Of a DNA stretch of 64,000 nt, positions 1 through 64,000 are shown piece after piece. The DNA lies in the NCBI RefSeq assembly GCF_003584165.1, contig NZ_QXFJ01000017.1:124001-188000 (forward strand), given 5' to 3'. A model generated the notes under the pieces. It had not been told where the DNA came from, searched no databases, and saw only the letters and a program-made list of their open reading frames with translations. The position numbers and the translations under genes are program-made. The DNA comes from Flagellimonas aequoris (GTDB lineage: Bacteria > Bacteroidota > Bacteroidia > Flavobacteriales > Flavobacteriaceae). Within the stretch, counting starts at the first letter, position 1. The number at the start of each line of letters is the position of its first letter.

Positions 1-1803
1 GCCTTCCTTTCAGGGGGATACAGCGGTAACCTAACCGTTTACGGATTGCCCTCGGGAAGGATGTTCAAGGAGATTCCTGTATTCTCCCAGTTCCCAACAT
101 CGGGATATGGGTATTCCGAAGAAACCGTGCCGATGTTGAACACCTCCCATGGATTTGTACCTTGGGACGATGCGCACCACCCTGACATTTCACAGACCAA
201 TGGCGAGTTGGATGGACGATGGATTTTTATCAATGGAAACAATACCCCTCGTATCGCTAGGGTTGACCTCAGCACTTTTGAGACCGCGGAGATCATCGAG
301 GTCCCCAACAGTGCCGGGAACCACAGTTCTTCCTTCATTACGGAGAACACCGAATATGTAGTGGCCGGTACCCGATTTTCTGTTCCCGTACCCCAACGTG
401 ATATGCCCATAAATGAATATAAGGGAAACTTTAAGGGTGCCCTGACCTTTATCAGTGTCGATCCTGAACACGGTCACATGGCCATCAAGTTTCAACTCTT
501 GATGCCAGGTTTCAATTACGACCTCTCCCATCCCGGCCGTGGAAAGTCCCATGGTTGGTTCTTCTTTACCACCTATAATACGGAAGAGGCCAATTCCCTT
601 TTGGAAGTGAACGCTTCCCAAAACGACAAGGATTTTATTGCTGCCATCAACTGGAAGAAAATTGAGGAATATGTGAACAACGGTGGCGGCACCAAAATGC
701 CTGCCAATTATGCACACAATGTATACGATGAACACTCCCATACCGGGACATCCACCATGCGCAATGAGGTATTGACCGTTGATCCAACCAAGGTACCGGG
801 AGCGGTTTATTTTCTTCCCACTCCAAAATCCCCCCATGGATGTGACGTAGATCCAACAGGACAATATATCATTGGCAATGGTAAACTCTCCGCTGATTTG
901 ACCGTACACTCCTTTGATAAAATGATTGCGGCCATAGAAGGCCAGAAATTTGATGGGGAGGCCTATGGTATCCCAATCCTGAAATTTGAGGATGTATTGG
1001 CAGGACAGGTAAAAAGTGGTGGCCTTGGCCCACTGCATACCGAGTTTGATGGTAAGGGCAATGCCTATACCACATTCTTTATCTCTTCCGAGGTGGTAAA
1101 ATGGCAATTGGGCACTTGGGAGGTAATCGACAGAAAACCCACCTATTATTCCGTGGGTCACCTAATGATCCCAGGGGGCAATTCCAGAAAGCCTTTTGGA
1201 AAATATGTAGTGGCCATGAACAAGATCACCAAGGACCGTTATTTGCCTACCGGCCCTGAAATGGAACACTCGGCCCAATTATATGATATTTCCGGTGACA
1301 AAATGGAATTGCTCTATGATTTCCCCACCCATGGGGAGCCCCATTATGCGGCTGGATGTCCCGCAGAACTATTAACCTCGAATTCCAAGAAAATCTATCG
1401 ATTGGATGAAAACAGGCACCCCTACGCAGTGACTTCCGCAGACGGATCGAAAGTGGTACGTGACGGAAATGAGGTCCATGTGTACATGTCCACCATTCGA
1501 AGCCACTTTACCCCGGACAACATCGAAGGTATCAAGGTCGGCGACAAGGTATATTTCCACATCACCAACCACGAACAGGATTTTGATGTACCCCATGGCT
1601 TTGCCATCCTCGGCCAAAACTCATCCGAGCTCCTCGTGATGCCCGGACAGACCAAGACCTCTGTTTGGGAACCTAAGCAAGTTGGGGTATGGCCGTTCTA
1701 TTGCACGGATTTCTGTTCTGCACTGCACCAAGAGATGCAAGGGTATGTCAGGGTCTCCCCTGCGAATTCCAATACGGAGCTCAAATGGTCCCTCGGCGAA
1801 TAA
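1..1803 (+). CDS. nosZ: nitrous-oxide reductase NosZ, clade II type (5' end outside window)
   Basis: Periplasmic copper enzyme reducing N2O to N2, the last step of denitrification. The frame is open from base 1, so the signal peptide and first propeller residues lie outside; about 600 residues remain. The beta-propeller carries the CuZ-type signature D-x-HHP-x-x-S near base 175, with further conserved His in GHLMIPGGN (about 1158), MEHSAQ (about 1261) and EPHYAAG (about 1337). The C-terminal cupredoxin domain holds the CuA motif C-x3-C-x3-H-x2-M at about 1702-1740. The HHPxxS form and the neighbours (membrane protein, nosL, nosD, nosF, nosY; no nosR seen) are those known for clade II NosZ of Bacteroidota. 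A perfect 9-bp hairpin follows the stop. Function is certain by family; clade assignment is by motif only. Confidence 0.97.
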   Translation, partial: AFLSGGYSGNLTVYGLPSGRMFKEIPVFSQFPTSGYGYSEETVPMLNTSHGFVPWDDAHHPDISQTNGELDGRWIFINGNNTPRIARVDLSTFETAEIIEVPNSAGNHSSSFITENTEYVVAGTRFSVPVPQRDMPINEYKGNFKGALTFISVDPEHGHMAIKFQLLMPGFNYDLSHPGRGKSHGWFFFTTYNTEEANSLLEVNASQNDKDFIAAINWKKIEEYVNNGGGTKMPANYAHNVYDEHSHTGTSTMRNEVLTVDPTKVPGAVYFLPTPKSPHGCDVDPTGQYIIGNGKLSADLTVHSFDKMIAAIEGQKFDGEAYGIPILKFEDVLAGQVKSGGLGPLHTEFDGKGNAYTTFFISSEVVKWQLGTWEVIDRKPTYYSVGHLMIPGGNSRKPFGKYVVAMNKITKDRYLPTGPEMEHSAQLYDISGDKMELLYDFPTHGEPHYAAGCPAELLTSNSKKIYRLDENRHPYAVTSADGSKVVRDGNEVHVYMSTIRSHFTPDNIEGIKVGDKVYFHITNHEQDFDVPHGFAILGQNSSELLVMPGQTKTSVWEPKQVGVWPFYCTDFCSALHQEMQGYVRVSPANSNTELKWSLGE

Positions 1804-1827
1804 TTTGATGTATTGTCTTCATTGAAC

Positions 1828-1859
1828 AAAGCGGGCTGTGTCGATGACCTGCCCGCTTT
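1828..1859 (+). terminator. hairpin after nosZ
   Basis: Perfect 9-bp inverted repeat AAAGCGGGC (1828-1836) / GCCCGCTTT (1851-1859) with a 14-nt loop, 24 bases after the nosZ stop and followed only by a short T/A stretch. It may partly terminate or stabilise the nosZ transcript before the accessory genes. Confidence 0.6.
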
Positions 1860-1934
1860 AATCCCTAATTTCAGTATATCGACATCAATCCACCAAAAAT
1901 CATATTCAATTTGGAACCTCTAAATCAAAGAAAA

Positions 1935-2549
1935 ATGAAAAAGGCTGGTATTTTAATGATCCTTGGCCCACTCTTCCTATTGGGATTGTATGTCTTCCCC
2001 CTTTGGAACATTATGTTGGGTGCCCCCCAATATCCCGATCCGTTGGGATTGAATATCCACATCAATGGTCTACGGGGCGTGAGCGAATTTGATATACAGA
2101 ACATCGATGGCCTGAACCACTATATCGGTATGCACACCTTGCCCAAAGCTGAGGAAATGTGGGAATTTGGCACTTTTCCCATGGTCATAGGAATCATGGT
2201 AGGTATTGGAGTATTGATCGGTGTTTTGGGATATCTGGGCAAAGTAAGCTATAAATGGTTCCTCGGGTGGTTCCTATTGATGTCCATATTGGGAATATTG
2301 GGCATGTACGATTTCAATGAATGGCTGGTGGACTATGGTACCAACTTGGATCCCAATGCCATTATGAAATTGACCAATCCCGATGGAAGTCCGATGACCT
2401 ACAAGCCCCCCCTATTGGGCCATGTAAAAATGCTCAATTTTGACGTCACCTCTTTGCCATCCACAGGTGCCTGGCTCATGTTCATGGGTATGATGCTCAC
2501 CTTGGTGGCTGCATTCATGGGCTGGAAAAGCACAAAAAACCAAAATTGA
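1935..2549 (+). CDS. NosZ-linked four-helix membrane protein
   Basis: A 204-residue integral membrane protein with about four hydrophobic helices (roughly residues 4-22, 84-106, 110-130 and 178-200) and a long loop between helices 1 and 2. It sits between nosZ and nosL, where Bacteroidota nos clusters commonly carry such an uncharacterised membrane protein; a role in copper delivery or electron supply to NosZ is inference. The ATG at 1935 was preferred to a TTG at 1911 because the hydrophobic helix begins right after it and the extra residues look like leader. The stop is 7 bases before nosL, so the two are probably co-transcribed. I recognise no catalytic motif. Confidence 0.8.
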   Translation: MKKAGILMILGPLFLLGLYVFPLWNIMLGAPQYPDPLGLNIHINGLRGVSEFDIQNIDGLNHYIGMHTLPKAEEMWEFGTFPMVIGIMVGIGVLIGVLGYLGKVSYKWFLGWFLLMSILGILGMYDFNEWLVDYGTNLDPNAIMKLTNPDGSPMTYKPPLLGHVKMLNFDVTSLPSTGAWLMFMGMMLTLVAAFMGWKSTKNQN

Positions 2550-2556
2550 CGATCCA

Positions 2557-2997
2557 ATGAAAAAACTATTTTTCTCTTTATTTTTGGTCGGGGTCCTGTC
2601 CTTGGGCTGCCAAGTCCGTCCAAAGCCCATTGATTACGGGCATGTCGGCTGCCACTATTGTAGTATGACCATTGTTGACCAACAACATGCCGCCCAATTG
2701 GTGACCAAAAAGGGCAAGGTCTTCAACTTTGATGCCGTTGAATGCATGATGAACCAGTTGAAAGATGAGGACGGAACCGCCATGGCCCTATTTCTGGTAA
2801 ATGATTTTGATCGACCGGGAGAACTGACCGATGCCACCAAGGCCACCTATTTGATCAGTGAGAACATTCCAAGTCCCATGGGGGCATTTTTAAGTGCCTT
2901 TTCAGAAGAAGAAGCCGCCCTACATGTAAAGGACGTCAATGGAGGGGAACTCTTGACTTGGAACGCACTGAAACAACAATTTAAATTAGACTTCTAA
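2557..2997 (+). CDS. nosL: NosL copper chaperone lipoprotein
   Basis: NosL-family lipoprotein, known to bind Cu(I) and to supply copper to NosZ outside the inner membrane. A short hydrophobic leader ends in the lipobox LSLGC (Cys18), so the mature protein should be lipid-anchored. Directly after comes the conserved metal motif C-x2-C-x-M (Cys32, Cys35, Met37), then FDAVECMM, another typical NosL segment. At 146 residues it has normal family length. It is 7 bases downstream of the membrane protein and 10 bases upstream of a cupin gene, in the same direction, so it belongs to the nos operon. Confidence 0.93.
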   Translation: MKKLFFSLFLVGVLSLGCQVRPKPIDYGHVGCHYCSMTIVDQQHAAQLVTKKGKVFNFDAVECMMNQLKDEDGTAMALFLVNDFDRPGELTDATKATYLISENIPSPMGAFLSAFSEEEAALHVKDVNGGELLTWNALKQQFKLDF

Positions 2998-3007
2998 CCT
3001 TTGAACC

Positions 3008-3307
3008 ATGTATGCCATAGCCATCGACAATACCATTGCCCAGCAATCATTCGACGGTCTACAGATCGAATATCTGGTCAAAACACCTTCATTGGAAATT
3101 TTGAGCATCAGTTTGGCCAGGGATGCCGTCTTTCCAAAGCATATATCTCCCAAAGATGTCCATTTGGTCGTTTTGGAGGGCTCTATCGATTTTTATATCG
3201 AGAACCAAATCGTTACTTTAACGGTACAACAACATTTTGGCTTTTCCAAAGGGGTAGAACACTGGGTGAAGGCCAATACAGATGCTAAATTCTTGATAAT
3301 CCGGTAG
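3008..3307 (+). CDS. small cupin-domain protein in nos cluster
   Basis: A 99-residue single-domain cupin, judged by the beta-barrel pattern: VFPKHISPKDVHLVVLEG (first cupin box, with His) and LTVQQHFGFSKGVEHWV (second box, two His). No signal peptide, so probably cytoplasmic. These proteins bind a metal or small ligand, but the sequence does not tell which. The stop codon TAG overlaps by one base a GTG that can start the next gene, which suggests translational coupling. A role in sensing or buffering copper within the nos operon is inference from position only. Confidence 0.8.
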   Translation: MYAIAIDNTIAQQSFDGLQIEYLVKTPSLEILSISLARDAVFPKHISPKDVHLVVLEGSIDFYIENQIVTLTVQQHFGFSKGVEHWVKANTDAKFLIIR

Positions 3308-3747
3308 TGGATATGGTACCCAAGGCAATAATCTTCATTCATTTGTTGGCTGCCACGATATGGACAGGGGGACATTTGATCCTTGCCCTTGGCATTTTGC
3401 CCAGGGCACTGAAAAAGAATGATTTTTCCATTATCGCCCAATTTGAGGAGCGGTATGAGAAAATAGGCATCCCTTCCCTATTGATCTTGGTGGTTACCGG
3501 TATCTATATGGCCACAGTGTACGCCCCATCCTTTTTCGATTGGGATTTAGGGGACCATTATACCCGGCATATTGCCTTAAAATTGATGTTGTTACTGATT
3601 ACGATAGGATTGGCCATCCATGCCCGGTTCTTCTTGATACCTAAAGAGAAATTACAGCCTTTGGCATGGCATATCATCGGGGTCACCATCACTGCTGTCC
3701 TATTTGTTTTGGTCGGGTTCAGTGCACGAAGTGGAGGAATTTTATGA
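3307..3747 (+). CDS. CopD-like membrane protein
   Basis: A 146-residue four-helix membrane protein resembling CopD/DUF2269-type copper-resistance permeases: the N-terminus HLLAATIWTGGHLILAL carries His and Trp-Gly in the first helix, as in that family, and further His lie in the helix-3 region (HYTRHIALK, HARFF) and near helix 4 (LAWHIIG). Start is either the GTG at 3307, overlapping the cupin stop, or the ATG at 3313; both give the same protein apart from two residues. The stop overlaps the nosD start (ATGA), so translation is coupled. Copper uptake or heme-linked electron transfer for NosZ maturation is plausible but not shown. Confidence 0.8.
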   Translation: MDMVPKAIIFIHLLAATIWTGGHLILALGILPRALKKNDFSIIAQFEERYEKIGIPSLLILVVTGIYMATVYAPSFFDWDLGDHYTRHIALKLMLLLITIGLAIHARFFLIPKEKLQPLAWHIIGVTITAVLFVLVGFSARSGGIL

Positions 3748-4994
3748 GAACGGACACACAACATAACGCCTATATGCTAGTATGCATCCTGCTGGTGCTC
3801 ACCCAAACCGTCATGGCCAAGACTTGGACCGTTTGCACTTCTTGTGAGCACAGCTCGATCAAGGGGACCATTGAACGTGCCGAGGCCCATGACACCCTAT
3901 TGGTACAAAAGGGCACATACCGGGAATATGAGATCCTGGTGGATAAACCTTTATATATCAAGGGTATTGGATACCCCATTGTCGATGGGGAGAAAAAAGG
4001 GGAGATTTTTCAGGTTCGATCGGACCACGTGACCTTGGATGGTCTTTTCATTATCAATGTCGGGGTCAGCTACACCAAGGACAATGCTGCCATTCGGGTG
4101 ATACAGAGCAAGGATTTTCTCATCCAGAATATGGTCTTGGAACAATTGTTCTTCGGTATCTATCTGGAAAAGTCCTCCCATGGCAAAGTGTACCACAATA
4201 GGATTATCGGGGAGGCCGTGGATGAATACAATTCGGGCAATGGTATACAACTTTGGTATTCATCGGATATAGAAGTGCGCAAAAATCATGTCCAGGGAAC
4301 GCGGGACGGCATTTATCTGGAGTTTTCCGATCAGATTACCATCACAGGAAACACCAGTATGGACAATCTTCGATACGGGCTCCATTTTATGTTTTCCAAC
4401 CATGATGTCTACACCCATAATACCTTTGAGAACAATGGTGCTGGGGTAGCGGTGATGTTCTCCAAGTTCATCACCATGAAAAACAATACTTTTCGAAAGA
4501 ACTGGGGCACCGCGGCCTATGGCATGCTGTTGAAAGAGATCAATGATGCGGAAATCAGCAACAACACCTTTGAGGAAAACACCATTGGCATCAATATCGA
4601 GGGATCGAACCGGATAGACTATACCGATAATGACTTTATAGGCAACGGTTGGGCCATTCGGGTGATAGGAGCCTGTTATACCAACACATTCAAAGGGAAT
4701 AATTTCTTGTACAATTCCTTTGACATCTCTTATAACAGTAAACTTAACGACAACATTTTCGAAAGTAATTATTGGAGCAGTTATACCGGCTACGATCTGG
4801 ATAGGAATGGCATTGGCGATGTGCCCTATCGTCCTGTCAAACTGTTTTCCTACGTAGTGAACCGTACCCCGGAGACGATTGTCCTTTTACGGAGCCTGTT
4901 CATGGATATCATCGATTTCTCCGAAAGGGTCTCCCCGGTATTCACTCCGGACAATCTGCAAGATGCCCAACCTCTAATGAAGATACGACCATGA
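3744..4994 (+). CDS. nosD: NosD periplasmic copper-site maturation protein
   Basis: NosD is a periplasmic right-handed beta-helix protein needed to assemble the CuZ cluster of NosZ. The protein (416 residues) begins with a signal peptide (about residues 1-25, ending TVMA), followed by many solenoid repeats built on N-x-[FIV] turns such as GNTSMDN, HNTFENN, NNTFRKN and NNTFEEN, the pattern of the NosD/CASH family. The ATG at 3744 was chosen because it overlaps the upstream stop as ATGA, is preceded by GGAGG and starts the signal peptide; longer upstream extensions read through the CopD-like gene. Its own stop overlaps nosF as ATGA. It works with NosF and NosY as the ABC-linked maturation complex. 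Confidence 0.95.
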   Translation: MRTDTQHNAYMLVCILLVLTQTVMAKTWTVCTSCEHSSIKGTIERAEAHDTLLVQKGTYREYEILVDKPLYIKGIGYPIVDGEKKGEIFQVRSDHVTLDGLFIINVGVSYTKDNAAIRVIQSKDFLIQNMVLEQLFFGIYLEKSSHGKVYHNRIIGEAVDEYNSGNGIQLWYSSDIEVRKNHVQGTRDGIYLEFSDQITITGNTSMDNLRYGLHFMFSNHDVYTHNTFENNGAGVAVMFSKFITMKNNTFRKNWGTAAYGMLLKEINDAEISNNTFEENTIGINIEGSNRIDYTDNDFIGNGWAIRVIGACYTNTFKGNNFLYNSFDISYNSKLNDNIFESNYWSSYTGYDLDRNGIGDVPYRPVKLFSYVVNRTPETIVLLRSLFMDIIDFSERVSPVFTPDNLQDAQPLMKIRP

Positions 4995-5713
4995 CCATAG
5001 AAATAAACAATTTATACAAAAAATTTGGCAAGAACCAAGTGTTAAAAGGTGTGGATCTGAACATTGGCAAAGGTCATATTTATGCAGTGTTGGGACCTAA
5101 TGGTTCTGGCAAGACCACCTTGATCAAAAGTATCTTGGGGATGGTCATTCCTGACAAAGGGGACATCTCCATTCTGGAAAAGTCCATAAAAAAAGATTGG
5201 AGGTATCGCAAGCAGATCAATTATCTTCCACAGATTGCCAACTTTCCGCCAAATATCAAGGTCAAAGAACTGCTTCATATGATCAAAGACCTGAGGAACA
5301 GTCCCAGCGAAGAAGAAACACTGATTGCTTTATTCGGTCTGGAACCCTTTCTAAGCAAAAAACTATCCACCCTATCGGGAGGTACCAAACAAAAGGTGAA
5401 CATTGTCCTGACCTTTATGTTCGACAGTCCCTTGATCATCCTCGATGAACCTACTACGGGCCTCGATCCAAAGGCCTTGATATGCTTAAAAGGATTGATA
5501 CTAAATGAAAAAGCAAAAGGAAAGACCATTCTGATCACTTCCCATATCATGCAATTTGTAGAGGAAATGGCCGATGAGGTCTTGTATCTTCTTGAGGGGG
5601 AGATTTATTTTAAAGGAACCATCGGGCAATTGATGGAACAGACCGGGCAACATGATTTTGAACATGCCATCGCGGCCCTAACAACCACAGAAAGCCATGC
5701 TGAAAATTCTTAA
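4991..5713 (+). CDS. nosF: NosF ABC transporter ATPase
   Basis: Cytoplasmic ATPase of the NosDFY complex that matures the copper sites of NosZ. Clear ABC motifs: Walker A GPNGSGKTT (residues 35-43), Q-loop PQIANFPP (80-87), signature LSGGTK (128-133), Walker B LIILDEP (148-154) and H-loop TSH (near 185). Length 240 is typical of a single nucleotide-binding domain. The start overlaps the nosD stop by 4 bases and the end overlaps nosY by 17, so nosD-nosF-nosY are translated as a block. Confidence 0.95.
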   Translation: MTIEINNLYKKFGKNQVLKGVDLNIGKGHIYAVLGPNGSGKTTLIKSILGMVIPDKGDISILEKSIKKDWRYRKQINYLPQIANFPPNIKVKELLHMIKDLRNSPSEEETLIALFGLEPFLSKKLSTLSGGTKQKVNIVLTFMFDSPLIILDEPTTGLDPKALICLKGLILNEKAKGKTILITSHIMQFVEEMADEVLYLLEGEIYFKGTIGQLMEQTGQHDFEHAIAALTTTESHAENS

Positions 5714-6479
5714 ATATAGTTTTTATGACCTTATCCGTAGCCGTTGGAGTTACGTTTATTTTTTGTTCTACCTCACTTTGGGTTTCGTGCTGTTGTTCCT
5801 GAACAATGATGTCTCCAAGGCCGTGATCACCCTGATGAACGTGATCATTGTCCTTATTCCCTTGATAGGGACCATTTTCGGGGTAATGTACTACTACAAT
5901 TCACGGGAGTTCACGGAACTCCTCTTGGCGCAACCCATTAAACGCAGTTCCATTTTTATGGGACAATATTTAGGTGTTGCCGGTTCATTGACCTTGAGCC
6001 TGGTTCTAGGCTTGGGCATTCCCTTTGTCCTATATGGCCTTTTGCGGAGCAATGCCATCTTTGATTTCTCCCTCCTATTGGTAACAGGTGCATTTTTGAC
6101 CTTTATTTTTGTGGGGCTGTCCTTCGTCATTGCCATATCCAACGAAAACAAGATCAAGGGATTCGGGTACGCCGTACTGTTATGGCTCTTTTTGGCCGTG
6201 GTGTATGATGGGCTGTTCCTGATGTCGCTCATCGTGTTCGAGGAATATCCCTTGGACACCTTTTCCTTGGTGGCGACCATGCTCAACCCCATTGACCTTT
6301 CGAGGATCTTGATCCTCCTCAAATTGGATATTTCAGCCCTGTTGGGGTATACCGGGGCCATATTTAAAAAGTTCTTTGGTACCGACCTCGGCTTTCTGGT
6401 CTCCATGGCCGTTCTATTTTTATGGACAGTTTTACCCATTTTAGGACTGCGCCATAAGGCCAAAAGAAAGGATTTTTAA
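5697..6479 (+). CDS. nosY: NosY ABC transporter permease
   Basis: Membrane partner of NosF in the NosDFY system. The 260-residue protein has about six hydrophobic helices and the NosY/ABC-2 style N-terminus (YSFYDLIRSRWSY) and the segment EFTELLLAQPIKRSS, a hallmark of this permease family. It starts inside the 3' end of nosF (17-base overlap), implying coupled translation. NosDFY is thought to move a sulfur species or to couple ATP use to copper loading in the periplasm; the sequence does not decide. Confidence 0.94.
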   Translation: MLKILKYSFYDLIRSRWSYVYFLFYLTLGFVLLFLNNDVSKAVITLMNVIIVLIPLIGTIFGVMYYYNSREFTELLLAQPIKRSSIFMGQYLGVAGSLTLSLVLGLGIPFVLYGLLRSNAIFDFSLLLVTGAFLTFIFVGLSFVIAISNENKIKGFGYAVLLWLFLAVVYDGLFLMSLIVFEEYPLDTFSLVATMLNPIDLSRILILLKLDISALLGYTGAIFKKFFGTDLGFLVSMAVLFLWTVLPILGLRHKAKRKDF

Positions 6480-6511
6480 GACTTATCCCAGGTTTTTATA
6501 AATTATAAGGC

Positions 6512-7714
6512 GTGAAGGACAGTATACATCAACGGCATATTCGGGTGGCAATTTCTTATTTCGCCATGGCCGCCCTGTTGGGAGTTTTACTGCGCTTCTA
6601 TCCTATTTTCTCCTTTGGTTTCAACTACAGATATATGGTCCATGCCCATTCACACATTGCATTGCTTGGATGGGTATATGTAGCCTTGACCACACTGATC
6701 CATTACTGTTTTGTGGAAAAGGGTACCTCGGATAAAAAATATACACGTATCTTTTGGTTTACCCAGGTTTCATTGGTCGGCATGTTGCTCACCTTTCCGT
6801 TCCAAGGGTATGCGTTGTTTTCCATATTTTTTTCCACCTTGTTCCTCATCATGTCCTATGTGTTCTTCCATTATTTTTCCAGAAACAGCGACCCAAAATT
6901 CAGGCATGGTAACAGTCTACGATGTATAAGGGCAGCACTTTGGTATATGGTCATCTCCAGTTTGGGGCCTTGGGCACTGGGGATCATCATGGGTACTTTG
7001 GGGGCCCAATCCATTTGGTATCGGTTGGCCATCTATTTTTATCTCCATTTTCAATACAATGGATGGATGCTCCTGGCCTTGATCGGGCTGTTTCTCTTTG
7101 CGATGGAACGGCGCGACATGGTGATACCCAAAAAAAGTTTTATGTGGTTTTCTTGGATATTGAACGCAGGGGTCGTGCTCACCTTTTTTCTATCCACATT
7201 GTGGATAGAACCACCACCCTTGTTATATGTCCTTGCAGGAATTGGAGCGATTGCACAGGGCTGTGGCCTTGTCCTATTGTGGGCCATGGCCAAATATGAC
7301 ATTAAAGTACTGCCCCTTTCAAAACTACAGGCTTTGCTAATGAAGACCGCGGTGTTTCTCGTATTTATCAAAATAGCCTTACAATTGCTGACCGCCCTAC
7401 CCTATTTTGCACGGATCGCGACCATGTATCTTGACCTTACCATTGGTTATCTACATATGACTTTTCTGGGGATGATCAGTATCGGGCTTTTCTTTTTGGT
7501 GGATTATTTTGGTCTGTTCGTGATATCAAAGAAAGCGTACCAATGGTATTTTTGGGGATTCCTTGTAACTGAAATCCTTATTTTTTATAAAGGATTTGCT
7601 GCCTGGGTACAATGGCCCATCTTTAAAGGCTATATGGAAATCCTGGCCTTGGTGAGTTTATCCATACTATGCGGCCTACTTTTATTGATGGTCTTAAACC
7701 GAAATCGAACATAA
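6512..7714 (+). CDS. heme-copper-oxidase-like membrane protein of nos cluster
   Basis: A 400-residue polytopic membrane protein with about 12 hydrophobic helices and few soluble loops. No exact family is recognised, but three His-bearing helix ends resemble heme-copper oxidase subunit I: VHAHSHIALLGW (about residues 42-53, like the H-x-H helix of CcoN and NorB), FYLHFQYNGWM (about 175-185) and GYLHMTFLGM (about 313-322). This suggests a heme- or copper-binding relative rather than a transporter. It starts with GTG at 6512, 32 bases after nosY and preceded by AAGG, so it is likely the last gene of the nos operon. Possible roles: quinol-side electron entry to NosZ, or NO handling. Function is inference; it lacks the full ligand set of a proven oxidase. 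Confidence 0.7.
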   Translation: MKDSIHQRHIRVAISYFAMAALLGVLLRFYPIFSFGFNYRYMVHAHSHIALLGWVYVALTTLIHYCFVEKGTSDKKYTRIFWFTQVSLVGMLLTFPFQGYALFSIFFSTLFLIMSYVFFHYFSRNSDPKFRHGNSLRCIRAALWYMVISSLGPWALGIIMGTLGAQSIWYRLAIYFYLHFQYNGWMLLALIGLFLFAMERRDMVIPKKSFMWFSWILNAGVVLTFFLSTLWIEPPPLLYVLAGIGAIAQGCGLVLLWAMAKYDIKVLPLSKLQALLMKTAVFLVFIKIALQLLTALPYFARIATMYLDLTIGYLHMTFLGMISIGLFFLVDYFGLFVISKKAYQWYFWGFLVTEILIFYKGFAAWVQWPIFKGYMEILALVSLSILCGLLLLMVLNRNRT

Positions 7715-7795
7715 GATTCTGAGTATGTCGCCCTACTTTGACATAAAGTGTATATTTGAGACCGATTGGCGTTCCCGATGCGGAAAAATAATAAG

Positions 7796-7833
7796 GGACA
7801 TTTTTGTCCGAATTATAATAAATGTTATCTTTG
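7796..7833 (+). promoter_or_regulatory. rrf2 promoter with GGACA/TGTCC operator
   Basis: Inverted repeat GGACATTTTTGTCC (7796-7809) overlaps the -33 TTG (7804-7806) of an exact Bacteroidota promoter: 19 bases, then TATCTTTG (7826-7833), 18 bases before the ATG. Overlap with -33 fits repression, and the position fits autoregulation by the Rrf2 protein. The same repeat recurs at 8309, 34711 and 35106, and with one mismatch at 22057. Confidence 0.8.
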
Positions 7834-7851
7834 TAACGAATAAATTTAGCA

Positions 7852-8289
7852 ATGATGTTTTCAAAAGCCTGTGAGTATGGTATTCGCGCTGCGGTCTATG
7901 TCGCATTGCAATCCTTGGATGGAAGACGTGTCAGTGTCAATGAAATTGCTGAAGAAATTGATTCCCCGATTGCTTTCACGGCCAAAATCCTGCAACAGCT
8001 CTCGAGGAGCAAGGTCATCCATTCTGTCAAGGGCCCCACAGGTGGCTTTGAGTTGGACCGAACCGAGATGGATACCGTAAAATTAAGTATGATCGTCCAT
8101 GCCATCGATGGGGATGATATCTATGTTGGCTGTGGCCTTGGACTCAAGGAGTGCAACGCAAACCAGCCATGTCCTCTCCACGACAAGTTTGTCGATATCA
8201 GGACCGATCTAAAGAATATGTTGGAAAATACGAGTTTGTACGAACTGGCAACGGGACTGGAAGTTGGACTGACTTATTTGAAGCGTTAA
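7852..8289 (+). CDS. Rrf2-family Fe-S regulator (NsrR/IscR-like)
   Basis: Transcription factor of the Rrf2 family, 145 residues. The N-terminal winged helix (KACEYGIRAAVYVAL through KGPTGGFELDR) is textbook Rrf2. The three cysteines that bind a [2Fe-2S] or [4Fe-4S] cluster are Cys94, Cys101 and Cys107 (C-x6-C-x5-C), so it can sense NO, oxygen or cluster supply. Its gene is preceded by a palindrome over its own promoter, and the same palindrome precedes ric 65 bases downstream, which makes an NsrR-like NO-response role the best guess. Two ATG codons follow each other at 7852 and 7855; either may start. Confidence 0.92.
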   Translation: MMFSKACEYGIRAAVYVALQSLDGRRVSVNEIAEEIDSPIAFTAKILQQLSRSKVIHSVKGPTGGFELDRTEMDTVKLSMIVHAIDGDDIYVGCGLGLKECNANQPCPLHDKFVDIRTDLKNMLENTSLYELATGLEVGLTYLKR

Positions 8290-8308
8290 AAAAATTTAAA
8301 CCAATAAA

Positions 8309-8322
8309 GGACATTTTTGTCC
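8309..8322. promoter_or_regulatory. GGACA/TGTCC operator before ric
   Basis: Exact copy of the 14-base inverted repeat GGACATTTTTGTCC found at the rrf2 promoter, 33 bases upstream of the ric start. No good TAnnTTTG box follows at 19 bases, so this promoter may need an activator or use a weak -7. Confidence 0.75.
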
Positions 8323-8354
8323 TATTTATTAAAATAACATTTAATTCTAATATC

Positions 8355-9083
8355 ATGAACGATACCATCGAAAAAACAGTGGGCCAGATGGTGGCCGAGG
8401 ATTACCGTACCGCCCAGGTCTTTAAAAACCACAAGATCGATTTTTGCTGCAAAGGCAATCGGACCTTACAGGAAGTTGCCGACAAAAATGGTCTGGACAA
8501 GGAAGTGTTATTGCAAGAACTGGATGAAGTCCAGCGGAACAGTCAAACGGATCAGCCCGATTTCAATACATGGCCTTTGGACCTTTTGATCGACTATATC
8601 GAAAAAAAACACCATCGGTACGTAGAGGAACGTATCCCGATATTAAAACAATATCTTAACAAGCTATGTCAAGTACATGGCAACAAACACCCTGAACTGT
8701 TTGGTATTTTTGAACATTTCACCGGTTCTGCCGGCGAACTGTCCATGCACATGAAGAAGGAAGAACTGGTCCTGTTTCCCTGGATCCGTAAAATGGTGGC
8801 GGGAACGGCAGATGGAAAGACCTTGGGACCACCACAATTTGGTACAGTCCATAACCCTATTCAAATGATGATGGAGGAGCATGACAATGAAGGGGAGCGA
8901 TTCCGAAAAATCGCCGCCCTGAGCGGCGATTACACCCCCCCTGCCGATGCCTGCAATACGTATAGGGTTACCTTTTCCCTTCTTCAGGAATTTGAGGAAG
9001 ACCTTCATCGACATATCCATTTGGAGAACAATATCCTGTTCCCAAAAGCAGAAATATTGGAAAAAAAAGTGCTTAGCAACTAA
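8355..9083 (+). CDS. ric: iron-sulfur cluster repair di-iron protein (Ric/YtfE/ScdA)
   Basis: Repairs Fe-S clusters damaged by NO or oxidants. The 242-residue protein has the N-terminal ScdA domain with the Cys pair IDFCCKG (Cys31-32), then a four-helix hemerythrin-like domain whose di-iron ligands are seen as HHRYVEER (about 83), HMKKEE (about 132), EEHDNEG (about 175) and HRHIHLEN (about 220). The ATG at 8355 is correct: upstream extensions run into the rrf2 gene in another frame, while homologs start with this VGQMVAEDYRTAQVF segment. The GGACA/TGTCC operator lies just upstream, tying it to the neighbouring Rrf2. Confidence 0.95.
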   Translation: MNDTIEKTVGQMVAEDYRTAQVFKNHKIDFCCKGNRTLQEVADKNGLDKEVLLQELDEVQRNSQTDQPDFNTWPLDLLIDYIEKKHHRYVEERIPILKQYLNKLCQVHGNKHPELFGIFEHFTGSAGELSMHMKKEELVLFPWIRKMVAGTADGKTLGPPQFGTVHNPIQMMMEEHDNEGERFRKIAALSGDYTPPADACNTYRVTFSLLQEFEEDLHRHIHLENNILFPKAEILEKKVLSN

Positions 9084-9090
9084 AGCCCTT

Positions 9091-9552
9091 ATGGCTGGAA
9101 CACCCATCAAACGTCACAAGGCCCTACAGGGAGTAAGCCGTGAACACCATCACGGCCTGCTCCTATGTTGGAAGATTCGAACGGGACTTTCAAAAAAGGT
9201 AGCACCGGAACGCATAAAGACCTATGTGGATTGGTTCTTTAAGACCCATTTGATCCCACATTTTGAATTGGAAGAAACTTACATCTTTCCCATCCTGGGT
9301 ATGGGCAACCCAAAAATTAAAAAAGCGTTAAGGGAACATCGAAGATTGGTCAGGTTATTTACATCCAATGTTGACCTGATCAGAAGGTTGGTACAGATTG
9401 AAGAGGAACTGGAACAACATATACGCTATGAGGAACGCCAGCTCTTCAATGAAATTCAAAAAATTGCCAGTGACGCCCAATTGGACCTAATAGAAAAATA
9501 TCACAATCATGAAAAATTCAAAGACAATACCTATGACCCATTCTGGAACTAA
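9091..9552 (+). CDS. hemerythrin HHE domain protein
   Basis: A 153-residue cytoplasmic four-helix protein of the hemerythrin HHE family, expected to bind a di-iron centre and O2 or NO. Likely ligands are in REHHHGLLL (about residue 18), HFELEETYIFP (about 55), REHRRLVR (about 78) and HIRYEERQLF (about 110). The ATG at 9091 was chosen because it begins the domain 7 bases after the ric stop; a longer frame would run through ric. Same operon as ric, so an auxiliary role in NO or oxygen stress is likely. Confidence 0.87.
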   Translation: MAGTPIKRHKALQGVSREHHHGLLLCWKIRTGLSKKVAPERIKTYVDWFFKTHLIPHFELEETYIFPILGMGNPKIKKALREHRRLVRLFTSNVDLIRRLVQIEEELEQHIRYEERQLFNEIQKIASDAQLDLIEKYHNHEKFKDNTYDPFWN

Positions 9553-9856
9553 AAGCAAAGGCAATGTCCTTACCAACCTTCACAAGCGTCTGTTCTTGGA
9601 ATACAAGAGAGGTGAGATGGGCTACGCCACCATAGCGATCATAGGGCAAAGCTGTTTGGGCTCTGCAGCAGCAATGGTACTGTTGATGGGAGCATTGGAT
9701 ACCGCGGTAAAAATGACCTTATTGTTTTTTGTCACCATCTTCTGCATGGCGTTCAACGGGGCCGTATTGGCACAATTGAAACCTTTGACCACATTCAATA
9801 TATTAATTTTGAGTGTGCTATTCAGTACAGGAATCATTATTTTACATTTGGGTTAG
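9509..9856 (+). CDS. small membrane protein after ric-HHE
   Basis: A 115-residue protein with three hydrophobic helices (about residues 39-61, 67-85 and 93-113) and a basic cytoplasmic N-terminus (LHKRLFLEYKRGEMG). No family recognised. It overlaps the end of the hemerythrin gene by 44 bases if the ATG at 9509 is used, or by 20 bases if it starts at the ATG at 9533; the second start would remove only unstructured residues. Same direction and overlap suggest it belongs to the ric operon. Confidence 0.65.
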   Translation: MKNSKTIPMTHSGTKSKGNVLTNLHKRLFLEYKRGEMGYATIAIIGQSCLGSAAAMVLLMGALDTAVKMTLLFFVTIFCMAFNGAVLAQLKPLTTFNILILSVLFSTGIIILHLG

Positions 9857-9994
9857 TTCTTCCACGCGGATGGGATAGCACCTTCCTACCATACCTCCTA
9901 CAGGTGTATTTATAAAAATCTCCCAGCCTTCCAATTAGGATATCAAGTTGTACCACTTAATCAAAGGTTAAATTAATCGTATATATATAAATGA

Positions 9995-10011
9995 TAAAAA
10001 GGTCATTTTAT
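9995..10011 (+). promoter_or_regulatory. 17-mer shared by nrdG and norB promoters
   Basis: TAAAAAGGTCATTTTAT, identical over 17 bases to the element upstream of norB (21203-21219, other strand). Here it is also part of the inverted repeat AAATGA-N8-TCATTT (9990-10009). It lies 98 bases before the nrdG start in a 252-base AT-rich gap that holds no gene. Likely a binding site of a low-oxygen or NO regulator. Confidence 0.65.
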
Positions 10012-10108
10012 TGTTAATAAGTCTCTTTATAACTTTTGCCCTACCCCGATTATCCCCTAAACCCTTGGTCTAATTTTATACAATGAACTTAAATGAATTG
10101 CACCATAT

Positions 10109-10558
10109 ATGTTTTATCATCATTTTCAAGTAGTGCTCCAAGAGGTTCCAGGAGAGGTCAGTCTTTGCTTTTCCATCTCAGGGTGTCCTTTACGCTGCAA
10201 GGGCTGCCACTCCCCTTTTTTGTGGAAGGAAGGTAGCGGCTCCGAGCTGACCTCCAAGGACTATCAAAAGTACCTCGACCAATATGCCGGACTTGCAAGC
10301 TGCGTACTCTTCATGGGGGGTGAATGGCACCCGGGAGCATTGGTAAGGTATTTGAAACAAGCCCAAGAACTGGGATATAGGACATGCCTGTATACCGGAG
10401 CCGATCGGGTATCCCCTGATATCCTTGAACATCTGACCTATATCAAGACAGGAAATTGGGACAAAGCCCTTGGGGGATTGGACAGTCCGACCACCAATCA
10501 GGTCTTCCGGGAAGTGAGGACCAATAAATTGCTCAACCATTTATTCATCTCTAAATAA
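10109..10558 (+). CDS. nrdG: anaerobic ribonucleotide reductase activase NrdG
   Basis: Radical-SAM enzyme that installs the glycyl radical in NrdD. The 149-residue protein carries the activase motif C-x3-C-x2-C (Cys26, Cys30, Cys33: CPLRCKGC) for the SAM-binding [4Fe-4S] cluster and the FMGGE motif that contacts SAM. Length is typical. It lies 8 bases before nrdD in the order nrdG-nrdD, the reverse of the Escherichia coli order. Presence of a class III reductase means this organism can make deoxynucleotides without oxygen. Confidence 0.93.
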   Translation: MFYHHFQVVLQEVPGEVSLCFSISGCPLRCKGCHSPFLWKEGSGSELTSKDYQKYLDQYAGLASCVLFMGGEWHPGALVRYLKQAQELGYRTCLYTGADRVSPDILEHLTYIKTGNWDKALGGLDSPTTNQVFREVRTNKLLNHLFISK

Positions 10559-10566
10559 TATTCCAT

Positions 10567-12429
10567 ATGATACGGCTTACCGGCAAACAGATTGCCAAAA
10601 AAATTGCTTTCATCGATCATTACCTGCATTCCCACAATGCTGCTGACGGCTCCAAGGTTGACGCCAATGCCAATGTCACCTCCAAGAACATTGCCACCAT
10701 GGAAGCCGAGCTCAATAAGGATATCAATATCCAGGTGAACCGGGCCTTGGTCCAACAGAAGATCGCCTCACTGTTCGGGAAGGACCTGGCCGATGAATAT
10801 GTGAGGCAGATAGAATCGCACGAGATCTACGTCCATGATGAGACCTCGTTAAAACCCTACTGCGCATCTATAAGCATGTATCCCTTCCTATTGGACGGGC
10901 TGACCAAACTGGGTGGGGAAAGCTTGGCCCCAAAACACTTGGAAAGCTTTTGCGGGGAATTCGTCAATTTGGTCTTTGCGGTAAGTTCACAATTCGCAGG
11001 GGCCTTGGCCACCGTGGAGTTCTTGATGTATTTTGACCACTTCGCGGCCAAGGACTATGGGCCCGACTACCTGGTGACCCACAAGAACATCATTGCCAAC
11101 CATTTGCAGCATGTCGTCTACGCCATCAACCAACCTGCCGCGGCCAGGGGCTACCAATCCGTGTTCTGGAACATTTCCATTTATGACAGACCCTACTTTG
11201 ACAATATGTTCGGGGATTTTGTCTTTCCCGATATGGGCAGGCCCCAATGGGAAAGTGTCAAAAGGCTTCAGGCCTTCTTTATGGACTGGTTCAACGAAGA
11301 GCGAACCAAGGCCATCCTTACCTTCCCTGTGGTCACCGCGGCCATGTTGATCAAGGACGGGGCTCCGGTCGATACGGAGTTTACGGACCTATGTGCCCAT
11401 GAACTGGGCAAGGGGAACTCCTTTTTCATCTACCAATCCGAAAACGCCGACAGCCTGGCTTCCTGCTGTCGCCTGCGCAATGAGATCAGCGACCATACTT
11501 TTAGCTATTCCCTAGGGGCCGGAGGGGTCGCCACAGGTTCCATCAATGTCATCACCCTGAACATGAACCGCTTGGTGCAGCAAGGGGCGGATATTGTGGA
11601 AGAGGTCCAAAAGGTACACAAGTACCAGGTCGCTTTTAGAAAGCTCATCGATGACTACGAAAGGGCGGGCATGTTGCCGGTGTACCATGCCGGTTTGATC
11701 TCCCTGGACAAGCAATTCCTGACCGTGGGCATCAACGGGATGGTCGAGGCTGCGGAAAGCCAAGGCATCCAAGTGGGCAACAATGAAAAGTACAAGGACT
11801 TCGTCAACCGTTATCTCAAGGCCATCTATCAGGAAAACAGAAAGGCCAGGGAAACCTATGGGTACATGTTCAACACCGAATTCGTCCCCGCCGAGAACTT
11901 GGGTGTCAAAAATGCCAAATGGGATCGGGAAGACGGCCTTTTCGTCCCCCGGGACTGCTACAATTCCTATTTCTATATCGTAGAGGATGAACAGACCAAT
12001 GCCTTGGACAAAATTGTATTGCATGGCAAGGAGACCATTCAATATTTGGACGGGGGTTCGGCGCTCCACCTCAACCTCGAGGAAACCCCGAACCAAGAAG
12101 GATTCAAAAAATTGATCCATGCCACGGCCAACGCTGGATGCAATTATTTTTGTTTCAATATCCGAATCACCATTTGCAATGACTGTTCCCATATCGACAA
12201 ACGCACCCTTTGGGAATGCAGCGCATGCCATTCACAGGATGTGGACCATGCCACCAGGGTCATCGGGTACCTCAAACGGGTCTCCAACTTTAGTTCGGGC
12301 AGGCAAAAGGAACATGGATTGCGGCACTATCATTTGAAACAGGCCAAAAGCACCATGATGGATAAAAGGGCCGAAATCCTTTTGGCAGGTCAAAAAGCAA
12401 GTAATACTCAAGAAACCATAAAAATATAA
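10567..12429 (+). CDS. nrdD: anaerobic ribonucleoside-triphosphate reductase NrdD (no ATP cone)
   Basis: Class III, oxygen-sensitive ribonucleotide reductase. Seen: an N-terminal segment with DANANVTSKN, the active-site region SLASCCRLRNE (Cys near residues 300-301), a zinc site of two C-x2-C pairs (Cys537/540 and Cys551/554) and the glycyl radical motif RVIGYL with Gly567. At 620 residues it is about 90 shorter than the E. coli enzyme and begins where the ATP cone usually ends, so the allosteric activity cone is missing, as in phage T4 NrdD. Coupled to nrdG 8 bases upstream. Likely controlled by the element at 9995. Confidence 0.94.
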   Translation: MIRLTGKQIAKKIAFIDHYLHSHNAADGSKVDANANVTSKNIATMEAELNKDINIQVNRALVQQKIASLFGKDLADEYVRQIESHEIYVHDETSLKPYCASISMYPFLLDGLTKLGGESLAPKHLESFCGEFVNLVFAVSSQFAGALATVEFLMYFDHFAAKDYGPDYLVTHKNIIANHLQHVVYAINQPAAARGYQSVFWNISIYDRPYFDNMFGDFVFPDMGRPQWESVKRLQAFFMDWFNEERTKAILTFPVVTAAMLIKDGAPVDTEFTDLCAHELGKGNSFFIYQSENADSLASCCRLRNEISDHTFSYSLGAGGVATGSINVITLNMNRLVQQGADIVEEVQKVHKYQVAFRKLIDDYERAGMLPVYHAGLISLDKQFLTVGINGMVEAAESQGIQVGNNEKYKDFVNRYLKAIYQENRKARETYGYMFNTEFVPAENLGVKNAKWDREDGLFVPRDCYNSYFYIVEDEQTNALDKIVLHGKETIQYLDGGSALHLNLEETPNQEGFKKLIHATANAGCNYFCFNIRITICNDCSHIDKRTLWECSACHSQDVDHATRVIGYLKRVSNFSSGRQKEHGLRHYHLKQAKSTMMDKRAEILLAGQKASNTQETIKI

Positions 12430-12594
12430 TCCCCGCCAAATAGTGCCAGCGTTCCTTGACCCATATATGATTTATGCCTTTTTGAACCGTTTCCATATCG
12501 ATTTACATGCATGGAATGCGTGGTTCGCAAAAAAATAGGAATTCAATATGATCAACTGGACAAGGCCTTTGGAAGATCAACATAAATACGACGT

Positions 12595-14403
12595 ATGACA
12601 GCACATTCATTCCATATACCTGTAATGGGAATAGCATTTACCATTGACACCCCGTTGAAAGTGGCACACTTTGGCATAGATTCGACGATTTCACTGGTAG
12701 ATGATATTCTTTTGGAAAAAATGCGAAAGATGTATTGTGAAAGATTTGAAATACCCTATCAGGAGATCACTGAAAATAGCATCGACTTCAGGGCCAAAAG
12801 AATCAGTTCTTATCTCAATCTCATTAAGGATCTGGCAGAAAAAAAATTCGAACAGCTAAAGGACGTCACACACGGTTTAAGCGATGGGCTAAAACAATAT
12901 TTCGATATGTTGCCGAACACCTCATCGCTTAAGAAGAAGTTTGAAAATGTAAGTCTGGGCACCCATAATCCGAAGTTGTCCAAAAATTTTCTTGATTCAA
13001 ATCTTGCCATGGGGAACATTGAAGTGAACATCATGACGAAACTGGATCGGGAGAATTATCGAAAAAAGGTTCCTTTGGGCCAGATATACAATGATGCCCA
13101 TGCAGCACTTAGGGGCTTTGCAGAAAGTAATCTGAACTCTTCGGTTGTTTTTTCAGCGGGCATGAACCCTAGATTGTACGGATACATCGAGGAGTTTGAA
13201 GATTTTTATCCCGACGATTTCGGGTTCATTAAAAAGAAAATCATCCTAAAGGTGAGTGACTATAGATCGGCCATGATCCAAGGCAAGTTCCTGGCCAAAA
13301 AAGGGCTTTGGGTCTCGGAATACAGGATCGAATCGGGATTGAATTGCGGTGGGCATGCCTTCGCGACCGAAGGTCATCTGATGGGACCGATATTGGCAGA
13401 GTTCCGAGATCGGAAAAAAGAACTCGTGGCCGAAATCCATTCTATTCTTGCAAAGGCCCTTATGCATAAAAAGCGCTATGTCCCCCAATCTCCCCTACCC
13501 ATCAAAATCTCGGCACAAGGTGGGGTAGGGACAGCGGAAGAACACAATTTTCTATTGGAGCACTATAAATTGGATTCCGTAGGTTGGGGAACCCCGTTCC
13601 TGTTGGTGCCCGAAGTCACCACGGTTGATGACTCCACAATGGAAAAATTGTCCAAGGCCAAAGAACAGGATCTTTATCTGAGCAATATCTCGCCCTTGGG
13701 TGTCCCTTTTAATAGTCTGAAAGGAAATACAAAAGATTTGGAAAAGAGGGTCAACATTGAAAAAGGTAGGCCAGGAAGTGCCTGTCCAAAAAAATATGTT
13801 GCCATGAACAAAGAATTCACCAATGAAGGCATTTGTACAGCGTCGCGACAATACCAACATTTGAAATTAAAAGCGTTGGACGGCATGAACCTTACTCCGG
13901 AAAAACATCAAGAGGCATATGACAAAATTGTTGAGAAATCCTGTGCCTGTGTGGGATTGGGAACCGCAGCGTTATTAAAATATGGATTGGACACCAAGGC
14001 CGAAGGAAAAGGTGTTTCCATTTGTCCCGGACCCAACATGGCCTACTTTTCGAAAATCACAGGTCTTAGGGAAATGACTCAACATATTTATGGCACATCC
14101 AATTTGATCGAACGTACAGATCGGCCGAATATGTTCATCAAGGAGCTTACTATTTATATTGATTATCTCAAAATCAAGATCGAAGAAACCAGAGGTTCCA
14201 CAACCCCGAGGCAATTGGCGTATCTAACCATTTTCACCAACAACTTAAACGATGGGATATCCTACTATCAGACCCTGTTGGGGAATATCAGCAAAGCCTT
14301 TTTGGACAACTCCCAAATGGTAAGGGCCTTGGATCGTTTCAGGACCGTTCTGGACAATTTCTCGGTTGAGATCCATGATTTGAAAACCATCAACGCCCAA
14401 TAG
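12595..14403 (+). CDS. large conserved protein of unknown function next to nrdGD
   Basis: A 602-residue soluble protein with no signal peptide or membrane helix. I do not recognise a named family. The opening GIAFTIDTPLKVAHFGID and the central segment ISAQGGVGTAEEHNFL ... DSVGWGTPFLLVPE look like a TIM-barrel flavin enzyme of the nitropropane dioxygenase type, but this is a weak resemblance. Four cysteines cluster late: SACPKKY, EGICTAS, KSCACVG and SICPGPN, which could hold an Fe-S cluster. It follows nrdD by 165 bases in the same direction and so may share low-oxygen control. The ATG at 12595 is the only in-frame start near the domain. Confidence 0.75.
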   Translation: MTAHSFHIPVMGIAFTIDTPLKVAHFGIDSTISLVDDILLEKMRKMYCERFEIPYQEITENSIDFRAKRISSYLNLIKDLAEKKFEQLKDVTHGLSDGLKQYFDMLPNTSSLKKKFENVSLGTHNPKLSKNFLDSNLAMGNIEVNIMTKLDRENYRKKVPLGQIYNDAHAALRGFAESNLNSSVVFSAGMNPRLYGYIEEFEDFYPDDFGFIKKKIILKVSDYRSAMIQGKFLAKKGLWVSEYRIESGLNCGGHAFATEGHLMGPILAEFRDRKKELVAEIHSILAKALMHKKRYVPQSPLPIKISAQGGVGTAEEHNFLLEHYKLDSVGWGTPFLLVPEVTTVDDSTMEKLSKAKEQDLYLSNISPLGVPFNSLKGNTKDLEKRVNIEKGRPGSACPKKYVAMNKEFTNEGICTASRQYQHLKLKALDGMNLTPEKHQEAYDKIVEKSCACVGLGTAALLKYGLDTKAEGKGVSICPGPNMAYFSKITGLREMTQHIYGTSNLIERTDRPNMFIKELTIYIDYLKIKIEETRGSTTPRQLAYLTIFTNNLNDGISYYQTLLGNISKAFLDNSQMVRALDRFRTVLDNFSVEIHDLKTINAQ

Positions 14404-14520
14404 GGACACCACCTCACTATCACATGAGCTTTTCAGTCCATGAACATGGTCTGGGTGAAACCTCTTACCTTCTTTTATGGAGGGGTGGATATTATATTTT
14501 CCTAAACCAAGAAACCCATA

Positions 14521-15129
14521 TCAATGGGGATGAACCATTTCTATAAGTTCATCCAACATGGTATTGCCCCTATCCCTATGATACCACATCTGTAGCTCCT
14601 TTTTGAGGTTGTCGTCCACTTTTCCGTTTCGTTCTTTATATTCCGCTACCATTTTGGAAGCCGTTTTCGGCCTTGGTCCCCACTCCTGTATTACCGTTCC
14701 GGCACTATTGGTGACAATCAGCTTGGGAATGGAACGGGTCCCGTTGGTCAAAAAACAGTCCATGAGCCGTGGATTTTCATCCCTTAACACCAATCGTAGT
14801 TCAATTTTCGAGGATGCCTTGGCAATCTTATGAAGAAGGGGTATGGCCTGTGCCCCATCCGAGCACCAACTTTCCAGCAATACCAGCCAAACTTGCTTTT
14901 CTGGGAGCTTGCGGAACACATCAAGTCTTTCATCTGGAATGGTGATTGTTTTTTCGATCCTTCGTAATCTATGGGCATTTAATTTTGTGTTGGCAATCCT
15001 TTCTTCGCTTTGCTCGGTTCCTGTCGCTTTACCTTTAGCGACAAGGTCGTTTATCATTGAAATGTACCCGGCGTAGTCCATCCCCTTGCGGATACCTTCT
15101 TGAACCAAATGATGTACCTGCTTTGTCAT
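14521..15129 (-). CDS. thioredoxin-family protein, single-cysteine type
   Basis: A 202-residue cytoplasmic thioredoxin-fold protein. The active-site segment is ESWCSDGAQ with one Cys (Cys89) where classical thioredoxins have CGPC, and the cis-proline segment RSIPKLIV follows near residue 133. The lone cysteine argues for a monothiol or binding role rather than classic disulfide reduction. Its start overlaps the nadB stop by 4 bases, making it the third gene of nadA-nadB-trx on this strand. A role in protecting the oxygen-sensitive NadA cluster is possible but is inference. Confidence 0.85.
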   Translation of the reverse strand: MTKQVHHLVQEGIRKGMDYAGYISMINDLVAKGKATGTEQSEERIANTKLNAHRLRRIEKTITIPDERLDVFRKLPEKQVWLVLLESWCSDGAQAIPLLHKIAKASSKIELRLVLRDENPRLMDCFLTNGTRSIPKLIVTNSAGTVIQEWGPRPKTASKMVAEYKERNGKVDDNLKKELQMWYHRDRGNTMLDELIEMVHPH

Positions 15130-16721
15130 AGGCCGTCTGTATTTTTTAGGTATTGACTATTTTTTATAGGTTCAAGATCAATGTTGTAGAACCCACCTAT
15201 ATTTTCTTTTCTTTTCAAGCACTGCCCGATGATAAGATGTGCCACATTGATCATATTTCGCAATTCACAAATACCCACGTCCACTTTCATGGTTCGGTAT
15301 AGTACCTCAATTTCACTATATATCACATCCAGATGTTTGATGGCTTTATGCAAACGGTCGGTACTTCGTACAATCCCCACATAATCTTGCATAAGTGCCT
15401 GTAAATGGGCCGTGTTGTGTTTGATAAGGATGTTTTCCTTGGCAAACCGTGTTCCCGTATCGTCCCATTGGGGTATGGTAAGGGATTCCGGGAATCTTTC
15501 TTGGTGTTCCAAATACTCAAAAATATTGTGGGCATATACCAGAGCTTCCAATAAAGAGTTGGATGCCAATCTATTGGCGCCATGCAAACCTGTCCGCGAG
15601 CATTCCCCACAGGCGAATAGGTTATTTATGGTTGTTCTTCCGTTTGGATCCACGACAATTCCTCCACAGAGGTAATGCGCTGCTGGGACAATGGGAATCC
15701 AATCCGTTTCAATAGTGATATGTCTAGTCCGGCATTCGTCATAAATGTTGGGGAAATGTGCCTTGAAAGCTTTTATATCAAGGTGTGTACAATCGAGAAA
15801 AACGCAAGGGTCCCCAAATTTTTTCAACTCTTGGTCAATGCATCGGGAAACGATATCACGGGGTGCCAGTTCAGCCCTAGTGTCGTAGTCCGTCATAAAT
15901 CTATGTCCTTTTTTGTTTCTTAAATATGCTCCGAAGCCCCTCACAGCCTCTGAAATCAAAAATGACCGGCCTGCCTTACCATCGTAGAGAACCGTGGGAT
16001 GAAATTGGACAAACTCCATATCCTGGATCTGTGCCCCTGCCCGATACGCCATGGCAATGCCATCGCCAGTGGCAATGATAGGATTTGTAGTGTGGCCATA
16101 GACCATGCCCACTCCTCCTGTGGCCAAGACAGTGTACTCTGCGCGGAAAGTTTCCACAATACCGGATTTTTGGTCTAGTACATAGGCCCCATAACATGTC
16201 GTTGGGACCGGATTGGCCCCACGGAGTTGGTGTTCCGTAATGAGGTCTATGGCAAAATGGTGTTGAAAAATTCTGATGTTGGGTCGCTGACGCACCTGAT
16301 TCAGAAGGGCCTGTTCAATCTCATACCCCGTATTGTCCTTGTGGTGTAGGATACGATGCACCGAATGGCCTCCTTCACGACCCAACGCCAACCGACCATT
16401 CTTGCCCGTATCAAAACGGACCCCCCAGGACATCAGTTCCCTTACCCGTTCCGGGCCTTCCTTGACAACCATCTCCACTATGGCCGCATCACAAAGACCG
16501 TCTCCCGCGATCAAGGTGTCGGATATATGCTTTTGATAGGAGTCCTCCCCTAAATCAGAAACGGATGCAACACCACCTTGGGCATATTTGGTATTGGATT
16601 CGTCTTCATCGGCCTTGGAAACGATAAAGACGGTCCGATCTGGACATTTATGCGCCATCTTAAGGGCAAAGGAAAGTCCGGCAATTCCCGAACCGATCAC
16701 TAGATAATCCACTGAAACCAT
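15126..16721 (-). CDS. nadB: L-aspartate oxidase NadB
   Basis: FAD enzyme oxidising L-aspartate to iminoaspartate, first step of de novo NAD synthesis. The 531-residue protein starts with the dinucleotide motif GSGIAGLS (8-15) and has the family segments NTKYAQGGVA, REGGHSVHRILHHKD and HGANRLASNSLLE. Fumarate can serve as electron acceptor in this family, so it works without oxygen. It begins 7 bases after nadA and overlaps the thioredoxin gene, forming one operon. Confidence 0.95.
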   Translation of the reverse strand: MVSVDYLVIGSGIAGLSFALKMAHKCPDRTVFIVSKADEDESNTKYAQGGVASVSDLGEDSYQKHISDTLIAGDGLCDAAIVEMVVKEGPERVRELMSWGVRFDTGKNGRLALGREGGHSVHRILHHKDNTGYEIEQALLNQVRQRPNIRIFQHHFAIDLITEHQLRGANPVPTTCYGAYVLDQKSGIVETFRAEYTVLATGGVGMVYGHTTNPIIATGDGIAMAYRAGAQIQDMEFVQFHPTVLYDGKAGRSFLISEAVRGFGAYLRNKKGHRFMTDYDTRAELAPRDIVSRCIDQELKKFGDPCVFLDCTHLDIKAFKAHFPNIYDECRTRHITIETDWIPIVPAAHYLCGGIVVDPNGRTTINNLFACGECSRTGLHGANRLASNSLLEALVYAHNIFEYLEHQERFPESLTIPQWDDTGTRFAKENILIKHNTAHLQALMQDYVGIVRSTDRLHKAIKHLDVIYSEIEVLYRTMKVDVGICELRNMINVAHLIIGQCLKRKENIGGFYNIDLEPIKNSQYLKNTDGL

Positions 16722-16728
16722 TTCTGTC

Positions 16729-17694
16729 CTATTTGGAAAGTTTCAACATTCGCTCAATGGGAACCCACGCTTTTTCCGCAATGGCCCGTGAAACTTCTAT
16801 TTCGGGGGTTTCATCCCTAAGACAACGGTATGTTTTTAGAAGGGTGTTTGACTTCATGAAGGCACATTCACTGCAGGCACAACTGTTATCTTCCACTACC
16901 GGGGCCGGGAGCAGTATGGTGTCCGGAACTTCCTTTTGCATTTCATGAAGGATACCGACCTCCGTGGCAACTATATATTTTTTATTGGGATGCCGTTTCA
17001 CATAGGTTATCATGCCAGAGGTGGAACCGATGAAGCTTGCGGTCCTTAAAATATGTTCCTCCGATTCAGGGTGGGCAATGATCATTGCATCAGGATGTTC
17101 CTTGCACAGATCTAGCAATTTATCGATACAAAAAGCTTCATGGACAAGACAACTACCCTCCCAAAGTAACATATCCCTACCTGTTTTCCCAATTAGATAG
17201 TTACCCAAATTTTTGTCCGGTGCAAAAATAATGGGAGCGGTCTCAGGAATATCCGAAATGACTTGTAGCGCATTGGACGAAGTACATACATAGTCGCTCA
17301 AGGCCTTGATTTCTGCCGAGCAGTTGATATAGGTCACTACAAAATGTTCCGGATGGGCCTTCACAAAGGGTTCAAAATCAGCTATCGGACAGGAATCAGC
17401 CAACGAACAACCTGCATTCAGGTCGGGCAACAGCACCTTTTTTGTCGGATTTAAGATCTTGGCCGTTTCTGCCATGAAATACACTCCTGCAAATACAATG
17501 ATGTCTGCATCGGTCTGGGCGGCAGCTTGTGAAAGTGCCAAGCTATCTCCGACATGATCGGCGACTTCTTGGATTTCTGGACGTTGATAGTAATGGGAAA
17601 GTATAATGGCATTTTTTTCTTTTTTGAGCCTTAGGATTTCATGTTGAAGGTCCATTCCTGGCATAAAAAAATTCATTTGTTGTCCACCTTTCAT
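16729..17694 (-). CDS. nadA: quinolinate synthase NadA
   Basis: Condenses iminoaspartate with dihydroxyacetone phosphate to quinolinate using a [4Fe-4S] cluster. Cysteines in the conserved places are seen in LNAGCSLADSC, DYVCTSSNA and NSCACSEC; the substrate His is in ILSHYYQRPEIQ. Length 321 is normal. The ATG at 17694 is first; an ATG six codons in (17676) is also possible. First gene of nadA-nadB-trx and divergent from the second rrf2 gene, with 179 bases between. The cluster makes NadA a target of NO and oxygen, which fits its placement among Fe-S defence genes. Confidence 0.95.
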   Translation of the reverse strand: MKGGQQMNFFMPGMDLQHEILRLKKEKNAIILSHYYQRPEIQEVADHVGDSLALSQAAAQTDADIIVFAGVYFMAETAKILNPTKKVLLPDLNAGCSLADSCPIADFEPFVKAHPEHFVVTYINCSAEIKALSDYVCTSSNALQVISDIPETAPIIFAPDKNLGNYLIGKTGRDMLLWEGSCLVHEAFCIDKLLDLCKEHPDAMIIAHPESEEHILRTASFIGSTSGMITYVKRHPNKKYIVATEVGILHEMQKEVPDTILLPAPVVEDNSCACSECAFMKSNTLLKTYRCLRDETPEIEVSRAIAEKAWVPIERMLKLSK

Positions 17695-17802
17695 AGTTTA
17701 GTTATTTCATGATCCGTTCCCTTTTTACTGAATTTTGTGGCAAGGGCACATTGTGGCAGGGATTTGGTGGAGCGAAACTAGATGCGTTGACTGTCACAAA
17801 AA

Positions 17803-17850
17803 ATGATAAAAATCATAATTAAAGATAAAATTATCTTTTTATTATCTTTG
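17803..17850 (+). promoter_or_regulatory. operator-promoter region of second rrf2
   Basis: Two adjacent inverted repeats: ATGATAAAAATCAT (17803-17816) and AAAGATAA-AA-TTATCTTT (17821-17838), followed by a Bacteroidota -7 box TATCTTTG (17843-17850) and the ATG at 17874. No TTG lies at -33, where the second palindrome sits. The arrangement fits autoregulation by the Rrf2 protein and possible shared control of divergent nadA. Confidence 0.65.
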
Positions 17851-17873
17851 AATACTTCAAATATGGGAATCCT

Positions 17874-18326
17874 ATGTTGTCAAATGCTTGCAAATATGCA
17901 ATTCGTGCAGTAGTTTATTTAGCCATCCATGGTAACGTAAACAATAAGTTAGGTGCAAAAATAATTGCAGAGGAGCTGGAAGTACCACAACCATTTTTGG
18001 CGCAACTGCTCCGCAAACTGACCACGAACAAATTGGTTTCTTCAAGTAAGGGCCCGGGAGGTGGCTTTTTCTTGGACCAAAAAAATATGGAAAATACGCT
18101 TTGGGAGGTTGTTTCCAGTATAGATGGGGAATACAAATTTGATGACTGTTTTTTGGGACTTTCCAAGTGCAATAATGAAAACCCCTGTCCCGTACACCAT
18201 ATCGTTTCTCCGTTCAAGGAAGAAATCCTCAGCAGTTTCAAGGATAAGTCCATAGCTGTTCTCGTAACGGAAATCGAACAGAACGGTACGATCATTTCCC
18301 TAAAGGGAATCGATCTATCAATATGA
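17874..18326 (+). CDS. second Rrf2-family Fe-S regulator
   Basis: A 150-residue Rrf2 transcription factor related to the one at 7852. It has the winged-helix start KYAIRAVVYLAI, the wing SKGPGGGFFLD and three cysteines in the same C-x6-C-x5-C spacing (near residues 103, 110 and 116: DDCFLGLSKCNNENPC). The C-terminal third differs from the first copy, and the promoter palindromes differ too, so the two probably have different DNA targets. It faces nadA on the other strand and its 3' end approaches the QueD gene convergently. Confidence 0.9.
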   Translation: MLSNACKYAIRAVVYLAIHGNVNNKLGAKIIAEELEVPQPFLAQLLRKLTTNKLVSSSKGPGGGFFLDQKNMENTLWEVVSSIDGEYKFDDCFLGLSKCNNENPCPVHHIVSPFKEEILSSFKDKSIAVLVTEIEQNGTIISLKGIDLSI

Positions 18327-18367
18327 CGTTGGACGGGAAATTCAATATCCAAATTTTTGACAACGAT

Positions 18368-18724
18368 TTATTCCCCTTCAAAAATGACACCCGATGTAGG
18401 GGTTTCAAACAACTTGATTCTGCTGAGCTGTGGAATCTTTAACCTGATCTTGTCCCACAACCAAATTGCAATCAGCTCACATGTAGGGTTTTCAAGTCCC
18501 TCTACCTCATTCAACAACTTATGGTCAATACACTCAATAATCGGGTCGACCGCTCTCTTGATCTCAGAGAAATCCATGATCCATCCCAGTTTTTCATCTA
18601 TCTTCCCTTCAAAATACAATGTCAACTGGTAGGTATGGCCATGAAGGCCCCTACATTTATGTCCCTTGGGAACATTCGGCAAAAAATGGGCCGAATCAAA
18701 CTTGAATTGTTTAAATAGTATCAT
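18368..18724 (-). CDS. queD: 6-pyruvoyltetrahydropterin synthase/QueD family
   Basis: A 118-residue enzyme of the PTPS/QueD family, acting on dihydroneopterin triphosphate from GTP cyclohydrolase I. Zinc ligands are His13 (SAHFLP), His28 and His30 (CRGLHGHTY), and the catalytic Cys24 is present, as in QueD. It could make 6-carboxy-tetrahydropterin for queuosine or a tetrahydropterin cofactor; the motif favours QueD but context does not prove it. Its start lies inside the end of norB (14-base overlap), so it is co-translated with NO reductase, which is unusual. Confidence 0.88.
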   Translation of the reverse strand: MILFKQFKFDSAHFLPNVPKGHKCRGLHGHTYQLTLYFEGKIDEKLGWIMDFSEIKRAVDPIIECIDHKLLNEVEGLENPTCELIAIWLWDKIRLKIPQLSRIKLFETPTSGVIFEGE

Positions 18725-21077
18725 GTCTTGCTATTTTTGCCAAACTGCTATCGGTATGTGCCGTACGTTTTAGGGATACTGCCCTTGATACAATGAACAG
18801 CATTAAAGGAACAACCCCTCCAAAAAGAAATATACAGGCACCAATACCCCGTAACCATGTCAGGGATTGAAACACCCCTCCACCAATGAACGCATCGGAG
18901 CGGGCAAACCAAAGCCCATTTTCAACCACGGCCTTAAATTGGATCGTACCTGCAGGAAGAAGGTCCAGTAGGACCATGAGCATCAAACCCAAATTGATGG
19001 ACCAAAACGAAACTTTTACCAGTTTTTTATTCCATTTTTTGGGTTTAAGCAACAACTTTGTGGCAAATAGCATGGCGGCCAGGGAAATGTTCCCATATAC
19101 TCCCATCAAGGCGGCATGGGCATGGTTTACGGTTAGATAGGTACCATGCTCGTAGTAGTTCATGATGGGTAAATTGATGATGATTCCCAATACCCCTGCC
19201 CCAAAGAAGTTCCAAAAGTTCACGGCGATCAAAAACAAAAACACCTCGGGGAACCCGAAATCACCCAATTCACTTGGTTTGATGCCCTCAAGGGCAATTC
19301 TGGGCATATTCTTGAACCGCCAAGCTTCCACGGTCAAGAGAATAAGGGGTACAAATTGTAATGTGGAAAATATACTGCCCAAGGCCATTGTCGCCACTGG
19401 TTTGGCATTCCAATAGAAATTGTGTGAAATCCCCAACAGGCCAGTGCCCAAAAATAGGATAGTGGCAAAGTAGATGACCCTTATGGCCGCATTCCTACTC
19501 ACAAGTCCCATCAATACCATGAGATAGCTCACTATAACGGTAATGAACACTTCAAAAAATGCCTCTACCCACATATGCACCACCATCCACCTCCAAAAAT
19601 CGGCAATAACAAAATTGGTTTCCGGCCTAGCCACAAAACCGGAGATAAACAGCAGGGGAATCCCGATTATGGAATACATGATCCAATTGGGAAGGTTCCA
19701 AGGCATACCCCTGACAAAGGCGGGCCTGATTCCGCGGAAGACCACAATGCCCCAGAGTACAAAGATAAGCATGAGCAAAACCTGAAAAGCCTGTCCAAAA
19801 TCAACAAATTCCCATCCTTGATGCCCCAAAGCGTGCCACCAATCCCCCAAAAGTCCCATTGGGCCCAAGACCATACCTGTCAAGGAACCTGCAACCAGGA
19901 CAACCAAAAGAATAAATAGTATGTTGATCAGTTGAAGTTGAAATTTCACCTCTTTTTTGGCCAAAATCGGAAGGATGAAAATGGATGAGGCAATCCAACA
20001 GGTCGATATCCAATATAAAGAAAGCATCAGATGCCAACTTCTGGAAACCGTAATAGGAAAGGATTCGGAGAGATCAACACCAAAAAATCCAAGATAATCC
20101 ACAAATTCATTGATGGTGACAAAACCACTTGAAACCTGTACAAAAAACAATACAATCGCCACAAAGAAGAATTTATAGGACGCTTTTTGGGTTTTTGTTG
20201 GCACAAAATCCCGAACACTTCCAGCGGTCAGTAATTCTTTGGACGATGGTTTGAAAAATTTGTTCGACAACTGATTGTACTGTCCTATGAAGTACAGCAC
20301 AATACCACAAAGTAGCACAAAGGCCAAAAGCCCAAGTACGCTCCACAGCACCACTGGAGAGGTTGGGGTGTTGCCTGCTTCAGGATCATAAGGCCAATTA
20401 TGTGTATAGCTAAAATTTTTTTCCGGTCTTTCGGTGACACAGACCCATGCTCCCCAAAAGAAGAAATCGGAAAGATTGAGGATCTCCGATCTATCGGTGA
20501 GATAATTCTTCAAAGGAAAAGTGTTCTCACCGGAGATCCCCATGAAAACATGTAGATAATAATTCCTGACCTTTTCCAGTGCGTATACGTACGCATCATT
20601 CAATACCACGATATCCTCGGTACCGTCATAACCATTCTTCTTGAGCTCTTGTTTCACCTTTTCGGCAATCACTTTCTGCTCATTGGGATCAGCTGGGCGA
20701 CCATGCTCCACCTTATATTGCTCCTGATAGTATTCATTGACATGTATGGTTATCTGATGAAGGGTCTCTGCAGTAAAATCGGGACCTCTTTGCGCCCCGT
20801 CCCCAAAGAATGAGCCATATTCCATAAGGGCATACTTATGGAAGACGATTTGACCTTCCTCTATATTCCCCTTACTGATCAGTACCGTACCATCCGAGGT
20901 CTGGAATCCGGTCATAGGTGGTGCATCATTGTATGTTTGAAACCCGATCAAACCGACACCGGCCAGGCTTATGATCAATATGAACAACAATGGGGCCCAC
21001 CAATTTTTGGTATCCATCCAATAATCAATATTCTTTTTAAAACCCCTTTTGCCTGAAATAGTCCCTTTGTTCCCCAT
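18711..21077 (-). CDS. norB: quinol-dependent nitric oxide reductase (qNOR/NorZ)
   Basis: Single-subunit NO reductase turning 2 NO into N2O with electrons from quinol. The 788-residue protein has an N-terminal helix, a periplasmic cytochrome-c-like domain without a heme motif (about residues 50-250), then about 13 helices. Catalytic features: HMWVEAFFE (His plus Glu near the non-heme iron), SHNFYW, and the heme ligand helix NHAHAALMGVYGN. Length and the fused N-terminal domain mark qNOR rather than cNOR. The promoter region shows an exact TAnnTTTG box and the 17-mer also found before nrdG. In Bacteroidota qNOR may serve either denitrification or NO detoxification. Confidence 0.96.
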   Translation of the reverse strand: MGNKGTISGKRGFKKNIDYWMDTKNWWAPLLFILIISLAGVGLIGFQTYNDAPPMTGFQTSDGTVLISKGNIEEGQIVFHKYALMEYGSFFGDGAQRGPDFTAETLHQITIHVNEYYQEQYKVEHGRPADPNEQKVIAEKVKQELKKNGYDGTEDIVVLNDAYVYALEKVRNYYLHVFMGISGENTFPLKNYLTDRSEILNLSDFFFWGAWVCVTERPEKNFSYTHNWPYDPEAGNTPTSPVVLWSVLGLLAFVLLCGIVLYFIGQYNQLSNKFFKPSSKELLTAGSVRDFVPTKTQKASYKFFFVAIVLFFVQVSSGFVTINEFVDYLGFFGVDLSESFPITVSRSWHLMLSLYWISTCWIASSIFILPILAKKEVKFQLQLINILFILLVVLVAGSLTGMVLGPMGLLGDWWHALGHQGWEFVDFGQAFQVLLMLIFVLWGIVVFRGIRPAFVRGMPWNLPNWIMYSIIGIPLLFISGFVARPETNFVIADFWRWMVVHMWVEAFFEVFITVIVSYLMVLMGLVSRNAAIRVIYFATILFLGTGLLGISHNFYWNAKPVATMALGSIFSTLQFVPLILLTVEAWRFKNMPRIALEGIKPSELGDFGFPEVFLFLIAVNFWNFFGAGVLGIIINLPIMNYYEHGTYLTVNHAHAALMGVYGNISLAAMLFATKLLLKPKKWNKKLVKVSFWSINLGLMLMVLLDLLPAGTIQFKAVVENGLWFARSDAFIGGGVFQSLTWLRGIGACIFLFGGVVPLMLFIVSRAVSLKRTAHTDSSLAKIARHDTI

Positions 21078-21184
21078 TTTTGACGCACTTAAAGTTTTTG
21101 TTAGTTAGTTATATAATCTTGAGTTTCTTCTCCCGCTGTTCATAAGAGCGGCTCAAGACCTACATCCATTAGATCGGAATAAAG

Positions 21185-21224
21185 CAAATGTAAATAATAA
21201 ATATAAAATGACCTTTTTATATTT
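21185..21224 (-). promoter_or_regulatory. norB promoter and palindromic operator
   Basis: Read on the minus strand, a 10-bp inverted repeat (AAATATAAAA / TTTTATATTT, 21199-21224, 6-base centre) contains the 17-mer TAAAAAGGTCATTTTAT (21203-21219), followed by the -7 box TACATTTG (21185-21192). The -33 position reads AGG instead of TTG, so the promoter probably needs an activator bound at the palindrome. Confidence 0.7.
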
Positions 21225-21285
21225 TATTATTGTGATCACCTTGTTAAATAGGTTCCCTTAATGGTCAAAAAAGTTTGATAAAACA

Positions 21286-21319
21286 GATTCAGTTAGGGAT
21301 TGAAACACCATACTGAATC
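21286..21319. repeat. inverted repeat between norB and cyclo-ligase
   Basis: Arms GATTCAGT (21286-21293) and ACTGAATC (21312-21319) with an 18-base loop, about 145 bases beyond the cyclo-ligase stop. Could be a terminator for that gene or a far-upstream norB element; no T tract follows. Confidence 0.4.
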
Positions 21320-21463
21320 AATTGGCAATTCCAAAATCTCCCCTATCCACCATCAAATTCCATTAAGGCTATTGGGGTGGAACCTCAAGTCCCTTTGCTA
21401 ATGCCAAAAGAGTGAATTTCCTATTAATCCTATAATCAAGCCACTCCTACTCGTACATGAAGT

Positions 21464-22042
21464 TCACTTACCGGTATCATCTCCAAAGTTTATGTCGCAC
21501 AATACTTCGTCCAATCGAACATCATGGGGCTCTTTCGGTAACTGGTCCATTTTTTGGAAAGGATAAAACAATCCAATTTTAAAGGACGTGTTCAAGTTCG
21601 CCAAAAAAGTGTCATAATAGCCTGCCCCATACCCCAACCGATATCGATTTCCATCACAGGCCAGCCCAGGGACCACGACCAGATCATAAGTCCCTTCAAA
21701 AACCCTTTCCCCTGCCGGATGAACAGTTCCAAAAATACCAGGTTCCAAATCCTGTAGGGAGGTAAGCACTAAATTTTTGAAACTCCTTTTGGGTAAGGAC
21801 TGGGGAGAAATTACAGTTTTTTTATGGGCCAGACATTGTTCGATAAATGGAAAAATATCAATTTCGGAACCCATGGGCAGATAGGTGTGGACCGTTTGGC
21901 ATCCCTGCTGTTCCATAAGTTGCCATAAGGTCTTACAGACATATCGATCATAGAGGGTCTTGGTGGTCATGGACATAAGGTCGCGCTGATGCAGCATCCG
22001 TTTCCTAATTTCCTTTTTTTGTGTTTTGATAGGGGTATTCAT
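21464..22042 (-). CDS. 5-formyltetrahydrofolate cyclo-ligase
   Basis: Converts 5-formyl-THF to 5,10-methenyl-THF with ATP, part of folate recycling. The 192-residue protein has the family signature GYGAGYYD (about 138-145), the N-terminal KKEIRKRMLHQRD helix and the DLVVVPGLACD strand. It stands alone on this strand. A GGACA/TGTCC-like repeat with one mismatch (22057-22070) lies 15 bases upstream of its ATG, the same placement as in the oxidase operon at 35106. Confidence 0.93.
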   Translation of the reverse strand: MNTPIKTQKKEIRKRMLHQRDLMSMTTKTLYDRYVCKTLWQLMEQQGCQTVHTYLPMGSEIDIFPFIEQCLAHKKTVISPQSLPKRSFKNLVLTSLQDLEPGIFGTVHPAGERVFEGTYDLVVVPGLACDGNRYRLGYGAGYYDTFLANLNTSFKIGLFYPFQKMDQLPKEPHDVRLDEVLCDINFGDDTGK

Positions 22043-22056
22043 ACCAACAATATTTC

Positions 22057-22070
22057 GGACAAAAATATCC
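22057..22070. promoter_or_regulatory. GGACA/TGTCC-like site, one mismatch
   Basis: GGACAAAAATATCC: matches the GGACA-N4-TGTCC repeat except for TATCC in the right arm. It lies between the divergent cyclo-ligase (ATG 22042) and truncated hemoglobin (ATG 22177), so it could control either. The hemoglobin is the more likely NO-response target. Confidence 0.5.
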
Positions 22071-22176
22071 GTTATTTTTCAATTCTACGTATCTTTACAC
22101 CAATTTCAAGTCCTGCTCAGATAAAGATCCAAAAAGGGTAAGTGGAACTTGGTGTATGGTTATTGTAATGTAAAAG

Positions 22177-22557
22177 ATGGGACAAAAAAAGGAAATCGCA
22201 ACCCTTGGGGAAGTACGACAATTGGTGGATATCTTCTATGGCAAGGTTCGCAAGGATGATATATTGTCGGATATTTTCAATGGAGTGATCCAAGACAATT
22301 GGCCTGCACATTTGGAAAAAATGTATTGTTTTTGGCAAACAGTGCTATTGGGTGAACACACCTATTATGGTAGTCCCCTAGCCCCTCATATCAAACTACC
22401 GGTCCAAGGAACACATTTTGACCGATGGAAGCAGCTCTTTATGGAAACGGTGGATGAGAACTTTACCGGTGAAAAAGCCACTGAGGCCAAGTTTCGGGCG
22501 GAAAAGATGGCGGAGATGTTCCAATTGAAGATTGAATATTTTAAGCATATTGAATAA
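22177..22557 (+). CDS. group III truncated hemoglobin (copy 1)
   Basis: A 126-residue single-domain globin of the group III truncated type. The family pattern is visible: LVDIFYGKVRKDD at the N-terminus, then HLEKMYCFWQTVLLG, YYGSPLAPH and HFDRWKQLF with the likely proximal His. Group III globins bind O2 and NO and often protect against nitrosative stress. Followed in the same direction by a small unknown and a flavin reductase that could reduce the heme. Two more copies occur at 38665 and 46136. Confidence 0.92.
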   Translation: MGQKKEIATLGEVRQLVDIFYGKVRKDDILSDIFNGVIQDNWPAHLEKMYCFWQTVLLGEHTYYGSPLAPHIKLPVQGTHFDRWKQLFMETVDENFTGEKATEAKFRAEKMAEMFQLKIEYFKHIE

Positions 22558-22566
22558 CAAGGACTC

Positions 22567-22872
22567 ATGAAGGTCAAACTTTCAGAAATTTTCGGGAATA
22601 CCGCCAACCGATCTATGTACTCAAGGGACGAACTCCTGTCCTTGGATATAAAAATGGAATTTGTAAAACGTTTGGCCCAGTTTTATGACATCCCATATAT
22701 GTCGGATGGCAACAATGAACATAACCTATGCTTTGCCAACAGTGGCGCTGTCCGTTTTGAATATAAATCGACCTTTTCAAAAAAGGATATCATCACTTAT
22801 CTCCTTTCCACCCTAAAACAGGATACGTTCCATATGGGAACGGATGAAGTAATTTTTTCAAAATCGGTATGA
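22567..22872 (+). CDS. 101-residue protein of unknown function
   Basis: A small soluble protein with no signal peptide and no family I recognise. It begins KVKLSEIFGNTANRSMYSR and has a predicted mixed alpha/beta make-up with a single Cys (HNLCFANS). It starts 9 bases after the hemoglobin stop. The last codons overlap an ATG in another frame (22869) and precede an ECF-type promoter at 22895. STAS-like folding is possible from the helix pattern but I would not assert it. Confidence 0.7.
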   Translation: MKVKLSEIFGNTANRSMYSRDELLSLDIKMEFVKRLAQFYDIPYMSDGNNEHNLCFANSGAVRFEYKSTFSKKDIITYLLSTLKQDTFHMGTDEVIFSKSV

Positions 22873-22894
22873 TCCATATCGGCTTATCTTCATT

Positions 22895-22928
22895 TTTTGT
22901 AACCCAGACCGCACATTTTAATCCAATT
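22895..22928 (+). promoter_or_regulatory. ECF sigma promoter P6 before flavin reductase 1
   Basis: TTTTGTAACC (22895-22904), 15 bases, then AATCCAATT (22920-22928). Spacing is identical to the other ECF-type promoters (31805, 33270, 33303, 34088, 46592). It ends 24 bases before the ATG at 22953 and supports that start over the ATG at 22869. Confidence 0.7.
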
Positions 22929-22952
22929 GGTAACCAACATGCCATTTGTACT

Positions 22953-23669
22953 ATGAACGGTTTCATCTTTCCCTACACCACAAGACTTGTAAAAAAAGAA
23001 AAAGTCAACCACAATGTCGTCCGCTTTTCGGTCCAAAGACCCTTTGGGTTCAATTTTATTCCAGGTCAGGCTGTTGATCTGAGTATCGATCAGCCCGGTT
23101 GTGAATTGGAGGTGGCCCCCTTTACGATCATAAGTACCGAAGATGACCCATATCTGGAGTTCATCATTAAGATCCGGCCAAACAAGGACAGTTTGACCTA
23201 CCGTTTGTCCGCATTAAGGCCAGGCGCGGTAATCCAGCTCAGTCGGCCCTGGGATACTTTTGAATATAGGGGTCACGGACACTTTATTGCCGCCGGGACA
23301 GGTATTGTTCCCTTTATGCCCATTCTGGACTATATCCAAAGGTTTGGTCCAGAGTTTACGGAAAGCCATTTATTGGTCTATGCCACTAAAAGCAAAGAGG
23401 ATGTCCTGTTCGAAAAAAGATTGAGAAGGATGTTGGGCAATAATTTCATTACCAGATTGAGCAGCCCAACGGCAAGCGCAAAACTTCCAGGACGTATCGA
23501 TTTTGGGTTCCTCCAATCGATTGTCCAAAAAAAAGATCAATACTTTTATATCTGTGGGCCCAAGTCCTTTGAATTTGATATGATGACCCACTTGATGAAA
23601 ATAGGTGTTGACCAAAAACGGATCCAGACAGGTTATACGTTTGGACAGGGCAAACCCTTAAATTCCTGA
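22953..23669 (+). CDS. ferredoxin-NADP reductase-like flavoprotein (copy 1)
   Basis: A 238-residue FAD/NAD(P)H oxidoreductase of the ferredoxin reductase fold. FAD-binding segment: VVRFSVQRPFGFNFIPGQAV then APFTIIST; NAD(P) motif: HFIAAGTGIVPFMPIL; C-terminal YFYICGPKSF. It has no [2Fe-2S] or globin domain, so its partner must be separate; the upstream hemoglobin is a candidate. I chose the ATG at 22953 because an ECF-type promoter lies just before it and because the paralog at 32494-33159 aligns from here; an ATG at 22869 overlapping the previous stop would add 28 residues. The two paralogs share the reductase core. Confidence 0.88.
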   Translation: MNGFIFPYTTRLVKKEKVNHNVVRFSVQRPFGFNFIPGQAVDLSIDQPGCELEVAPFTIISTEDDPYLEFIIKIRPNKDSLTYRLSALRPGAVIQLSRPWDTFEYRGHGHFIAAGTGIVPFMPILDYIQRFGPEFTESHLLVYATKSKEDVLFEKRLRRMLGNNFITRLSSPTASAKLPGRIDFGFLQSIVQKKDQYFYICGPKSFEFDMMTHLMKIGVDQKRIQTGYTFGQGKPLNS

Positions 23670-23675
23670 CGAACC

Positions 23676-25133
23676 ATGGCTTTAGAAACAGAACAAGATT
23701 TCCTGAACAAACCCAATGCTCTTTTGGAGGAGAATGGGGAACAGCGGAGGGAACTGGAAAAAATGATATTGGAATTCGGTCATAGTTTTATAGATACTTT
23801 GGGAAGTACCAAAGCATTTAATACGAATTCCGAAACTCCCGAAAATCTCGTATTGGAATTTGGGATCAGGGAAGATACCTCGAGCCTTGGTGAGTTATTG
23901 AGATTTTTTGATCAAGCGGTGTTGAATCCTGGGCTGAATCCTGCTTCGGGTGGCCATTTGGGCTATATTCCGGGCGGGGGCCTGTTCAGTTCCGCATTGG
24001 GGGACTACCTGGCGGCATTGACCAACAGGTATGCCGGGGTCTTCTATGCGTCCCCGGGAGCGGTAAAAATGGAAAACGCCCTTATCCAGTGGGCCGGGGA
24101 ATTGATAGGATACGAGGAAGGGTTTGGTGGGAATCTGACCTCTGGGGGAAGTTTGGCCAATTTAACAGCATTGTCCTGTGCCAAAAAGCACCACGGTATT
24201 TCCTCCCGAAACGTACGTACAAATGTGATCTATTGCTCCCCACAGACACACCATAGTATCTATAAGGCAATACATTTGCTTGGATTGGAAGAATGTGTCC
24301 TACAAAAAGTTCCTTTGGATGGACAATTCCGATTATCCACCCAATATTTGGAGGAACAGATCGAAAGGGATGTCAAAAGGGGGCTGAGCCCATTTTTGGT
24401 CATAGCCAATGCAGGTTCCACGGATATTGGCGCCATTGACCCCGTTGAAGTATTGGGGACCATTTGCAAAAGATACGGGATATGGTTGCATGTGGACGCT
24501 GCCTATGGGGGCTTTTTTGCACTGACAACCACTGGAAAAGCCAAACTCAAGGGTTTGGAACAAGCAGATTCCGTAATCCTTGATCCCCATAAGGGCCTTT
24601 TTCTACCCTACGGATCCGGGATTGTTTTGGTAAAGGAGCTTAAGCACTTGGTAAGGGCCTTTAAACAGGAGGCGCATTACATGCAGGATAGCTATCAAAA
24701 TGACCAATTCTCCCCTGCCGATCTTTCTCCTGAACTGAGCAAACACTTTAGGGGGCCACGGATGTGGTTGCCCCTGAAGCTCTATGGACCAAAGGTATTT
24801 TCCGATTATTTGGAGGAGAAACTGGTATTGACCGATTATCTCTATCGGAAATTGGTACAGCTAAACTTCAAGGTGCTCTGTGAACCAGAACTTACCGTTA
24901 TTGCATTCAGGTATGAAGCCAGGCCGGATGACCATCAGTACAATGATGAACACAATAGGGCCATTCTAAGGTTCCTTGTATCGGATGGACGCATCTTCCT
25001 CTCCTCCACCATGATCCATGATAGGTTTGTTCTTCGTGCCGCCCTACTGTCCTTTAGGACCCACAAGAAAGAGATCGACCTCCTTGTGCATTTATTGGAA
25101 AGGGCATTGATCGAAACGGACAACATGCCTTAA
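23676..25133 (+). CDS. PLP-dependent group II decarboxylase (aromatic amino acid type)
   Basis: A 485-residue pyridoxal-phosphate enzyme of the glutamate/aromatic-L-amino-acid decarboxylase family. The PLP lysine lies in DPHKGLFLPYG, preceded by the cofactor aspartate in HVDAAYGGFF, and the N-terminal substrate segment HLGYIPGGGLFSS is present. Substrate cannot be read from the sequence; aromatic amino acids are likely. It begins 6 bases after the reductase gene and its stop shares bases with the stop of the convergent ccsBA gene. No link to NO is evident. Confidence 0.9.
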   Translation: MALETEQDFLNKPNALLEENGEQRRELEKMILEFGHSFIDTLGSTKAFNTNSETPENLVLEFGIREDTSSLGELLRFFDQAVLNPGLNPASGGHLGYIPGGGLFSSALGDYLAALTNRYAGVFYASPGAVKMENALIQWAGELIGYEEGFGGNLTSGGSLANLTALSCAKKHHGISSRNVRTNVIYCSPQTHHSIYKAIHLLGLEECVLQKVPLDGQFRLSTQYLEEQIERDVKRGLSPFLVIANAGSTDIGAIDPVEVLGTICKRYGIWLHVDAAYGGFFALTTTGKAKLKGLEQADSVILDPHKGLFLPYGSGIVLVKELKHLVRAFKQEAHYMQDSYQNDQFSPADLSPELSKHFRGPRMWLPLKLYGPKVFSDYLEEKLVLTDYLYRKLVQLNFKVLCEPELTVIAFRYEARPDDHQYNDEHNRAILRFLVSDGRIFLSSTMIHDRFVLRAALLSFRTHKKEIDLLVHLLERALIETDNMP

Positions 25134-28100
25134 ACAGGATATCGTTTTCGTTTGAAATAGGATATCCCTGCCAAAATGCCAACAACACCAAGGGAATAGT
25201 AAATAAAACCTGGGGTGACGATATTGTCCCCCTGGGCGTATGAATGGAGTCCTGACAAGTAGAAGTTCACACCGAAATAGGTCATAAGGATGGCATAGAA
25301 ACCCAATACCCCCATAGTTGAAAACAGCCATGTATTGTTCAATTTAGGGACCAATCGCATATGGATGATCAATGCATAGACCATGATACTGACCAATGCC
25401 CAGGTCTCTTTGGGATCCCAGGCCCAGTAACGGCCCCAACTCTCGTTGGCCCATTGCCCCCCTAAAAAGTTACCAATGGTCAACATGACCAATCCAATGG
25501 TCAGTGTTATCTCTGTGAGCAGTGTTAATTTTTTGATGGCCAGTCGTAGATTGCCATGGTTCCTCTTGTTCAACAGGGCCATGAACAATAGGCTGAGTGC
25601 GCTAAGGATCATTCCCAGTGTAAAGGGGCCATAGCTCGCCACGATGATCGCTACGTGTATCATCAGCCAATAGGAATTGAGTACGGGCTGTAAATTGGCA
25701 ATGGCCGGGTCGAGCCAGTTCCAATGGGCGACCATAAGAATCATGGCATTTACAAATGCGGTTGCGGCCAAGGCCAGGTCAAATTTTCGTCCAATGACAA
25801 TCCCGAACAACATGGTGGCCCAACTGATATAAATGATGGATTCATAGGCATCGCTCCAAGGGGCATGTCCCGAAATATACCATCTGGCCAACAGTCCCAA
25901 GGTATGTGCGGCGAAGCATAGGTAGATCCCAACCCGGGGTATCCAAAGCATATCACCAAAGGGACCTCTTCCTTTAAAGAGGTGGAGAATCGCCGCGATC
26001 AGCAACAATAATCCAAAGGAAAGATACCAGGAAAAAAGATTCTTGAATACATCATACTCATTATAAAGGATTTCCAGATTAATCTTGGAGGCATTGGGAA
26101 TGACTTCATGGCCAAACTTCGACTGGTATTTTTCAATTTGTTCCAGCAAACGGAGGGATTCTTGAAAATTTCCGGTGGGGATCTCTTTTGAAAATGTATT
26201 GAAATAGAGGGGCAGTATCCCGGCAACGAACAAGGAGTCCCTTTTTTGGAAGCCAAGTCCGACCAGCTTGCGATTTGAAGTCCAAGTATTATTCGATTCA
26301 TTGGGTATCGGAAACAATCTCAGACCCTCCCCGCTAAGGGTATTGTACAAGAGGTTAACCCTTCGGTCCACCTCGATAAAGTCCTTTTCAAACTGATTGG
26401 GCACCATGGACTTATAGGCCAGTGTCACTTGGTTCTTGATCTTGTATCCGCCTTCCTTATCGAAGAATTTCGATAATGGGGCAAGTTTAGCTTGCCTGGA
26501 TATCCCCAAGAGGCTCCTTAGGCTGTCATTCCCGCTCTTGATGTAGATCAATGGAACATTGAACCAAAGCTCGGGAAATTGTATCATTGACAATATGGTT
26601 TGGTTCGCATTGAGCTCCTTATATGAGTAATCTTTGCTGATTTTTCGCAATACTTCGGAAGCATAGGTGTCCATGGGCTTCATCCTCCCGTTGGCATCCT
26701 GGATGACCAAGCGGCCGAACTTTGCGGCATGTGATTCCGGAACTTTATAATGCAATAAAATGGAATCCAATTTTTTTTGGACCATCGAATCCATAGGATC
26801 AATGTCACGCTGGCCATAACCTTGGAATGAAACGAGGAGAAGGATGATAGGTCCAGCCCATTTGGTCATCGCATCGAGCCGTTTCAATTTTCTTACCACT
26901 TGGCCGAACCGGGATTTTTTGGTAAAAAGAATTGCCAAAAGTCCAAAATACAAGAGAAAATAGCCTATATAGGTGACCATGGTACCCAGAAAATCGTGGT
27001 TAACGGACAGGACGGTACCTTTTTCATCGGGGTGGAAGGATGATTGAAAAAAACGATATCCCCTATAGTCCAATACATGGTTCATATAAATTTCCGCTGA
27101 TTGTTTCTTTTGGCCATCCAACACCTCAACACGGCTTTCAAAAGCTGAGTAACTATTGGTGGTCCCTGGGTATCTTTCCGCAATGAAGTCATCAAGTTTT
27201 AGCTGGAAGGGCAATTCATGTACCTTGCTTCCATAGGTGATGGTATAGCCCAATCCATCAATCATGGTCGTTGTGGGTTCCCCGACTTTTCTTTTTTTAC
27301 CCAATACGACCACCTCCCGTTGTATCGTATCGCTGGCCACGGTAAGGATCAATCCATCCGAACCATCCATTTCCCCTGAGGAGGCACCCGAGGTCAATAC
27401 CAATGCTCCCATGGCGGGAGGTTCCGGTACAACGAATTTCACCTTTCCAAAGTCATAGAGCACTTTGGTCTTTACTGTGTCCCTCTGCCCGCCTACGATT
27501 TCGGTTTTCCTGCCAGTGGCCATTTCCAACAAGGAGCCTGTCAAGGGTGGCTCAAGTAGGGATCCTTCCCTTAGGGTCAAAAAGTTATAGGCTCCTTCCA
27601 CTGGCTTGTTGAGGCTATAGCTTATATCCCCACAATGTAACAGTTCATTTTCCTTGATAAAATGGTCGTGTCTTTCGCCTTGTTTTGTTTCCACGATCTT
27701 TAAAAATAGGGCACCTTGGGGTTCTTTTCTAAAGCTCCATCGGGCATTCTCCACAAAGTCCTTATATGAAATCGTAATATCCCTATTGTCAAAAACGGTC
27801 CCGATTGAAAACGTATTTAGCCTAGGGGTCGCACTGGACAACAATTGCTGTTTTTCGATATGCTGTTTTAAGGTTCGGGTTCCCTTCCTTGCTTCAATTT
27901 CCACCTCCAAGAAGGCATCATCCGAAAGGACCTCATCCGAAGTCGCCCCTTCACGGATGGAGATCAGCCCAGTGAATCCATGGTACCGGGTAATAAAGGC
28001 ACCTATAATGATGACCACCAGGGCCAAATGTATGGTCAAGGTGGGCCATTTATGCTTTAAGTGCAGACCGAATTTTTTAATGTTCAGAAAGAAATTGATC

Positions 28101-28285
28101 ACAAACAACCCCATCAAGGTTTCAAACCACCACGAATTGTATATATAGATCCGGGCAGCATCAATGGAATGTGCATTCTCAATAAATGTTCCCAGACCCA
28201 TTCCAAGGGCAAGTGCAACAAAAAGTATCACCATGAGCCAAGTGGATCCCAGGATGAAAATCAATTTCATGAATATTGTTTTCAT
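25130..28285 (-). CDS. ccsBA: fused cytochrome c maturation protein CcsBA
   Basis: System II heme export and cytochrome c synthase, a natural fusion of CcsB (ResB-like, N-terminal about 480 residues, with a large periplasmic loop) and CcsA (C-terminal helices). The heme-handling WWD-type motif is ANESWGRYWAWDPKETWAL near residue 960. At 1051 residues it matches fused Bacteroidota CcsBA. The middle holds a long periplasmic segment (about 520-770). It is needed to make the c-type cytochromes nearby: the CcoO-like protein and the peroxidase-like lipoprotein. The stop overlaps the convergent decarboxylase stop by 4 bases. Confidence 0.94.
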   Translation of the reverse strand: MKTIFMKLIFILGSTWLMVILFVALALGMGLGTFIENAHSIDAARIYIYNSWWFETLMGLFVINFFLNIKKFGLHLKHKWPTLTIHLALVVIIIGAFITRYHGFTGLISIREGATSDEVLSDDAFLEVEIEARKGTRTLKQHIEKQQLLSSATPRLNTFSIGTVFDNRDITISYKDFVENARWSFRKEPQGALFLKIVETKQGERHDHFIKENELLHCGDISYSLNKPVEGAYNFLTLREGSLLEPPLTGSLLEMATGRKTEIVGGQRDTVKTKVLYDFGKVKFVVPEPPAMGALVLTSGASSGEMDGSDGLILTVASDTIQREVVVLGKKRKVGEPTTTMIDGLGYTITYGSKVHELPFQLKLDDFIAERYPGTTNSYSAFESRVEVLDGQKKQSAEIYMNHVLDYRGYRFFQSSFHPDEKGTVLSVNHDFLGTMVTYIGYFLLYFGLLAILFTKKSRFGQVVRKLKRLDAMTKWAGPIILLLVSFQGYGQRDIDPMDSMVQKKLDSILLHYKVPESHAAKFGRLVIQDANGRMKPMDTYASEVLRKISKDYSYKELNANQTILSMIQFPELWFNVPLIYIKSGNDSLRSLLGISRQAKLAPLSKFFDKEGGYKIKNQVTLAYKSMVPNQFEKDFIEVDRRVNLLYNTLSGEGLRLFPIPNESNNTWTSNRKLVGLGFQKRDSLFVAGILPLYFNTFSKEIPTGNFQESLRLLEQIEKYQSKFGHEVIPNASKINLEILYNEYDVFKNLFSWYLSFGLLLLIAAILHLFKGRGPFGDMLWIPRVGIYLCFAAHTLGLLARWYISGHAPWSDAYESIIYISWATMLFGIVIGRKFDLALAATAFVNAMILMVAHWNWLDPAIANLQPVLNSYWLMIHVAIIVASYGPFTLGMILSALSLLFMALLNKRNHGNLRLAIKKLTLLTEITLTIGLVMLTIGNFLGGQWANESWGRYWAWDPKETWALVSIMVYALIIHMRLVPKLNNTWLFSTMGVLGFYAILMTYFGVNFYLSGLHSYAQGDNIVTPGFIYYSLGVVGILAGISYFKRKRYPV

Positions 28286-28385
28286 AATACGTAATTAGGA
28301 TTAAGACCATTCATAAAGTAATCGACATGTATCTCGACCATCCCGAGTGACAGGCAACAATATCCGCTCTTCGGTAAAGCATACA

Positions 28386-29180
28386 TCAAGAATTATTTTT
28401 TATCCAAAGTGTCCAACGATCAATTTCCATCGACCTATCCTTAAGGCTTTTGGAATAAATGGTCAAAAGGACCATCAAAACAATGGAAATGAGCCGAAAT
28501 ACGTTGGCATACCAACCTCCCATTGCATTTTCATCCACCGAAAAAAGTAACCAGCTCAAGTTCATAAGGGTATGGGAAAAAATGGGCACCCATAAATTAT
28601 TGTCCCACTCGATGTACAACCATCCAAACAAGACAGCACCCAAAAATGTAATTCCAAAGATTCCAAGTGCCGAGATCAAATCATGGCTTTGGTACAGATG
28701 TATGCCCCCAAACCATAGGGCTCCAAAAAAAATTGCGGGAATAAAACCCAATCTGGTGAACCTGTACAATTGACCAAACAAAAATCCCCTAAAAAAAACC
28801 TCTTCAAAAAATCCGGCCGCAACCACTGAAATCAATATTTGGTCCATTGAGATTTCCGTATTCACATCAAAGGCCAAATAATAACCAACGAACATCGGGG
28901 CCGTAGCCACCATTGAAAACAATAGGGCTTTGAATGGATCTCCATCCAATCCCAAGTATCGCGTAAAGTTCCATTTCCTGTGAACGAGCCACACTCCGAA
29001 AAGAATGGGCAAAGCTGAAAGGGTATATGCCATCATATGGCTTATTCCCCTTTGTCCAATATACAAGTCCAAATGGGATCTGAGTGCATCAAAATATAAA
29101 CCATCAAGTACCCAATAGAGCAAAAAAGTTCCAAAGGTGATGATCATAATTTTACCTGTGTGATTCAATCCCAAGTACAT
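28386..29180 (-). CDS. CPBP-family intramembrane metalloprotease
   Basis: A 264-residue membrane protein with about eight helices and the CAAX/CPBP catalytic motifs: EEVFFRG (E-E-x3-R, about residue 143), GGIHLY (motif 2 His, about 178) and HTLMNLSW (motif 3, about 215). These residues bind the catalytic metal. Members process prenylated or signalling membrane proteins; the bacterial target is unknown. It lies 100 bases downstream of the ccsBA start region and in the same direction, but no overlap suggests a tight operon. Confidence 0.88.
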   Translation of the reverse strand: MYLGLNHTGKIMIITFGTFLLYWVLDGLYFDALRSHLDLYIGQRGISHMMAYTLSALPILFGVWLVHRKWNFTRYLGLDGDPFKALLFSMVATAPMFVGYYLAFDVNTEISMDQILISVVAAGFFEEVFFRGFLFGQLYRFTRLGFIPAIFFGALWFGGIHLYQSHDLISALGIFGITFLGAVLFGWLYIEWDNNLWVPIFSHTLMNLSWLLFSVDENAMGGWYANVFRLISIVLMVLLTIYSKSLKDRSMEIDRWTLWIKNNS

Positions 29181-29330
29181 TTGTCACGTTTTTTTAACAA
29201 AATGTCCAGTTTAACCTTTGTGGATACAAAAAGGGCATCAAAGACCAATTCCGGTATAAATCCAATCATAATTTTTTTTTAGAATTAAAGTGAAAATCAA
29301 TTTTTCATTTACACCAAATTCCGGTCAATC

Positions 29331-29375
29331 AAAAACCAAGGCCCCATCGGTTGTAATGCCCAATGAGGCCCTGGT
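29331..29375 (-). terminator. rho-independent terminator of the peroxidase-like gene
   Basis: On the minus strand a 16-bp stem with three G-U pairs (arms 29360-29375 and 29335-29350, 9-base loop) is followed by five T (29331-29335). It sits about 70 bases beyond the stop of the gene ending at 29444. Confidence 0.75.
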
Positions 29376-29386
29376 CAGGAACAACC

Positions 29387-29430
29387 ATCATCAATCAATC
29401 ATTCAATCCATCAATCAATCAATAATCAAC
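29387..29430. repeat. ATCA/TCAA simple tetranucleotide repeat
   Basis: About ten imperfect copies of ATCA/TCAA in 44 bases, between the peroxidase-like gene and its terminator. Nothing suggests a coding role; repeats of this kind can change length by slippage. Confidence 0.75.
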
Positions 29431-29443
29431 CAAGTCTTTATAT

Positions 29444-30808
29444 TTATATGGATTTTAAATATTCTTGTAAATCGTCCTTATCACCTTGTGAGAGTTGAAG
29501 GTCAAAATGTCCATCGTAATGATCGATGACCTCGGCCAAGGTGGCAAATCTTCCATCATGGTAAAAGCCTCCTTTCATGCGGGCAAACAAGCCTCGCAAA
29601 GGTGTGGTCCTGTACATTCCCGTGGGCGATCTACTCGCTTCAAAATCATCGATTCCAATTTCCTCTGCTGTATGCAGGTTAAACCCGGCATCTGTGAAAA
29701 TGGGTGCGATGTGGCAGGTGGCACATTGTGCGGGACCATCGAAAAGGACCTTGCCCCGCTCAGCGGCCGCTACATCATAACTTCCTTCGGGAGGTGTCGG
29801 TGCATCCAATGACAATTGGTAGGCCTGCAGTGCTGGAAGTTTTCCGGTAATCAAATCCGGGGAATTGACCACATTGGCAAAATTATTTTCCACGGCTATG
29901 GGGAACATGCCCGCATCATTCAGCCTGGCATCTGTAAAGTTCCCTTGACCGTGCATTTCCAGATTGGCGACAAAGGCATTCCAATAGACCATATCCCCCC
30001 AACCGGTATAGGTCGCCAAATTAACGCCCTGCAATCCATAGGCCGCCGGAAGTAGGTTGGCGGCAATGGACCCATCAGGTCGTGTGGCGATACCATCCAC
30101 CATCAGGCCGGCATTAAACTTACCAGGGCCCCAACCATTCAATACTGCATTGACCGTAGGGACATCCACATGGAGCAAATCGGCCAAAAATTGGGCATTG
30201 TCCGTCAACGAAACAATGACACCTACATTTAAGTCCCTGTTGGGATGGCCATCCAATCGTTTGCCTATACCGGCAGAAAATGAATCATCCACGGTTGAGT
30301 GGCACAGGGCACACGTTATCCCGATGGAGGAAAGATCCCCGGCACCATCAAAATTGCCTTTGATCCCGACAACTGAATTCAACCGAAGCAATTCCACCGT
30401 TGTGGCCGGGTCATTCAGGTCAACATCCCCCGACTGTATCAAGGAGACCACTTCGTCTGGCAGTGCTTCCGCATCCACTTTAAGTCCAACAGCCAACGCT
30501 GTTGCCGGGCTCACACCTCCTCCATATCCTCCATTGTCCGCTCCCAGGATAGCCTTGTCAAGGTGAAGTACGCCGCTCCAAAACGCCTCATCCCCGAAAG
30601 TATCGTGTCTAAAGACCTCTTTACCCTCCGCCACGAGCACTGGATCAAGGCGCAATGTATCGATGGTGGTCTCGATAATGGTATCCGTGACCGTTTCCGT
30701 AATGGTCTCGGTAACCGTTTCGGTAATGGTCTCCGTCTTTGTACAACCGGACAAATAGGCGAACATTACAGTGAGTACCGATAATCTTAAATAAAAGTAT
30801 TTGTTCAT
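29444..30808 (-). CDS. di-heme cytochrome c peroxidase-like lipoprotein
   Basis: A 454-residue exported protein with lipobox LSGC (Cys22), then a low-complexity stalk of repeating T-E-T-[IV] units (residues 25-51), then a cytochrome-c-peroxidase/MauG-like domain with two heme motifs, CALCH (about residue 167) and CATCH (about 363). GGFYHDGRFATLAEVIDHY near the end is typical of this family. The lipid anchor and stalk should hold it on the membrane surface. It may reduce peroxide or pass electrons between cytochromes. It is the last gene before the cupredoxin operon on the same strand and is followed by a terminator. Confidence 0.87.
   Translation of the reverse strand: MNKYFYLRLSVLTVMFAYLSGCTKTETITETVTETITETVTDTIIETTIDTLRLDPVLVAEGKEVFRHDTFGDEAFWSGVLHLDKAILGADNGGYGGGVSPATALAVGLKVDAEALPDEVVSLIQSGDVDLNDPATTVELLRLNSVVGIKGNFDGAGDLSSIGITCALCHSTVDDSFSAGIGKRLDGHPNRDLNVGVIVSLTDNAQFLADLLHVDVPTVNAVLNGWGPGKFNAGLMVDGIATRPDGSIAANLLPAAYGLQGVNLATYTGWGDMVYWNAFVANLEMHGQGNFTDARLNDAGMFPIAVENNFANVVNSPDLITGKLPALQAYQLSLDAPTPPEGSYDVAAAERGKVLFDGPAQCATCHIAPIFTDAGFNLHTAEEIGIDDFEASRSPTGMYRTTPLRGLFARMKGGFYHDGRFATLAEVIDHYDGHFDLQLSQGDKDDLQEYLKSI
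30656..30736 (-). repeat. in-frame repeat coding T-E-T-[IV] stalk
   Basis: Degenerate 12-base units (ACNGAAACNRTT and variants) repeated about seven times, encoding the flexible acidic stalk after the lipid anchor of the peroxidase-like protein. Copy number may vary between strains. Confidence 0.7.
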
Positions 30809-30843
30809 GGTAGTTTAATTTAGATTGCAAAATCAGTTATTGG

Positions 30844-30874
30844 ACCGGTTTGGAACACAAGGCTCCAAACCGGT
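30844..30874. terminator. strong hairpin after cupredoxin gene
   Basis: Perfect 11-bp stem ACCGGTTTGGA (30844-30854) / TCCAAACCGGT (30864-30874), 9-base loop, 29 bases after the cupredoxin stop on the minus strand. The T tract (30875-30878) is on the plus side, so it is probably a stop for DUF4142-cupredoxin transcripts but not a textbook one. Confidence 0.6.
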
Positions 30875-30902
30875 TTTTCCATAATTTTCTTTTTCAAAAA
30901 TT

Positions 30903-31253
30903 TTATTCAACCGTAATGGTTCCCTTCATAACCTTGTGAAGGTTACAGAAATATTGTTCATCCTCTGTCACCACTTTACTCCAGACCTCATTTTGGCCAA
31001 AAGGTTTTGAAGTCCATTTGCGGTTTTTTTCATCGGTCACATCATGGAGGTAAAAATCTTTGTTCACCCATTCCACGGTATCCCCTTCCTTCACGGTCAA
31101 ATGGTCTGGAATGAACTTCATCCGGAATATTTTTACCGTGTGTTTCTTCGGGGGTTCTTCCATGACCTTGAGTTTGTTATAGGCCCAGACCTCCATAAAG
31201 AATGTCAACAGGATTATTGAGGACACCGTTATTTTTGGAATCAAGGATTTCAT
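30903..31253 (-). CDS. exported cupredoxin (plastocyanin-like)
   Basis: A 116-residue protein with an N-terminal hydrophobic anchor or signal (about residues 5-25) and a plastocyanin/azurin-like domain. Type 1 copper ligands are seen as DFYLHDV (His) and YFCNLHKVMKG (Cys, His, Met). It could carry electrons in the periplasm to NosZ, a peroxidase or an oxidase. The start at 31253 was chosen since it begins the hydrophobic segment and lies 4 bases after the DUF4142 stop. Second gene of an operon driven by an ECF-type promoter at 31805. Confidence 0.85.
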   Translation of the reverse strand: MKSLIPKITVSSIILLTFFMEVWAYNKLKVMEEPPKKHTVKIFRMKFIPDHLTVKEGDTVEWVNKDFYLHDVTDEKNRKWTSKPFGQNEVWSKVVTEDEQYFCNLHKVMKGTITVE

Positions 31254-31257
31254 TGTA

Positions 31258-31776
31258 TTACCCCTTAATATTCTTTTGGACCATTTCCGCATGTCCCAAA
31301 TGTGCTTCCAGGGCCGGCACCACGGCACTGAGCAATTCCTTTAATTCACTGTTTTCCGTTTCGGGGATCAAAAGGTTCTTTACCGCCCCAATAACCGCTT
31401 TATGATACGCTACTTCATTATCAATATAGGCTTCATCAAATTTTTTCTTGGCGGTTCTCTTCAATTTTTTCTTGGTCTTCTCGGCATCTGCCAAAAGGGA
31501 TTGACTGACCGTATTGTCCTTTGGGTTGACCCCCAATTTTTTGACCAATGCCACCGCCTGTGCAATCACTGCATTGTGGTCCTTGACCATTCTATTGGCA
31601 AAATCCAATATTTCCTTGTTATTGGACTTTTCCAAAGCTATCTGTGCATAATCGATATCAATTTGGTTCGCCACAACGGCCACTGACGCCACCTCAGTGT
31701 CCATCAACGGGGTTTCTTGTCCAAAAGCAAGGACACCCAACATTGCGATGACCACTAGACTAAAAGCTTTTCTCAT
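31258..31776 (-). CDS. DUF4142 exported four-helix protein
   Basis: A 172-residue protein with a signal peptide (about 1-19, ending LAFGQ) and a DUF4142 domain, a ferritin-like helical bundle: EVASVAVVANQIDIDYAQIAL, ANRMVKDHNAV and YIDNEVAYHKAVI are typical. The biochemical role of DUF4142 is unknown; members turn up in stress regulons. Its promoter carries the exact ECF elements used before the nearby sigma gene, including an identical 16-base box (GCATCCAATGGATGTA), with ATG 37 bases downstream of the -10. First gene of the operon with the cupredoxin. Confidence 0.87.
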   Translation of the reverse strand: MRKAFSLVVIAMLGVLAFGQETPLMDTEVASVAVVANQIDIDYAQIALEKSNNKEILDFANRMVKDHNAVIAQAVALVKKLGVNPKDNTVSQSLLADAEKTKKKLKRTAKKKFDEAYIDNEVAYHKAVIGAVKNLLIPETENSELKELLSAVVPALEAHLGHAEMVQKNIKG

Positions 31777-31804
31777 TTTTACAGTTTTTATTTGTTAATA
31801 CATC

Positions 31805-31838
31805 CATTGGATGCAAACGGGCGAATGCGGTTACAAAA
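31805..31838 (-). promoter_or_regulatory. ECF sigma promoter P1 (DUF4142-cupredoxin)
   Basis: On the minus strand TTTTGTAACC (31829-31838), 15 bases, CATCCAATG (31805-31813). The -10 continues into GGATGTA, giving the 16-mer GCATCCAATGGATGTA (31799-31814), identical to that at 33327-33342 before the sigma gene. Confidence 0.8.
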
Positions 31839-31840
31839 GT

Positions 31841-32494
31841 TTATTGGAAAGTCGACATGAACTCTTTTTTGGTCCATTCATTTTTGAACTTCCCCAAATA
31901 ACTCCCTGTCTTTGTATGGCTGTTATGGTCCTTGATGCCTCTCGAGGCCACGCAGAGATGGTTGGCCTCCACATATACGGCCACATGTTCCGTGTCCAAA
32001 AGGGCGGATAAGGTCTCCGCGATTTCCCTGGTCAATTTTTCCTGGACCTGTGGTTTTCTACCGATAAAGTCCACGATCCTATTGATCTTGGAAAGCCCAA
32101 TGACCTTTTTATTCGGAAAATATGCGACATTCACCTTTCCAAAAAAGGGCACAAAGTGGTGTTCGCAATAGGAATATAGACTAATGTCGTTGACAACAAC
32201 CATTTCATCAAAGTTGTAGGTATTGTCAAAAAAAGACACTTCGGGAAATTGGGCCTCATCCAGACCAATAAAGGCTTCATTTAAAAACATTTTTGCGACC
32301 CGTGCCGGCGTATCCTTTAAGCTAGGGTCATCCAGATCCAGCCCGAGCACCTCCATTATTCTACCAAAATGATGGGCGATTTCGGTCATTCTATCTTTAT
32401 TCCTTTGATGTTGGCAGGTCTCTCCATTGTACGACGCACCATTGACCCCGGCCATGGTACCCACTCCGGTTTGATCACGTTTACTATCCTTCAT
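31841..32494 (-). CDS. folE: GTP cyclohydrolase I
   Basis: First enzyme of folate and pterin synthesis: GTP to dihydroneopterin triphosphate. The 217-residue protein has the zinc and catalytic motif YCEHHFVPFFGK and the segment HLCVASRGIKD with the second zinc Cys. It overlaps the upstream reductase stop by one base and so shares the ECF-type promoter P5. In an organism likely to have another folE this copy may be a stress-linked version; it would feed QueD/PTPS beside norB. That link is inference. Confidence 0.94.
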   Translation of the reverse strand: MKDSKRDQTGVGTMAGVNGASYNGETCQHQRNKDRMTEIAHHFGRIMEVLGLDLDDPSLKDTPARVAKMFLNEAFIGLDEAQFPEVSFFDNTYNFDEMVVVNDISLYSYCEHHFVPFFGKVNVAYFPNKKVIGLSKINRIVDFIGRKPQVQEKLTREIAETLSALLDTEHVAVYVEANHLCVASRGIKDHNSHTKTGSYLGKFKNEWTKKEFMSTFQ

Positions 32495-33159
32495 TAATAT
32501 CCTATTTGTATGTTGCGCTCCTTGACGCCAAGATTCATTAAAAGGCCCTTTACGTTTTGGGAGAAGGCATCAGGCCCGCACACATAAAAATATTGATCGG
32601 GTTCGGTGACCCTGGAATTCAAATATTTTCTGTCAATTCTTCCATGTGCGTATCCAGCCGCCCGTTCTCTGCTCAGGATATTGCAACAATGAAGCCCCAA
32701 GAACTCCTCGAGTTCATTTTTAAGGATAATGTCCTCCAAGTTCCGATTGGCATAGATCAATTTATGTCCTGATAGGGTCCCCCGCCTTTTGGCCTCCTTG
32801 ATCATGGGGATAAAAGGCGTAATACCGGACCCGGCCGCAATGAACGTTCCCTTGCCCAGATATTCAAAGGACCTCCACGCTTCACTTATGTCCAATGTAT
32901 CCCCAATTTCCTTTTTGGAAAGGGCGGCCGTAAAACCTTTCCGATCAGGGTAGACCTTGATGATCAGTTCCAGGACTGTTGAATCGGGTAAATTGGTCAA
33001 GGTAAAAGGTGCCGATCGTTGTTTCGGCCCACTGGGCTCCAATATAATATCCACCGCATCGCCGATGGAACATTGAAATTCCTTTGGTCTTTCCAAGACA
33101 AACTGAATTACATTGTGGGTCAACCACTCCTTTCTTATGATTTTTACTAAAAATCCCAT
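32494..33159 (-). CDS. ferredoxin-NADP reductase-like flavoprotein (copy 2)
   Basis: A 221-residue FAD/NAD(P)H reductase, paralog of the gene at 22953: shared VIQFVLERP, SAPFTLTNLP, FIAAGSGITPFIPMI and YFYVCGPDAF segments. No [2Fe-2S] or globin domain. Start at 33159 by alignment with the paralog; ATGs at 33168 and 33228 are also in frame. Its stop overlaps the folE start, so the pair is one operon, downstream of the ECF-type promoter P5 that is back to back with the sigma gene promoter. Confidence 0.88.
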   Translation of the reverse strand: MGFLVKIIRKEWLTHNVIQFVLERPKEFQCSIGDAVDIILEPSGPKQRSAPFTLTNLPDSTVLELIIKVYPDRKGFTAALSKKEIGDTLDISEAWRSFEYLGKGTFIAAGSGITPFIPMIKEAKRRGTLSGHKLIYANRNLEDIILKNELEEFLGLHCCNILSRERAAGYAHGRIDRKYLNSRVTEPDQYFYVCGPDAFSQNVKGLLMNLGVKERNIQIGY

Positions 33160-33269
33160 GATAATCATATTTAAGGCCAATTTTGTACCTTGACTGTAGT
33201 GGTACGATGGCATTTTCCAATCTTCCATTTTGGTACCTGGCCTTTCACATAGAAAAGTCCAGCACCACA

Positions 33270-33302
33270 GGTTAGATGATAATTTTAATAGGCGGTTACA
33301 AA
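33270..33302 (-). promoter_or_regulatory. ECF sigma promoter P5 (reductase-folE), divergent
   Basis: On the minus strand TTTGTAACC (33294-33302), 15 bases, CATCTAACC (33270-33278). Its -35 is one half of a 21-base palindrome whose other half is the -35 of the sigma gene promoter. Distance to the ATG at 33159 is about 110 bases, so the mRNA would have a leader. Confidence 0.7.
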
Positions 33303-33336
33303 TTTTGTAACCGAAAAGACATTAATGCATCCAATG
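33303..33336 (+). promoter_or_regulatory. ECF sigma promoter P2 (sigma gene autoregulation)
   Basis: TTTTGTAACC (33303-33312), 15 bases, CATCCAATG (33328-33336), 28 bases before the ATG at 33365. The -10 region is the same 16-mer as in front of DUF4142. Suggests that the sigma factor transcribes its own gene. Confidence 0.8.
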
Positions 33337-33364
33337 GATGTAGCCCAACTAAAAATGGAACATC

Positions 33365-34045
33365 ATGGTGGCAAGCAAAAACGATTTTATCCAATCCGAA
33401 AAAATACTACCGGACCATGTGGTCGTGGAAAAAGTATTGAATGGGGAGACCGAACTATTTGAAATCTTAATGAGGAGATACAATGAGTTATTGTTTCGTA
33501 CCGTACGGAGCTATTTCAATCAGGATACCGATGTCGAGGACATCATGCAGGATGCCTATGTAAAGGCCTATCAAAAATTATATCAATTCAAAAATGAATC
33601 TACTTTTTCGACTTGGTTGGTACGGATAGGGATCAATGAAGCACTACAGCGAAAGCGAAAACTGAAAAATTATAGATCGACCGCCCTTGAATACGAGACG
33701 GGTGTTCTTCAAATTGCAGATACTTCAGTCATGAACCCAGAAAACAATACCATTTACAAAGAGTCGACTGCCTTTATAGAAAAGGCGGTCGATACGCTCC
33801 CCCAAAAGTATAAGATCATCTTTATCCTTAGGGAGGTGGAAGGCATGGAGATTCCTGAGATATCCAAAAGTCTTGATCTGACCGTCAGCAATGTAAAAGT
33901 ACGATTGTTCAGGGCGAGGAACATGATCAAGGATTATATCTTTACGGCCACAAACACCAAGAATATATTTGAATTTGGCAACCACAAATGCGACCGCCTT
34001 GTGGAATTGGTCCTTAAAAGGATTCAGCATATGGAACTGGGTTAA
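33365..34045 (+). CDS. ECF-type RNA polymerase sigma factor
   Basis: A 226-residue extracytoplasmic-function sigma factor. Region 2 (LFEILMRRYNELLFRTVRSY ... DVEDIMQDAYVKAY ... STWLVRIGINEAL) and region 4 (LPQKYKIIFILREVEGMEIPEISKSL, VSNVKVRLFRARNMIKDYI) are clear. The C-terminal 35 residues carry one Cys (HKCDRLVELVLKRI), a pattern seen in some ECF factors that read out signals. No classical anti-sigma gene follows; the next gene is a DoxX-like membrane protein. Six promoters with the same two boxes and exact 15-base spacing lie in this window, including one upstream of this gene, so it very likely controls them. Confidence 0.92.
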   Translation: MVASKNDFIQSEKILPDHVVVEKVLNGETELFEILMRRYNELLFRTVRSYFNQDTDVEDIMQDAYVKAYQKLYQFKNESTFSTWLVRIGINEALQRKRKLKNYRSTALEYETGVLQIADTSVMNPENNTIYKESTAFIEKAVDTLPQKYKIIFILREVEGMEIPEISKSLDLTVSNVKVRLFRARNMIKDYIFTATNTKNIFEFGNHKCDRLVELVLKRIQHMELG

Positions 34046-34087
34046 TGTTTGATACAATAGATAAAAAGCGAAGACTTATATCATACT

Positions 34088-34121
34088 TTTTGTAACCCGT
34101 CCATGACATCTGCATCTAAAG
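34088..34121 (+). promoter_or_regulatory. ECF sigma promoter P4 (DoxX-like gene)
   Basis: TTTTGTAACC (34088-34097), 15 bases, CATCTAAAG (34113-34121), 23 bases before the ATG at 34145. It excludes the further upstream ATG (34103) as a start. Confidence 0.72.
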
Positions 34122-34144
34122 GGTTCACCATAAATAGTAAAAAT

Positions 34145-34507
34145 ATGATACTTGCCAATGTACAAAAAGTGCAAAATTTATTGAAATATACGTTTGGAAT
34201 TGTTCCAATCGTAGCTGGACTGGACAAGTTTACGAATTTATTGACGGATTGGTCCCAATATATGTCAACCGGTCTTATTGAAGCATTGCCCGTGGATATA
34301 GGAATTTTTATGGGTATTATCGGAGTGGTCGAGATCGCAGCCGGGGTAGTCGTTTTTGTACGGACTATAATCGGTGGTTATATAGTCGCCCTCTGGTTGA
34401 CCTTGATAGCATTGGTTTTGATTTTTACCGGCAATCATTTCGATGTGGCCGTGAGGGACTTGGTCATGGCCATTGCGGCCCTGTCCTTGGTAAAATTATC
34501 CGAATAG
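34145..34507 (+). CDS. DoxX-like small membrane protein
   Basis: A 120-residue protein with four hydrophobic helices; the pattern KYTFGIVPIVAGLDKFTNLLTDW and a C-terminal VRDLVMAIAALSLVKL is like DoxX/DoxD family proteins. The start at 34145 follows from the ECF-type promoter. DoxX proteins often join redox or sulfur metabolism complexes; function here is unknown. It lies 99 bases after the sigma gene, so it may be a regulated target or, less likely, a membrane partner that signals to the sigma factor. Confidence 0.82.
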   Translation: MILANVQKVQNLLKYTFGIVPIVAGLDKFTNLLTDWSQYMSTGLIEALPVDIGIFMGIIGVVEIAAGVVVFVRTIIGGYIVALWLTLIALVLIFTGNHFDVAVRDLVMAIAALSLVKLSE

Positions 34508-34710
34508 GTTTGCCATGGGAATTGTTGAACACTCAAATACGAGGTAAAATCATTGAACAACGATACAGGCACAATTTTTTACTCATGATGCCTCCAAAGG
34601 GCCATGCTTTTTTAGTATGGTCCTTTATTTTTCAGCCCTATACGATCTTATGCTTCCATCTTGCCCAATCCAGCAATGGTGCATCAAATATTTTCATGGA
34701 TATTTATTTA

Positions 34711-34748
34711 AGACATTTTTGTCCGATTTATTTTTAGTATTATCTTTG
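34711..34748 (+). promoter_or_regulatory. GGACA/TGTCC operator over sigma-A promoter, 105-residue gene
   Basis: AGACATTTTTGTCC (34711-34724), one outer mismatch to the repeat at 7796, overlaps -33 TTG (34719-34721); 19 bases on is TATCTTTG (34741-34748), 20 bases before the ATG. Same architecture as the rrf2 promoter, base for base in TTTTTGTCCGA and TATCTTTG. Confidence 0.78.
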
Positions 34749-34768
34749 TCCAAAATCCTTTTCCAACC

Positions 34769-35086
34769 ATGCAAAACGGATCGATTACAAATGAACTTAG
34801 GGTCAAGGTGCCCCAATGGTGCAAACCGAAAGAGGTACCGTTTGGATCATTACGGCCGCACATGGATCAAGGGAATCCCACCGCCCAAGGATGTGGCGTG
34901 GATTGCCCGATCAAGGGGATGACCAAGAAGTTCCGGTTGGGGACTCCCTGGGAGATGAACGATTTCTTTCAAAACATTTCTGCGCAAAGGGAGGGCCAGT
35001 ACCAAGTCGGTGAGAACCCATATCGGGATGCTTCATACCAACGATTGAACAGGTTGTTTGCAGCAACAAGCCGTTCAAAGGGGTAA
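34769..35086 (+). CDS. 105-residue cysteine-bearing protein of unknown function
   Basis: A small soluble protein with no signal peptide and no family I recognise. It has three cysteines: VPQWCKPKE (near residue 18) and GCGVDCPIKG (near 42 and 46, C-x3-C), and is rich in Gly, Pro and charged residues. Metal or Fe-S binding is possible. A clean sigma-A promoter with the Rrf2-type operator precedes it, so it looks like a genuine gene of the NO/Fe-S regulon and not a chance frame. It ends 48 bases before the oxidase operon. Confidence 0.7.
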   Translation: MQNGSITNELRVKVPQWCKPKEVPFGSLRPHMDQGNPTAQGCGVDCPIKGMTKKFRLGTPWEMNDFFQNISAQREGQYQVGENPYRDASYQRLNRLFAATSRSKG

Positions 35087-35105
35087 AAAAAATTAAACAA
35101 AAAAC

Positions 35106-35119
35106 GGACAAAATTGTCC
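35106..35119. promoter_or_regulatory. GGACA/TGTCC operator before cbb3-like operon
   Basis: GGACAA-AA-TTGTCC, perfect repeat, 15 bases before the ATG at 35135. Here it lies too close for a -33 overlap, so a bound regulator would block a promoter further upstream or transcript start. Confidence 0.72.
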
Positions 35120-35134
35120 TATTTAAGATGTACA

Positions 35135-36940
35135 ATGGATTATAGTAGGCAGATCTTTATTTTATCACTCTTTTTTCTACCCTTTACAGCGGTGGCACAA
35201 ACTACAACGGTGAATTCGGAAAATTGGATAACGAGTCCTGGAATAATAGGCACTTTGGTCCTGGTCTTCATTGTTATTTTTATTGCGGTCCTCATTTTCA
35301 TGGCGAGGCTCAACTCCTATGTAAAGCTGTTGAAACATCGACAGATCGAAAAGAAGAACCTTGCCTTCAACGAAGAGCTATTGGCACTCCAGGAGGAAGA
35401 TATCGATATTATCCTCCAACAACGTAAAAGTGGATTGAAGTATCGACTGAAAGGCACAGAACTTGGTAGTGACCAGGGAGCGGTGGATGAAAAGGGCCTG
35501 ATAGGTCGGGTGACCCATGAACCCGAAAATCCCCTGTTCGACGAAAAGAAAAAAACACCTCTGGGCATCGAAACGCCAGATGAACTCAAAAAGATCGTTA
35601 CCTATTATTTGGGGGCGTCCGTGTTCTGGTTGGTATTTGGGACTTTGGTGGGCCAATACGTGGGAATGAAGTTCTTGTGGCCGGAAATGGACCATTTTTC
35701 CTGGCTATCCTTTGGAAGGTTGCGCCCTGTCCATACGAATGCGGTATTTTGGGGGTGGGCCTCCTTGGCCATGATCGGCCTTGGTTATTTTGTGATCGCC
35801 CGTACCTCCAATGCCAAGATCTATAGTTATGGAAGTGCATGGTGGACTTGGCGGTTGATCAATCTCACTGTGTTCTTGGGCACCCTCTCCCTGATGTCGG
35901 GAATCAACAATGGCGGTGGCGAGTACCGGGAATACACTTGGCCTGTGATGCTGATCTTTGCCATTGGCCTGATCATTACATTTTGGAATTTCTATAAAAC
36001 CATTGCCTCCCGGAAAATAGCGGATATCTATGTATCCAATTGGTACATACTGGCCGCATTGATATGGACCACGGTATTGGCCATTATCGGGTATATGCCC
36101 TTTTTCTCCGACGGCTTGGGCGAGACCGTTATACAGGGATATTATATGCACCAAGGGGTGGGCATGTGGTTTATGACCTTTACCTTGGGACTGATCTATT
36201 ATTACCTGCCCTCTTCATTGAACAAGCCCATTTATTCCTATTCCCTGGGGGTATTGGCGTTTTGGACCCAGATGCTGTTCTATACCATGATCGGTACGCA
36301 TCACTTCGTGTTCAGCCCCCTCCCCTGGTGGTTGCAGACCACCGCCATTGTCTTCAGTGCGGGGATGTTCATTCCCGTGGTGGCCGGCACAACGAATTTT
36401 CTAATGACCATGAGGGGAAGTTGGAGCCATATATCAAAGAGTTATGTCCTTCCCTTCTTCCTGGTCGGGGTCATCTTTTATTTTGTCGGTTCCACCCAGG
36501 GCAGTGTACAAGCGTTCAGGTTTACCAATTACGTGTGGCACTTTACCGATTTCAATGTGGCCCATTCACATATGACCATGTATGGTATCATCACCTTTAT
36601 CCTTTGGGCCTGTATCTATACGATCTTGCCCAAGCTTACCGGCAAGGAACCACCACAGGTCCTGGTAGGGGCACATTTTTGGATGGCCTTTATAGGACTC
36701 TTTGCCTACATGGTGTCCCTAATGGTGGGTGGGACCTACAAGGGCTTGAGCTGGATTGAGGGCAATGCATTTCTGAATTCCGTCATATTGATGAAACCCT
36801 ATTGGTTATGGCGTGCCATCGGTGGGTCGTTGATGTTCACCTCGCACCTCGTCTTTGCCTATAACTTTTACATTATGGTAAACAAAAGGAAGTCGGTTGA
36901 ACCTATGCGTGTATCCCAAGTGGGACAGGTTAACAATTAA
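35135..36940 (+). CDS. cbb3-like terminal oxidase subunit I (CcoN-like), divergent
   Basis: Heme-copper oxidase subunit I of C-family type, 601 residues. Start at 35135; a TTG upstream sits in the operator and is unlikely. An N-terminal signal or helix (about 5-22), another helix (about 36-57) and a charged linker precede the 12-helix core. Conserved: low-spin heme His (RPVHTNAVF), CuB His (YMHQGVGMW), cross-link Tyr region (KPIYSYSLGVLAFW), CuB His pair (GTHHFVF) and heme ligands (NVAHSHMTMYG). Tyr retention argues for O2 reduction. However, the Glu of the FEG segment of usual CcoN is Gln here (GSTQGS), and the HSHMTMYG helix resembles NOR more than CcoN. It is not fused to CcoO as in the usual Flavobacteria oxidase. 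Confidence 0.85.
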   Translation: MDYSRQIFILSLFFLPFTAVAQTTTVNSENWITSPGIIGTLVLVFIVIFIAVLIFMARLNSYVKLLKHRQIEKKNLAFNEELLALQEEDIDIILQQRKSGLKYRLKGTELGSDQGAVDEKGLIGRVTHEPENPLFDEKKKTPLGIETPDELKKIVTYYLGASVFWLVFGTLVGQYVGMKFLWPEMDHFSWLSFGRLRPVHTNAVFWGWASLAMIGLGYFVIARTSNAKIYSYGSAWWTWRLINLTVFLGTLSLMSGINNGGGEYREYTWPVMLIFAIGLIITFWNFYKTIASRKIADIYVSNWYILAALIWTTVLAIIGYMPFFSDGLGETVIQGYYMHQGVGMWFMTFTLGLIYYYLPSSLNKPIYSYSLGVLAFWTQMLFYTMIGTHHFVFSPLPWWLQTTAIVFSAGMFIPVVAGTTNFLMTMRGSWSHISKSYVLPFFLVGVIFYFVGSTQGSVQAFRFTNYVWHFTDFNVAHSHMTMYGIITFILWACIYTILPKLTGKEPPQVLVGAHFWMAFIGLFAYMVSLMVGGTYKGLSWIEGNAFLNSVILMKPYWLWRAIGGSLMFTSHLVFAYNFYIMVNKRKSVEPMRVSQVGQVNN

Positions 36941-36951
36941 GTCAAAATATT

Positions 36952-37965
36952 ATGTTCGATTTTCATAAAAATCATAAAGTACTGGTCATAGCAGCCCTAG
37001 TGGGATTTGTAACCCTCAGTTTTATTGTCGCGGTGTTCCCCGCCTATCAAATGCAGGATGTACAGCCCTTGCCACAGCAACCGGCAATGACAGAAAATGA
37101 AAGGGAGGGATTGAATATCTACATTCGGGAAGGCTGTGTCTCCTGCCATACCCAACAGGTGCGCAATATTGAAATGGACAATATGTGGGGAGACCGTCCC
37201 TCCATCCCTTCCGATTATTATTACAGCAAGGAACGCATGGGTGTTTGGCGGCAATCCCCTTCCCTTTTGGGCAGTGAACGTACTGGCCCGGATCTGACCA
37301 ATATCGGCAAACGCCAGCCAAGCATTGATTGGCACTTGCTCCACTTGTACAATCCACGTTCGGTCGTTGGACAATCGATCATGCCTTCGTATCCATGGCT
37401 ATTTGATATAAGGGATACCAATACCGTCACTGGTGATGAGAAGGTAGTCAATCTTCCAGATGCTTTCGCCCCACCCTCGGGCAAGACCGTTATTGCCAAG
37501 GAGGAGGCTTTACAATTGGTTGCCTACCTTCAATCACTGCAACAGACGAGCTTGCCTGATGGACGGGAAGAAAAGTTCATCCCGGCCCTGGAATCCAAAC
37601 AAACGCCCGGTACATCGGAGGGCAACGATACCAACGCCCTGAACGGTGAAAATCTGTATTTGCAGACCTGTGCGGTTTGCCATCAGGACAATGGCAAGGG
37701 AGTGGTCGGTGCATTCCCTCCCTTGGCCGGAAGTGGGATTGTCAATAATAAGGACCCTGAGCTGATGATCAAAATCATTTTGCAGGGCTATGATGCACGT
37801 TCGGAATTTGCGACCATGCAGGCCTTTGCCGATCAGCTTTCCGATGCCGAGATCGCAGCCATTGCGACCCATGAACGGACCAGCTGGGGCAATACCGGAT
37901 CCAAGGTAACCGAAGAAGAGGTCCGTAAGATACGTGAATACATAAACAAAGATCTAAACCCTTAG
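36952..37965 (+). CDS. cbb3-like subunit II with extra cytochrome c domain (CcoO-like)
   Basis: A 337-residue membrane-anchored di-heme cytochrome. After an N-terminal helix (about 11-30) comes a CcoO domain with heme motif CVSCH (about residue 62) and Met ligand in IMPSYPWLF; then a linker and a second cytochrome c domain with CAVCH (about 243). This fusion of CcoO-like and CcoP-like modules supplies electrons to subunit I. It starts 12 bases after the CcoN-like gene. Together they form a two-subunit oxidase. Confidence 0.9.
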   Translation: MFDFHKNHKVLVIAALVGFVTLSFIVAVFPAYQMQDVQPLPQQPAMTENEREGLNIYIREGCVSCHTQQVRNIEMDNMWGDRPSIPSDYYYSKERMGVWRQSPSLLGSERTGPDLTNIGKRQPSIDWHLLHLYNPRSVVGQSIMPSYPWLFDIRDTNTVTGDEKVVNLPDAFAPPSGKTVIAKEEALQLVAYLQSLQQTSLPDGREEKFIPALESKQTPGTSEGNDTNALNGENLYLQTCAVCHQDNGKGVVGAFPPLAGSGIVNNKDPELMIKIILQGYDARSEFATMQAFADQLSDAEIAAIATHERTSWGNTGSKVTEEEVRKIREYINKDLNP

Positions 37966-37968
37966 GAA

Positions 37969-38256
37969 ATGAAACGATTGATTCCCATTTACGGTATACT
38001 TTTTGGTCTGGGCCATCAGGTCGCATGGGCATGTGACCTATGCAAAAAAAATCAGCCCAAAGGTTTTGAGAACATTACACATGGCCAGGGACCTACTGGC
38101 AATATGGATTACATTATAACATGGTCCGCCATCCTATTGGTGATCGTCACCTTATTTTTCAGCATCAAGTTCTTGGTACGTCCCCGGGAGCATGAACCTG
38201 ACCATATCAAGAACATTGTCTGGGACCATAATTTGAGGGAACATGGAGGACAATAG
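37969..38256 (+). CDS. small C-x2-C membrane protein of oxidase operon
   Basis: A 95-residue protein with a hydrophobic leader (about 1-20), then ACDLCKKNQPKGFENITHGQGP with a C-x2-C pair, one transmembrane helix (about 46-68) and a basic/acidic tail (VRPREHEPDHIK). No named family is recognised. The C-x2-C suggests metal (copper or heme) handling for the oxidase or a structural zinc site. Starts 4 bases after the CcoO-like gene and overlaps the next by 14 bases, so it is part of the complex's operon. Similar small proteins near cytochrome genes seem common in Bacteroidota; that is from memory. Confidence 0.75.
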   Translation: MKRLIPIYGILFGLGHQVAWACDLCKKNQPKGFENITHGQGPTGNMDYIITWSAILLVIVTLFFSIKFLVRPREHEPDHIKNIVWDHNLREHGGQ

Positions 38257-38665
38257 GATCATTAAGGTTTATTTGGACGAGGAACCCAGACCATTTGCCG
38301 AGTTTTCCCCTCCCGTAAAATTTGTTCTGGATACCACCAAGATACCCGATGGGAAACACAGTCTGCGCATTGTGGCCCGATCATCCAACAATGTGGAGGG
38401 GATACGGACCATTCCCTTTGAGGTGCGCAATGGTCCTGAAATTGCCGTGGTCGGCCTGAAGGATAACGAAGTGGTCGATACCCAGGTTTCCATTACCATA
38501 AATGCCTATGGTAGTGAGACGAACGATTCATTCGTCATCCGTGGATCGGAAACCCCAAAGGCCATTCCGGCTTGGGTATGGGCCCTTCTGGTCATCTTTG
38601 TTGGTTTTGCCCTTTTCTATGCCATCATGTACTGGAATCCTGAACTCTACAAATCCTTTTTCTGA
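38243..38665 (+). CDS. Ig-like domain protein with C-terminal membrane anchor
   Basis: A 140-residue protein with no signal peptide seen, a beta-rich Ig/bacterial-Ig-like domain (about 1-110: LDTTKIPDGKHSLRIVARS ... VVGLKDNEVVDTQVSITIN) and one C-terminal helix (about 112-132) ending YWNPELYKSFF. Anchoring is C-terminal, so the domain may face the cytoplasm unless the tail inserts the other way. Overlaps the previous gene by 14 bases and the hemoglobin start by one. Probably an accessory subunit of the oxidase complex; not a known catalytic family. Confidence 0.7.
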   Translation: MEDNRIIKVYLDEEPRPFAEFSPPVKFVLDTTKIPDGKHSLRIVARSSNNVEGIRTIPFEVRNGPEIAVVGLKDNEVVDTQVSITINAYGSETNDSFVIRGSETPKAIPAWVWALLVIFVGFALFYAIMYWNPELYKSFF

Positions 38666-39048
38666 TGAAATGTGATATACGGCCAATGGATGATGTTGAA
38701 CTTCTCGTGGATGTCTTTTATGATCGGGTGCGTAACGATGATCTTTTAGGTCCCGTGTTCGAAGAGGCCTTGCAGGGGGATTGGCCCGGTCATTTGAACA
38801 AAATGTACAGATTCTGGCACTCCATACTGCTCGATGATCCCTTATATTTCGGCAATCCTTTTTTGCCCCATGTGGATCTCCCCCATGGAAAGGATTATTT
38901 TGATCACTGGGTAACATTGTTCCAGAGGACCTTGGATCAATTGTTTGAAGGCCAAAAAACCGAGGAATTCAAAATACAGGTCGCTAAAATGGCGGAAACG
39001 TTCCATCACAACATTGTGGCCTGCTCCAACCTTAATGAAAATAGATGA
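38665..39048 (+). CDS. group III truncated hemoglobin (copy 2)
   Basis: A 127-residue truncated globin: LVDVFYDRVRNDD, HLNKMYRFWHSILLD, YFGNPFLPHVDLP and HFDHW-like segment YFDHWVTLF. It begins inside the stop of the Ig-like gene (TGATG overlap) and ends inside the start of a membrane protein gene, so it is co-translated with the oxidase. It may deliver O2 or protect the oxidase from NO. The operator at 35106 would place it in the Rrf2 regulon. Confidence 0.92.
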   Translation: MKCDIRPMDDVELLVDVFYDRVRNDDLLGPVFEEALQGDWPGHLNKMYRFWHSILLDDPLYFGNPFLPHVDLPHGKDYFDHWVTLFQRTLDQLFEGQKTEEFKIQVAKMAETFHHNIVACSNLNENR

Positions 39049-39487
39049 GATGAGGACACATGTACGATATCCCATTGCATTGGCCACTTCCTTTCTTTGG
39101 ATAGGTTTTATCGGGGCCATCAGTTTTATGGAGGCTTGGCTCAAGTTCCAGGCCCCCGGCATAACGGTACCCCTTGGATTGGGCATAGGCCGCTTGGTGT
39201 TCAGTGCCCTGAACAAAGTGGAATGGGTACTTGCCCTTATCATACTGGGCAATTTTGTAGTGGGCAAGGCCCATTTTTCTTCACCCAGAACCATTCTATA
39301 CGCCATACCGTTGACCTTATTGGTCCTCCAGACCGTTTGGCTGTTGCCGGCGTTGAATGTCCGGGTGGAACTATTGCTCCAAGGACAGGAGCCTGAAAAT
39401 TCATATCTGCATCTGTATTATGAGGGTATGGAAATCTGTAAGGTGGTCTGTCTGTCCCTATTGGGGGCCAAACTTTTTAAAAGATAG
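39035..39487 (+). CDS. four-helix membrane protein of unknown function
   Basis: A 150-residue protein with four hydrophobic helices; His and Glu lie near helix ends (SFMEAW, NKVEWV, KAHFSS). No family recognised. The ATG at 39035 overlaps the hemoglobin gene by 14 bases; an ATG at 39050 is also possible. Last membrane gene before tryptophan dioxygenase, so probably the end of the oxidase operon. May be a heme- or quinone-linked protein, but the sequence does not say. Confidence 0.7.
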   Translation: MKIDEMRTHVRYPIALATSFLWIGFIGAISFMEAWLKFQAPGITVPLGLGIGRLVFSALNKVEWVLALIILGNFVVGKAHFSSPRTILYAIPLTLLVLQTVWLLPALNVRVELLLQGQEPENSYLHLYYEGMEICKVVCLSLLGAKLFKR

Positions 39488-39490
39488 CAT

Positions 39491-40402
39491 ATGTCCGATA
39501 CGATTGATCAGATTATTGACAAGTACCAAGAAATGGGTGAGAACCCGGAAACCCATCTACAAGGACTCCTTCATGCAGCGCCCATTACCTATTGGGATTA
39601 TATAGGGGTCGATACCTTGCTGAGCCTTCAAAGGCCCCGAACCCCGTTCAAGGATGAAACCATCTTCATCCTATATCACCAAGTTACCGAACTCCTATTG
39701 AAAATGATGCGGCATGAACTGGAGCAGCTTGTATACAGGGAGGGGGTTGATGGGGACCAGATGGTCACAAAGATCAAACGCTGCATACGCTACACCAAAA
39801 TGCTGATCGATTCCTTTGCTATTATGAAGGATGGGATGGATTATGGGGAATACCAGGAATTTCGTAAGACACTGACCCCTGCCAGTGGTTTTCAGAGCGC
39901 CCAGTTCCGATACATCGAGCTCCTTTGTACCCCTTTGGAAAACCTCATAAATGCGGAAGGTAGGAAAAGGCTCCCCAAAGACCCATCCATACAGGATTAT
40001 TTTGACCATATCTATTGGAGGGATGCCGGGTATGATCGCAATACGGGCAAAAAGACCCTGACCTTGGCACGGTTCGAGGAAAGATACCTTGAGGATTTCA
40101 TGGTTTTGGCCAAAAAGGTACGGGGGCAGACCTTACAGGATAAACTAGAGGGCATACAGCACCCATCAACCCTACTTTTGGATGTCCTCAAGGAATTCGA
40201 CCATCTCTACAATGTGGAGTGGCCCTTGGTACACCTAAGGACGGCCGCCCATTATTTGGAAAGTAATGACGGAAAGAAAACTGCTACTGGGGGTTCCCAG
40301 TGGAAAAAGTATCTACATCCGAGACACCAACAGCGCAAATTCTTCCCAGCGCTATGGACTGAAAGTGAAAAAGAACAGTGGGGAGAAACAAAAAGTAGTT
40401 GA
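39491..40402 (+). CDS. kynA: tryptophan 2,3-dioxygenase
   Basis: Heme enzyme turning L-tryptophan plus O2 into N-formylkynurenine, first step of kynurenine catabolism. The 303-residue protein has the family motifs ILYHQVTELLLKMMRHEL (distal His), SGFQSAQFRYIE and the C-terminal HLRTAAHYLE ... ATGGSQWKKYL with the proximal His region. It starts 4 bases after the previous gene's stop. Needs oxygen, unlike most genes here. Co-location with the oxidase may be for shared heme supply or low-oxygen control. Confidence 0.95.
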   Translation: MSDTIDQIIDKYQEMGENPETHLQGLLHAAPITYWDYIGVDTLLSLQRPRTPFKDETIFILYHQVTELLLKMMRHELEQLVYREGVDGDQMVTKIKRCIRYTKMLIDSFAIMKDGMDYGEYQEFRKTLTPASGFQSAQFRYIELLCTPLENLINAEGRKRLPKDPSIQDYFDHIYWRDAGYDRNTGKKTLTLARFEERYLEDFMVLAKKVRGQTLQDKLEGIQHPSTLLLDVLKEFDHLYNVEWPLVHLRTAAHYLESNDGKKTATGGSQWKKYLHPRHQQRKFFPALWTESEKEQWGETKSS

Positions 40403-40404
40403 TT

Positions 40405-40698
40405 ATGGAAACAATGAACAGGCCCCGATTACAGGTTATGGTCAAAGGTAAGACCTACAAGGTTTTGGAAGTCGTAGGGTTACCGGGCATGGTAATGCCC
40501 CACCACCATAGTACCGGGGAAGCAGTGGTAATGGTCAAAAAGGGGGAGGCCCTTTTAAAAATGTGTGATGGCGAACACAAACTGGGAAAAGACAGTGTGT
40601 TCATCATCCCAGCAAAAAAGGAACATACCCTCACCGTATTGAAAGAATTCAAGGCTGTTGTCACCATGCCCGTGAATGCTGAAATCCAATTTATCTGA
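40405..40698 (+). CDS. small cupin protein
   Basis: A 97-residue single-domain cupin: VMPHHHSTGEAVVMVKKG (three adjacent His, Glu) and PAKKEHTLTVL form the two metal boxes. No signal peptide. The ATG at 40405 was used; a TTG two codons before would sit in the previous stop region. Follows kynA by 2 bases, so may be coupled. It resembles the kind of cupin often beside NO-linked genes (see also 3008) but target is unknown. Confidence 0.8.
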   Translation: METMNRPRLQVMVKGKTYKVLEVVGLPGMVMPHHHSTGEAVVMVKKGEALLKMCDGEHKLGKDSVFIIPAKKEHTLTVLKEFKAVVTMPVNAEIQFI

Positions 40699-40846
40699 CC
40701 AGAAATAAAGCACTGGAACAACGGTCGGATAGGATAGGCGCGGTGGTTTCCCAATATGGGGCATTTTACTTTTAAGGGGCAAGGACATTTTCTTACCTTA
40801 CTGAAAGATGGATATGATATAAACAGGAACAAAAAAAGATGAACCG

Positions 40847-43615
40847 ATGGCAGATACACCTTACATTACAAAAAAGAAGATTACGGTAAATGGGAAAGAT
40901 TATGGATATTATAGCCTTGGGGAACTCAAAAAACAGGGCCATGATATTGATCGATTGCCATTTTCCATCCGTATCCTATTGGAAAATGCCCTACGGAACC
41001 ATGATGGGTTCTCGGTAACCCAGGAAAATATTGAAACCCTTTTGCATTGGGGGTCCAAACCCTCCAACAAGGATATTCCCTTTAAGCCGGCCCGGGTATT
41101 GATGCAGGACTTTACCGGTGTTCCTGCGGTCGTCGACATAGCATCGTTACGTGCCGAGTTGGCCCGAAAGGGCAAGGATCCGAAAACGATCAATCCCTTG
41201 GTCCCCGTTGATCTGGTCATTGACCATTCCGTCCAGGTGGATTTTTTTGGCACGGCCTATTCCTATGATCGAAACATCGAAAAGGAATACCAACGGAACC
41301 AAGAGCGCTATGCGTTTTTGAAGTGGGCACAGAAATTCTTCTCCAATTTTAGGGTGGTCCCCCCGGGAATGGGAATTTGTCATCAAGTCAATTTGGAATA
41401 TTTCTCAAAAGGTGTCATTGAAAGGGACGGTGAACTTTTTCCGGATACCTTGGTCGGAACGGATAGTCACACACCCATGGTCAATGGAATCGGTGTATTG
41501 GCCTGGGGGGTCGGGGGCATCGAGGCCGAGGCTGCCGTATTGGGGCAACCTCTTTACTTTATCATGCCGGAGGTCATTGGCCTTAGGCTCAAGGGCAGAC
41601 TTCCTTTGGGGTCCACGGCCACCGATTTGGTATTGACCGTGGCCAACCTGTTGAGGCAAGAGGGGGTCGTGGGAAAATTTGTGGAAGTCTTTGGCCCAGG
41701 ATTGGATCACCTTTCCGTGCCGGATCGGGCCACCATTGGCAATATGTCGCCAGAATTTGGGTGCACCGTCACCTACTTCCCCATTGATGACAAGACCCTT
41801 GAATATATGAGGGCGAGCAATCGTCCTGAAGAACAACTGGCATTGGTGGAATCCTATTGTAGGACCAATATGCTCTGGCGGGAGCATGAGGACCGCATCG
41901 CCTACACCAAGGTCCTTGAGCTGGACATCTCGACCATAGAACCCACGGTGGCGGGCCCCAAGAGACCTCAGGACAAAATCTTACTGAAAAATCTAAAATC
42001 CACGTTTATAGATTTCCTCTCCCAATCCCATCACAGGGATTATATATCCCCTGACCATAGGACAATGCCCACCTTAGGATCCCTATCCCATAAGCAAGGT
42101 CACCAATCTCCTCCTTCCGGTTCGGAGCATTTGGGCACCAAGGAAAGGAAAGCGCTCAGAACGGCTTGGATCGACCAGGATAATGATGGGTTCATGCTTG
42201 CGGATGGTTCGGTCGTCATTGCGGCCATTACCTCCTGCACCAACACCTCCAACCCCTACGTGATGATCGGGGCGGGCCTTTTGGCCAAAAAGGCCCGGGA
42301 GCGGGGCATTGATGTCAGGCCATGGGTAAAGACTTCCCTTGCCCCCGGTTCCAAAGTGGTCACCGATTATTTGGAAAGAGCGGATTTGATGAAGGATCTG
42401 GAGGCCCTACAATTCCATTTGGTCGGTTATGGGTGTACTTCATGCATTGGAAATTCGGGGCCCTTGCCCCCTCCCATTGCCCAAGCGATTGACCAACACC
42501 AATTGGTGGCCGCCTCGGTATTGTCGGGCAATCGAAATTTTGAGGCCAGGGTACACCCCCAGGTAAAAATGAACTTTCTAATGTCCCCCATGCTGGTGGT
42601 CGCCTATGCCCTGGCGGGAAGAGTCGATATTGATTTGACCCAGGAGCCCATAAGCCATGATAGGAACGGACAAGCCGTATATCTCAAGGACATCTGGCCA
42701 ACGGATTCCGAGATCAATTCCATTTTGGCCGATGTGCTTTCCCCTAGGGACTTTGCCAAAAACTACGGGGAAATCTTTGCGGGCAACAAGAGCTGGAAGG
42801 CCCTCGAGGTCCCAACCGGAGAACTGTACCACTGGGACGGGGGTTCCACCTACATCAAGGAGGCACCCTTCTTCAACGACCTTCCAACAGCGGTACCGGA
42901 AACATTGGACATCAAAAATGCAAGGGCCCTATTGGTATTGGGGGACAGTATCACCACAGACCATATTTCCCCGGCGGGCTCCTTTGATGAAAATTCGGCA
43001 GCGGGCCGTTATTTGGTCAGTTGTGGGGTAAGCCCAAGGGATTTCAATTCCTATGGGAGCCGTCGGGGCAATGATGCGGTCATGGTTCGGGGCACCTTTG
43101 CCAATGTCCGTATCAAGAACGGGCTTGTGGACCAAGAAGGGGGATACACCCGGTATCTGCACACAGGTGAGGTGATGACGGTCTTTGATGCCGCCATGAA
43201 ATACAAGCAAGACCAAACACCCTTGGTCGTTCTGGCCGGTAAGGAATATGGTAGTGGTTCTTCCAGGGATTGGGCGGCCAAGGGCACTTTTCTTTTGGGG
43301 GTCCAATGTGTATTGGCCGAAAGTTTTGAACGGATCCACAGGAGCAACCTAATAGGCATGGGCGTTTTGCCCATCCAATACCAACAGGGCGATACAGCAA
43401 AAAAATTAAATCTCGATGGTTATGAAATTTTCACCATTACCGGGATAATGGAAGATCTGAAACCTCTAAAAGACCTTGAGGTGATTGCCCAAAAACAAAA
43501 TGGAACCCATGTGAGGTTCAAGGCAACGGTCCGATTGGATTCGGATATTGAAATTGCCTACTATCGCAACGGTGGCATATTACAGTATGTACTGCGCCAA
43601 TATTTAAATCAATAA
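40847..43615 (+). CDS. acnA: aconitate hydratase AcnA
   Basis: Citrate to isocitrate isomerase of the TCA cycle, 922 residues, AcnA/IRP type. [4Fe-4S] cysteines are in AAITSCTNTSNPYV (about 465) and GYGCTSCIGNSGPL (about 531, two Cys). The C-terminal swivel domain has GDSITTDHISPAGS and GKEYGSGSSRDWAAKG. The cluster is NO- and superoxide-sensitive. It is 148 bases after the cupin, so may have its own promoter. AcnA types are often the stress-stable form. Confidence 0.96.
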   Translation: MADTPYITKKKITVNGKDYGYYSLGELKKQGHDIDRLPFSIRILLENALRNHDGFSVTQENIETLLHWGSKPSNKDIPFKPARVLMQDFTGVPAVVDIASLRAELARKGKDPKTINPLVPVDLVIDHSVQVDFFGTAYSYDRNIEKEYQRNQERYAFLKWAQKFFSNFRVVPPGMGICHQVNLEYFSKGVIERDGELFPDTLVGTDSHTPMVNGIGVLAWGVGGIEAEAAVLGQPLYFIMPEVIGLRLKGRLPLGSTATDLVLTVANLLRQEGVVGKFVEVFGPGLDHLSVPDRATIGNMSPEFGCTVTYFPIDDKTLEYMRASNRPEEQLALVESYCRTNMLWREHEDRIAYTKVLELDISTIEPTVAGPKRPQDKILLKNLKSTFIDFLSQSHHRDYISPDHRTMPTLGSLSHKQGHQSPPSGSEHLGTKERKALRTAWIDQDNDGFMLADGSVVIAAITSCTNTSNPYVMIGAGLLAKKARERGIDVRPWVKTSLAPGSKVVTDYLERADLMKDLEALQFHLVGYGCTSCIGNSGPLPPPIAQAIDQHQLVAASVLSGNRNFEARVHPQVKMNFLMSPMLVVAYALAGRVDIDLTQEPISHDRNGQAVYLKDIWPTDSEINSILADVLSPRDFAKNYGEIFAGNKSWKALEVPTGELYHWDGGSTYIKEAPFFNDLPTAVPETLDIKNARALLVLGDSITTDHISPAGSFDENSAAGRYLVSCGVSPRDFNSYGSRRGNDAVMVRGTFANVRIKNGLVDQEGGYTRYLHTGEVMTVFDAAMKYKQDQTPLVVLAGKEYGSGSSRDWAAKGTFLLGVQCVLAESFERIHRSNLIGMGVLPIQYQQGDTAKKLNLDGYEIFTITGIMEDLKPLKDLEVIAQKQNGTHVRFKATVRLDSDIEIAYYRNGGILQYVLRQYLNQ

Positions 43616-43675
43616 AATCAAGGAAGACCTACAACGGTCCCTCGAATAGTATATTAATCTTTAAAACAGAGACCT

Positions 43676-44092
43676 ATGAAACGTAAAGCCAATGCCGTTT
43701 GGAGCGGATCCCTAAAGGAAGGAGAAGGTACCATTACCACCCAGAGCAAGGTACTGGACAACCATAAATATTGCTTCAATTCCCGGTTCGGGGATGGTAA
43801 GGCCACCAATCCGGATGAATTGCTCGCCGCGGCACATGCCAGCTGCTTTGCCATGGCCCTGAGCCTTTTTCTCAACGAAGCCGGGTTTACGGCAGAATCC
43901 CTGGATGTCACCAGCACGGTCTCCATGGATGTGGATTCCCTTGAGCTCACCAAATCCCATTTGACCTTACGGGCCATCATACCCGACATCGACCAAGAAA
44001 CGTTTTTGGAGTGTGCCCATGAGGCCAAGGACAATTGCCCTGTCAGCAAGGCCCTGGATCTGGAAATAACCTTGGATGCGGAATTACAATAA
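43676..44092 (+). CDS. OsmC-family peroxide-resistance protein
   Basis: A 138-residue OsmC/Ohr-type thiol peroxidase acting on organic hydroperoxides. The two redox cysteines are in HASCFAMALS (about residue 59) and KDNCPVSKAL (about 122), as in OsmC. It starts a run of redox genes (two AhpD-like, SDR, DUF488) in the same direction. No signal peptide; cytoplasmic. Confidence 0.92.
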   Translation: MKRKANAVWSGSLKEGEGTITTQSKVLDNHKYCFNSRFGDGKATNPDELLAAAHASCFAMALSLFLNEAGFTAESLDVTSTVSMDVDSLELTKSHLTLRAIIPDIDQETFLECAHEAKDNCPVSKALDLEITLDAELQ

Positions 44093-44116
44093 CCATTCCT
44101 ACAAAACAGAAATACG

Positions 44117-44431
44117 ATGAGCAAAGAAACAGAATTGGCACAAAAAAAGGCCAGTCTTGCCCCGAACCAGGTTGAAGCTTGGCGCAAGTTCAGTCGAACG
44201 GTCTTCAAGGAGGGGGTCCTGGACGAAAAGACAAAACAACTTATAGCGGTAGCGGTGGCCCATGTCACACAATGTCCTTGGTGTATCAAGGCGCACACCC
44301 CATTGGCATTGCGCAAAGGGGCAAGTAAGGAAGAGATTATGGAGGCCATTTGGGTGGCCGCTGAAATGCGGGCCGGAGCCGCCTACTCCCACGCCAATAT
44401 CGCCATGGAGGAAATGGAAAACAATCCGTGA
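44117..44431 (+). CDS. carboxymuconolactone decarboxylase/AhpD-like protein
   Basis: A 104-residue single AhpD-like domain with the redox motif CPWC (TQCPWCIKAH, about residue 53) and HANIA near the end. AhpD proteins reduce peroxiredoxins or lipoylated partners. Starts 24 bases after OsmC; the likely partner could be the OsmC protein next door. Length is typical of a single-domain member. Confidence 0.9.
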   Translation: MSKETELAQKKASLAPNQVEAWRKFSRTVFKEGVLDEKTKQLIAVAVAHVTQCPWCIKAHTPLALRKGASKEEIMEAIWVAAEMRAGAAYSHANIAMEEMENNP

Positions 44432-44441
44432 AACCTACGTT

Positions 44442-44909
44442 ATGAAAGAACGATTGGACATCCTGAAATCAAATTCCACGGCCTTAAAAGGGCTGGTAGA
44501 AATGGAAAGATGCGCTTCCGATTCAAATCTTAAGCCTTCCCTATGTGAACTGGTGAAGCTAAGAATCTCCCAGATCAACGGTAACGACAAATGTCTGGAC
44601 ATGCACCTAGGGAATGCCTTGGCCACAGGTGAAAGCGAGCAGCGTTTAGTGGCCCTGGGCAAGTGGGAACGCTCCGCCTTGTTTTCAGAACGGGAAAGGG
44701 CCGCTTTGGCATGGACCGAGGCATTGACCCTGATCGCGGCCCATGAAATCCCGGATGAACTGTATAAGACCGCACGGGGCTATTTTTCCGAAGAAGATCT
44801 TGTCGCATTGACCTTTTGCATCATTGCCACCAATGGTTGGAACCGCTTGTCCAAGTGTTTCCATACGGTATGTGGCGGTACTGATCAAGAAAAAAACAAT
44901 ACCACTTAA
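44442..44909 (+). CDS. AhpD/CMD-like protein with altered redox motif
   Basis: A 155-residue AhpD-like protein. Family core SQINGNDKCLDMHLGNAL is clear, but where relatives have C-x2-C (like INGCAYCIDMH), here the first Cys is replaced by Asn and only the second Cys remains. Thus disulfide exchange is lost or altered. Start at 44442, 10 bases after the previous stop; longer frames read through that gene. Possibly a regulatory or structural partner of the intact AhpD, or a decarboxylase. Other cysteines (ERCASDSN, PSLCELVK, TFCIIATN) exist. Confidence 0.82.
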   Translation: MKERLDILKSNSTALKGLVEMERCASDSNLKPSLCELVKLRISQINGNDKCLDMHLGNALATGESEQRLVALGKWERSALFSERERAALAWTEALTLIAAHEIPDELYKTARGYFSEEDLVALTFCIIATNGWNRLSKCFHTVCGGTDQEKNNTT

Positions 44910-44913
44910 ACCT

Positions 44914-45618
44914 ATGGAACTCAAGAACAAGATAGCCGTGGTCACCGGGGCCGGCAAGGGCTTGGGAAAGGCCATTTCGACTTCGCTTGTAAACAAAGGG
45001 GCGTTGGTCTATGGGTTGGCCCGTACCGAAACCGACTTGATCGCACTGCGCACCACACTAGGGAGCCATTTTGTCCCGGTACCCCTTGATATTTCGGATC
45101 GGGAACAAGTCATGGGGTGGGTAGCGGAAACATTTTCAGGGATGCGGCCCCCGCAAATCCTGATCAACAATGCAGGAGCGGGATATTTTGCAAAAATCGA
45201 TGCACTGTCATGGGAACAGTGGGATGAAATGATCGGGACCAACCTCAACGGCCTTTTTTATATGACGACTGGGCTGGTCCCTTTGATGAAAAAGCAAAAG
45301 GAAACGTGTCACATCATCAATATCGGTTCCATATTGGGAAAGACCACAAGACAGGAAGCGGCGGTCTATTGCCTGACCAAATATGGGGTACAGGGATTTA
45401 GTTCGGCCCTGTTCAAGGAGTTGCGCTCCCATAACATCAGGGTAAGCTGTTTAAATCCAGGGTCCATTGCCACAAGGTTCTTTGAGGACTCCGGTATCCT
45501 TCCCAATGATAGCATGATCGCGCCACAAGCGCTTGCCGATTTGGCAATCTATGTTCTGGAGACCCCGGATACGCTATTGATCGACGAATTGACTATACGT
45601 CCCATGTCTCCCAAATGA
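44914..45618 (+). CDS. short-chain dehydrogenase/reductase
   Basis: A 234-residue SDR: cofactor motif TGAGKGLGKA (11-20), structural NNAGAG (about 86-91), catalytic Ser in INIGSILG (about 138) and Y-x3-K in YCLTKYG (about 151-155). Classic NAD(P)-dependent oxidoreductase; substrate unknown. Start at 44914 chosen because the Rossmann strand begins there; upstream extension would overlap the AhpD-like gene. Five bases after it, so likely co-transcribed. Confidence 0.9.
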   Translation: MELKNKIAVVTGAGKGLGKAISTSLVNKGALVYGLARTETDLIALRTTLGSHFVPVPLDISDREQVMGWVAETFSGMRPPQILINNAGAGYFAKIDALSWEQWDEMIGTNLNGLFYMTTGLVPLMKKQKETCHIINIGSILGKTTRQEAAVYCLTKYGVQGFSSALFKELRSHNIRVSCLNPGSIATRFFEDSGILPNDSMIAPQALADLAIYVLETPDTLLIDELTIRPMSPK

Positions 45619-45654
45619 TCACCACTTGAAAATAAGGTTTCAGCACACATTAAA

Positions 45655-46014
45655 ATGTCAAAAATTAAGATCAAACGGATATATGAAGCCTCATCCAACA
45701 AAGATGGCTACCGTATACTGGTAGATCGGATCTGGCCCAGGGGGGTGTCGAAAGGAAAAGCAAAGATCGATTGTTGGAAGAAAGAAATCGCCCCTTCGGA
45801 AAACTTGAGAAAATGGTTTGACCACGACCCTGATAGATTTTGGGAATTTGCAAAAAAATACCTCATTGAACTGGAAGACAAACAAGAGGTATTGGATGAA
45901 ATTGCCAGAAAGGCCAAAAAGCAGAACGTGACCTTGCTTTATGGTGCGAAGGACACCAAACACAATCATGCCCTGGTATTACAGTGTGTCTTGGAGGGAA
46001 GGGTAAGCTATTGA
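45655..46014 (+). CDS. DUF488 family protein
   Basis: A 119-residue DUF488 protein with the family signature YRILVDRIWPRGVSKGKAKI and LLYGAKDTKHNHALVL. Biochemical role unknown; often near stress genes. Cytoplasmic. Lies 36 bases after the SDR gene and 121 bases before the third hemoglobin. Confidence 0.9.
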   Translation: MSKIKIKRIYEASSNKDGYRILVDRIWPRGVSKGKAKIDCWKKEIAPSENLRKWFDHDPDRFWEFAKKYLIELEDKQEVLDEIARKAKKQNVTLLYGAKDTKHNHALVLQCVLEGRVSY

Positions 46015-46135
46015 TCTGTTGGTAATCCATTCACCTATGAAAAGTAATGGGATGGTAAACTAGATGTTCATTGTGATAAATGGACAACCCATGTAGGATC
46101 CCTACCAAGTTTAATGGTCATTATGCATAAAAGCC

Positions 46136-46528
46136 ATGGAAAAAGAAATTAAGCATGATATTTTGGATAGAAGCGATGTTGATCTTCTGGTCCGTACCTT
46201 CTATGGCAAGATACGGGAACACGAAACGCTTGGTCCCATATTCGATCAAATGGTCATGGACTGGGAAAGTCACTTCGAACTGTTGACCGATTTTTGGGAG
46301 TCCCAGTTATTTCTGGTCAAAAAATACAAAGGCAACCCCATTAAGGTACATCAGGCTGTCGATAAAAGGATAAATGGAACCCTCACGATGGAACACTTTG
46401 GCCAATGGCTCAATCTATGGCTCCAGACCTTGGACCAGCTTTTCGAGGGAGAAAGGGCATGGATCGCAAAAAACCGGGCCAGAAAGATTGCCACCATGCT
46501 TTATGTAAACATTTTTGAAAACCGATAA
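46136..46528 (+). CDS. group III truncated hemoglobin (copy 3)
   Basis: A 130-residue group III-type globin, more divergent than the other two: LVRTFYGKIREHE, HFELLTDFWESQLFL, YKGNPIKVHQAV and HFGQWLNLWLQTLDQLF. The ATG at 46136 is first. It lacks the Tyr-Gly-Ser-Pro form, so ligand chemistry may differ. No promoter motif recognised just upstream. Followed by a 245-base gap that contains an ECF-type promoter. Confidence 0.9.
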   Translation: MEKEIKHDILDRSDVDLLVRTFYGKIREHETLGPIFDQMVMDWESHFELLTDFWESQLFLVKKYKGNPIKVHQAVDKRINGTLTMEHFGQWLNLWLQTLDQLFEGERAWIAKNRARKIATMLYVNIFENR

Positions 46529-46591
46529 GATAAGGATCATATGCCTTTGCTTTCACCATATTCCATAGTGTTGACATTAAATCCTTTAAAG

Positions 46592-46625
46592 TTTTGTAAC
46601 CGATTCCCTTTAAAATCATCCAATG
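46592..46625 (+). promoter_or_regulatory. ECF sigma promoter P3
   Basis: TTTTGTAACC (46592-46601), 15 bases, CATCCAATG (46617-46625). Same boxes and spacing as the sigma gene promoter. The next gene begins at 46774, giving a leader of about 135 bases with no other gene between. Confidence 0.75.
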
Positions 46626-46773
46626 TTCAATGGACGTAATCTTTTGGTGTCCCTACGAAACTGGGGGATATTTTTATTTGAGTGTGAGACAGCAAACATC
46701 TTTTAAAGCGCCTTGGATGTTCTCATATTGCTTCCATGGGCGACCAATATCTTGATAGGAATTTTAGTATAGC

Positions 46774-47289
46774 ATGGGCTTCATAAGCATAGGTTTCAGT
46801 AAAGTACTCTTATTTTTTGCACTACTCCTTTGTCCTTTTATCCACATCTTATTGAAACGGGGGCTTTATGGTAAGTTGTCCAAAACTGATATAGGGCATT
46901 TTATACCCTTCTTTTTGGCTGTCTTTTTTTTTAAGGTCCTTCAACCTTATGATTGGGTGGATTGGGAAGGTCTGTTCAACTGGTTGGGTATTTTTGAGTT
47001 GTTATATGTAATGGTCTATACCACCCTATCCTTCCTTTTGATCTATGGGTTTACAGAAACCTCCCGTACATTGAAGGAAAGATTGTTTGCCTATAAGTTT
47101 ATTGGCCTGTATTTTATTTTGTTCATCACCATATACAGGTTCAATCTGGATTTTGTAAATATTACCCAAGGCCAAAGAATCCTATCCTATAGTCTCGCAT
47201 CCATCTTTGGTTTTGGATCGTTTATGATACTTGGGATTGATTTGGCTCTTGAATTTTATAAAAATTGTCGTGATAAAAACAAACATTGA
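46774..47289 (+). CDS. five-helix membrane protein
   Basis: A 171-residue protein with about five hydrophobic helices and no signal peptide; small polar loops (KRGLYGKLSKTDIGH, ETSRTLKERLF). No family recognised. It follows an ECF-type promoter and is thus a likely member of the sigma regulon. Predicted inner-membrane location. It might be an anti-sigma-like sensor, but nothing in the sequence proves this. Confidence 0.7.
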   Translation: MGFISIGFSKVLLFFALLLCPFIHILLKRGLYGKLSKTDIGHFIPFFLAVFFFKVLQPYDWVDWEGLFNWLGIFELLYVMVYTTLSFLLIYGFTETSRTLKERLFAYKFIGLYFILFITIYRFNLDFVNITQGQRILSYSLASIFGFGSFMILGIDLALEFYKNCRDKNKH

Positions 47290-47680
47290 TCATTGAACAA
47301 TAGGTCTTCATAGCCAACATTACCCTATAAAATCATATTGATCGTTACCATTTCATACATTCAGGTTGACTGAAACTCCATGGCAGGGTAAGCCTTATGC
47401 ATTTTCAACTGGAATTGCAGCATGCCTTTGGGTGTTGGAAATCTAACCCAATAAGTAGTTCAAATCCCCATCGAGGGAGATTTTCATCCTAATAGGGCGT
47501 ATGTTTATAATTACAAAATACCACCCGCCAGATTTCATTTTTATATCATTCCGTTTGCTTTTAACTGTAATTTGGCAAGACTTACTTTCCCAATTTTACA
47601 TTCCGAAGATGTTGTATTGAGTATATGAATATTGAAATCCAATAGGTATGACCTTCTACAACAATCAGGATGGCCTGGTT
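47290..47680. other. 391-base gap without recognised feature
   Basis: Between convergent genes. I see no gene, RNA, clear palindrome or terminator. Short frames here lack codon or domain support. Confidence 0.5.
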
Positions 47681-48613
47681 TTAATCGGAAGATCTACGCA
47701 CCTTTAGCTCAGAAGGCAAGAGACATTCATAGATCAATTCATTTGTGGGCGCGAAGATGCCTCTTTTTTTGGCTTGATGCACCACATATCCGGTCAAATG
47801 TTCAAGTTCGGAGGGTCTGCCATGGATGATGTCCCTCTGCATGGAAGTGGTGCTCATATGCTCTTGGCTTTTCAGTGTTTCCAATGTCCTCTCCACATCC
47901 CTTTGGGACAATGCAATGCCCATGGTCCGGGCCAATTCCAATATTTCATAAGCAGCATCCCGAACCATTTTGAATAGGTATGGTGCAGCACAAATGGTAT
48001 TGATCTCCAACCGGGTCAAGGCCCCGACACCACTGATCGGGCAAATGAACAGGAATTTCTTCCAGAGCTCTTTTTCGATATCAAATGCAATATTATTGGC
48101 TATTCCTGCCTCTTCAAACAATTCCTTGACTTCCAATACCCGTTGCGTCAATGTATCATCCACTTCCCCGAAGGTAATACTGGGGATAAAATGGGCATGC
48201 CTAATGATCCCGGGAGCCTCAATGTAACTGATAAGATTGCAACACCCGGCCAGTACATGGCCGGATGTCAACAACTTGGTGATTCTTTGGGTATTGTCCA
48301 CACCATTTTGCAGTGGTAGGATCACCGTATGTGGCAAAAGATGTGGTCGAAGATGCCCAATGGCCTCGGGAATCTGCCAGCTCTTTACACCCAACAACAC
48401 CAGATCGGGCACTCCAATGGAAGCGACATCATCTGTGATCATATTGGGACGAACGGTAAAGTCACCTTGCCAACTCTTGACCAACAGACCATTTTCATGT
48501 ATTGCTTCGAAATGTTTTCCCCTGGCCAAAAATGTGACATGATGGTCGGTAAGTGCCAATTTACCGCCAAAATAGCCACCGATTCCCCCGACGCCATAAA
48601 CAAGGATATTCAA
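47681..48613 (-). CDS. panE: ketopantoate reductase (PanE/ApbA family)
   Basis: NAD(P)H-dependent 2-dehydropantoate reductase of pantothenate synthesis, or an ApbA-like relative. Start: NILVYGVGGIGGYFGG is the family N-terminus, so the TTG at 48613 is the natural start; no ATG fits. Other motifs: ILPLQNGVDN and WKKFLFICPISGVGAL with the catalytic Lys. It is 10 bases after metY on the same strand. Length 310 is normal. Confidence 0.87.
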   Translation of the reverse strand: MNILVYGVGGIGGYFGGKLALTDHHVTFLARGKHFEAIHENGLLVKSWQGDFTVRPNMITDDVASIGVPDLVLLGVKSWQIPEAIGHLRPHLLPHTVILPLQNGVDNTQRITKLLTSGHVLAGCCNLISYIEAPGIIRHAHFIPSITFGEVDDTLTQRVLEVKELFEEAGIANNIAFDIEKELWKKFLFICPISGVGALTRLEINTICAAPYLFKMVRDAAYEILELARTMGIALSQRDVERTLETLKSQEHMSTTSMQRDIIHGRPSELEHLTGYVVHQAKKRGIFAPTNELIYECLLPSELKVRRSSD

Positions 48614-48623
48614 AATATGTGTT

Positions 48624-49919
48624 TTAATGCTCGACCAGGTCAAAAGCCTGTCTTAAATCCTTTTTAAGGTCCTCCACATCTTCAAGACCAACGGACAACC
48701 GTATCATATCCTCGGTAACACCGGCCAGTTCCTGTTCTTCCTTTTGAAGTTGTTGGTGCGTGGTACTGGCAGGGTGTACGATCAAGGACTTGGTATCGCC
48801 AATATTGACCAAAAGTGAGAACAATTTCGTCCCGTCCACCACTATTTTTGCTGCATCAAACCCTCCTTTGACACCAAAAGTGACAATACCGCTCTGGCCT
48901 TCTGGCATGTATTCGGAGGCCAGTTGAAAATAGGGGCTACTTTCCAGACCGGGATAATTGACCCATTGCACTTCTTCTTGTGCTTCCAACCATTTGGCCA
49001 GGGCCAAACTGTTTTCTGAATGTCTTTTTACACGGATCCCCAGTGTTTCCAATCCCTGCAAGATCTGAAATGCATTGAAGGGACTCAAGGTGGCACCAAA
49101 GTCCCTCAATCCTTCCAATCTGGCCTTGGCGATAAAGGCTGCCTGCCCAATCTGTTCATTATAGACCAATCCATGATAGCCGGGAGAAGGTTCGTTGAAC
49201 TCTGGGAATTTTTCATTGCCCCAATCGAAGGTACCCGCATCGATGATGATACCCCCAATGGAAGTTCCGTTCCCATTGATATATTTGGTCAACGAATGTA
49301 CTACGATATTGGCCCCGTGTTCAATGGGCCTCAATAAGTATGGAGTGGCCACCGTATTGTCCACGATAAGTGGGATATCGAGACCCTTGGCCACATCCGC
49401 TATTTTCTTAATATCCGGAACATCCAATTTGGGATTGCCCAAGGATTCCAGAAAATAGGCCTTCGTATTGACCCTAGTGGCAGTTTTAAAACTTTCCGGA
49501 TCGGAGACGTCCACAAAGGTGGTGCTGATCCCCAATCTCGGTAAGGTCACATTGAAAAGGTTAAACGTTCCACCGTAAAGGCTATTGGAGGCAACAATAT
49601 GGTCCCCTGCTTTCAAAAGGGTGAGAATCGCTGTAGAAATCGCGGACATCCCCGAGGAAGTGCACAGGGCACCGATCCCTCCTTCCAGGTCCGCCATCCG
49701 TTTTTCCAAAATATCGGTTGTGGGATTGTTCAGCCTTGTATAGATATAACCAGGTTCGGATAGATTGAACAAATTGGCCGCATGGTCACAGTCATGGAAC
49801 ACATAGGAGGTGGATTGATAGATCGGGACCGCCCTGGTACCCGCAGTAGCCTGGACATCATGTCCCGAATGTATCGATCTTGTAGCAAATTTTTGAATGT
49901 TGGAATTGTTCATGGTCAT
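48624..49919 (-). CDS. metY: O-acetylhomoserine sulfhydrylase (MetY-type)
   Basis: PLP enzyme that puts sulfide onto O-acetylhomoserine to give homocysteine. The 431-residue protein has the PLP Lys in VVHSLTKYINGNGTS, plus YSRxNNPT-like YTRLNNPTTD and SSGMSAIST. Its length and the GNGTSIGG and IHPASTTHQ segments are of the MetY group rather than MetB. It uses sulfide made by the CysIJ reductase encoded on the same strand. Confidence 0.92.
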   Translation of the reverse strand: MTMNNSNIQKFATRSIHSGHDVQATAGTRAVPIYQSTSYVFHDCDHAANLFNLSEPGYIYTRLNNPTTDILEKRMADLEGGIGALCTSSGMSAISTAILTLLKAGDHIVASNSLYGGTFNLFNVTLPRLGISTTFVDVSDPESFKTATRVNTKAYFLESLGNPKLDVPDIKKIADVAKGLDIPLIVDNTVATPYLLRPIEHGANIVVHSLTKYINGNGTSIGGIIIDAGTFDWGNEKFPEFNEPSPGYHGLVYNEQIGQAAFIAKARLEGLRDFGATLSPFNAFQILQGLETLGIRVKRHSENSLALAKWLEAQEEVQWVNYPGLESSPYFQLASEYMPEGQSGIVTFGVKGGFDAAKIVVDGTKLFSLLVNIGDTKSLIVHPASTTHQQLQKEEQELAGVTEDMIRLSVGLEDVEDLKKDLRQAFDLVEH

Positions 49920-50004
49920 TATTTTATAAATGAATATTAATTGTAAATCATATAGGGTTTTGGCTGTATTCCAGCTCTTTTGCGTCTTATCTACCCGTGG
50001 TAGG

Positions 50005-51147
50005 TTATCGGCCCAATGAGGCCTTCATGGCTTGTTCTAGGTCCCTTTTTAGATCTTTCTTGTCCTCAATACCGACGGACAACCGCAGCAGATTACCGGT
50101 AATCCCCGAAGCCATTCGCTGGTCCGGTGTCAAATCCTTATGTGACGTGGCACTTGGAGTACATATGATACTCTCCACGCCTCCCAAGCTCAATGTTGGC
50201 TGAATAACGGTAAGGGCTCTGAGAAATTTGTCCACCTGGTTGTCCGAGGCCCTTAACGTAAAGGAAAGAATGCCCCCATAACCTGTCATCTGGGCTTTGG
50301 CCACCTTATGCCCCGAATGGGATTCCAGGCCCGGATAGTACACCGCTTCCACCAGTGGGTGCCCATAAAGGAATTGGGCCACGGCCATGGCATTGTCATT
50401 TTGTCTTTCCACCCTAAGGGCCAAGGTCTTGATACTCCGTTCAGCTTGGTAACACTCCTGGGCCGCCAGTGCCCCACCATACAACTTGGCCGTCCTAAAA
50501 ATGGTTTCCCGATCGGACTCCCGGCTTCCCACAAGCACACCAAAAAAGAGGTCGTTATGTCCTCCCAGAAACTTTGTTCCCGAGTGGACCACAATGTCCA
50601 CGCCCAGTGAAAGTGGCAACTGGTTGATCGGGGTAGCAAATGTATTGTCCACGATGGTGGTCAAACCATACTGTTTGGCCACCTCTGTAAATGCCTTCAA
50701 TGGGAAAACATCCAATAAAGGGTTGGAAGGGGTCTCCATAAAAATGATTTTGGTCCTATCGGTAATGGCATTTTCCAATTCCATAGGGGAACTGCCCACA
50801 TAACTCACTTCGATTCCCCTTCTTGGCAGTTCATATTCGGCAAATTTTCGGGTCCCCCCGTATAGTTCCCGGGTACATATCATATGGTCCCCCTCCTTGA
50901 CCAATCCGAGGATCGCGGTGGTTATGGCGGCCATTCCCGAACTTAGGGCCAATCCCCAAGATCCGTGTTCGAGCTTGGCCATGACCTCTCCTAGGCGGAT
51001 CTGGTTATAGGTGGTATGGAATCCAGGATATTGCAATGTTTCGGACTCCAAATACCTATAAGCAGTCGATGGTCTGATATCGGGGAGCAAGGAACCTCCT
51101 CCTCCTTGAAGGTCATGTATTGGATGTACGCATAGGGTCTCCATCAT
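50005..51147 (-). CDS. cystathionine gamma-synthase/lyase-like PLP enzyme
   Basis: A 380-residue Cys/Met metabolism PLP enzyme: PLP Lys in VVHSGTKFLGGHND, N-terminal TYNQIRLGEVMAKLEHG and C-terminal ICTPSATSHKDL. The family includes cystathionine synthases, lyases and methionine gamma-lyase; the exact reaction is not decided. It lies between cysI and metY in the sulfur operon. The GGHND segment is typical of trans-sulfuration enzymes. Confidence 0.88.
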   Translation of the reverse strand: MMETLCVHPIHDLQGGGGSLLPDIRPSTAYRYLESETLQYPGFHTTYNQIRLGEVMAKLEHGSWGLALSSGMAAITTAILGLVKEGDHMICTRELYGGTRKFAEYELPRRGIEVSYVGSSPMELENAITDRTKIIFMETPSNPLLDVFPLKAFTEVAKQYGLTTIVDNTFATPINQLPLSLGVDIVVHSGTKFLGGHNDLFFGVLVGSRESDRETIFRTAKLYGGALAAQECYQAERSIKTLALRVERQNDNAMAVAQFLYGHPLVEAVYYPGLESHSGHKVAKAQMTGYGGILSFTLRASDNQVDKFLRALTVIQPTLSLGGVESIICTPSATSHKDLTPDQRMASGITGNLLRLSVGIEDKKDLKRDLEQAMKASLGR

Positions 51148-51165
51148 AGTACTATTTTGATTAGA

Positions 51166-52830
51166 TCAAACAATTTTCATTCGGATCACATAATCGCCGA
51201 AGTGTTCGGAAGGAAGTCCGGTTTTGGCGTAATTTTTTAGAAGTTGGGCAAGTTCGGCCAGGATTTCCTCTTCAGAGAGCATCTCCCGATATAATCGGTT
51301 CAACCGATCCCCATTGTGACTGGCGCCCAAATACATATTGTACCGTCCCGGCGCCCTACCGATAAAACCGATCTCCGCCAATGCCGAACGGGCACATCCA
51401 TTGGGACATCCTGTCATCCGTATATTGATGGCCCTGTCTTCCAAGCCGTCCTCCTGTAAGAGCACATCAATTTTATCCAAAAGGGAGGGGAGATATCTTT
51501 CTGATTCCGCAAAGGCCAAACCGCAGGTATTCAGGGCAACACATGCCATGGAACCCAAACGCAGTCCCGTCAAGCGTTTTTTTTCATGGACATGGTATTC
51601 CTTCAACACCTCCTCTATTTTGGACTTGTCATTTTCAGGAACGGAGCCAATGATCAAATTTTGGTTGCCGGTCAGTCTCAAATCACCTATCCCGAGCTCT
51701 GCAATTTTACGGATGGCCGTTTTCAGGAAATGCCCTTCGGTATCCTTGATCCTTCCGTTTTCCACAAACAGGGTATGGAACCAATGGCCATCGATTCCCC
51801 TTACCCAACCGTACTGATCGCCATTGGTGGTCAATCTAAAGGGCTTTATATCCTCCAGTGTGCCCTCAAAGCGTTGGGAAAGTTCATTTTTTAACCAATC
51901 GATCCCATAGTTGTCAATGGTATACTTGAACCTGGCCTGTTTTCGGTTTACGCGGTTTCCAAAATCCCTTTGTATGGACACAATGGCCTCTGCCACAGGG
52001 AGTACCTGATCGGGAGCAACAAATCCAATTGGGGTACCCAATCTTGGATAGGTGCTGTCATCCCCAAAGGTCATCCCCATGCCTCCCCCAACGATGACAG
52101 TAAAGCCCAGCAACCTTCCCGTTTCCACTATGGCCACAAAACCCAGGTCATTGGCATAGATATCCACATCATTGTGGGGAGGGATACAGAAAGCTATTTT
52201 AAACTTTCTCGGTAAATATGTTTTCTTGTACAAGGGTTCCTGATCGGGAACCTCGATTTCCCGTTTGTGGTCCAACCACAGTTCATAATAGGCTTTTGTC
52301 CTGGGCTGAAAATAATCGCTCACCTCTCGCGCCAGGGCATATACCTGTCCGTGCACCTTGGATTGATAGGGATTGGGATTGCACATCACATTGCGGTTGA
52401 CGTCACCACATGTGGCAATGGTGGTCATCAAGGCCTCATTGATGGTCTTGATCGTTGGCTTTAGATTTCCCTTTAAGATACCGTGCATCTGAAAGGATTG
52501 TCTTGTGGTCAATTTAAGGGTACCATTGCCGTAACGGTCGGCAAGTTCGTCCATGACCAACCATTGTTCCGGGGTAGTGACCCCTCCAGCGATCCTTACA
52601 CGCAACATAAATTGATACAGGGGTTCCAGTTTCTGTTGTCTCCGTTCTTTTTCAAGGTCACGGTCATGTTGTTGATAGGAACCATGGAATTTCAGCAGTT
52701 TGGCATCGTCCTCGGCAATGGCCCCTGTGAGTGGATCCCCCAATCCCTTGGCAATGGTACCCCGTAAATAATTACTATTGTCCTTTATACCTTCCTCTTT
52801 GGAACGTTTTTCCACTAAATTCTCTCTCAT
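51166..52830 (-). CDS. cysI: sulfite reductase hemoprotein subunit CysI
   Basis: Siroheme-[4Fe-4S] subunit reducing sulfite to sulfide. The 554-residue protein has cluster cysteines in LNTCGLAFAES and MTGCPNGCARSALAEIGFIG, plus ATCGDVNRNVMCNP. Nitrite/sulfite reductases share this fold; the adjacent flavoprotein subunit and trans-sulfuration enzymes point to sulfite. 14 bases after cysJ. Confidence 0.93.
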   Translation of the reverse strand: MRENLVEKRSKEEGIKDNSNYLRGTIAKGLGDPLTGAIAEDDAKLLKFHGSYQQHDRDLEKERRQQKLEPLYQFMLRVRIAGGVTTPEQWLVMDELADRYGNGTLKLTTRQSFQMHGILKGNLKPTIKTINEALMTTIATCGDVNRNVMCNPNPYQSKVHGQVYALAREVSDYFQPRTKAYYELWLDHKREIEVPDQEPLYKKTYLPRKFKIAFCIPPHNDVDIYANDLGFVAIVETGRLLGFTVIVGGGMGMTFGDDSTYPRLGTPIGFVAPDQVLPVAEAIVSIQRDFGNRVNRKQARFKYTIDNYGIDWLKNELSQRFEGTLEDIKPFRLTTNGDQYGWVRGIDGHWFHTLFVENGRIKDTEGHFLKTAIRKIAELGIGDLRLTGNQNLIIGSVPENDKSKIEEVLKEYHVHEKKRLTGLRLGSMACVALNTCGLAFAESERYLPSLLDKIDVLLQEDGLEDRAINIRMTGCPNGCARSALAEIGFIGRAPGRYNMYLGASHNGDRLNRLYREMLSEEEILAELAQLLKNYAKTGLPSEHFGDYVIRMKIV

Positions 52831-52843
52831 AGCTTAGAATACG

Positions 52844-54631
52844 TTAATAAACATCGGTTTGATAGCGATCGGCGGCCCTTAGGTAATCCATATATTCCTT
52901 GGCTTTTTCTTCGGTCATCCCCCCATGCAGCATAATGATGGACCTCAAGGCATGGTTCACATCCTTGGCCATTTTTTGGGCATCCCCGCAGACATAGAAA
53001 TAGGCACCCTCCTCCAACCACCGGTATACTTCCTCTCCCTTTTCCAACAATCGATCCTGGACATAGACCTTTTCCTCCTGATCTCTGGAAAAGGCCACAT
53101 CGGCACGTGCCAAGGTTCCTTTTTTCAAGTATTCGAGCCATTCGGTCTGGTACAGAAAATCCGTACTGAAGTTGCGGTCTCCAAAAAACAACCACGTCTT
53201 ACCCTGGGCTGTACCCGACTGTCGCTGTTGTATAAACGATCTATAGGGGGCAATCCCGGTCCCGGCACCTACCATGATCATGGGCACATCCAATTCCACC
53301 GGGGGTTTGAACCTACTGTTGTGCTCCACGAACACACTGATGCGATCTCCTTCCTGTATGCGGTCCGCCATATAGGTGGAACAATGTCCGCCCTTATTGC
53401 GGCCATGGGCCTTATACCTCACGGTGGACACGAGGATATGAACTTCATTTTCATATACTTCGCTTGAAGAAGCTATGGAATATAAACGGGGACTGTTCTT
53501 TCTCAGGAGCGTTATAAATGTTTCAGCGGACAATTTGAACGGGGTTTCCCTGATCATGTCCAAAACATCCCTACCACGCAGATATTCCAACAGTTCCATA
53601 TTATCATCGACTATTTTTTCCAAACGGGGATCTTTGGTCAATTTTGCATATCTGATCACATTGGCCCCTGTCAACGGTGTCAGTTCATAATCCGTCCTTA
53701 GGGCTTCCATGAGGGATTTTTCTCCTGTATGGGATGTAACATTTTCAGTACCGGTAAGTCCCAAAGTCTCCACTACCTCCATCATAAGCTCGTCAGGGTT
53801 ATGGGCATAGACCCCTAAGGCATCCCCGGGCTGATATTGTATCCGTGAATCCCCCAGGTCCAGTTCAATATGAAGGGTCTCTTTGGTTGAATTCCTACCA
53901 TTGAGATTGATTTTTTGAAGGACCTCTGCTTCATATGGCGTCTTCCGATCATAGGTACGGAATCCCATTTCGGAGGTTTCCGGAACCATTTTTTCAATAC
54001 TATTGGCGGAAAGGGCACGGGATTGTGACATTTCATTCAGAACACCGTTGAGCCACTCTTCATAGCTGTCCTCAAAATCAACGTCACAATCCACCCTTCC
54101 GAAAAGTCTTTTCCCCCCAAGATCTTCAAACACTTTGTCAAATTCCTTTCCGGTCTGGCAAAAATCCGCATAGCTACTGTCCCCAAGGGCCAGGACGGAG
54201 TATTTCATATGTCCAAGTGACGGGGCCCTTTTGCCATGGAGGTAATTATGGAAAGCTTCGGCCTCCACGGGCGGTTCCCCCAGCCCTTGGGTACTTACGA
54301 TCACCAATAGCCGGTTTATCTTTCCAAGTTCCCGCGGATTGAAGGAACCCATGCTGCAAAGGGTATTGCCGATACCCAGCCCATCCAATCGTTCCGCGGT
54401 CAACTTTGCCAATCTTTCGCTGTTTCCAGTCTGTGTTCCGTACAGCACCCAAACCGAATCTGTCGGATCGGCCACATGTTCCATTGGTATCCAGGAAAAC
54501 GAAGTAAGAAACCCCGCAAGCCATTGCAATTGGTCTGTATCGAGACTTTTGAGGGATGTATCAAGGTAGGTGAGTTGTTGCTTGGAAAAAGGACCTTTTT
54601 CCAGACCACCCTTTAGCAATGTACCACTCAT
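52844..54631 (-). CDS. cysJ: sulfite reductase flavoprotein subunit CysJ
   Basis: NADPH-dependent diflavin reductase passing electrons to CysI. The 595-residue protein has an N-terminal flavodoxin domain (VLYGTQTGNSERLA, FMN phosphate loop, about 62-75), an FAD domain (RLYSIASS about 375, and YMADRI) and an NADP domain (VGAGTGIAPYRSF, YFYVCGDAQKM). It ends in a terminal Tyr as in CPR-type reductases. Overlaps the peroxiredoxin stop by 4 bases. Confidence 0.94.
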   Translation of the reverse strand: MSGTLLKGGLEKGPFSKQQLTYLDTSLKSLDTDQLQWLAGFLTSFSWIPMEHVADPTDSVWVLYGTQTGNSERLAKLTAERLDGLGIGNTLCSMGSFNPRELGKINRLLVIVSTQGLGEPPVEAEAFHNYLHGKRAPSLGHMKYSVLALGDSSYADFCQTGKEFDKVFEDLGGKRLFGRVDCDVDFEDSYEEWLNGVLNEMSQSRALSANSIEKMVPETSEMGFRTYDRKTPYEAEVLQKINLNGRNSTKETLHIELDLGDSRIQYQPGDALGVYAHNPDELMMEVVETLGLTGTENVTSHTGEKSLMEALRTDYELTPLTGANVIRYAKLTKDPRLEKIVDDNMELLEYLRGRDVLDMIRETPFKLSAETFITLLRKNSPRLYSIASSSEVYENEVHILVSTVRYKAHGRNKGGHCSTYMADRIQEGDRISVFVEHNSRFKPPVELDVPMIMVGAGTGIAPYRSFIQQRQSGTAQGKTWLFFGDRNFSTDFLYQTEWLEYLKKGTLARADVAFSRDQEEKVYVQDRLLEKGEEVYRWLEEGAYFYVCGDAQKMAKDVNHALRSIIMLHGGMTEEKAKEYMDYLRAADRYQTDVY

Positions 54632-55263
54632 TTGTTCGGCTGCGGGGTATACCTCAAATATGGTTTCACTTCACGGTGCCCTTTTGGGAATTTTTCCGGG
54701 ATCTCCTCATTCCCCACGGATGGGGATATCACAACCTCTTGTCCGTCTTCCCAATCCACCGGAGTCCCCACACTGAATTCGGAGGTCAGTTGTAGGGAGT
54801 CCAAAACCCTCAGGATTTCTGCAAAGTTTCGTCCGGTGGATGCTGGATAGGTTATGGTCGCCTTTATTTTTTTGTCGGGTCCAATGAAATACACGGTGCG
54901 TACCGTAACGGAACTTGATGCATTTTCATGGATCATTTGATACGCATTCGCGATGGTCTTGTCCGAATCGGCTATAATGGGGAACTCGACTTGGGTATTG
55001 GCGGTTTCATTGATGTCCTTTATCCATCCTCTATGGGATTCCACATCATCTACACTAAGGGCCAGCACTGAGGTGTTCCGTTTCTCAAATTCATCTTTCA
55101 GTTGGGCGGTGCGGCCCAATTCCGTGGTACAAATGGGGGTATAATCCGCAGGATGTGAATACAGTACGACCCAACGCCCATTCGTCCAATCATAAAAATC
55201 AATTTTTCCCAAAGTTGTTTCCGCACTGAAATCAGGAGCAGTGTCTCCAATCTTTAAACTCAT
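54628..55263 (-). CDS. 1-Cys peroxiredoxin (Prx6-type)
   Basis: A 211-residue thiol peroxidase with one catalytic Cys in HPADYTPICTTEL (about residue 45) and the Prx6-type C-terminal extension (EVKPYLRYTPQ). Reduces hydroperoxides. First enzyme gene of the sulfur block, 35 bases after lysR and overlapping cysJ by 4 bases, so it is part of the same transcript. Link to sulfur use may be protection from radicals of metal-sulfur chemistry. Confidence 0.92.
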   Translation of the reverse strand: MSLKIGDTAPDFSAETTLGKIDFYDWTNGRWVVLYSHPADYTPICTTELGRTAQLKDEFEKRNTSVLALSVDDVESHRGWIKDINETANTQVEFPIIADSDKTIANAYQMIHENASSSVTVRTVYFIGPDKKIKATITYPASTGRNFAEILRVLDSLQLTSEFSVGTPVDWEDGQEVVISPSVGNEEIPEKFPKGHREVKPYLRYTPQPNK

Positions 55264-55298
55264 ACTTTTGTTTTTATTGTTTTTAATAGGGCCGGTCC

Positions 55299-56195
55299 TT
55301 AAGACTCGGCATCCAATTTGATCTCCTCGCGCAGAAATTTTATAAAGTAATCAAAGTACATGGGGTACTTCCTATCCTTCATCCGAGCTACATATTGTTG
55401 GCGTTGGAACCCTTTGGAGGTTACCTTGATGGTCTTGATGGATTGGTCCATATAAGGTGCAAGGGCCCAATTGGCCATAACGATCACACCCAAATTGGCC
55501 TTCACCAGTTCAATGGAAGCCTCGGTCAGGGGCAGAACGATCAATTTTTTTGGGTTGATGCCCTTAGGTATCAATTCCGATCTGAAAATGGATACCGTTT
55601 CCAAGGGCAGCGAATGTATGATCAGGTCGACATCCTGAAAATCCTCGGCCTCGATGAACGACCTTTTTGCCCAGGGATGGCCATTGCTCACCACGGCCAG
55701 CATCTCATCGGAGAACAGCTGTATAAAATCCACCTGATCGGTCTGTTCCAAATTACTGGTGATGGCAATATCAAGGTTACCGGAAATCAAATTCTCGACA
55801 GGGTGATGGGTGGCCTCAAAGACAATTTCAATTTTTACGTTCGGGAACTCGCTGTTGAACTTTTTCAGGACGGCGGGCAACCAGTGGTAACTGGTATAGC
55901 ATTCCGTGCTTACCCGGATGACGCCACTCTCCCCATTGATCATTCGTTTGATCTCCTCATCGGTCCTGTCCACCTCTGCCAGTATTTTAATGGCACTATT
56001 GTACAGCTTTTTGCCCACAGGGGTCAAAATGAGCTTCTTGTTCCGGCGATAAAACAATTGTGTGCCAACTTGGAGTTCAGCTTCCTTCAATTGATAGCTC
56101 AGGGCACTTTGGGACAGATGGAGGACGTCCATGGCACGGGTTATCCCCCCTTCTTCCACAATCGCCTTTATCAATCTCAAGTATCTGATTTCCAT
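55299..56195 (-). CDS. LysR-family regulator of sulfur block
   Basis: A 298-residue LysR regulator: N-terminal winged helix MEIRYLRLIKAIVEEGGITRA with LHLSQSALSYQLKEAE, then a co-inducer-binding domain. The start at 56195 (MEIRYL) was chosen as it begins the helix-turn-helix; a frame start at 56291 would add an unlikely N-terminus. By position it probably controls the downstream prx-cysJ-cysI-met operon and, like CysB or MetR relatives, may sense a sulfur metabolite. The wing TPVGKKLYNSA is typical. Confidence 0.9.
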   Translation of the reverse strand: MEIRYLRLIKAIVEEGGITRAMDVLHLSQSALSYQLKEAELQVGTQLFYRRNKKLILTPVGKKLYNSAIKILAEVDRTDEEIKRMINGESGVIRVSTECYTSYHWLPAVLKKFNSEFPNVKIEIVFEATHHPVENLISGNLDIAITSNLEQTDQVDFIQLFSDEMLAVVSNGHPWAKRSFIEAEDFQDVDLIIHSLPLETVSIFRSELIPKGINPKKLIVLPLTEASIELVKANLGVIVMANWALAPYMDQSIKTIKVTSKGFQRQQYVARMKDRKYPMYFDYFIKFLREEIKLDAES

Positions 56196-56560
56196 TTCAC
56201 AAGTCTTCTGCCCAAAATTAACCCCTATCCAGGGGGAAACCCTGAAAATTGCATGAAAATATTCAATGATTTCCATAAAATTTAGCGGCACGATTTTTAT
56301 GGAAAATCACGGATAGCCTTGCCAAATCCTTTGGTATCCTTAGTATGGGGATACGCGACCACGGAGATGAACGTAACAGGAAATCCGTTTCCGACCGTGG
56401 AATATATCGCGGTATGGCGAGAATATGATAATATTGCACAGTGAAAATCAAGGAGCAGGTTACCCAAGGAGCTTTGAAGGAACTATTGCAATAAACTCCA
56501 AGACCATAATTTAGGCCATGGGAATCGATTACCCTGTCCCATTTAAAAAATAGCGATCAC
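56196..56560. other. 365-base divergent gap lysR/clc
   Basis: Between divergent lysR and clc genes. No gene or clear operator is read. LysR sites (T-N11-A) could be present but none is convincing. Confidence 0.5.
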
Positions 56561-57829
56561 GTGAAGTTACGGCAGAAAAGAAAATTGGTGACCTATTTGA
56601 ACATTTTAGACCAACCTGTACGGTTCAATCCCTTTGTGTTCAGCAGGATTTTCTTGTTATGGGCCTTTCTTGGACTGGTTGGAGGTATCATTGCCGGGGT
56701 CTATTGGATCGTACTGCAGTTCCTGACCCACGAACTTGCCTTTTTTACGGGATGGAAAGTGGTACCGATAATGGGCATATCGGGGTTGTTGGCCGGTTTG
56801 ATCATTCATTTTATTGGGGATCCCGGAGAGATACACCTGATCGTGAACAATATACGTTTCAACAAGGGAAAGCTCAATCCAAGGAACAACCCTTCCATGA
56901 TCCTCTCTTCCTTACTCTGTGTGGCTTCGGGTGGCAGCTTGGGTCCTGAGGCGCCATTGGTGCAGGTAACAGGTTCGACCGGTACTTGGATAGGAAAGCT
57001 GTTCCGTCTCAAGGGAGAAGAATTGAGATCCCTCTCCATTGCAGGGATGGCATCTGGCTTTACGGCCCTGTTCGGTGCCCCATTGGGAGGTAGCCTGTTT
57101 GCACTCGAGATCCTCCACCACAAGTATGCCGTGGAGTATTACAAGGCCATTATCCCCGCTTTTGTGTCCAGCTGTTTCAGTTATTTGGTGTTCGCGTTGA
57201 TCATCCATTTGGGCCTGGGCCCGATATGGGACCTTTCTTCCTACGAGTATTCCGGGGTTTTTGATTTTGGCCAAGCTGTCCTATTTGCCATGGTCGGGGC
57301 ATTTTTTGGATGGATCTTCATTTTTGTCACCAAATTTATAAAGGCCATTTTTGAAAAGCGGCCCCTGCCCATTTATATCAAAACACTCATTGGTGGGCTC
57401 ATACTGGGCATGATTGCCTATTATCTACCCATTACCCGTTACTTTGGCCATCATGAGATAAGTCGGTTGTTGACCAGCGATTATTCCATTTCTGTATTGT
57501 TTTTGGTACTGGTCTTTAAAATCATTGCCATCTCGGTGACGGTCACTTCGGGATGGAGGGGCGGATTTATCATTCCCTTGTTTTTTGTAGGGGCCACTTT
57601 AGGACTTATCCTCCATCAGTTGTTTCCGGATATCAAACTCACTTTGGCCATTGTGAGCTGTATGGCGGCCATCAACGCCTGTGTGACCAGAACCCCGATG
57701 AGCACGACCATATTATTGGCGACCTTGACAGGTTTTGGACATTTCATTCCCATCTTATTTGCCAGTCTGACCGGTTATTTCCTGGCCCCAAGAATTCCTT
57801 TTATCGGCTCACAAATGGAAAAGGAATAG
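56561..57829 (+). CDS. CLC-family chloride channel/antiporter
   Basis: A 422-residue membrane protein of the CLC family with about ten helices. The anion-path motif reads GSLGPEAPLVQV (about residue 128), where E. coli ClcA has GREGP: the gating Glu is kept, but the flanks differ. Other motifs: ASGFTALFGAPLGGSLFALEI and WRGGFIIPLFFVGATLG. The GTG at 56561 is the start. No CBS domains. Might exchange chloride for protons during acid or ionic stress. Stands alone, divergent from lysR and convergent with tra genes. Confidence 0.88.
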   Translation: MKLRQKRKLVTYLNILDQPVRFNPFVFSRIFLLWAFLGLVGGIIAGVYWIVLQFLTHELAFFTGWKVVPIMGISGLLAGLIIHFIGDPGEIHLIVNNIRFNKGKLNPRNNPSMILSSLLCVASGGSLGPEAPLVQVTGSTGTWIGKLFRLKGEELRSLSIAGMASGFTALFGAPLGGSLFALEILHHKYAVEYYKAIIPAFVSSCFSYLVFALIIHLGLGPIWDLSSYEYSGVFDFGQAVLFAMVGAFFGWIFIFVTKFIKAIFEKRPLPIYIKTLIGGLILGMIAYYLPITRYFGHHEISRLLTSDYSISVLFLVLVFKIIAISVTVTSGWRGGFIIPLFFVGATLGLILHQLFPDIKLTLAIVSCMAAINACVTRTPMSTTILLATLTGFGHFIPILFASLTGYFLAPRIPFIGSQMEKE

Positions 57830-57893
57830 CAGCATTTCATTCCTTTTCCAGGTCCATGGTATTTTATCGACCGAGCCCTTCCCGTCAACAACC

Positions 57894-58694
57894 CTACCGC
57901 AATTTTTTGGTCAGTACCACCTTTCGGCTTCCGTGCAGTTCACCAAGTTCCAGTTTCAGCCGTTCCCCATCCCCCATCACGAATTTGGGCACCACATATA
58001 CAAAACGTTCGCTCCGGTGGCTCCTTACCATATCAGGCCTATCATGCGTGTAACGTACATGTATTCCTGACTCTTGGAAGGAGGCCCTTCGCTTTTGGCT
58101 CCCATTGACCCGCACCACATCCAAATAGGCCATCCCAAAATCAATGTCCGATCGGTTTTGGATCTTGATGATCATATAGACCTCCCCGCCATCATAGATC
58201 ACACCCTCCAATTGGAGCCGTATCCCCCTTTTCTGTTTGGTCGCCATGGCACGGTATTCTTTCTGCAATAATGCCCTGCAATAATCCGCATACCGAAGGT
58301 CAACACCTTCGGTCCTTTCCATTACCGACACATTTTCTTCATCGGGCCGTTCATTCCCTATCCGGTCTACTTTCCGAAGAAAACGATAGGTATGGACCAG
58401 TGTATCGGAGAACGCAATAACGAAGGCATATACACTTCCATCGGTGGTAATGACCAATAAATCACTGGCAGGACCAGGTATTCCTTGCAAGAGGCCCAAA
58501 TAGCCCGCCAGTTCCCTATTGTAGGTGAAGGTAAAGTTATCGTTTCCCGTTACCGCTTGCCGTATAGGGCTTGGAAAAAAGAGGGCCAGATTATTGTCCT
58601 TGTTGGCATAAAGGGTATCCAAGGGCTGTTGACCCGACATACACCCTGAAAGGGCCAGCCCCAAAAAGGGAAAAAGTATATTCTTTAGTCTCAT
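57894..58694 (-). CDS. traN: conjugative transposon protein TraN (VirB9-like lipoprotein)
   Basis: A 266-residue outer-face lipoprotein, lipobox ALSGC (Cys18). DUF4138/TraN family, analogous to VirB9, part of the conjugation core complex. C-terminal beta-rich domain (IKIQNRSDIDFGMAYLDV, VVPKFVMGDGERLKLELGE) is typical. Its start overlaps the traM stop by 4 bases. The last tra gene on this strand in the window; convergent with clc. Confidence 0.88.
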   Translation of the reverse strand: MRLKNILFPFLGLALSGCMSGQQPLDTLYANKDNNLALFFPSPIRQAVTGNDNFTFTYNRELAGYLGLLQGIPGPASDLLVITTDGSVYAFVIAFSDTLVHTYRFLRKVDRIGNERPDEENVSVMERTEGVDLRYADYCRALLQKEYRAMATKQKRGIRLQLEGVIYDGGEVYMIIKIQNRSDIDFGMAYLDVVRVNGSQKRRASFQESGIHVRYTHDRPDMVRSHRSERFVYVVPKFVMGDGERLKLELGELHGSRKVVLTKKLR

Positions 58695-59623
58695 GATCCT
58701 GGTTTTAAGATGAATTGATATTGATTGCCAAGGGCTACTTTGACCGCCCTATGGTCTCTTTTAAAGATTTGTCCAATCCCATTGAGCCGTGGCAGCCCGG
58801 GCAGGTCCACTCCATCCATGGCTCGATCCATGCCCCGTTCGATTACTGCTCCTGCCAGATGGTTCTCGATATAGATCCCCTCCCTACCATCCTGTAGGTC
58901 ATACCCCTTCAGGGCCATGGGGGTTCCATTCATTTGGTCCAGACTGACCATGACCCTATTGGGTCGGATCTTCACAAAAGCGTATATCTTGGTCCCTTTG
59001 GGAAAAGTTCGATCTTGAATTTTGGTTTCCCGCGCCAACCTAAGGGCCAACCGATGACCTTCCCTGACCACTTGATCGCCGTCCACATGGACCAAAACAC
59101 CGATCTGTTCCCTTGTATTCCCCATACCAATGACCGGTTTGGGATTGGAAGCAAAAAAAAGTTGGTGTCTTAGGGCCGGTTCCCCTACCGAAAGAAGAGT
59201 CCCAGCTGGTTTTGAACCTGCATTTTCTTTCCATTCCACCAACTTTTGTACTTGTACCGTTTCCTCCCTGCGCTCAAGCGGGGTGCTTATTTGCCTATGG
59301 TTTGTGGACGCATAAACACTATCAATGATCCGTTGTTTCTCATATTCCATATAATCGGGATTGAAGTACCCCTTGTCGTCCACCATATGGTCGGGATATA
59401 TTGGTGGTGCGGTAGACTCCCGCTCTTCTTCAATGGCCTCCAAAGCCTCCAACTTCGTTCCATACACCTGTTGGTTATCTTCCAAGTCAGGTATGGGAAT
59501 ACGGTCTGGCGCCAATTCCTCCTTTTTATTCTTTCCAAAGGTCAGGATGCCGTATACGATAGTGAACAACACGACGCATACCATGACCAGTACAAATACG
59601 ATTTTATTTTTTTGTGGTTTCAT
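58691..59623 (-). CDS. traM: conjugative transposon protein TraM (VirB10-like)
   Basis: A 310-residue membrane-anchored protein: one N-terminal helix (about 7-29), a proline- and acid-rich periplasmic linker (PDRIPIPDLEDNQ) and a C-terminal beta domain (GVLVHVDGDQVVREG, LAGAVIERGMDR). VirB10-like scaffold of the T4SS channel. Start at 59623 overlaps traK by 20 bases. Usual in Bacteroidota CTnDOT-like elements. Confidence 0.88.
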   Translation of the reverse strand: MKPQKNKIVFVLVMVCVVLFTIVYGILTFGKNKKEELAPDRIPIPDLEDNQQVYGTKLEALEAIEEERESTAPPIYPDHMVDDKGYFNPDYMEYEKQRIIDSVYASTNHRQISTPLERREETVQVQKLVEWKENAGSKPAGTLLSVGEPALRHQLFFASNPKPVIGMGNTREQIGVLVHVDGDQVVREGHRLALRLARETKIQDRTFPKGTKIYAFVKIRPNRVMVSLDQMNGTPMALKGYDLQDGREGIYIENHLAGAVIERGMDRAMDGVDLPGLPRLNGIGQIFKRDHRAVKVALGNQYQFILKPGS

Positions 59624-60230
59624 TGTTTTCAATTTTACGAAGTGAGTTTTCAAAAAAATCCATGATCAACAGCCCATGGGGATTGTGTGGGAAATGCCGT
59701 TCCACAGCCATCAGTTTGCCAGAGGTGGACAACTCATAGGTGTCGGTGACACTGCCCCTGTTGATATGGAAAACGGTTCGGGTCTCGAACCGGTAGGGTT
59801 CCGTTGCCAAATCGATCTTGGAATCAATGCGCTCCACCTTTTGGACCAGGGAATACTGCATCAAGCGGTTATAGAACCCATCGGCCTTCTTTTGCCTGAA
59901 CAGGGCATCCACCGAGGCATCCCCCAGCCAAAGGGCCTTTTCCATATGACGTCCATAATTGGCCGCATCCACTTCATAGAACCACCGATGGAATTGCTCC
60001 AAATGGGCCAAGGCCTCCACTTCGAGGTTCTCCCGTTCATGGATCCATTGTAAGGGAATGACGTCGCCCGAACCATTGACCACAAAGGCACTATTGAGGA
60101 TATTTTTGTGCATTTGGGCCACGATGGTAACGGAAATGATACAGACCAATCCCGAAACAATGACTACCGAGAGTACTACCCAGCGGTTCAATCGCAGTTG
60201 TTGTTGTATATTTTTAAAAGATGTTTTCAT
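59604..60230 (-). CDS. traK: conjugative transposon protein TraK (VirB8-like)
   Basis: A 208-residue protein with one N-terminal helix (about 17-40) and a periplasmic VirB8-like domain (HRWFYEVDAANYGRHMEKALWLGDAS). Core T4SS component. Start at 60230; the two previous codons also include an ATG at 60236. It is followed directly by traM with a 20-base overlap; the gene traL of CTnDOT-type operons, normally here, is missing. Confidence 0.88.
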   Translation of the reverse strand: MKTSFKNIQQQLRLNRWVVLSVVIVSGLVCIISVTIVAQMHKNILNSAFVVNGSGDVIPLQWIHERENLEVEALAHLEQFHRWFYEVDAANYGRHMEKALWLGDASVDALFRQKKADGFYNRLMQYSLVQKVERIDSKIDLATEPYRFETRTVFHINRGSVTDTYELSTSGKLMAVERHFPHNPHGLLIMDFFENSLRKIENNETTKK

Positions 60231-60242
60231 AGGCATATGTAT

Positions 60243-61082
60243 TTAACCATTGAACAGGCGCAGGGTAAAGCTCGTGGCCTTACGATAGAGCTTGAACTTG
60301 AGCAACACAATGAAGCCAATAGATCCAAATTCGATGATCGGAGCAAAAAACTCACTGCCCCAATCCGTTCCGAACAGGCTGCTCCAAAAATTGGTATTGA
60401 TCTCCGTATAGAGGTTGTTCACGAATACGTTGACCAAGAAAAAGGCCGGCACCAGCATATAGACCCCTGTGTACAATTTAAAATAGGTATAGGCCAGACT
60501 GCGGAACTTCTCAAATACCGATAGGCTGATGACCAAGGGAAAAAAGGCCTGTAGGATCCCTAACAGGAAATAGCGTTCGGCCAAGAAGAGCGGATAGATG
60601 AAGATATCCAACAACCACAAGATGACCCCTATGATAAAAGCCAACATTTTCAATCCGTACAGTGGGGTGACCAAGGCCTCATATAAAATGGCCATGGCTT
60701 TTTTGGCGGCTTCCAAGGCACCCACATCCCGTTCCAGATCTACGTCCTGCAGTTGTAAGGGGAGGAGTGCCGGAGCCGTGTCCCTATATTGGGATTCGAT
60801 GGCCACCAGAATGCCATCGAACACGCCCAGTATCTCAGTGGAGAAAATGACCAACAGCACGATCACAAAGTTCTTTGCCAGCTCTGTGGGGGTAAGGCCC
60901 CAGGTATGCCCATCCGTGGCGGCGATCCCCTCTTGGTATTTTTTAAGGATATTGACCAAAAAGAACAGCACGGCCAAGGACTTCATCCCTATAATCGTAT
61001 ATTGGGAAAAATCACTGTTCTTGATGGTCTGAAAGACGGCATCCACATATTCCAACCCTATGCCCAAAAAAATACCTGCCAT
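60243..61082 (-). CDS. traJ: conjugative transposon protein TraJ (VirB6-like)
   Basis: A 279-residue polytopic membrane protein with about six helices and a hydrophilic N-terminal segment. VirB6-like channel component: segments LYGLKMLAFIIGVILWLLDI and AERYFLLGILQAFFPLVISLSVFEKFRSLA. It is shorter than many TraJ (about 330 or more), but both ends look complete. Starts at the traI stop (one-base overlap). Confidence 0.87.
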   Translation of the reverse strand: MAGIFLGIGLEYVDAVFQTIKNSDFSQYTIIGMKSLAVLFFLVNILKKYQEGIAATDGHTWGLTPTELAKNFVIVLLVIFSTEILGVFDGILVAIESQYRDTAPALLPLQLQDVDLERDVGALEAAKKAMAILYEALVTPLYGLKMLAFIIGVILWLLDIFIYPLFLAERYFLLGILQAFFPLVISLSVFEKFRSLAYTYFKLYTGVYMLVPAFFLVNVFVNNLYTEINTNFWSSLFGTDWGSEFFAPIIEFGSIGFIVLLKFKLYRKATSFTLRLFNG

Positions 61083-61687
61083 CAGTATTCCTTTTCCCGG
61101 TTATTGATGATATCCTGCATTTTTCGAAAGGAGATGATTTCCCGATAGCGTCGGGTCTTTACCCCCAACTCTGCCACCATTTCCCGGGATGCCACCTTTT
61201 TCTCCATTAAAATGGCCGTCCGCTCGGCATCGGTCATCTTCAAAAAATCGCTGGAGAGGATCTGGTTCACAAAATCCAGGTCATCAAGGGCCGTGTCCAT
61301 GATCTCCTCAAAGGAAGTGGAGATCCGTGTCACCTCATCAGCCTTGATATATGGGGAATTCAAGATATCCCTGAGATCGTTCTGTACGGTTTGGAAAAGG
61401 ATTTCATTGTTCTTGGCCAGTTCCTTGACGGCCTTCAATTGCTTGATGGTATTGTTCACCTTGACAATATTATCCTTTTGCTCTTTTAAAAACTCCACGG
61501 TCCTTAAGAGTTCCGAGGTTTGCTTGGCGGACTCCACCAAGGACTTGGTCATGCTGATAAAGTTCGTATTGTCATACACCGGCATCCCCTGGCAGGCAGC
61601 ACCTGCTGGCAGTAATAGGGCGATGGTCAGGGCCATTGATAAGGTCAGGACTTTTCTCCTGATGGGTTGTTTCTTAGGTAGTCTCAT
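61082..61687 (-). CDS. traI: conjugative transposon protein TraI (DUF4141)
   Basis: A 201-residue protein with signal peptide (about 1-32) and a long coiled-coil (EFLKEQKDNIVKVNNTIKQL). DUF4141, VirB5-like pilus or channel component. Overlaps traG by 14 bases, typical of tra operons. Confidence 0.85.
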   Translation of the reverse strand: MRLPKKQPIRRKVLTLSMALTIALLLPAGAACQGMPVYDNTNFISMTKSLVESAKQTSELLRTVEFLKEQKDNIVKVNNTIKQLKAVKELAKNNEILFQTVQNDLRDILNSPYIKADEVTRISTSFEEIMDTALDDLDFVNQILSSDFLKMTDAERTAILMEKKVASREMVAELGVKTRRYREIISFRKMQDIINNREKEY

Positions 61688-64000
61688 ATGTTTTCTTTTT
61701 AAGGTTCAAGAATTCTTTGATGGCTTGTTCCATGTTTTGGGTCTTTTCATAACACCGCATGATCTGGTCATTCTCCTTACCATCAGTGAGGTATGCGGCA
61801 TAGACCTCAGGGGGGACCTCCAACCGAAATACATTACTTTCCTTACCGATCTTGATAAAGATCTCGGTATACTTGCGGCTGCCCGTCAGGTTGTTGCGAA
61901 TGGATCGGAGTTGGTTCAGGTCATGGCCTGAGAGGTTCAATCGTTTTTTCAGTTCCCCATAGCCCTTTTCATTTCTAAGGCTATAGATGACCTGGGTATT
62001 CTCGAGGATGCTGGCGGCCATTGAATTGTCCGGTAATTGGTTGATGGATTGCAGGATGATGCCAATGGCGCCATTTTGTTTGCGTATGGCCTGATAGTAG
62101 AATTCCACACTTTCCAATACATTGGGAAACTTCAATTGTTTGGCAAACTCATCAAAGAGGATAATGCCCCGTTTGGACCTATTGTTCCAAATGGTGCGCT
62201 GTATGGCGGATTTGATGAGTTTGAGCATCACGGATAGGATTTCCCTATTGTCCCTGACCTCATCCAGTTCAAAGACGATCAATTGTTTGTTCTCCAGCTT
62301 GTGGGTCTGGTCCGTACCTACATCGAACAAGAAGCTATACAATCCCTTATCCACATATTCGGAGAGGATATGTAAAAAGTCGTAGACATTGAAATCGGTT
62401 TCCTTGAGATGGATTTCTTGGATTAGGGTATCCTTTCGTCGATCTACAAAGTGGTAGAGCGAAGTCAGGGAATGTTCCCTTTGGGTATGTTCGTAATAGT
62501 ACAACAATACCTTTTTGAGGGCCACCTGTCTGGACTTGTTCGCCCTACCCTCTGCCAAGAGTTCGAGAAGGAACAGGGTCAGGTCCTCCAAGCGCTCGGG
62601 ATCCAGGTCTGATGGATCGGAAATATAAAAGGGATTGATCCCTAAATTTTTCCCATGCACATAGCGCAGAATAATATGCCTATCCGGATAGAGTTGGGCA
62701 AACTTGGTATAGGAACCGCCCAGATCGATGATGACCAATTGAACACCTGCTTCGAAATATTGACGAAGGATGTTATTGGCCAGAAAGGACTTCCCCTCTC
62801 CCGTAGGGGCAAAAATGGCAAAGTTACGGGCCTTGATCCGCTTCTTTTCGGTATCCCAGACATCCTTGAGCACAGGGATATTGTATTGGCGGTCGTTAAA
62901 GATCACTCCCTCGCCATCGGATCTGTAATTGGTGTTGTTGATATAGAGGCACAGGGCATGTTTCAATTCGGAGACATACAGATCTTCATTGGAAAAGTTT
63001 GGGGCATGGCAAGGATGCGAATTCAAAAAGTACTGCTTGCGTTCTTCCCCATTGGGATGGTAGGGTACCATATCGAGTCCCTTGAACTCCGCTTTGATCT
63101 TCGAGGCGATCCGTTTTAAAAATTGCTGTTCCTGGTGCCAGAAGACGATGTTCAGGTGCCCACGGATTATGCGGGAATGATCATCTTGGTTGATTTGATC
63201 GACAATGTCCCGGATTTTTTGAAGGACCACTTTGTTTTGGGTGCCGAAATTGGAACTTTTGGAGAGCTCTTCGATTTTTTTGTCCAGGGTTCTGCGCCAT
63301 TTCTGTTTGTCATCCAGATACATGATATGGTTGACGATATGGTTTTCCTTGAGATCCAGTCCCAGACTGTCCAAATAGCCCTGATGGAATGCAAAGTCAT
63401 CCGTGGAGAACCTACCATTGGGCAAGCTGCTTTGCACGGATTCCCCAAAGCAGAGTTCATTGTTGATGGCCATGGCGTCAAAATAGTGGTCCCCAATCGT
63501 TATATGTTTATTTTCCAATAGGATATCCGTATCGAAATCCATATTGAACCCATTGAAGTAGGCATGGGTATGGGCCAAGATCTCTTTCGATCCCATGGGA
63601 AGGACGGTAATGGACTTTGAGTTATTGATATAGGAAACAGCGTCATTTACAGCGGTGATGAACTCGGCCACCTGTAGATCCAATTTTCTATGGTATCCCT
63701 TTTCCATTTTCCGAAAGGGGTTCACATATTTGGTGGCATTGAGCACTTTGTCCAATGGGAGTACAAAGAAGAGATGGCTATCGTGCCCTATATACTCCCT
63801 GCCTTTGAAATAATCATGCGTGGCCCGCTCCAAAAAGGTATTGCTGTTGAGCTGCACTGCCGTGTAGCCCTTTTTTTGATAAATATCCTGTTTATGGATG
63901 ACCGTTGCCGTCGGCAGGGATTTAAAGGCCTGGAACCAGGTCCCGTGCAGTACTTCAAAATCCCTTTCAGAAAGGGAATATACCTCGGGCAGTTCCACGG
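61674..64000 (-). CDS. traG: conjugation ATPase TraG (VirB4-like), 5' end outside window
   Basis: Large ATPase energising the conjugation channel. The frame is open to the right edge (the apparent first Met at 63998 is a GTG), so the N-terminus is cut; about 775 residues are seen. Walker A is APTGEGKSFL (about residue 396 in the visible part), Walker B RGIILFDEFA (about 628) and the downstream AIRKQNGAIGIILQSINQL is the family's C-terminal motif. First of the traG-traI-traJ-traK-traM-traN run. Confidence 0.93.
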   Translation of the reverse strand, partial: VELPEVYSLSERDFEVLHGTWFQAFKSLPTATVIHKQDIYQKKGYTAVQLNSNTFLERATHDYFKGREYIGHDSHLFFVLPLDKVLNATKYVNPFRKMEKGYHRKLDLQVAEFITAVNDAVSYINNSKSITVLPMGSKEILAHTHAYFNGFNMDFDTDILLENKHITIGDHYFDAMAINNELCFGESVQSSLPNGRFSTDDFAFHQGYLDSLGLDLKENHIVNHIMYLDDKQKWRRTLDKKIEELSKSSNFGTQNKVVLQKIRDIVDQINQDDHSRIIRGHLNIVFWHQEQQFLKRIASKIKAEFKGLDMVPYHPNGEERKQYFLNSHPCHAPNFSNEDLYVSELKHALCLYINNTNYRSDGEGVIFNDRQYNIPVLKDVWDTEKKRIKARNFAIFAPTGEGKSFLANNILRQYFEAGVQLVIIDLGGSYTKFAQLYPDRHIILRYVHGKNLGINPFYISDPSDLDPERLEDLTLFLLELLAEGRANKSRQVALKKVLLYYYEHTQREHSLTSLYHFVDRRKDTLIQEIHLKETDFNVYDFLHILSEYVDKGLYSFLFDVGTDQTHKLENKQLIVFELDEVRDNREILSVMLKLIKSAIQRTIWNNRSKRGIILFDEFAKQLKFPNVLESVEFYYQAIRKQNGAIGIILQSINQLPDNSMAASILENTQVIYSLRNEKGYGELKKRLNLSGHDLNQLRSIRNNLTGSRKYTEIFIKIGKESNVFRLEVPPEVYAAYLTDGKENDQIMRCYEKTQNMEQAIKEFLNLKKKTYETT

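Follow-up and report, generated by a model that had tools for sequence, protein, structure and literature searches.

A predicted autoregulated ECF29-like sigma factor and its local set of redox-protein promoters in Flagellimonas aequoris

The window, i.e. the 64,000-base stretch of Flagellimonas aequoris DNA analysed here, very probably encodes an autoregulated ECF29-like sigma factor together with five neighbouring target units, served by six predicted promoters (P1 to P6). The sigma factor would direct RNA polymerase to promoters of the form TTTGTAAC[CT]-N15-xATC[CTA]AA, that of its own gene included, and so would be positively autoregulated. The five other units are a DUF4142-cupredoxin-di-heme operon, a reductase-folE pair, a DoxX/MauE-like gene, a second reductase gene and the gene of a 171-aa membrane protein. 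This looks like a real, little-studied regulatory circuit for redox proteins, because relatives in other bacteria keep a largely similar arrangement. The features are as follows (the count for the second-reductase class takes in the window's own gene).

33365–34045, + strand: ECF sigma factor, 226 aa, with a C-terminal extension of about 30 residues containing Cys209 (Pfam, NCBIfam PRK11922)
33304–33334, + strand: P2, predicted autoregulatory promoter of the sigma gene (exact motif; looser motif near the start in 43/59 relatives)
31807–31837, − strand: P1, predicted promoter of the DUF4142-cupredoxin-(di-heme) operon (exact motif; motif upstream of DUF4142 in 11/14)
31258–31776, − strand: DUF4142 protein (PF13628, E 1.4e-32)
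30903–31256, − strand: cupredoxin, amicyanin/plastocyanin-like (PF00127; TIGR02657 below cut-off)
29444–30808, − strand: di-heme protein resembling MauG/cytochrome-c peroxidase, two CxxCH motifs (TIGR03791 weak: 42 bits, cut-off 444)
33272–33302, − strand: P5, predicted divergent promoter of reductase-folE (exact motif; found before 7/14 members of the reductase class)
32494–33228, − strand: FAD/NAD(P)-binding reductase (Pfam NAD_binding_1, FAD_binding_6)
31841–32494, − strand: FolE, GTP cyclohydrolase I (Pfam and NCBIfam)
34089–34119, + strand: P4, predicted promoter of the DoxX/MauE-like gene (exact motif; upstream of the DoxX-like class in 30/43)
34145–34507, + strand: small DoxX/MauE-like membrane protein (weak profile matches)
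22896–22926, + strand: P6, predicted promoter of the second reductase (exact motif; upstream of 7/7 in the class)
22953–23669, + strand: second FAD/NAD(P)-binding reductase (Pfam; start set by orthologs)
46593–46623, + strand: P3, predicted promoter of the 171-aa membrane protein gene (exact motif; kept in G005 and G080)
46774–47289, + strand: 171-aa protein, a membrane protein by eye, without Pfam or NCBIfam match

The six sites read by the first-pass annotation are all exact matches to TTTGTAACC-N15-[CA]ATC[CT]AA, their ends differing from those it gave by 0–2 bases, and 100 shuffles of the window returned none. The −35 is TTTGTAAC at all six; the −10 is GCATCCAA at P1 and P2 and a variant of [CA]ATC[CT]AA at the other four. 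P1 and P2 do share an identical 16-mer, GCATCCAATGGATGTA, as the annotation had it, and its placing of four −10 boxes 32–37 bases before an ATG also holds: counted from the sequence, the distance from the first base is 37 for P1, 37 for P2, 32 for P4 (to the DoxX-like ATG at 34145) and 33 for P6 (to 22953, the start suggested by orthologs). The −10 box of P3 lies 157 bases from the ATG and that of P5 50 bases from the called start, or 119 from 33159, which ortholog starts suggest is probably the true start of the first reductase. Gene starts were taken from our in-house ORF caller; the called ORF start at 34103 falls within the P4 promoter and is too early.

Scanning the 4,238,297-base genome with the looser pattern TTTGTAAC-N17-ATCYAA, a check proposed in the annotation, gave exactly six matches, P1 to P6, all within a 23.7-kb region that surrounds a single ECF sigma gene; the reversed control gave none. 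With up to three mismatches the counts were 218 genome-wide and 212 in the reversed control (12 sites with two mismatches, none with one). These are about equal, and therefore no tail of degenerate sites is visible; extra degenerate sites elsewhere in the genome were rejected on this ground. A chance origin of the motif was rejected on the shuffles, the genome scan, the genus comparison and the locus counts.

In related genomes, the second check proposed, the motif follows the sigma gene. Among 71 genomes of the genus it is present in 13/13 sigma-positive and 8/58 sigma-negative ones (Fisher p 3.5e-9), with 40 sites in the former and 10 in the latter, against 11 for the reversed control in all 71. 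When ATCHAA is allowed, 90 sites are counted in 28 genomes that carry the sigma, and 9 in the control; of the 28, G171 lacks an exact site and the one site of G173 lies far from its sigma. Spacing was examined in 60 loci chosen at or near sigma relatives, with L065 (a duplicate of L221), L235 and L160 set aside: 120 of the 136 TGTAAC...ATC[ACT]AA pairs lying 6–30 bases apart are at 17 bases, with at most 4 pairs at any other distance and at most 3 in the control.

The motif lies near the start of 7/7 second reductases, 11/14 DUF4142 genes, 43/59 sigma genes and 30/43 DoxX-like genes, against 7/996 other ORFs. When sequences were anchored on TGTAAC alone, the −10 box re-emerged in regulon genes (106 rows) and not in other genes (42 rows); this alignment left out nine loci (five of clade C, L222, L233, L235 and the duplicate L065). 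The motif is missing from 16/59 sigma genes, the variants TTTGTACC and TTTGTATC being visible for L148 and L149. The same gene families lie downstream of the motif in several genera of Flavobacteriaceae and in one Ignavibacteriae MAG. The P3 site and its gene are kept in G005 (71% identity, −10 ATCAAA, flanks diverged) and in G080 (97%). Comparison between genomes shows the promoter code, its spacing, its target gene families and its co-occurrence with the sigma gene, and we infer that the window sigma would transcribe from P1 to P6. The annotation's inference that one ECF sigma reads all six sites gains support from these relatives, as an autoregulated sigma with a small clustered regulon, and P2, like its counterparts in the 43 of 59, carries the motif of the targets.

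The sigma factor scores above the Pfam cut-off for Sigma70_r2 and Sigma70_r4_2, with no further sigma domain, as expected of an ECF member, and reaches 213.6 bits for NCBIfam PRK11922 (NF008888; cut-off 204). On the same profile RpoE8 of Sinorhizobium meliloti scores 323.1 bits, the clade-B relative L163 230.0 and the clade-C relative L234 158.7, below the cut-off. Ten other ECF-like matches to the window sigma occur in the genome at E up to 1e-10; a PADLOC scan of the sigma gave no match. A cysteine is found in the C-terminal tail of 63/64 sigma relatives (66 minus two spurious long-branch ORFs, L144_16987 and L223_162). This conserved tail might act as an on-board redox or metal sensor that sets the activity of the sigma, amplified by autoregulation, with no separate anti-sigma; we hold this to be the most likely setting of activity, yet it is a guess. 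The AlphaFold model has a mean pLDDT of 60 and falls below 50 in the tail, and therefore lends no structural support to the sensor idea.

The products of these units would make up a redox response located in membrane and periplasm. DUF4142 is a widespread domain of unknown function, and the circuit would give it a regulatory context. The DUF4142-cupredoxin operon of the first-pass annotation stands as a unit but was probably drawn too short: the di-heme gene is probably the last gene of the P1 operon, four of its 15 orthologs having their own copy of the motif. Its CxxCH motifs (residues 166–170 and 362–366) are invariant in four sequences; a PDB sequence search with this protein gave no matches and its AlphaFold model (pLDDT 32.5) is too poor. 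The same search with the first reductase gave 29 distinct sequences, including cytochrome b5 reductases and flavohaemoglobins. FolE has three copies over the cut-off in the genome, that at 31841–32494 among them. The DoxX/MauE-like class is recognised by weak matches alone, MauE in 8/9 members (best E 0.0019) and DoxX in 5/9 (best E 0.008).

The annotation knew of no described regulon with this content; a precedent nevertheless exists in S. meliloti RpoE8 (SMb20592), assigned to ECF29 in PMC6180224. RpoE8 and the window sigma both belong to PRK11922 (323 and 213.6 bits), the −10 of RpoE8 is GCATCCAA, identical to that of P1 and P2, and DUF4142 and amicyanin-like genes adjoin rpoE8 as they do in the window. 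The AAC-to-ATC distance is 17 bases for RpoE8 and for L181, L182, L184 and L185 (four of the five plasmid loci related to RpoE8), as in the window, and 18 in Variovorax. The DUF4142 and cupredoxin profiles each match five of the six proteobacterial loci. RpoE8 has no known anti-sigma, and its C-terminal tail with F..(R/K)C can be likened to that of the window sigma.

Differences nevertheless appear. The −35 of RpoE8/ECF29 is GGGAAC, absent from all six window sites, which have TTTGTAAC; the corresponding sigma4 stretch is ETA(K/R)TR-like on the RpoE8 side and SNVKVR in the window sigma. None of the six proteobacterial loci has a DoxX-like, FolE or di-heme gene, and among them Variovorax alone has a reductase. 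Through the shared PRK11922 profile, −10, spacing and neighbours, the window sigma appears to be a Bacteroidota relative of ECF29, a group that is also listed in a table of PMC8999054. What the window holds is the Bacteroidota version of a system already known, if poorly studied, and its predicted local regulon is larger.

Results from S. meliloti count against the preferred reading: in PMC6180224, overexpressing RpoE8 126-fold yielded no targets, and amcY was up 2.6- to 3.2-fold, not down, in strains without rpoE8-SMb20593. On these results, PRK11922/ECF29 sigmas may depend on a signal or a partner, or their targets may have been guessed wrongly. The sigma gene could possibly be controlled by other regulators too, by analogy with S. 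meliloti, where a table of PMC12542648 counts the promoter region of rpoE8 among PhaR-motif sites and labels it 'Efficient'. In the literature searched, no paper joins three of the terms ECF sigma factor, DUF4142, cupredoxin, GTP cyclohydrolase and DoxX, PRK11922 is unmentioned, and nothing on amicyanin and DUF4142 was found beyond PMC6180224. For DoxX regulons in Flavobacteriaceae the literature yielded only a paper on Leptospira, and for TGTAAC in Bacteroidetes only one on Riemerella; PMC5507510 and PMC8103513 contribute nothing about the system.

Other groups resemble the window system in part. ECF16 (EcfF/OsrA of Bradyrhizobium, RpoE7 of S. meliloti) has a −35 TGTAACC or similar and small regulons, as here, but PMC3420878 and PMC6180224 give it a −10 CGAA or CG(t/a) and a DUF1109 membrane anti-sigma, in contrast to ATC[CT]AA. 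Membership of ECF16 was rejected on this −10 and because no DUF1109 was found among the 10 window proteins scanned. Copper-responsive CorE (ECF238) likewise carries cysteines in an extension at its C-terminus, and a separate anti-sigma is not seen for it; it has a Cys-rich domain and a CXC linker (PMC8999054), whereas the window tail has one near-invariant Cys. OrbS, described as an on-board iron sensor, is said to sense by itself, as proposed for the window sigma.

No anti-sigma was recognised among the ten window proteins scanned. Two uncharacterised membrane proteins, the DoxX-like and the 171-aa one, are possible anti-sigmas. That the DoxX/MauE-like protein is a membrane anti-sigma of the window sigma, possibly releasing it at a quinone or thiol change while the sites remain the sigma's promoters, seems unlikely. 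Its gene is the commonest sigma neighbour (within 2 kb in 41/59 loci), lying downstream, divergent or in a DoxX-sigma operon (L232, and L234 with a 4-base overlap), and ECF16 offers a precedent for small multi-span membrane proteins as anti-sigmas (PMC3420878). The protein is nevertheless absent from 6/6 proteobacterial loci (8.0–10.7 kb) and, by our own ORF calls, from within 2 kb of 18/59 sigma genes, and its own target promoter in 30/43 cases is what an effector would have.

Rather improbable is a regulon forming part of nitric-oxide/denitrification control in a nos-nor-globin-cbb3 island. The window does contain nosZ, nosL, an Rrf2 regulator, qNOR, two Pfam-recognised truncated globins, NrdD and cbb3-type subunits, and the second reductase comes just after a globin-family gene, one short ORF separating the two. 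But none of the window's respiratory genes (nos, nor, globin, cbb3 set) has the motif, in G005 about 289 kb separate qNOR from the sigma gene, and in the genus qNOR exceeds the cut-off in 3/5 clade-A and 0/8 clade-B sigma genomes (the clade of two genomes being assigned from promoter sequences) and in 6/58 sigma-negative ones. By this distribution a nitric-oxide link through qNOR is not supported as a rule.

It is very unlikely that another ECF sigma of the genome, or several, reads the motif and that the window sigma is a bystander. The motif is not wholly private: in other genomes of the genus a different ECF family uses a near-identical TTTGTAACA...ATC[AC]AA, seen as TTTGTAACA-N15-[TC]ATCAAA in G023 and similarly in G071 and G061; ECF16 also uses TGTAACC, and G088 and G027 have a P6-like site without a window-type sigma. 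That of G088 lies in a 98–99% identical globin-reductase-qNOR segment and may be a relic of transfer. Against such a reader, the motif tracks the window-type sigma through genera, sits on the sigma's own gene and falls to background in sigma-negative genomes, and −35 and −10 vary between clades of the window sigma's own family. Finally, TTTGTAACC as half-site of a DNA-binding dimer, with the back-to-back −35 elements of P5 and P2 as operator, is highly improbable: GGTTACAAA-T-TTTGTAACC does form an inverted repeat, and pairs of −35 elements set back to back 5–6 bases apart recur in many loci, but only one copy is present at each of P1, P3, P4 and P6, and every site has a second box at a fixed distance on one side.

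Under the preferred reading of an autoregulated ECF29-like sigma, the locus supplies six ready-made reporters and one conserved cysteine open to mutation, and its predicted regulon is larger. More tentatively, PRK11922/ECF29-like sigmas may be an anti-sigma-free family of Proteobacteria, Bacteroidota and Ignavibacteria whose Cys tail senses redox or metal and controls a periplasmic DUF4142-cupredoxin-di-heme module, the promoter code having changed box by box. The codes compared are GGGAAC/GCATCCAA, TTTGTAAC/CATCTAA and TTTGTAAC/ACTCTA, each change accompanied by altered sigma4 or sigma2 residues. Such dialects form a natural series for mapping sigma residues to the bases read, and may also provide engineering with promoters insulated from one another. 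Clade C keeps the −35 TGTAACC with a −10 changed to ACTCTA, and its changed promoters occur only at the clade's own sigma loci; the ATC[CT]AA and ACTCTA dialects coexist on one 36.6-kb contig (G318:C85).

The window holds six matches to TTTGTAACC-N15-[CA]ATC[CT]AA, as the first-pass annotation had claimed, and 100 shuffles of it hold none. The genome-wide scan proposed there was run with the looser TTTGTAAC-N17-ATCYAA: across the whole 4.24-Mb genome it returns the same six places and no others, all on the contig of the window (reversed control, 0). When up to three mismatches are allowed genome-wide, the pattern gives 218 matches vs 212 for the control, hence the true site set is sharp. The six putative promoters (P1 to P6) and the genes predicted to depend on them are as follows.

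22896-22926 (+), P6: second reductase
31807-31837 (-), P1: DUF4142, cupredoxin and MauG-like protein with two CxxCH motifs
33272-33302 (-), P5: reductase and FolE
33304-33334 (+), P2: the sigma gene itself
33365-34045 (+), ECF sigma gene: 226 aa, sigma2 and sigma4 domains, 213.6 bits on the NCBIfam sigma family PRK11922 (cut-off 204)
34089-34119 (+), P4: small DoxX/MauE-like membrane protein
46593-46623 (+), P3: 171-aa membrane protein

The best named relative of this sigma is that of Allomuricauda abyssi W52 (99% identical). FolE is an extra copy, since the genome has three. The di-heme gene follows that for cupredoxin after about 95 bases; gene order and motif-bearing orthologs argue for its inclusion in the P1 operon. 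At 33272-33334 the divergent -35 elements of P5 and P2 are 5 bases apart (GGTTACAAA-T-TTTGTAACC), and therefore two polymerases probably cannot occupy this region simultaneously. Gaps of 5–6 bases between back-to-back -35 elements are found again in many loci.

The comparison with related genomes covered 60 loci around sigma orthologs (1.18 Mb), in which the motif, its 17-base spacing and the target families all recur. TGTAAC is followed by ATC[ACT]AA within 6–30 bases in 136 cases, 120 of them at 17 bases; no other spacing exceeds 4 pairs, and the reversed control peaks at 3. A looser motif (TGTAAC, 15–17 bases, xATC[ACT]A), counted from 200 bases before to 100 after the called start, is present at 43/59 sigma genes, 30/43 DoxX-like, 11/14 DUF4142, 7/14 first reductases, 7/7 second reductases and 4/15 di-heme proteins. 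It is rare at FolE (2/15) and absent from cupredoxins (0/15), which fits inner operon genes; globins (0/5), other ECFs (0/6) and the remaining ORFs (7/996) complete the count. Anchoring rows on nothing but TGTAAC brings out a strong -10 box, where one is expected, in regulon genes (106 rows) but not in other genes (42 rows). Even an Ignavibacteriae MAG whose sigma is 52% identical has back-to-back promoters as in the window, together with related DoxX-like, reductase, FolE and di-heme genes. In clade B of the sigma tree, a 127-aa His-rich gene, lipoprotein-like by eye, follows the DoxX-like gene (10005-10388 of locus L161; equivalents in L034-L037).

Sigma presence was called with a profile built on true orthologs (E of 1e-60 or below), which found it in 13/71 genomes of the genus and 28/349 of the family sample. 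The exact motif occurs in all 13 sigma-positive genomes of the genus (40 sites) vs 8 of the 58 sigma-negative ones (10 sites; Fisher p 3.5e-9), with 11 reversed-control matches over all 71. If ATCHAA is permitted, sites turn up in 27 of the 28 genomes with the sigma (90 in total vs 9 control matches). The comparison shows the promoter code, the partner genes and the co-occurrence of sigma and motif. The locus is predicted to be a conserved, autoregulated ECF regulon, and the self-contained regulon first read from the window was right in substance, as a prediction from sequence.

The 10 stray sites include a P6-like site in genomes G088 and G027. That of G088, in which the ortholog profile found no sigma, has as neighbours globin, reductase and qNOR genes that match those of the window at 98-99% identity (L235, G088:C20:158000-176000); from this copy, part of the window island seems to move independently. 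A near-identical single site is common to the sigma-negative G031, G087 and G030.

In a tree of 66 sigma sequences, the five proteobacterial ones group together (98/88), and within the remainder one sees the window's clade (A), another (B) and a third that branches more deeply (C), several forks being weakly supported. The one clade-C sequence scanned scores 158.7 on PRK11922, below the cut-off, so it is the tree that places this clade in the family. TGTAACC-N16-ACTCTA precedes sigma, di-heme, DoxX-like or DUF4142 genes in clade-C loci L228, L232, L234 and L129, and a 123-aa gene in L230; L229 has none. A related CTCTCTAA box precedes DUF4142 in L222, outside clade C, and four further loci scanned gave no such sites. 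The other loci contain 2 in 0.99 Mb; whole-genome scans of five genomes gave 6 matches to the clade-C pattern, all at the clade-C loci above (control 0). Among 25 of the 64 aligned rows, clades A and B, like Proteobacteria, have approximately STWL.RI..NEAL in a sigma2 stretch where clade C has (K/R)TW(I/L)..IM.N.C; in a sigma4 stretch, Bacteroidota have an SNVKVR-like and Proteobacteria an ETA(K/R)TR-like sequence. We infer that these differences may cause the promoter switch. One 36.6-kb contig (L129/L130, G318:C85) carries three sigma paralogs, from clades A, B and C, with one promoter dialect common to A and B and the other for C.

The nearest known system is RpoE8 of Sinorhizobium meliloti. 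PMC6180224 assigns it to group ECF29 (-35 GGGAAC, -10 GCATCCAA), describes its gene as followed downstream by those for a "putative outer membrane protein" and amicyanin, and reports no known anti-sigma and no targets upon overexpression. RpoE8 scores 323 bits on PRK11922, and at its pSymB locus the first gene matches the DUF4142 profile and the next the cupredoxin profile. On plasmid loci of rhizobia, Methylosinus and Variovorax, GGGAAC and xATC[CT]A follow each other at 17 bases (Variovorax, 18); the pair lies upstream of DUF4142 in four loci and of sigma in Variovorax. The window system thus agrees with ECF29 in sigma family, in the -10, in the distance between the boxes and in two partner genes (DUF4142, cupredoxin), but is unlike it in its -35 and larger gene set. 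Because GGGAAC was sought at the window sites and not found, we stop short of calling it an ECF29 system. The earlier view that no regulon of such content had been described has to be qualified in the light of ECF29: the window holds a variant of a kind of system that is already known, if barely studied.

The sigma factor would transcribe P1 to P6 and with them its own gene. A scan of ten window proteins recognised no anti-sigma family. If there is an anti-sigma, the best candidate is the DoxX-like protein, but none of the six proteobacterial loci has its gene, and 18 of the 59 sigma genes lack it within 2 kb. We tentatively prefer as sensor the Cys-bearing C-terminal tail of sigma, because it is the sole extra feature seen in all groups: Cys209, after sigma4, is present in 63/64 sequences (the exception's ORF stops before the tail), and Phe204 and Val216 in 62/64 each. 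The cupredoxin, di-heme protein, flavin reductases and DoxX/MauE-like protein suggest a redox or metal stress response of membrane and periplasm. Relatives, as a rule, lack the denitrification setting of the window. Positions 61-47000 carry the denitrification/microaerobic genes nosZ, nosL, NrdD, an Rrf2 regulator, qNOR, two globins and cbb3-type subunits; by eye, the ORFs at 58691-63707 resemble conjugative-transfer (tra) genes.

In G071 (two of its three) and in G061, stray sites adjoin another ECF, roughly 300 aa long. Such an ECF (~290-312 aa), next to genes SRPBCC-like by eye, is seen at L076 (G071), L072 (G061) and L243 (G023:C1, about 352-354 kb). That of L243 has a C-terminal extension containing Cys, and its cluster bears three TTTGTAACA-N15-[TC]ATCAAA sites; this may be another self-contained regulon whose code is almost the same.
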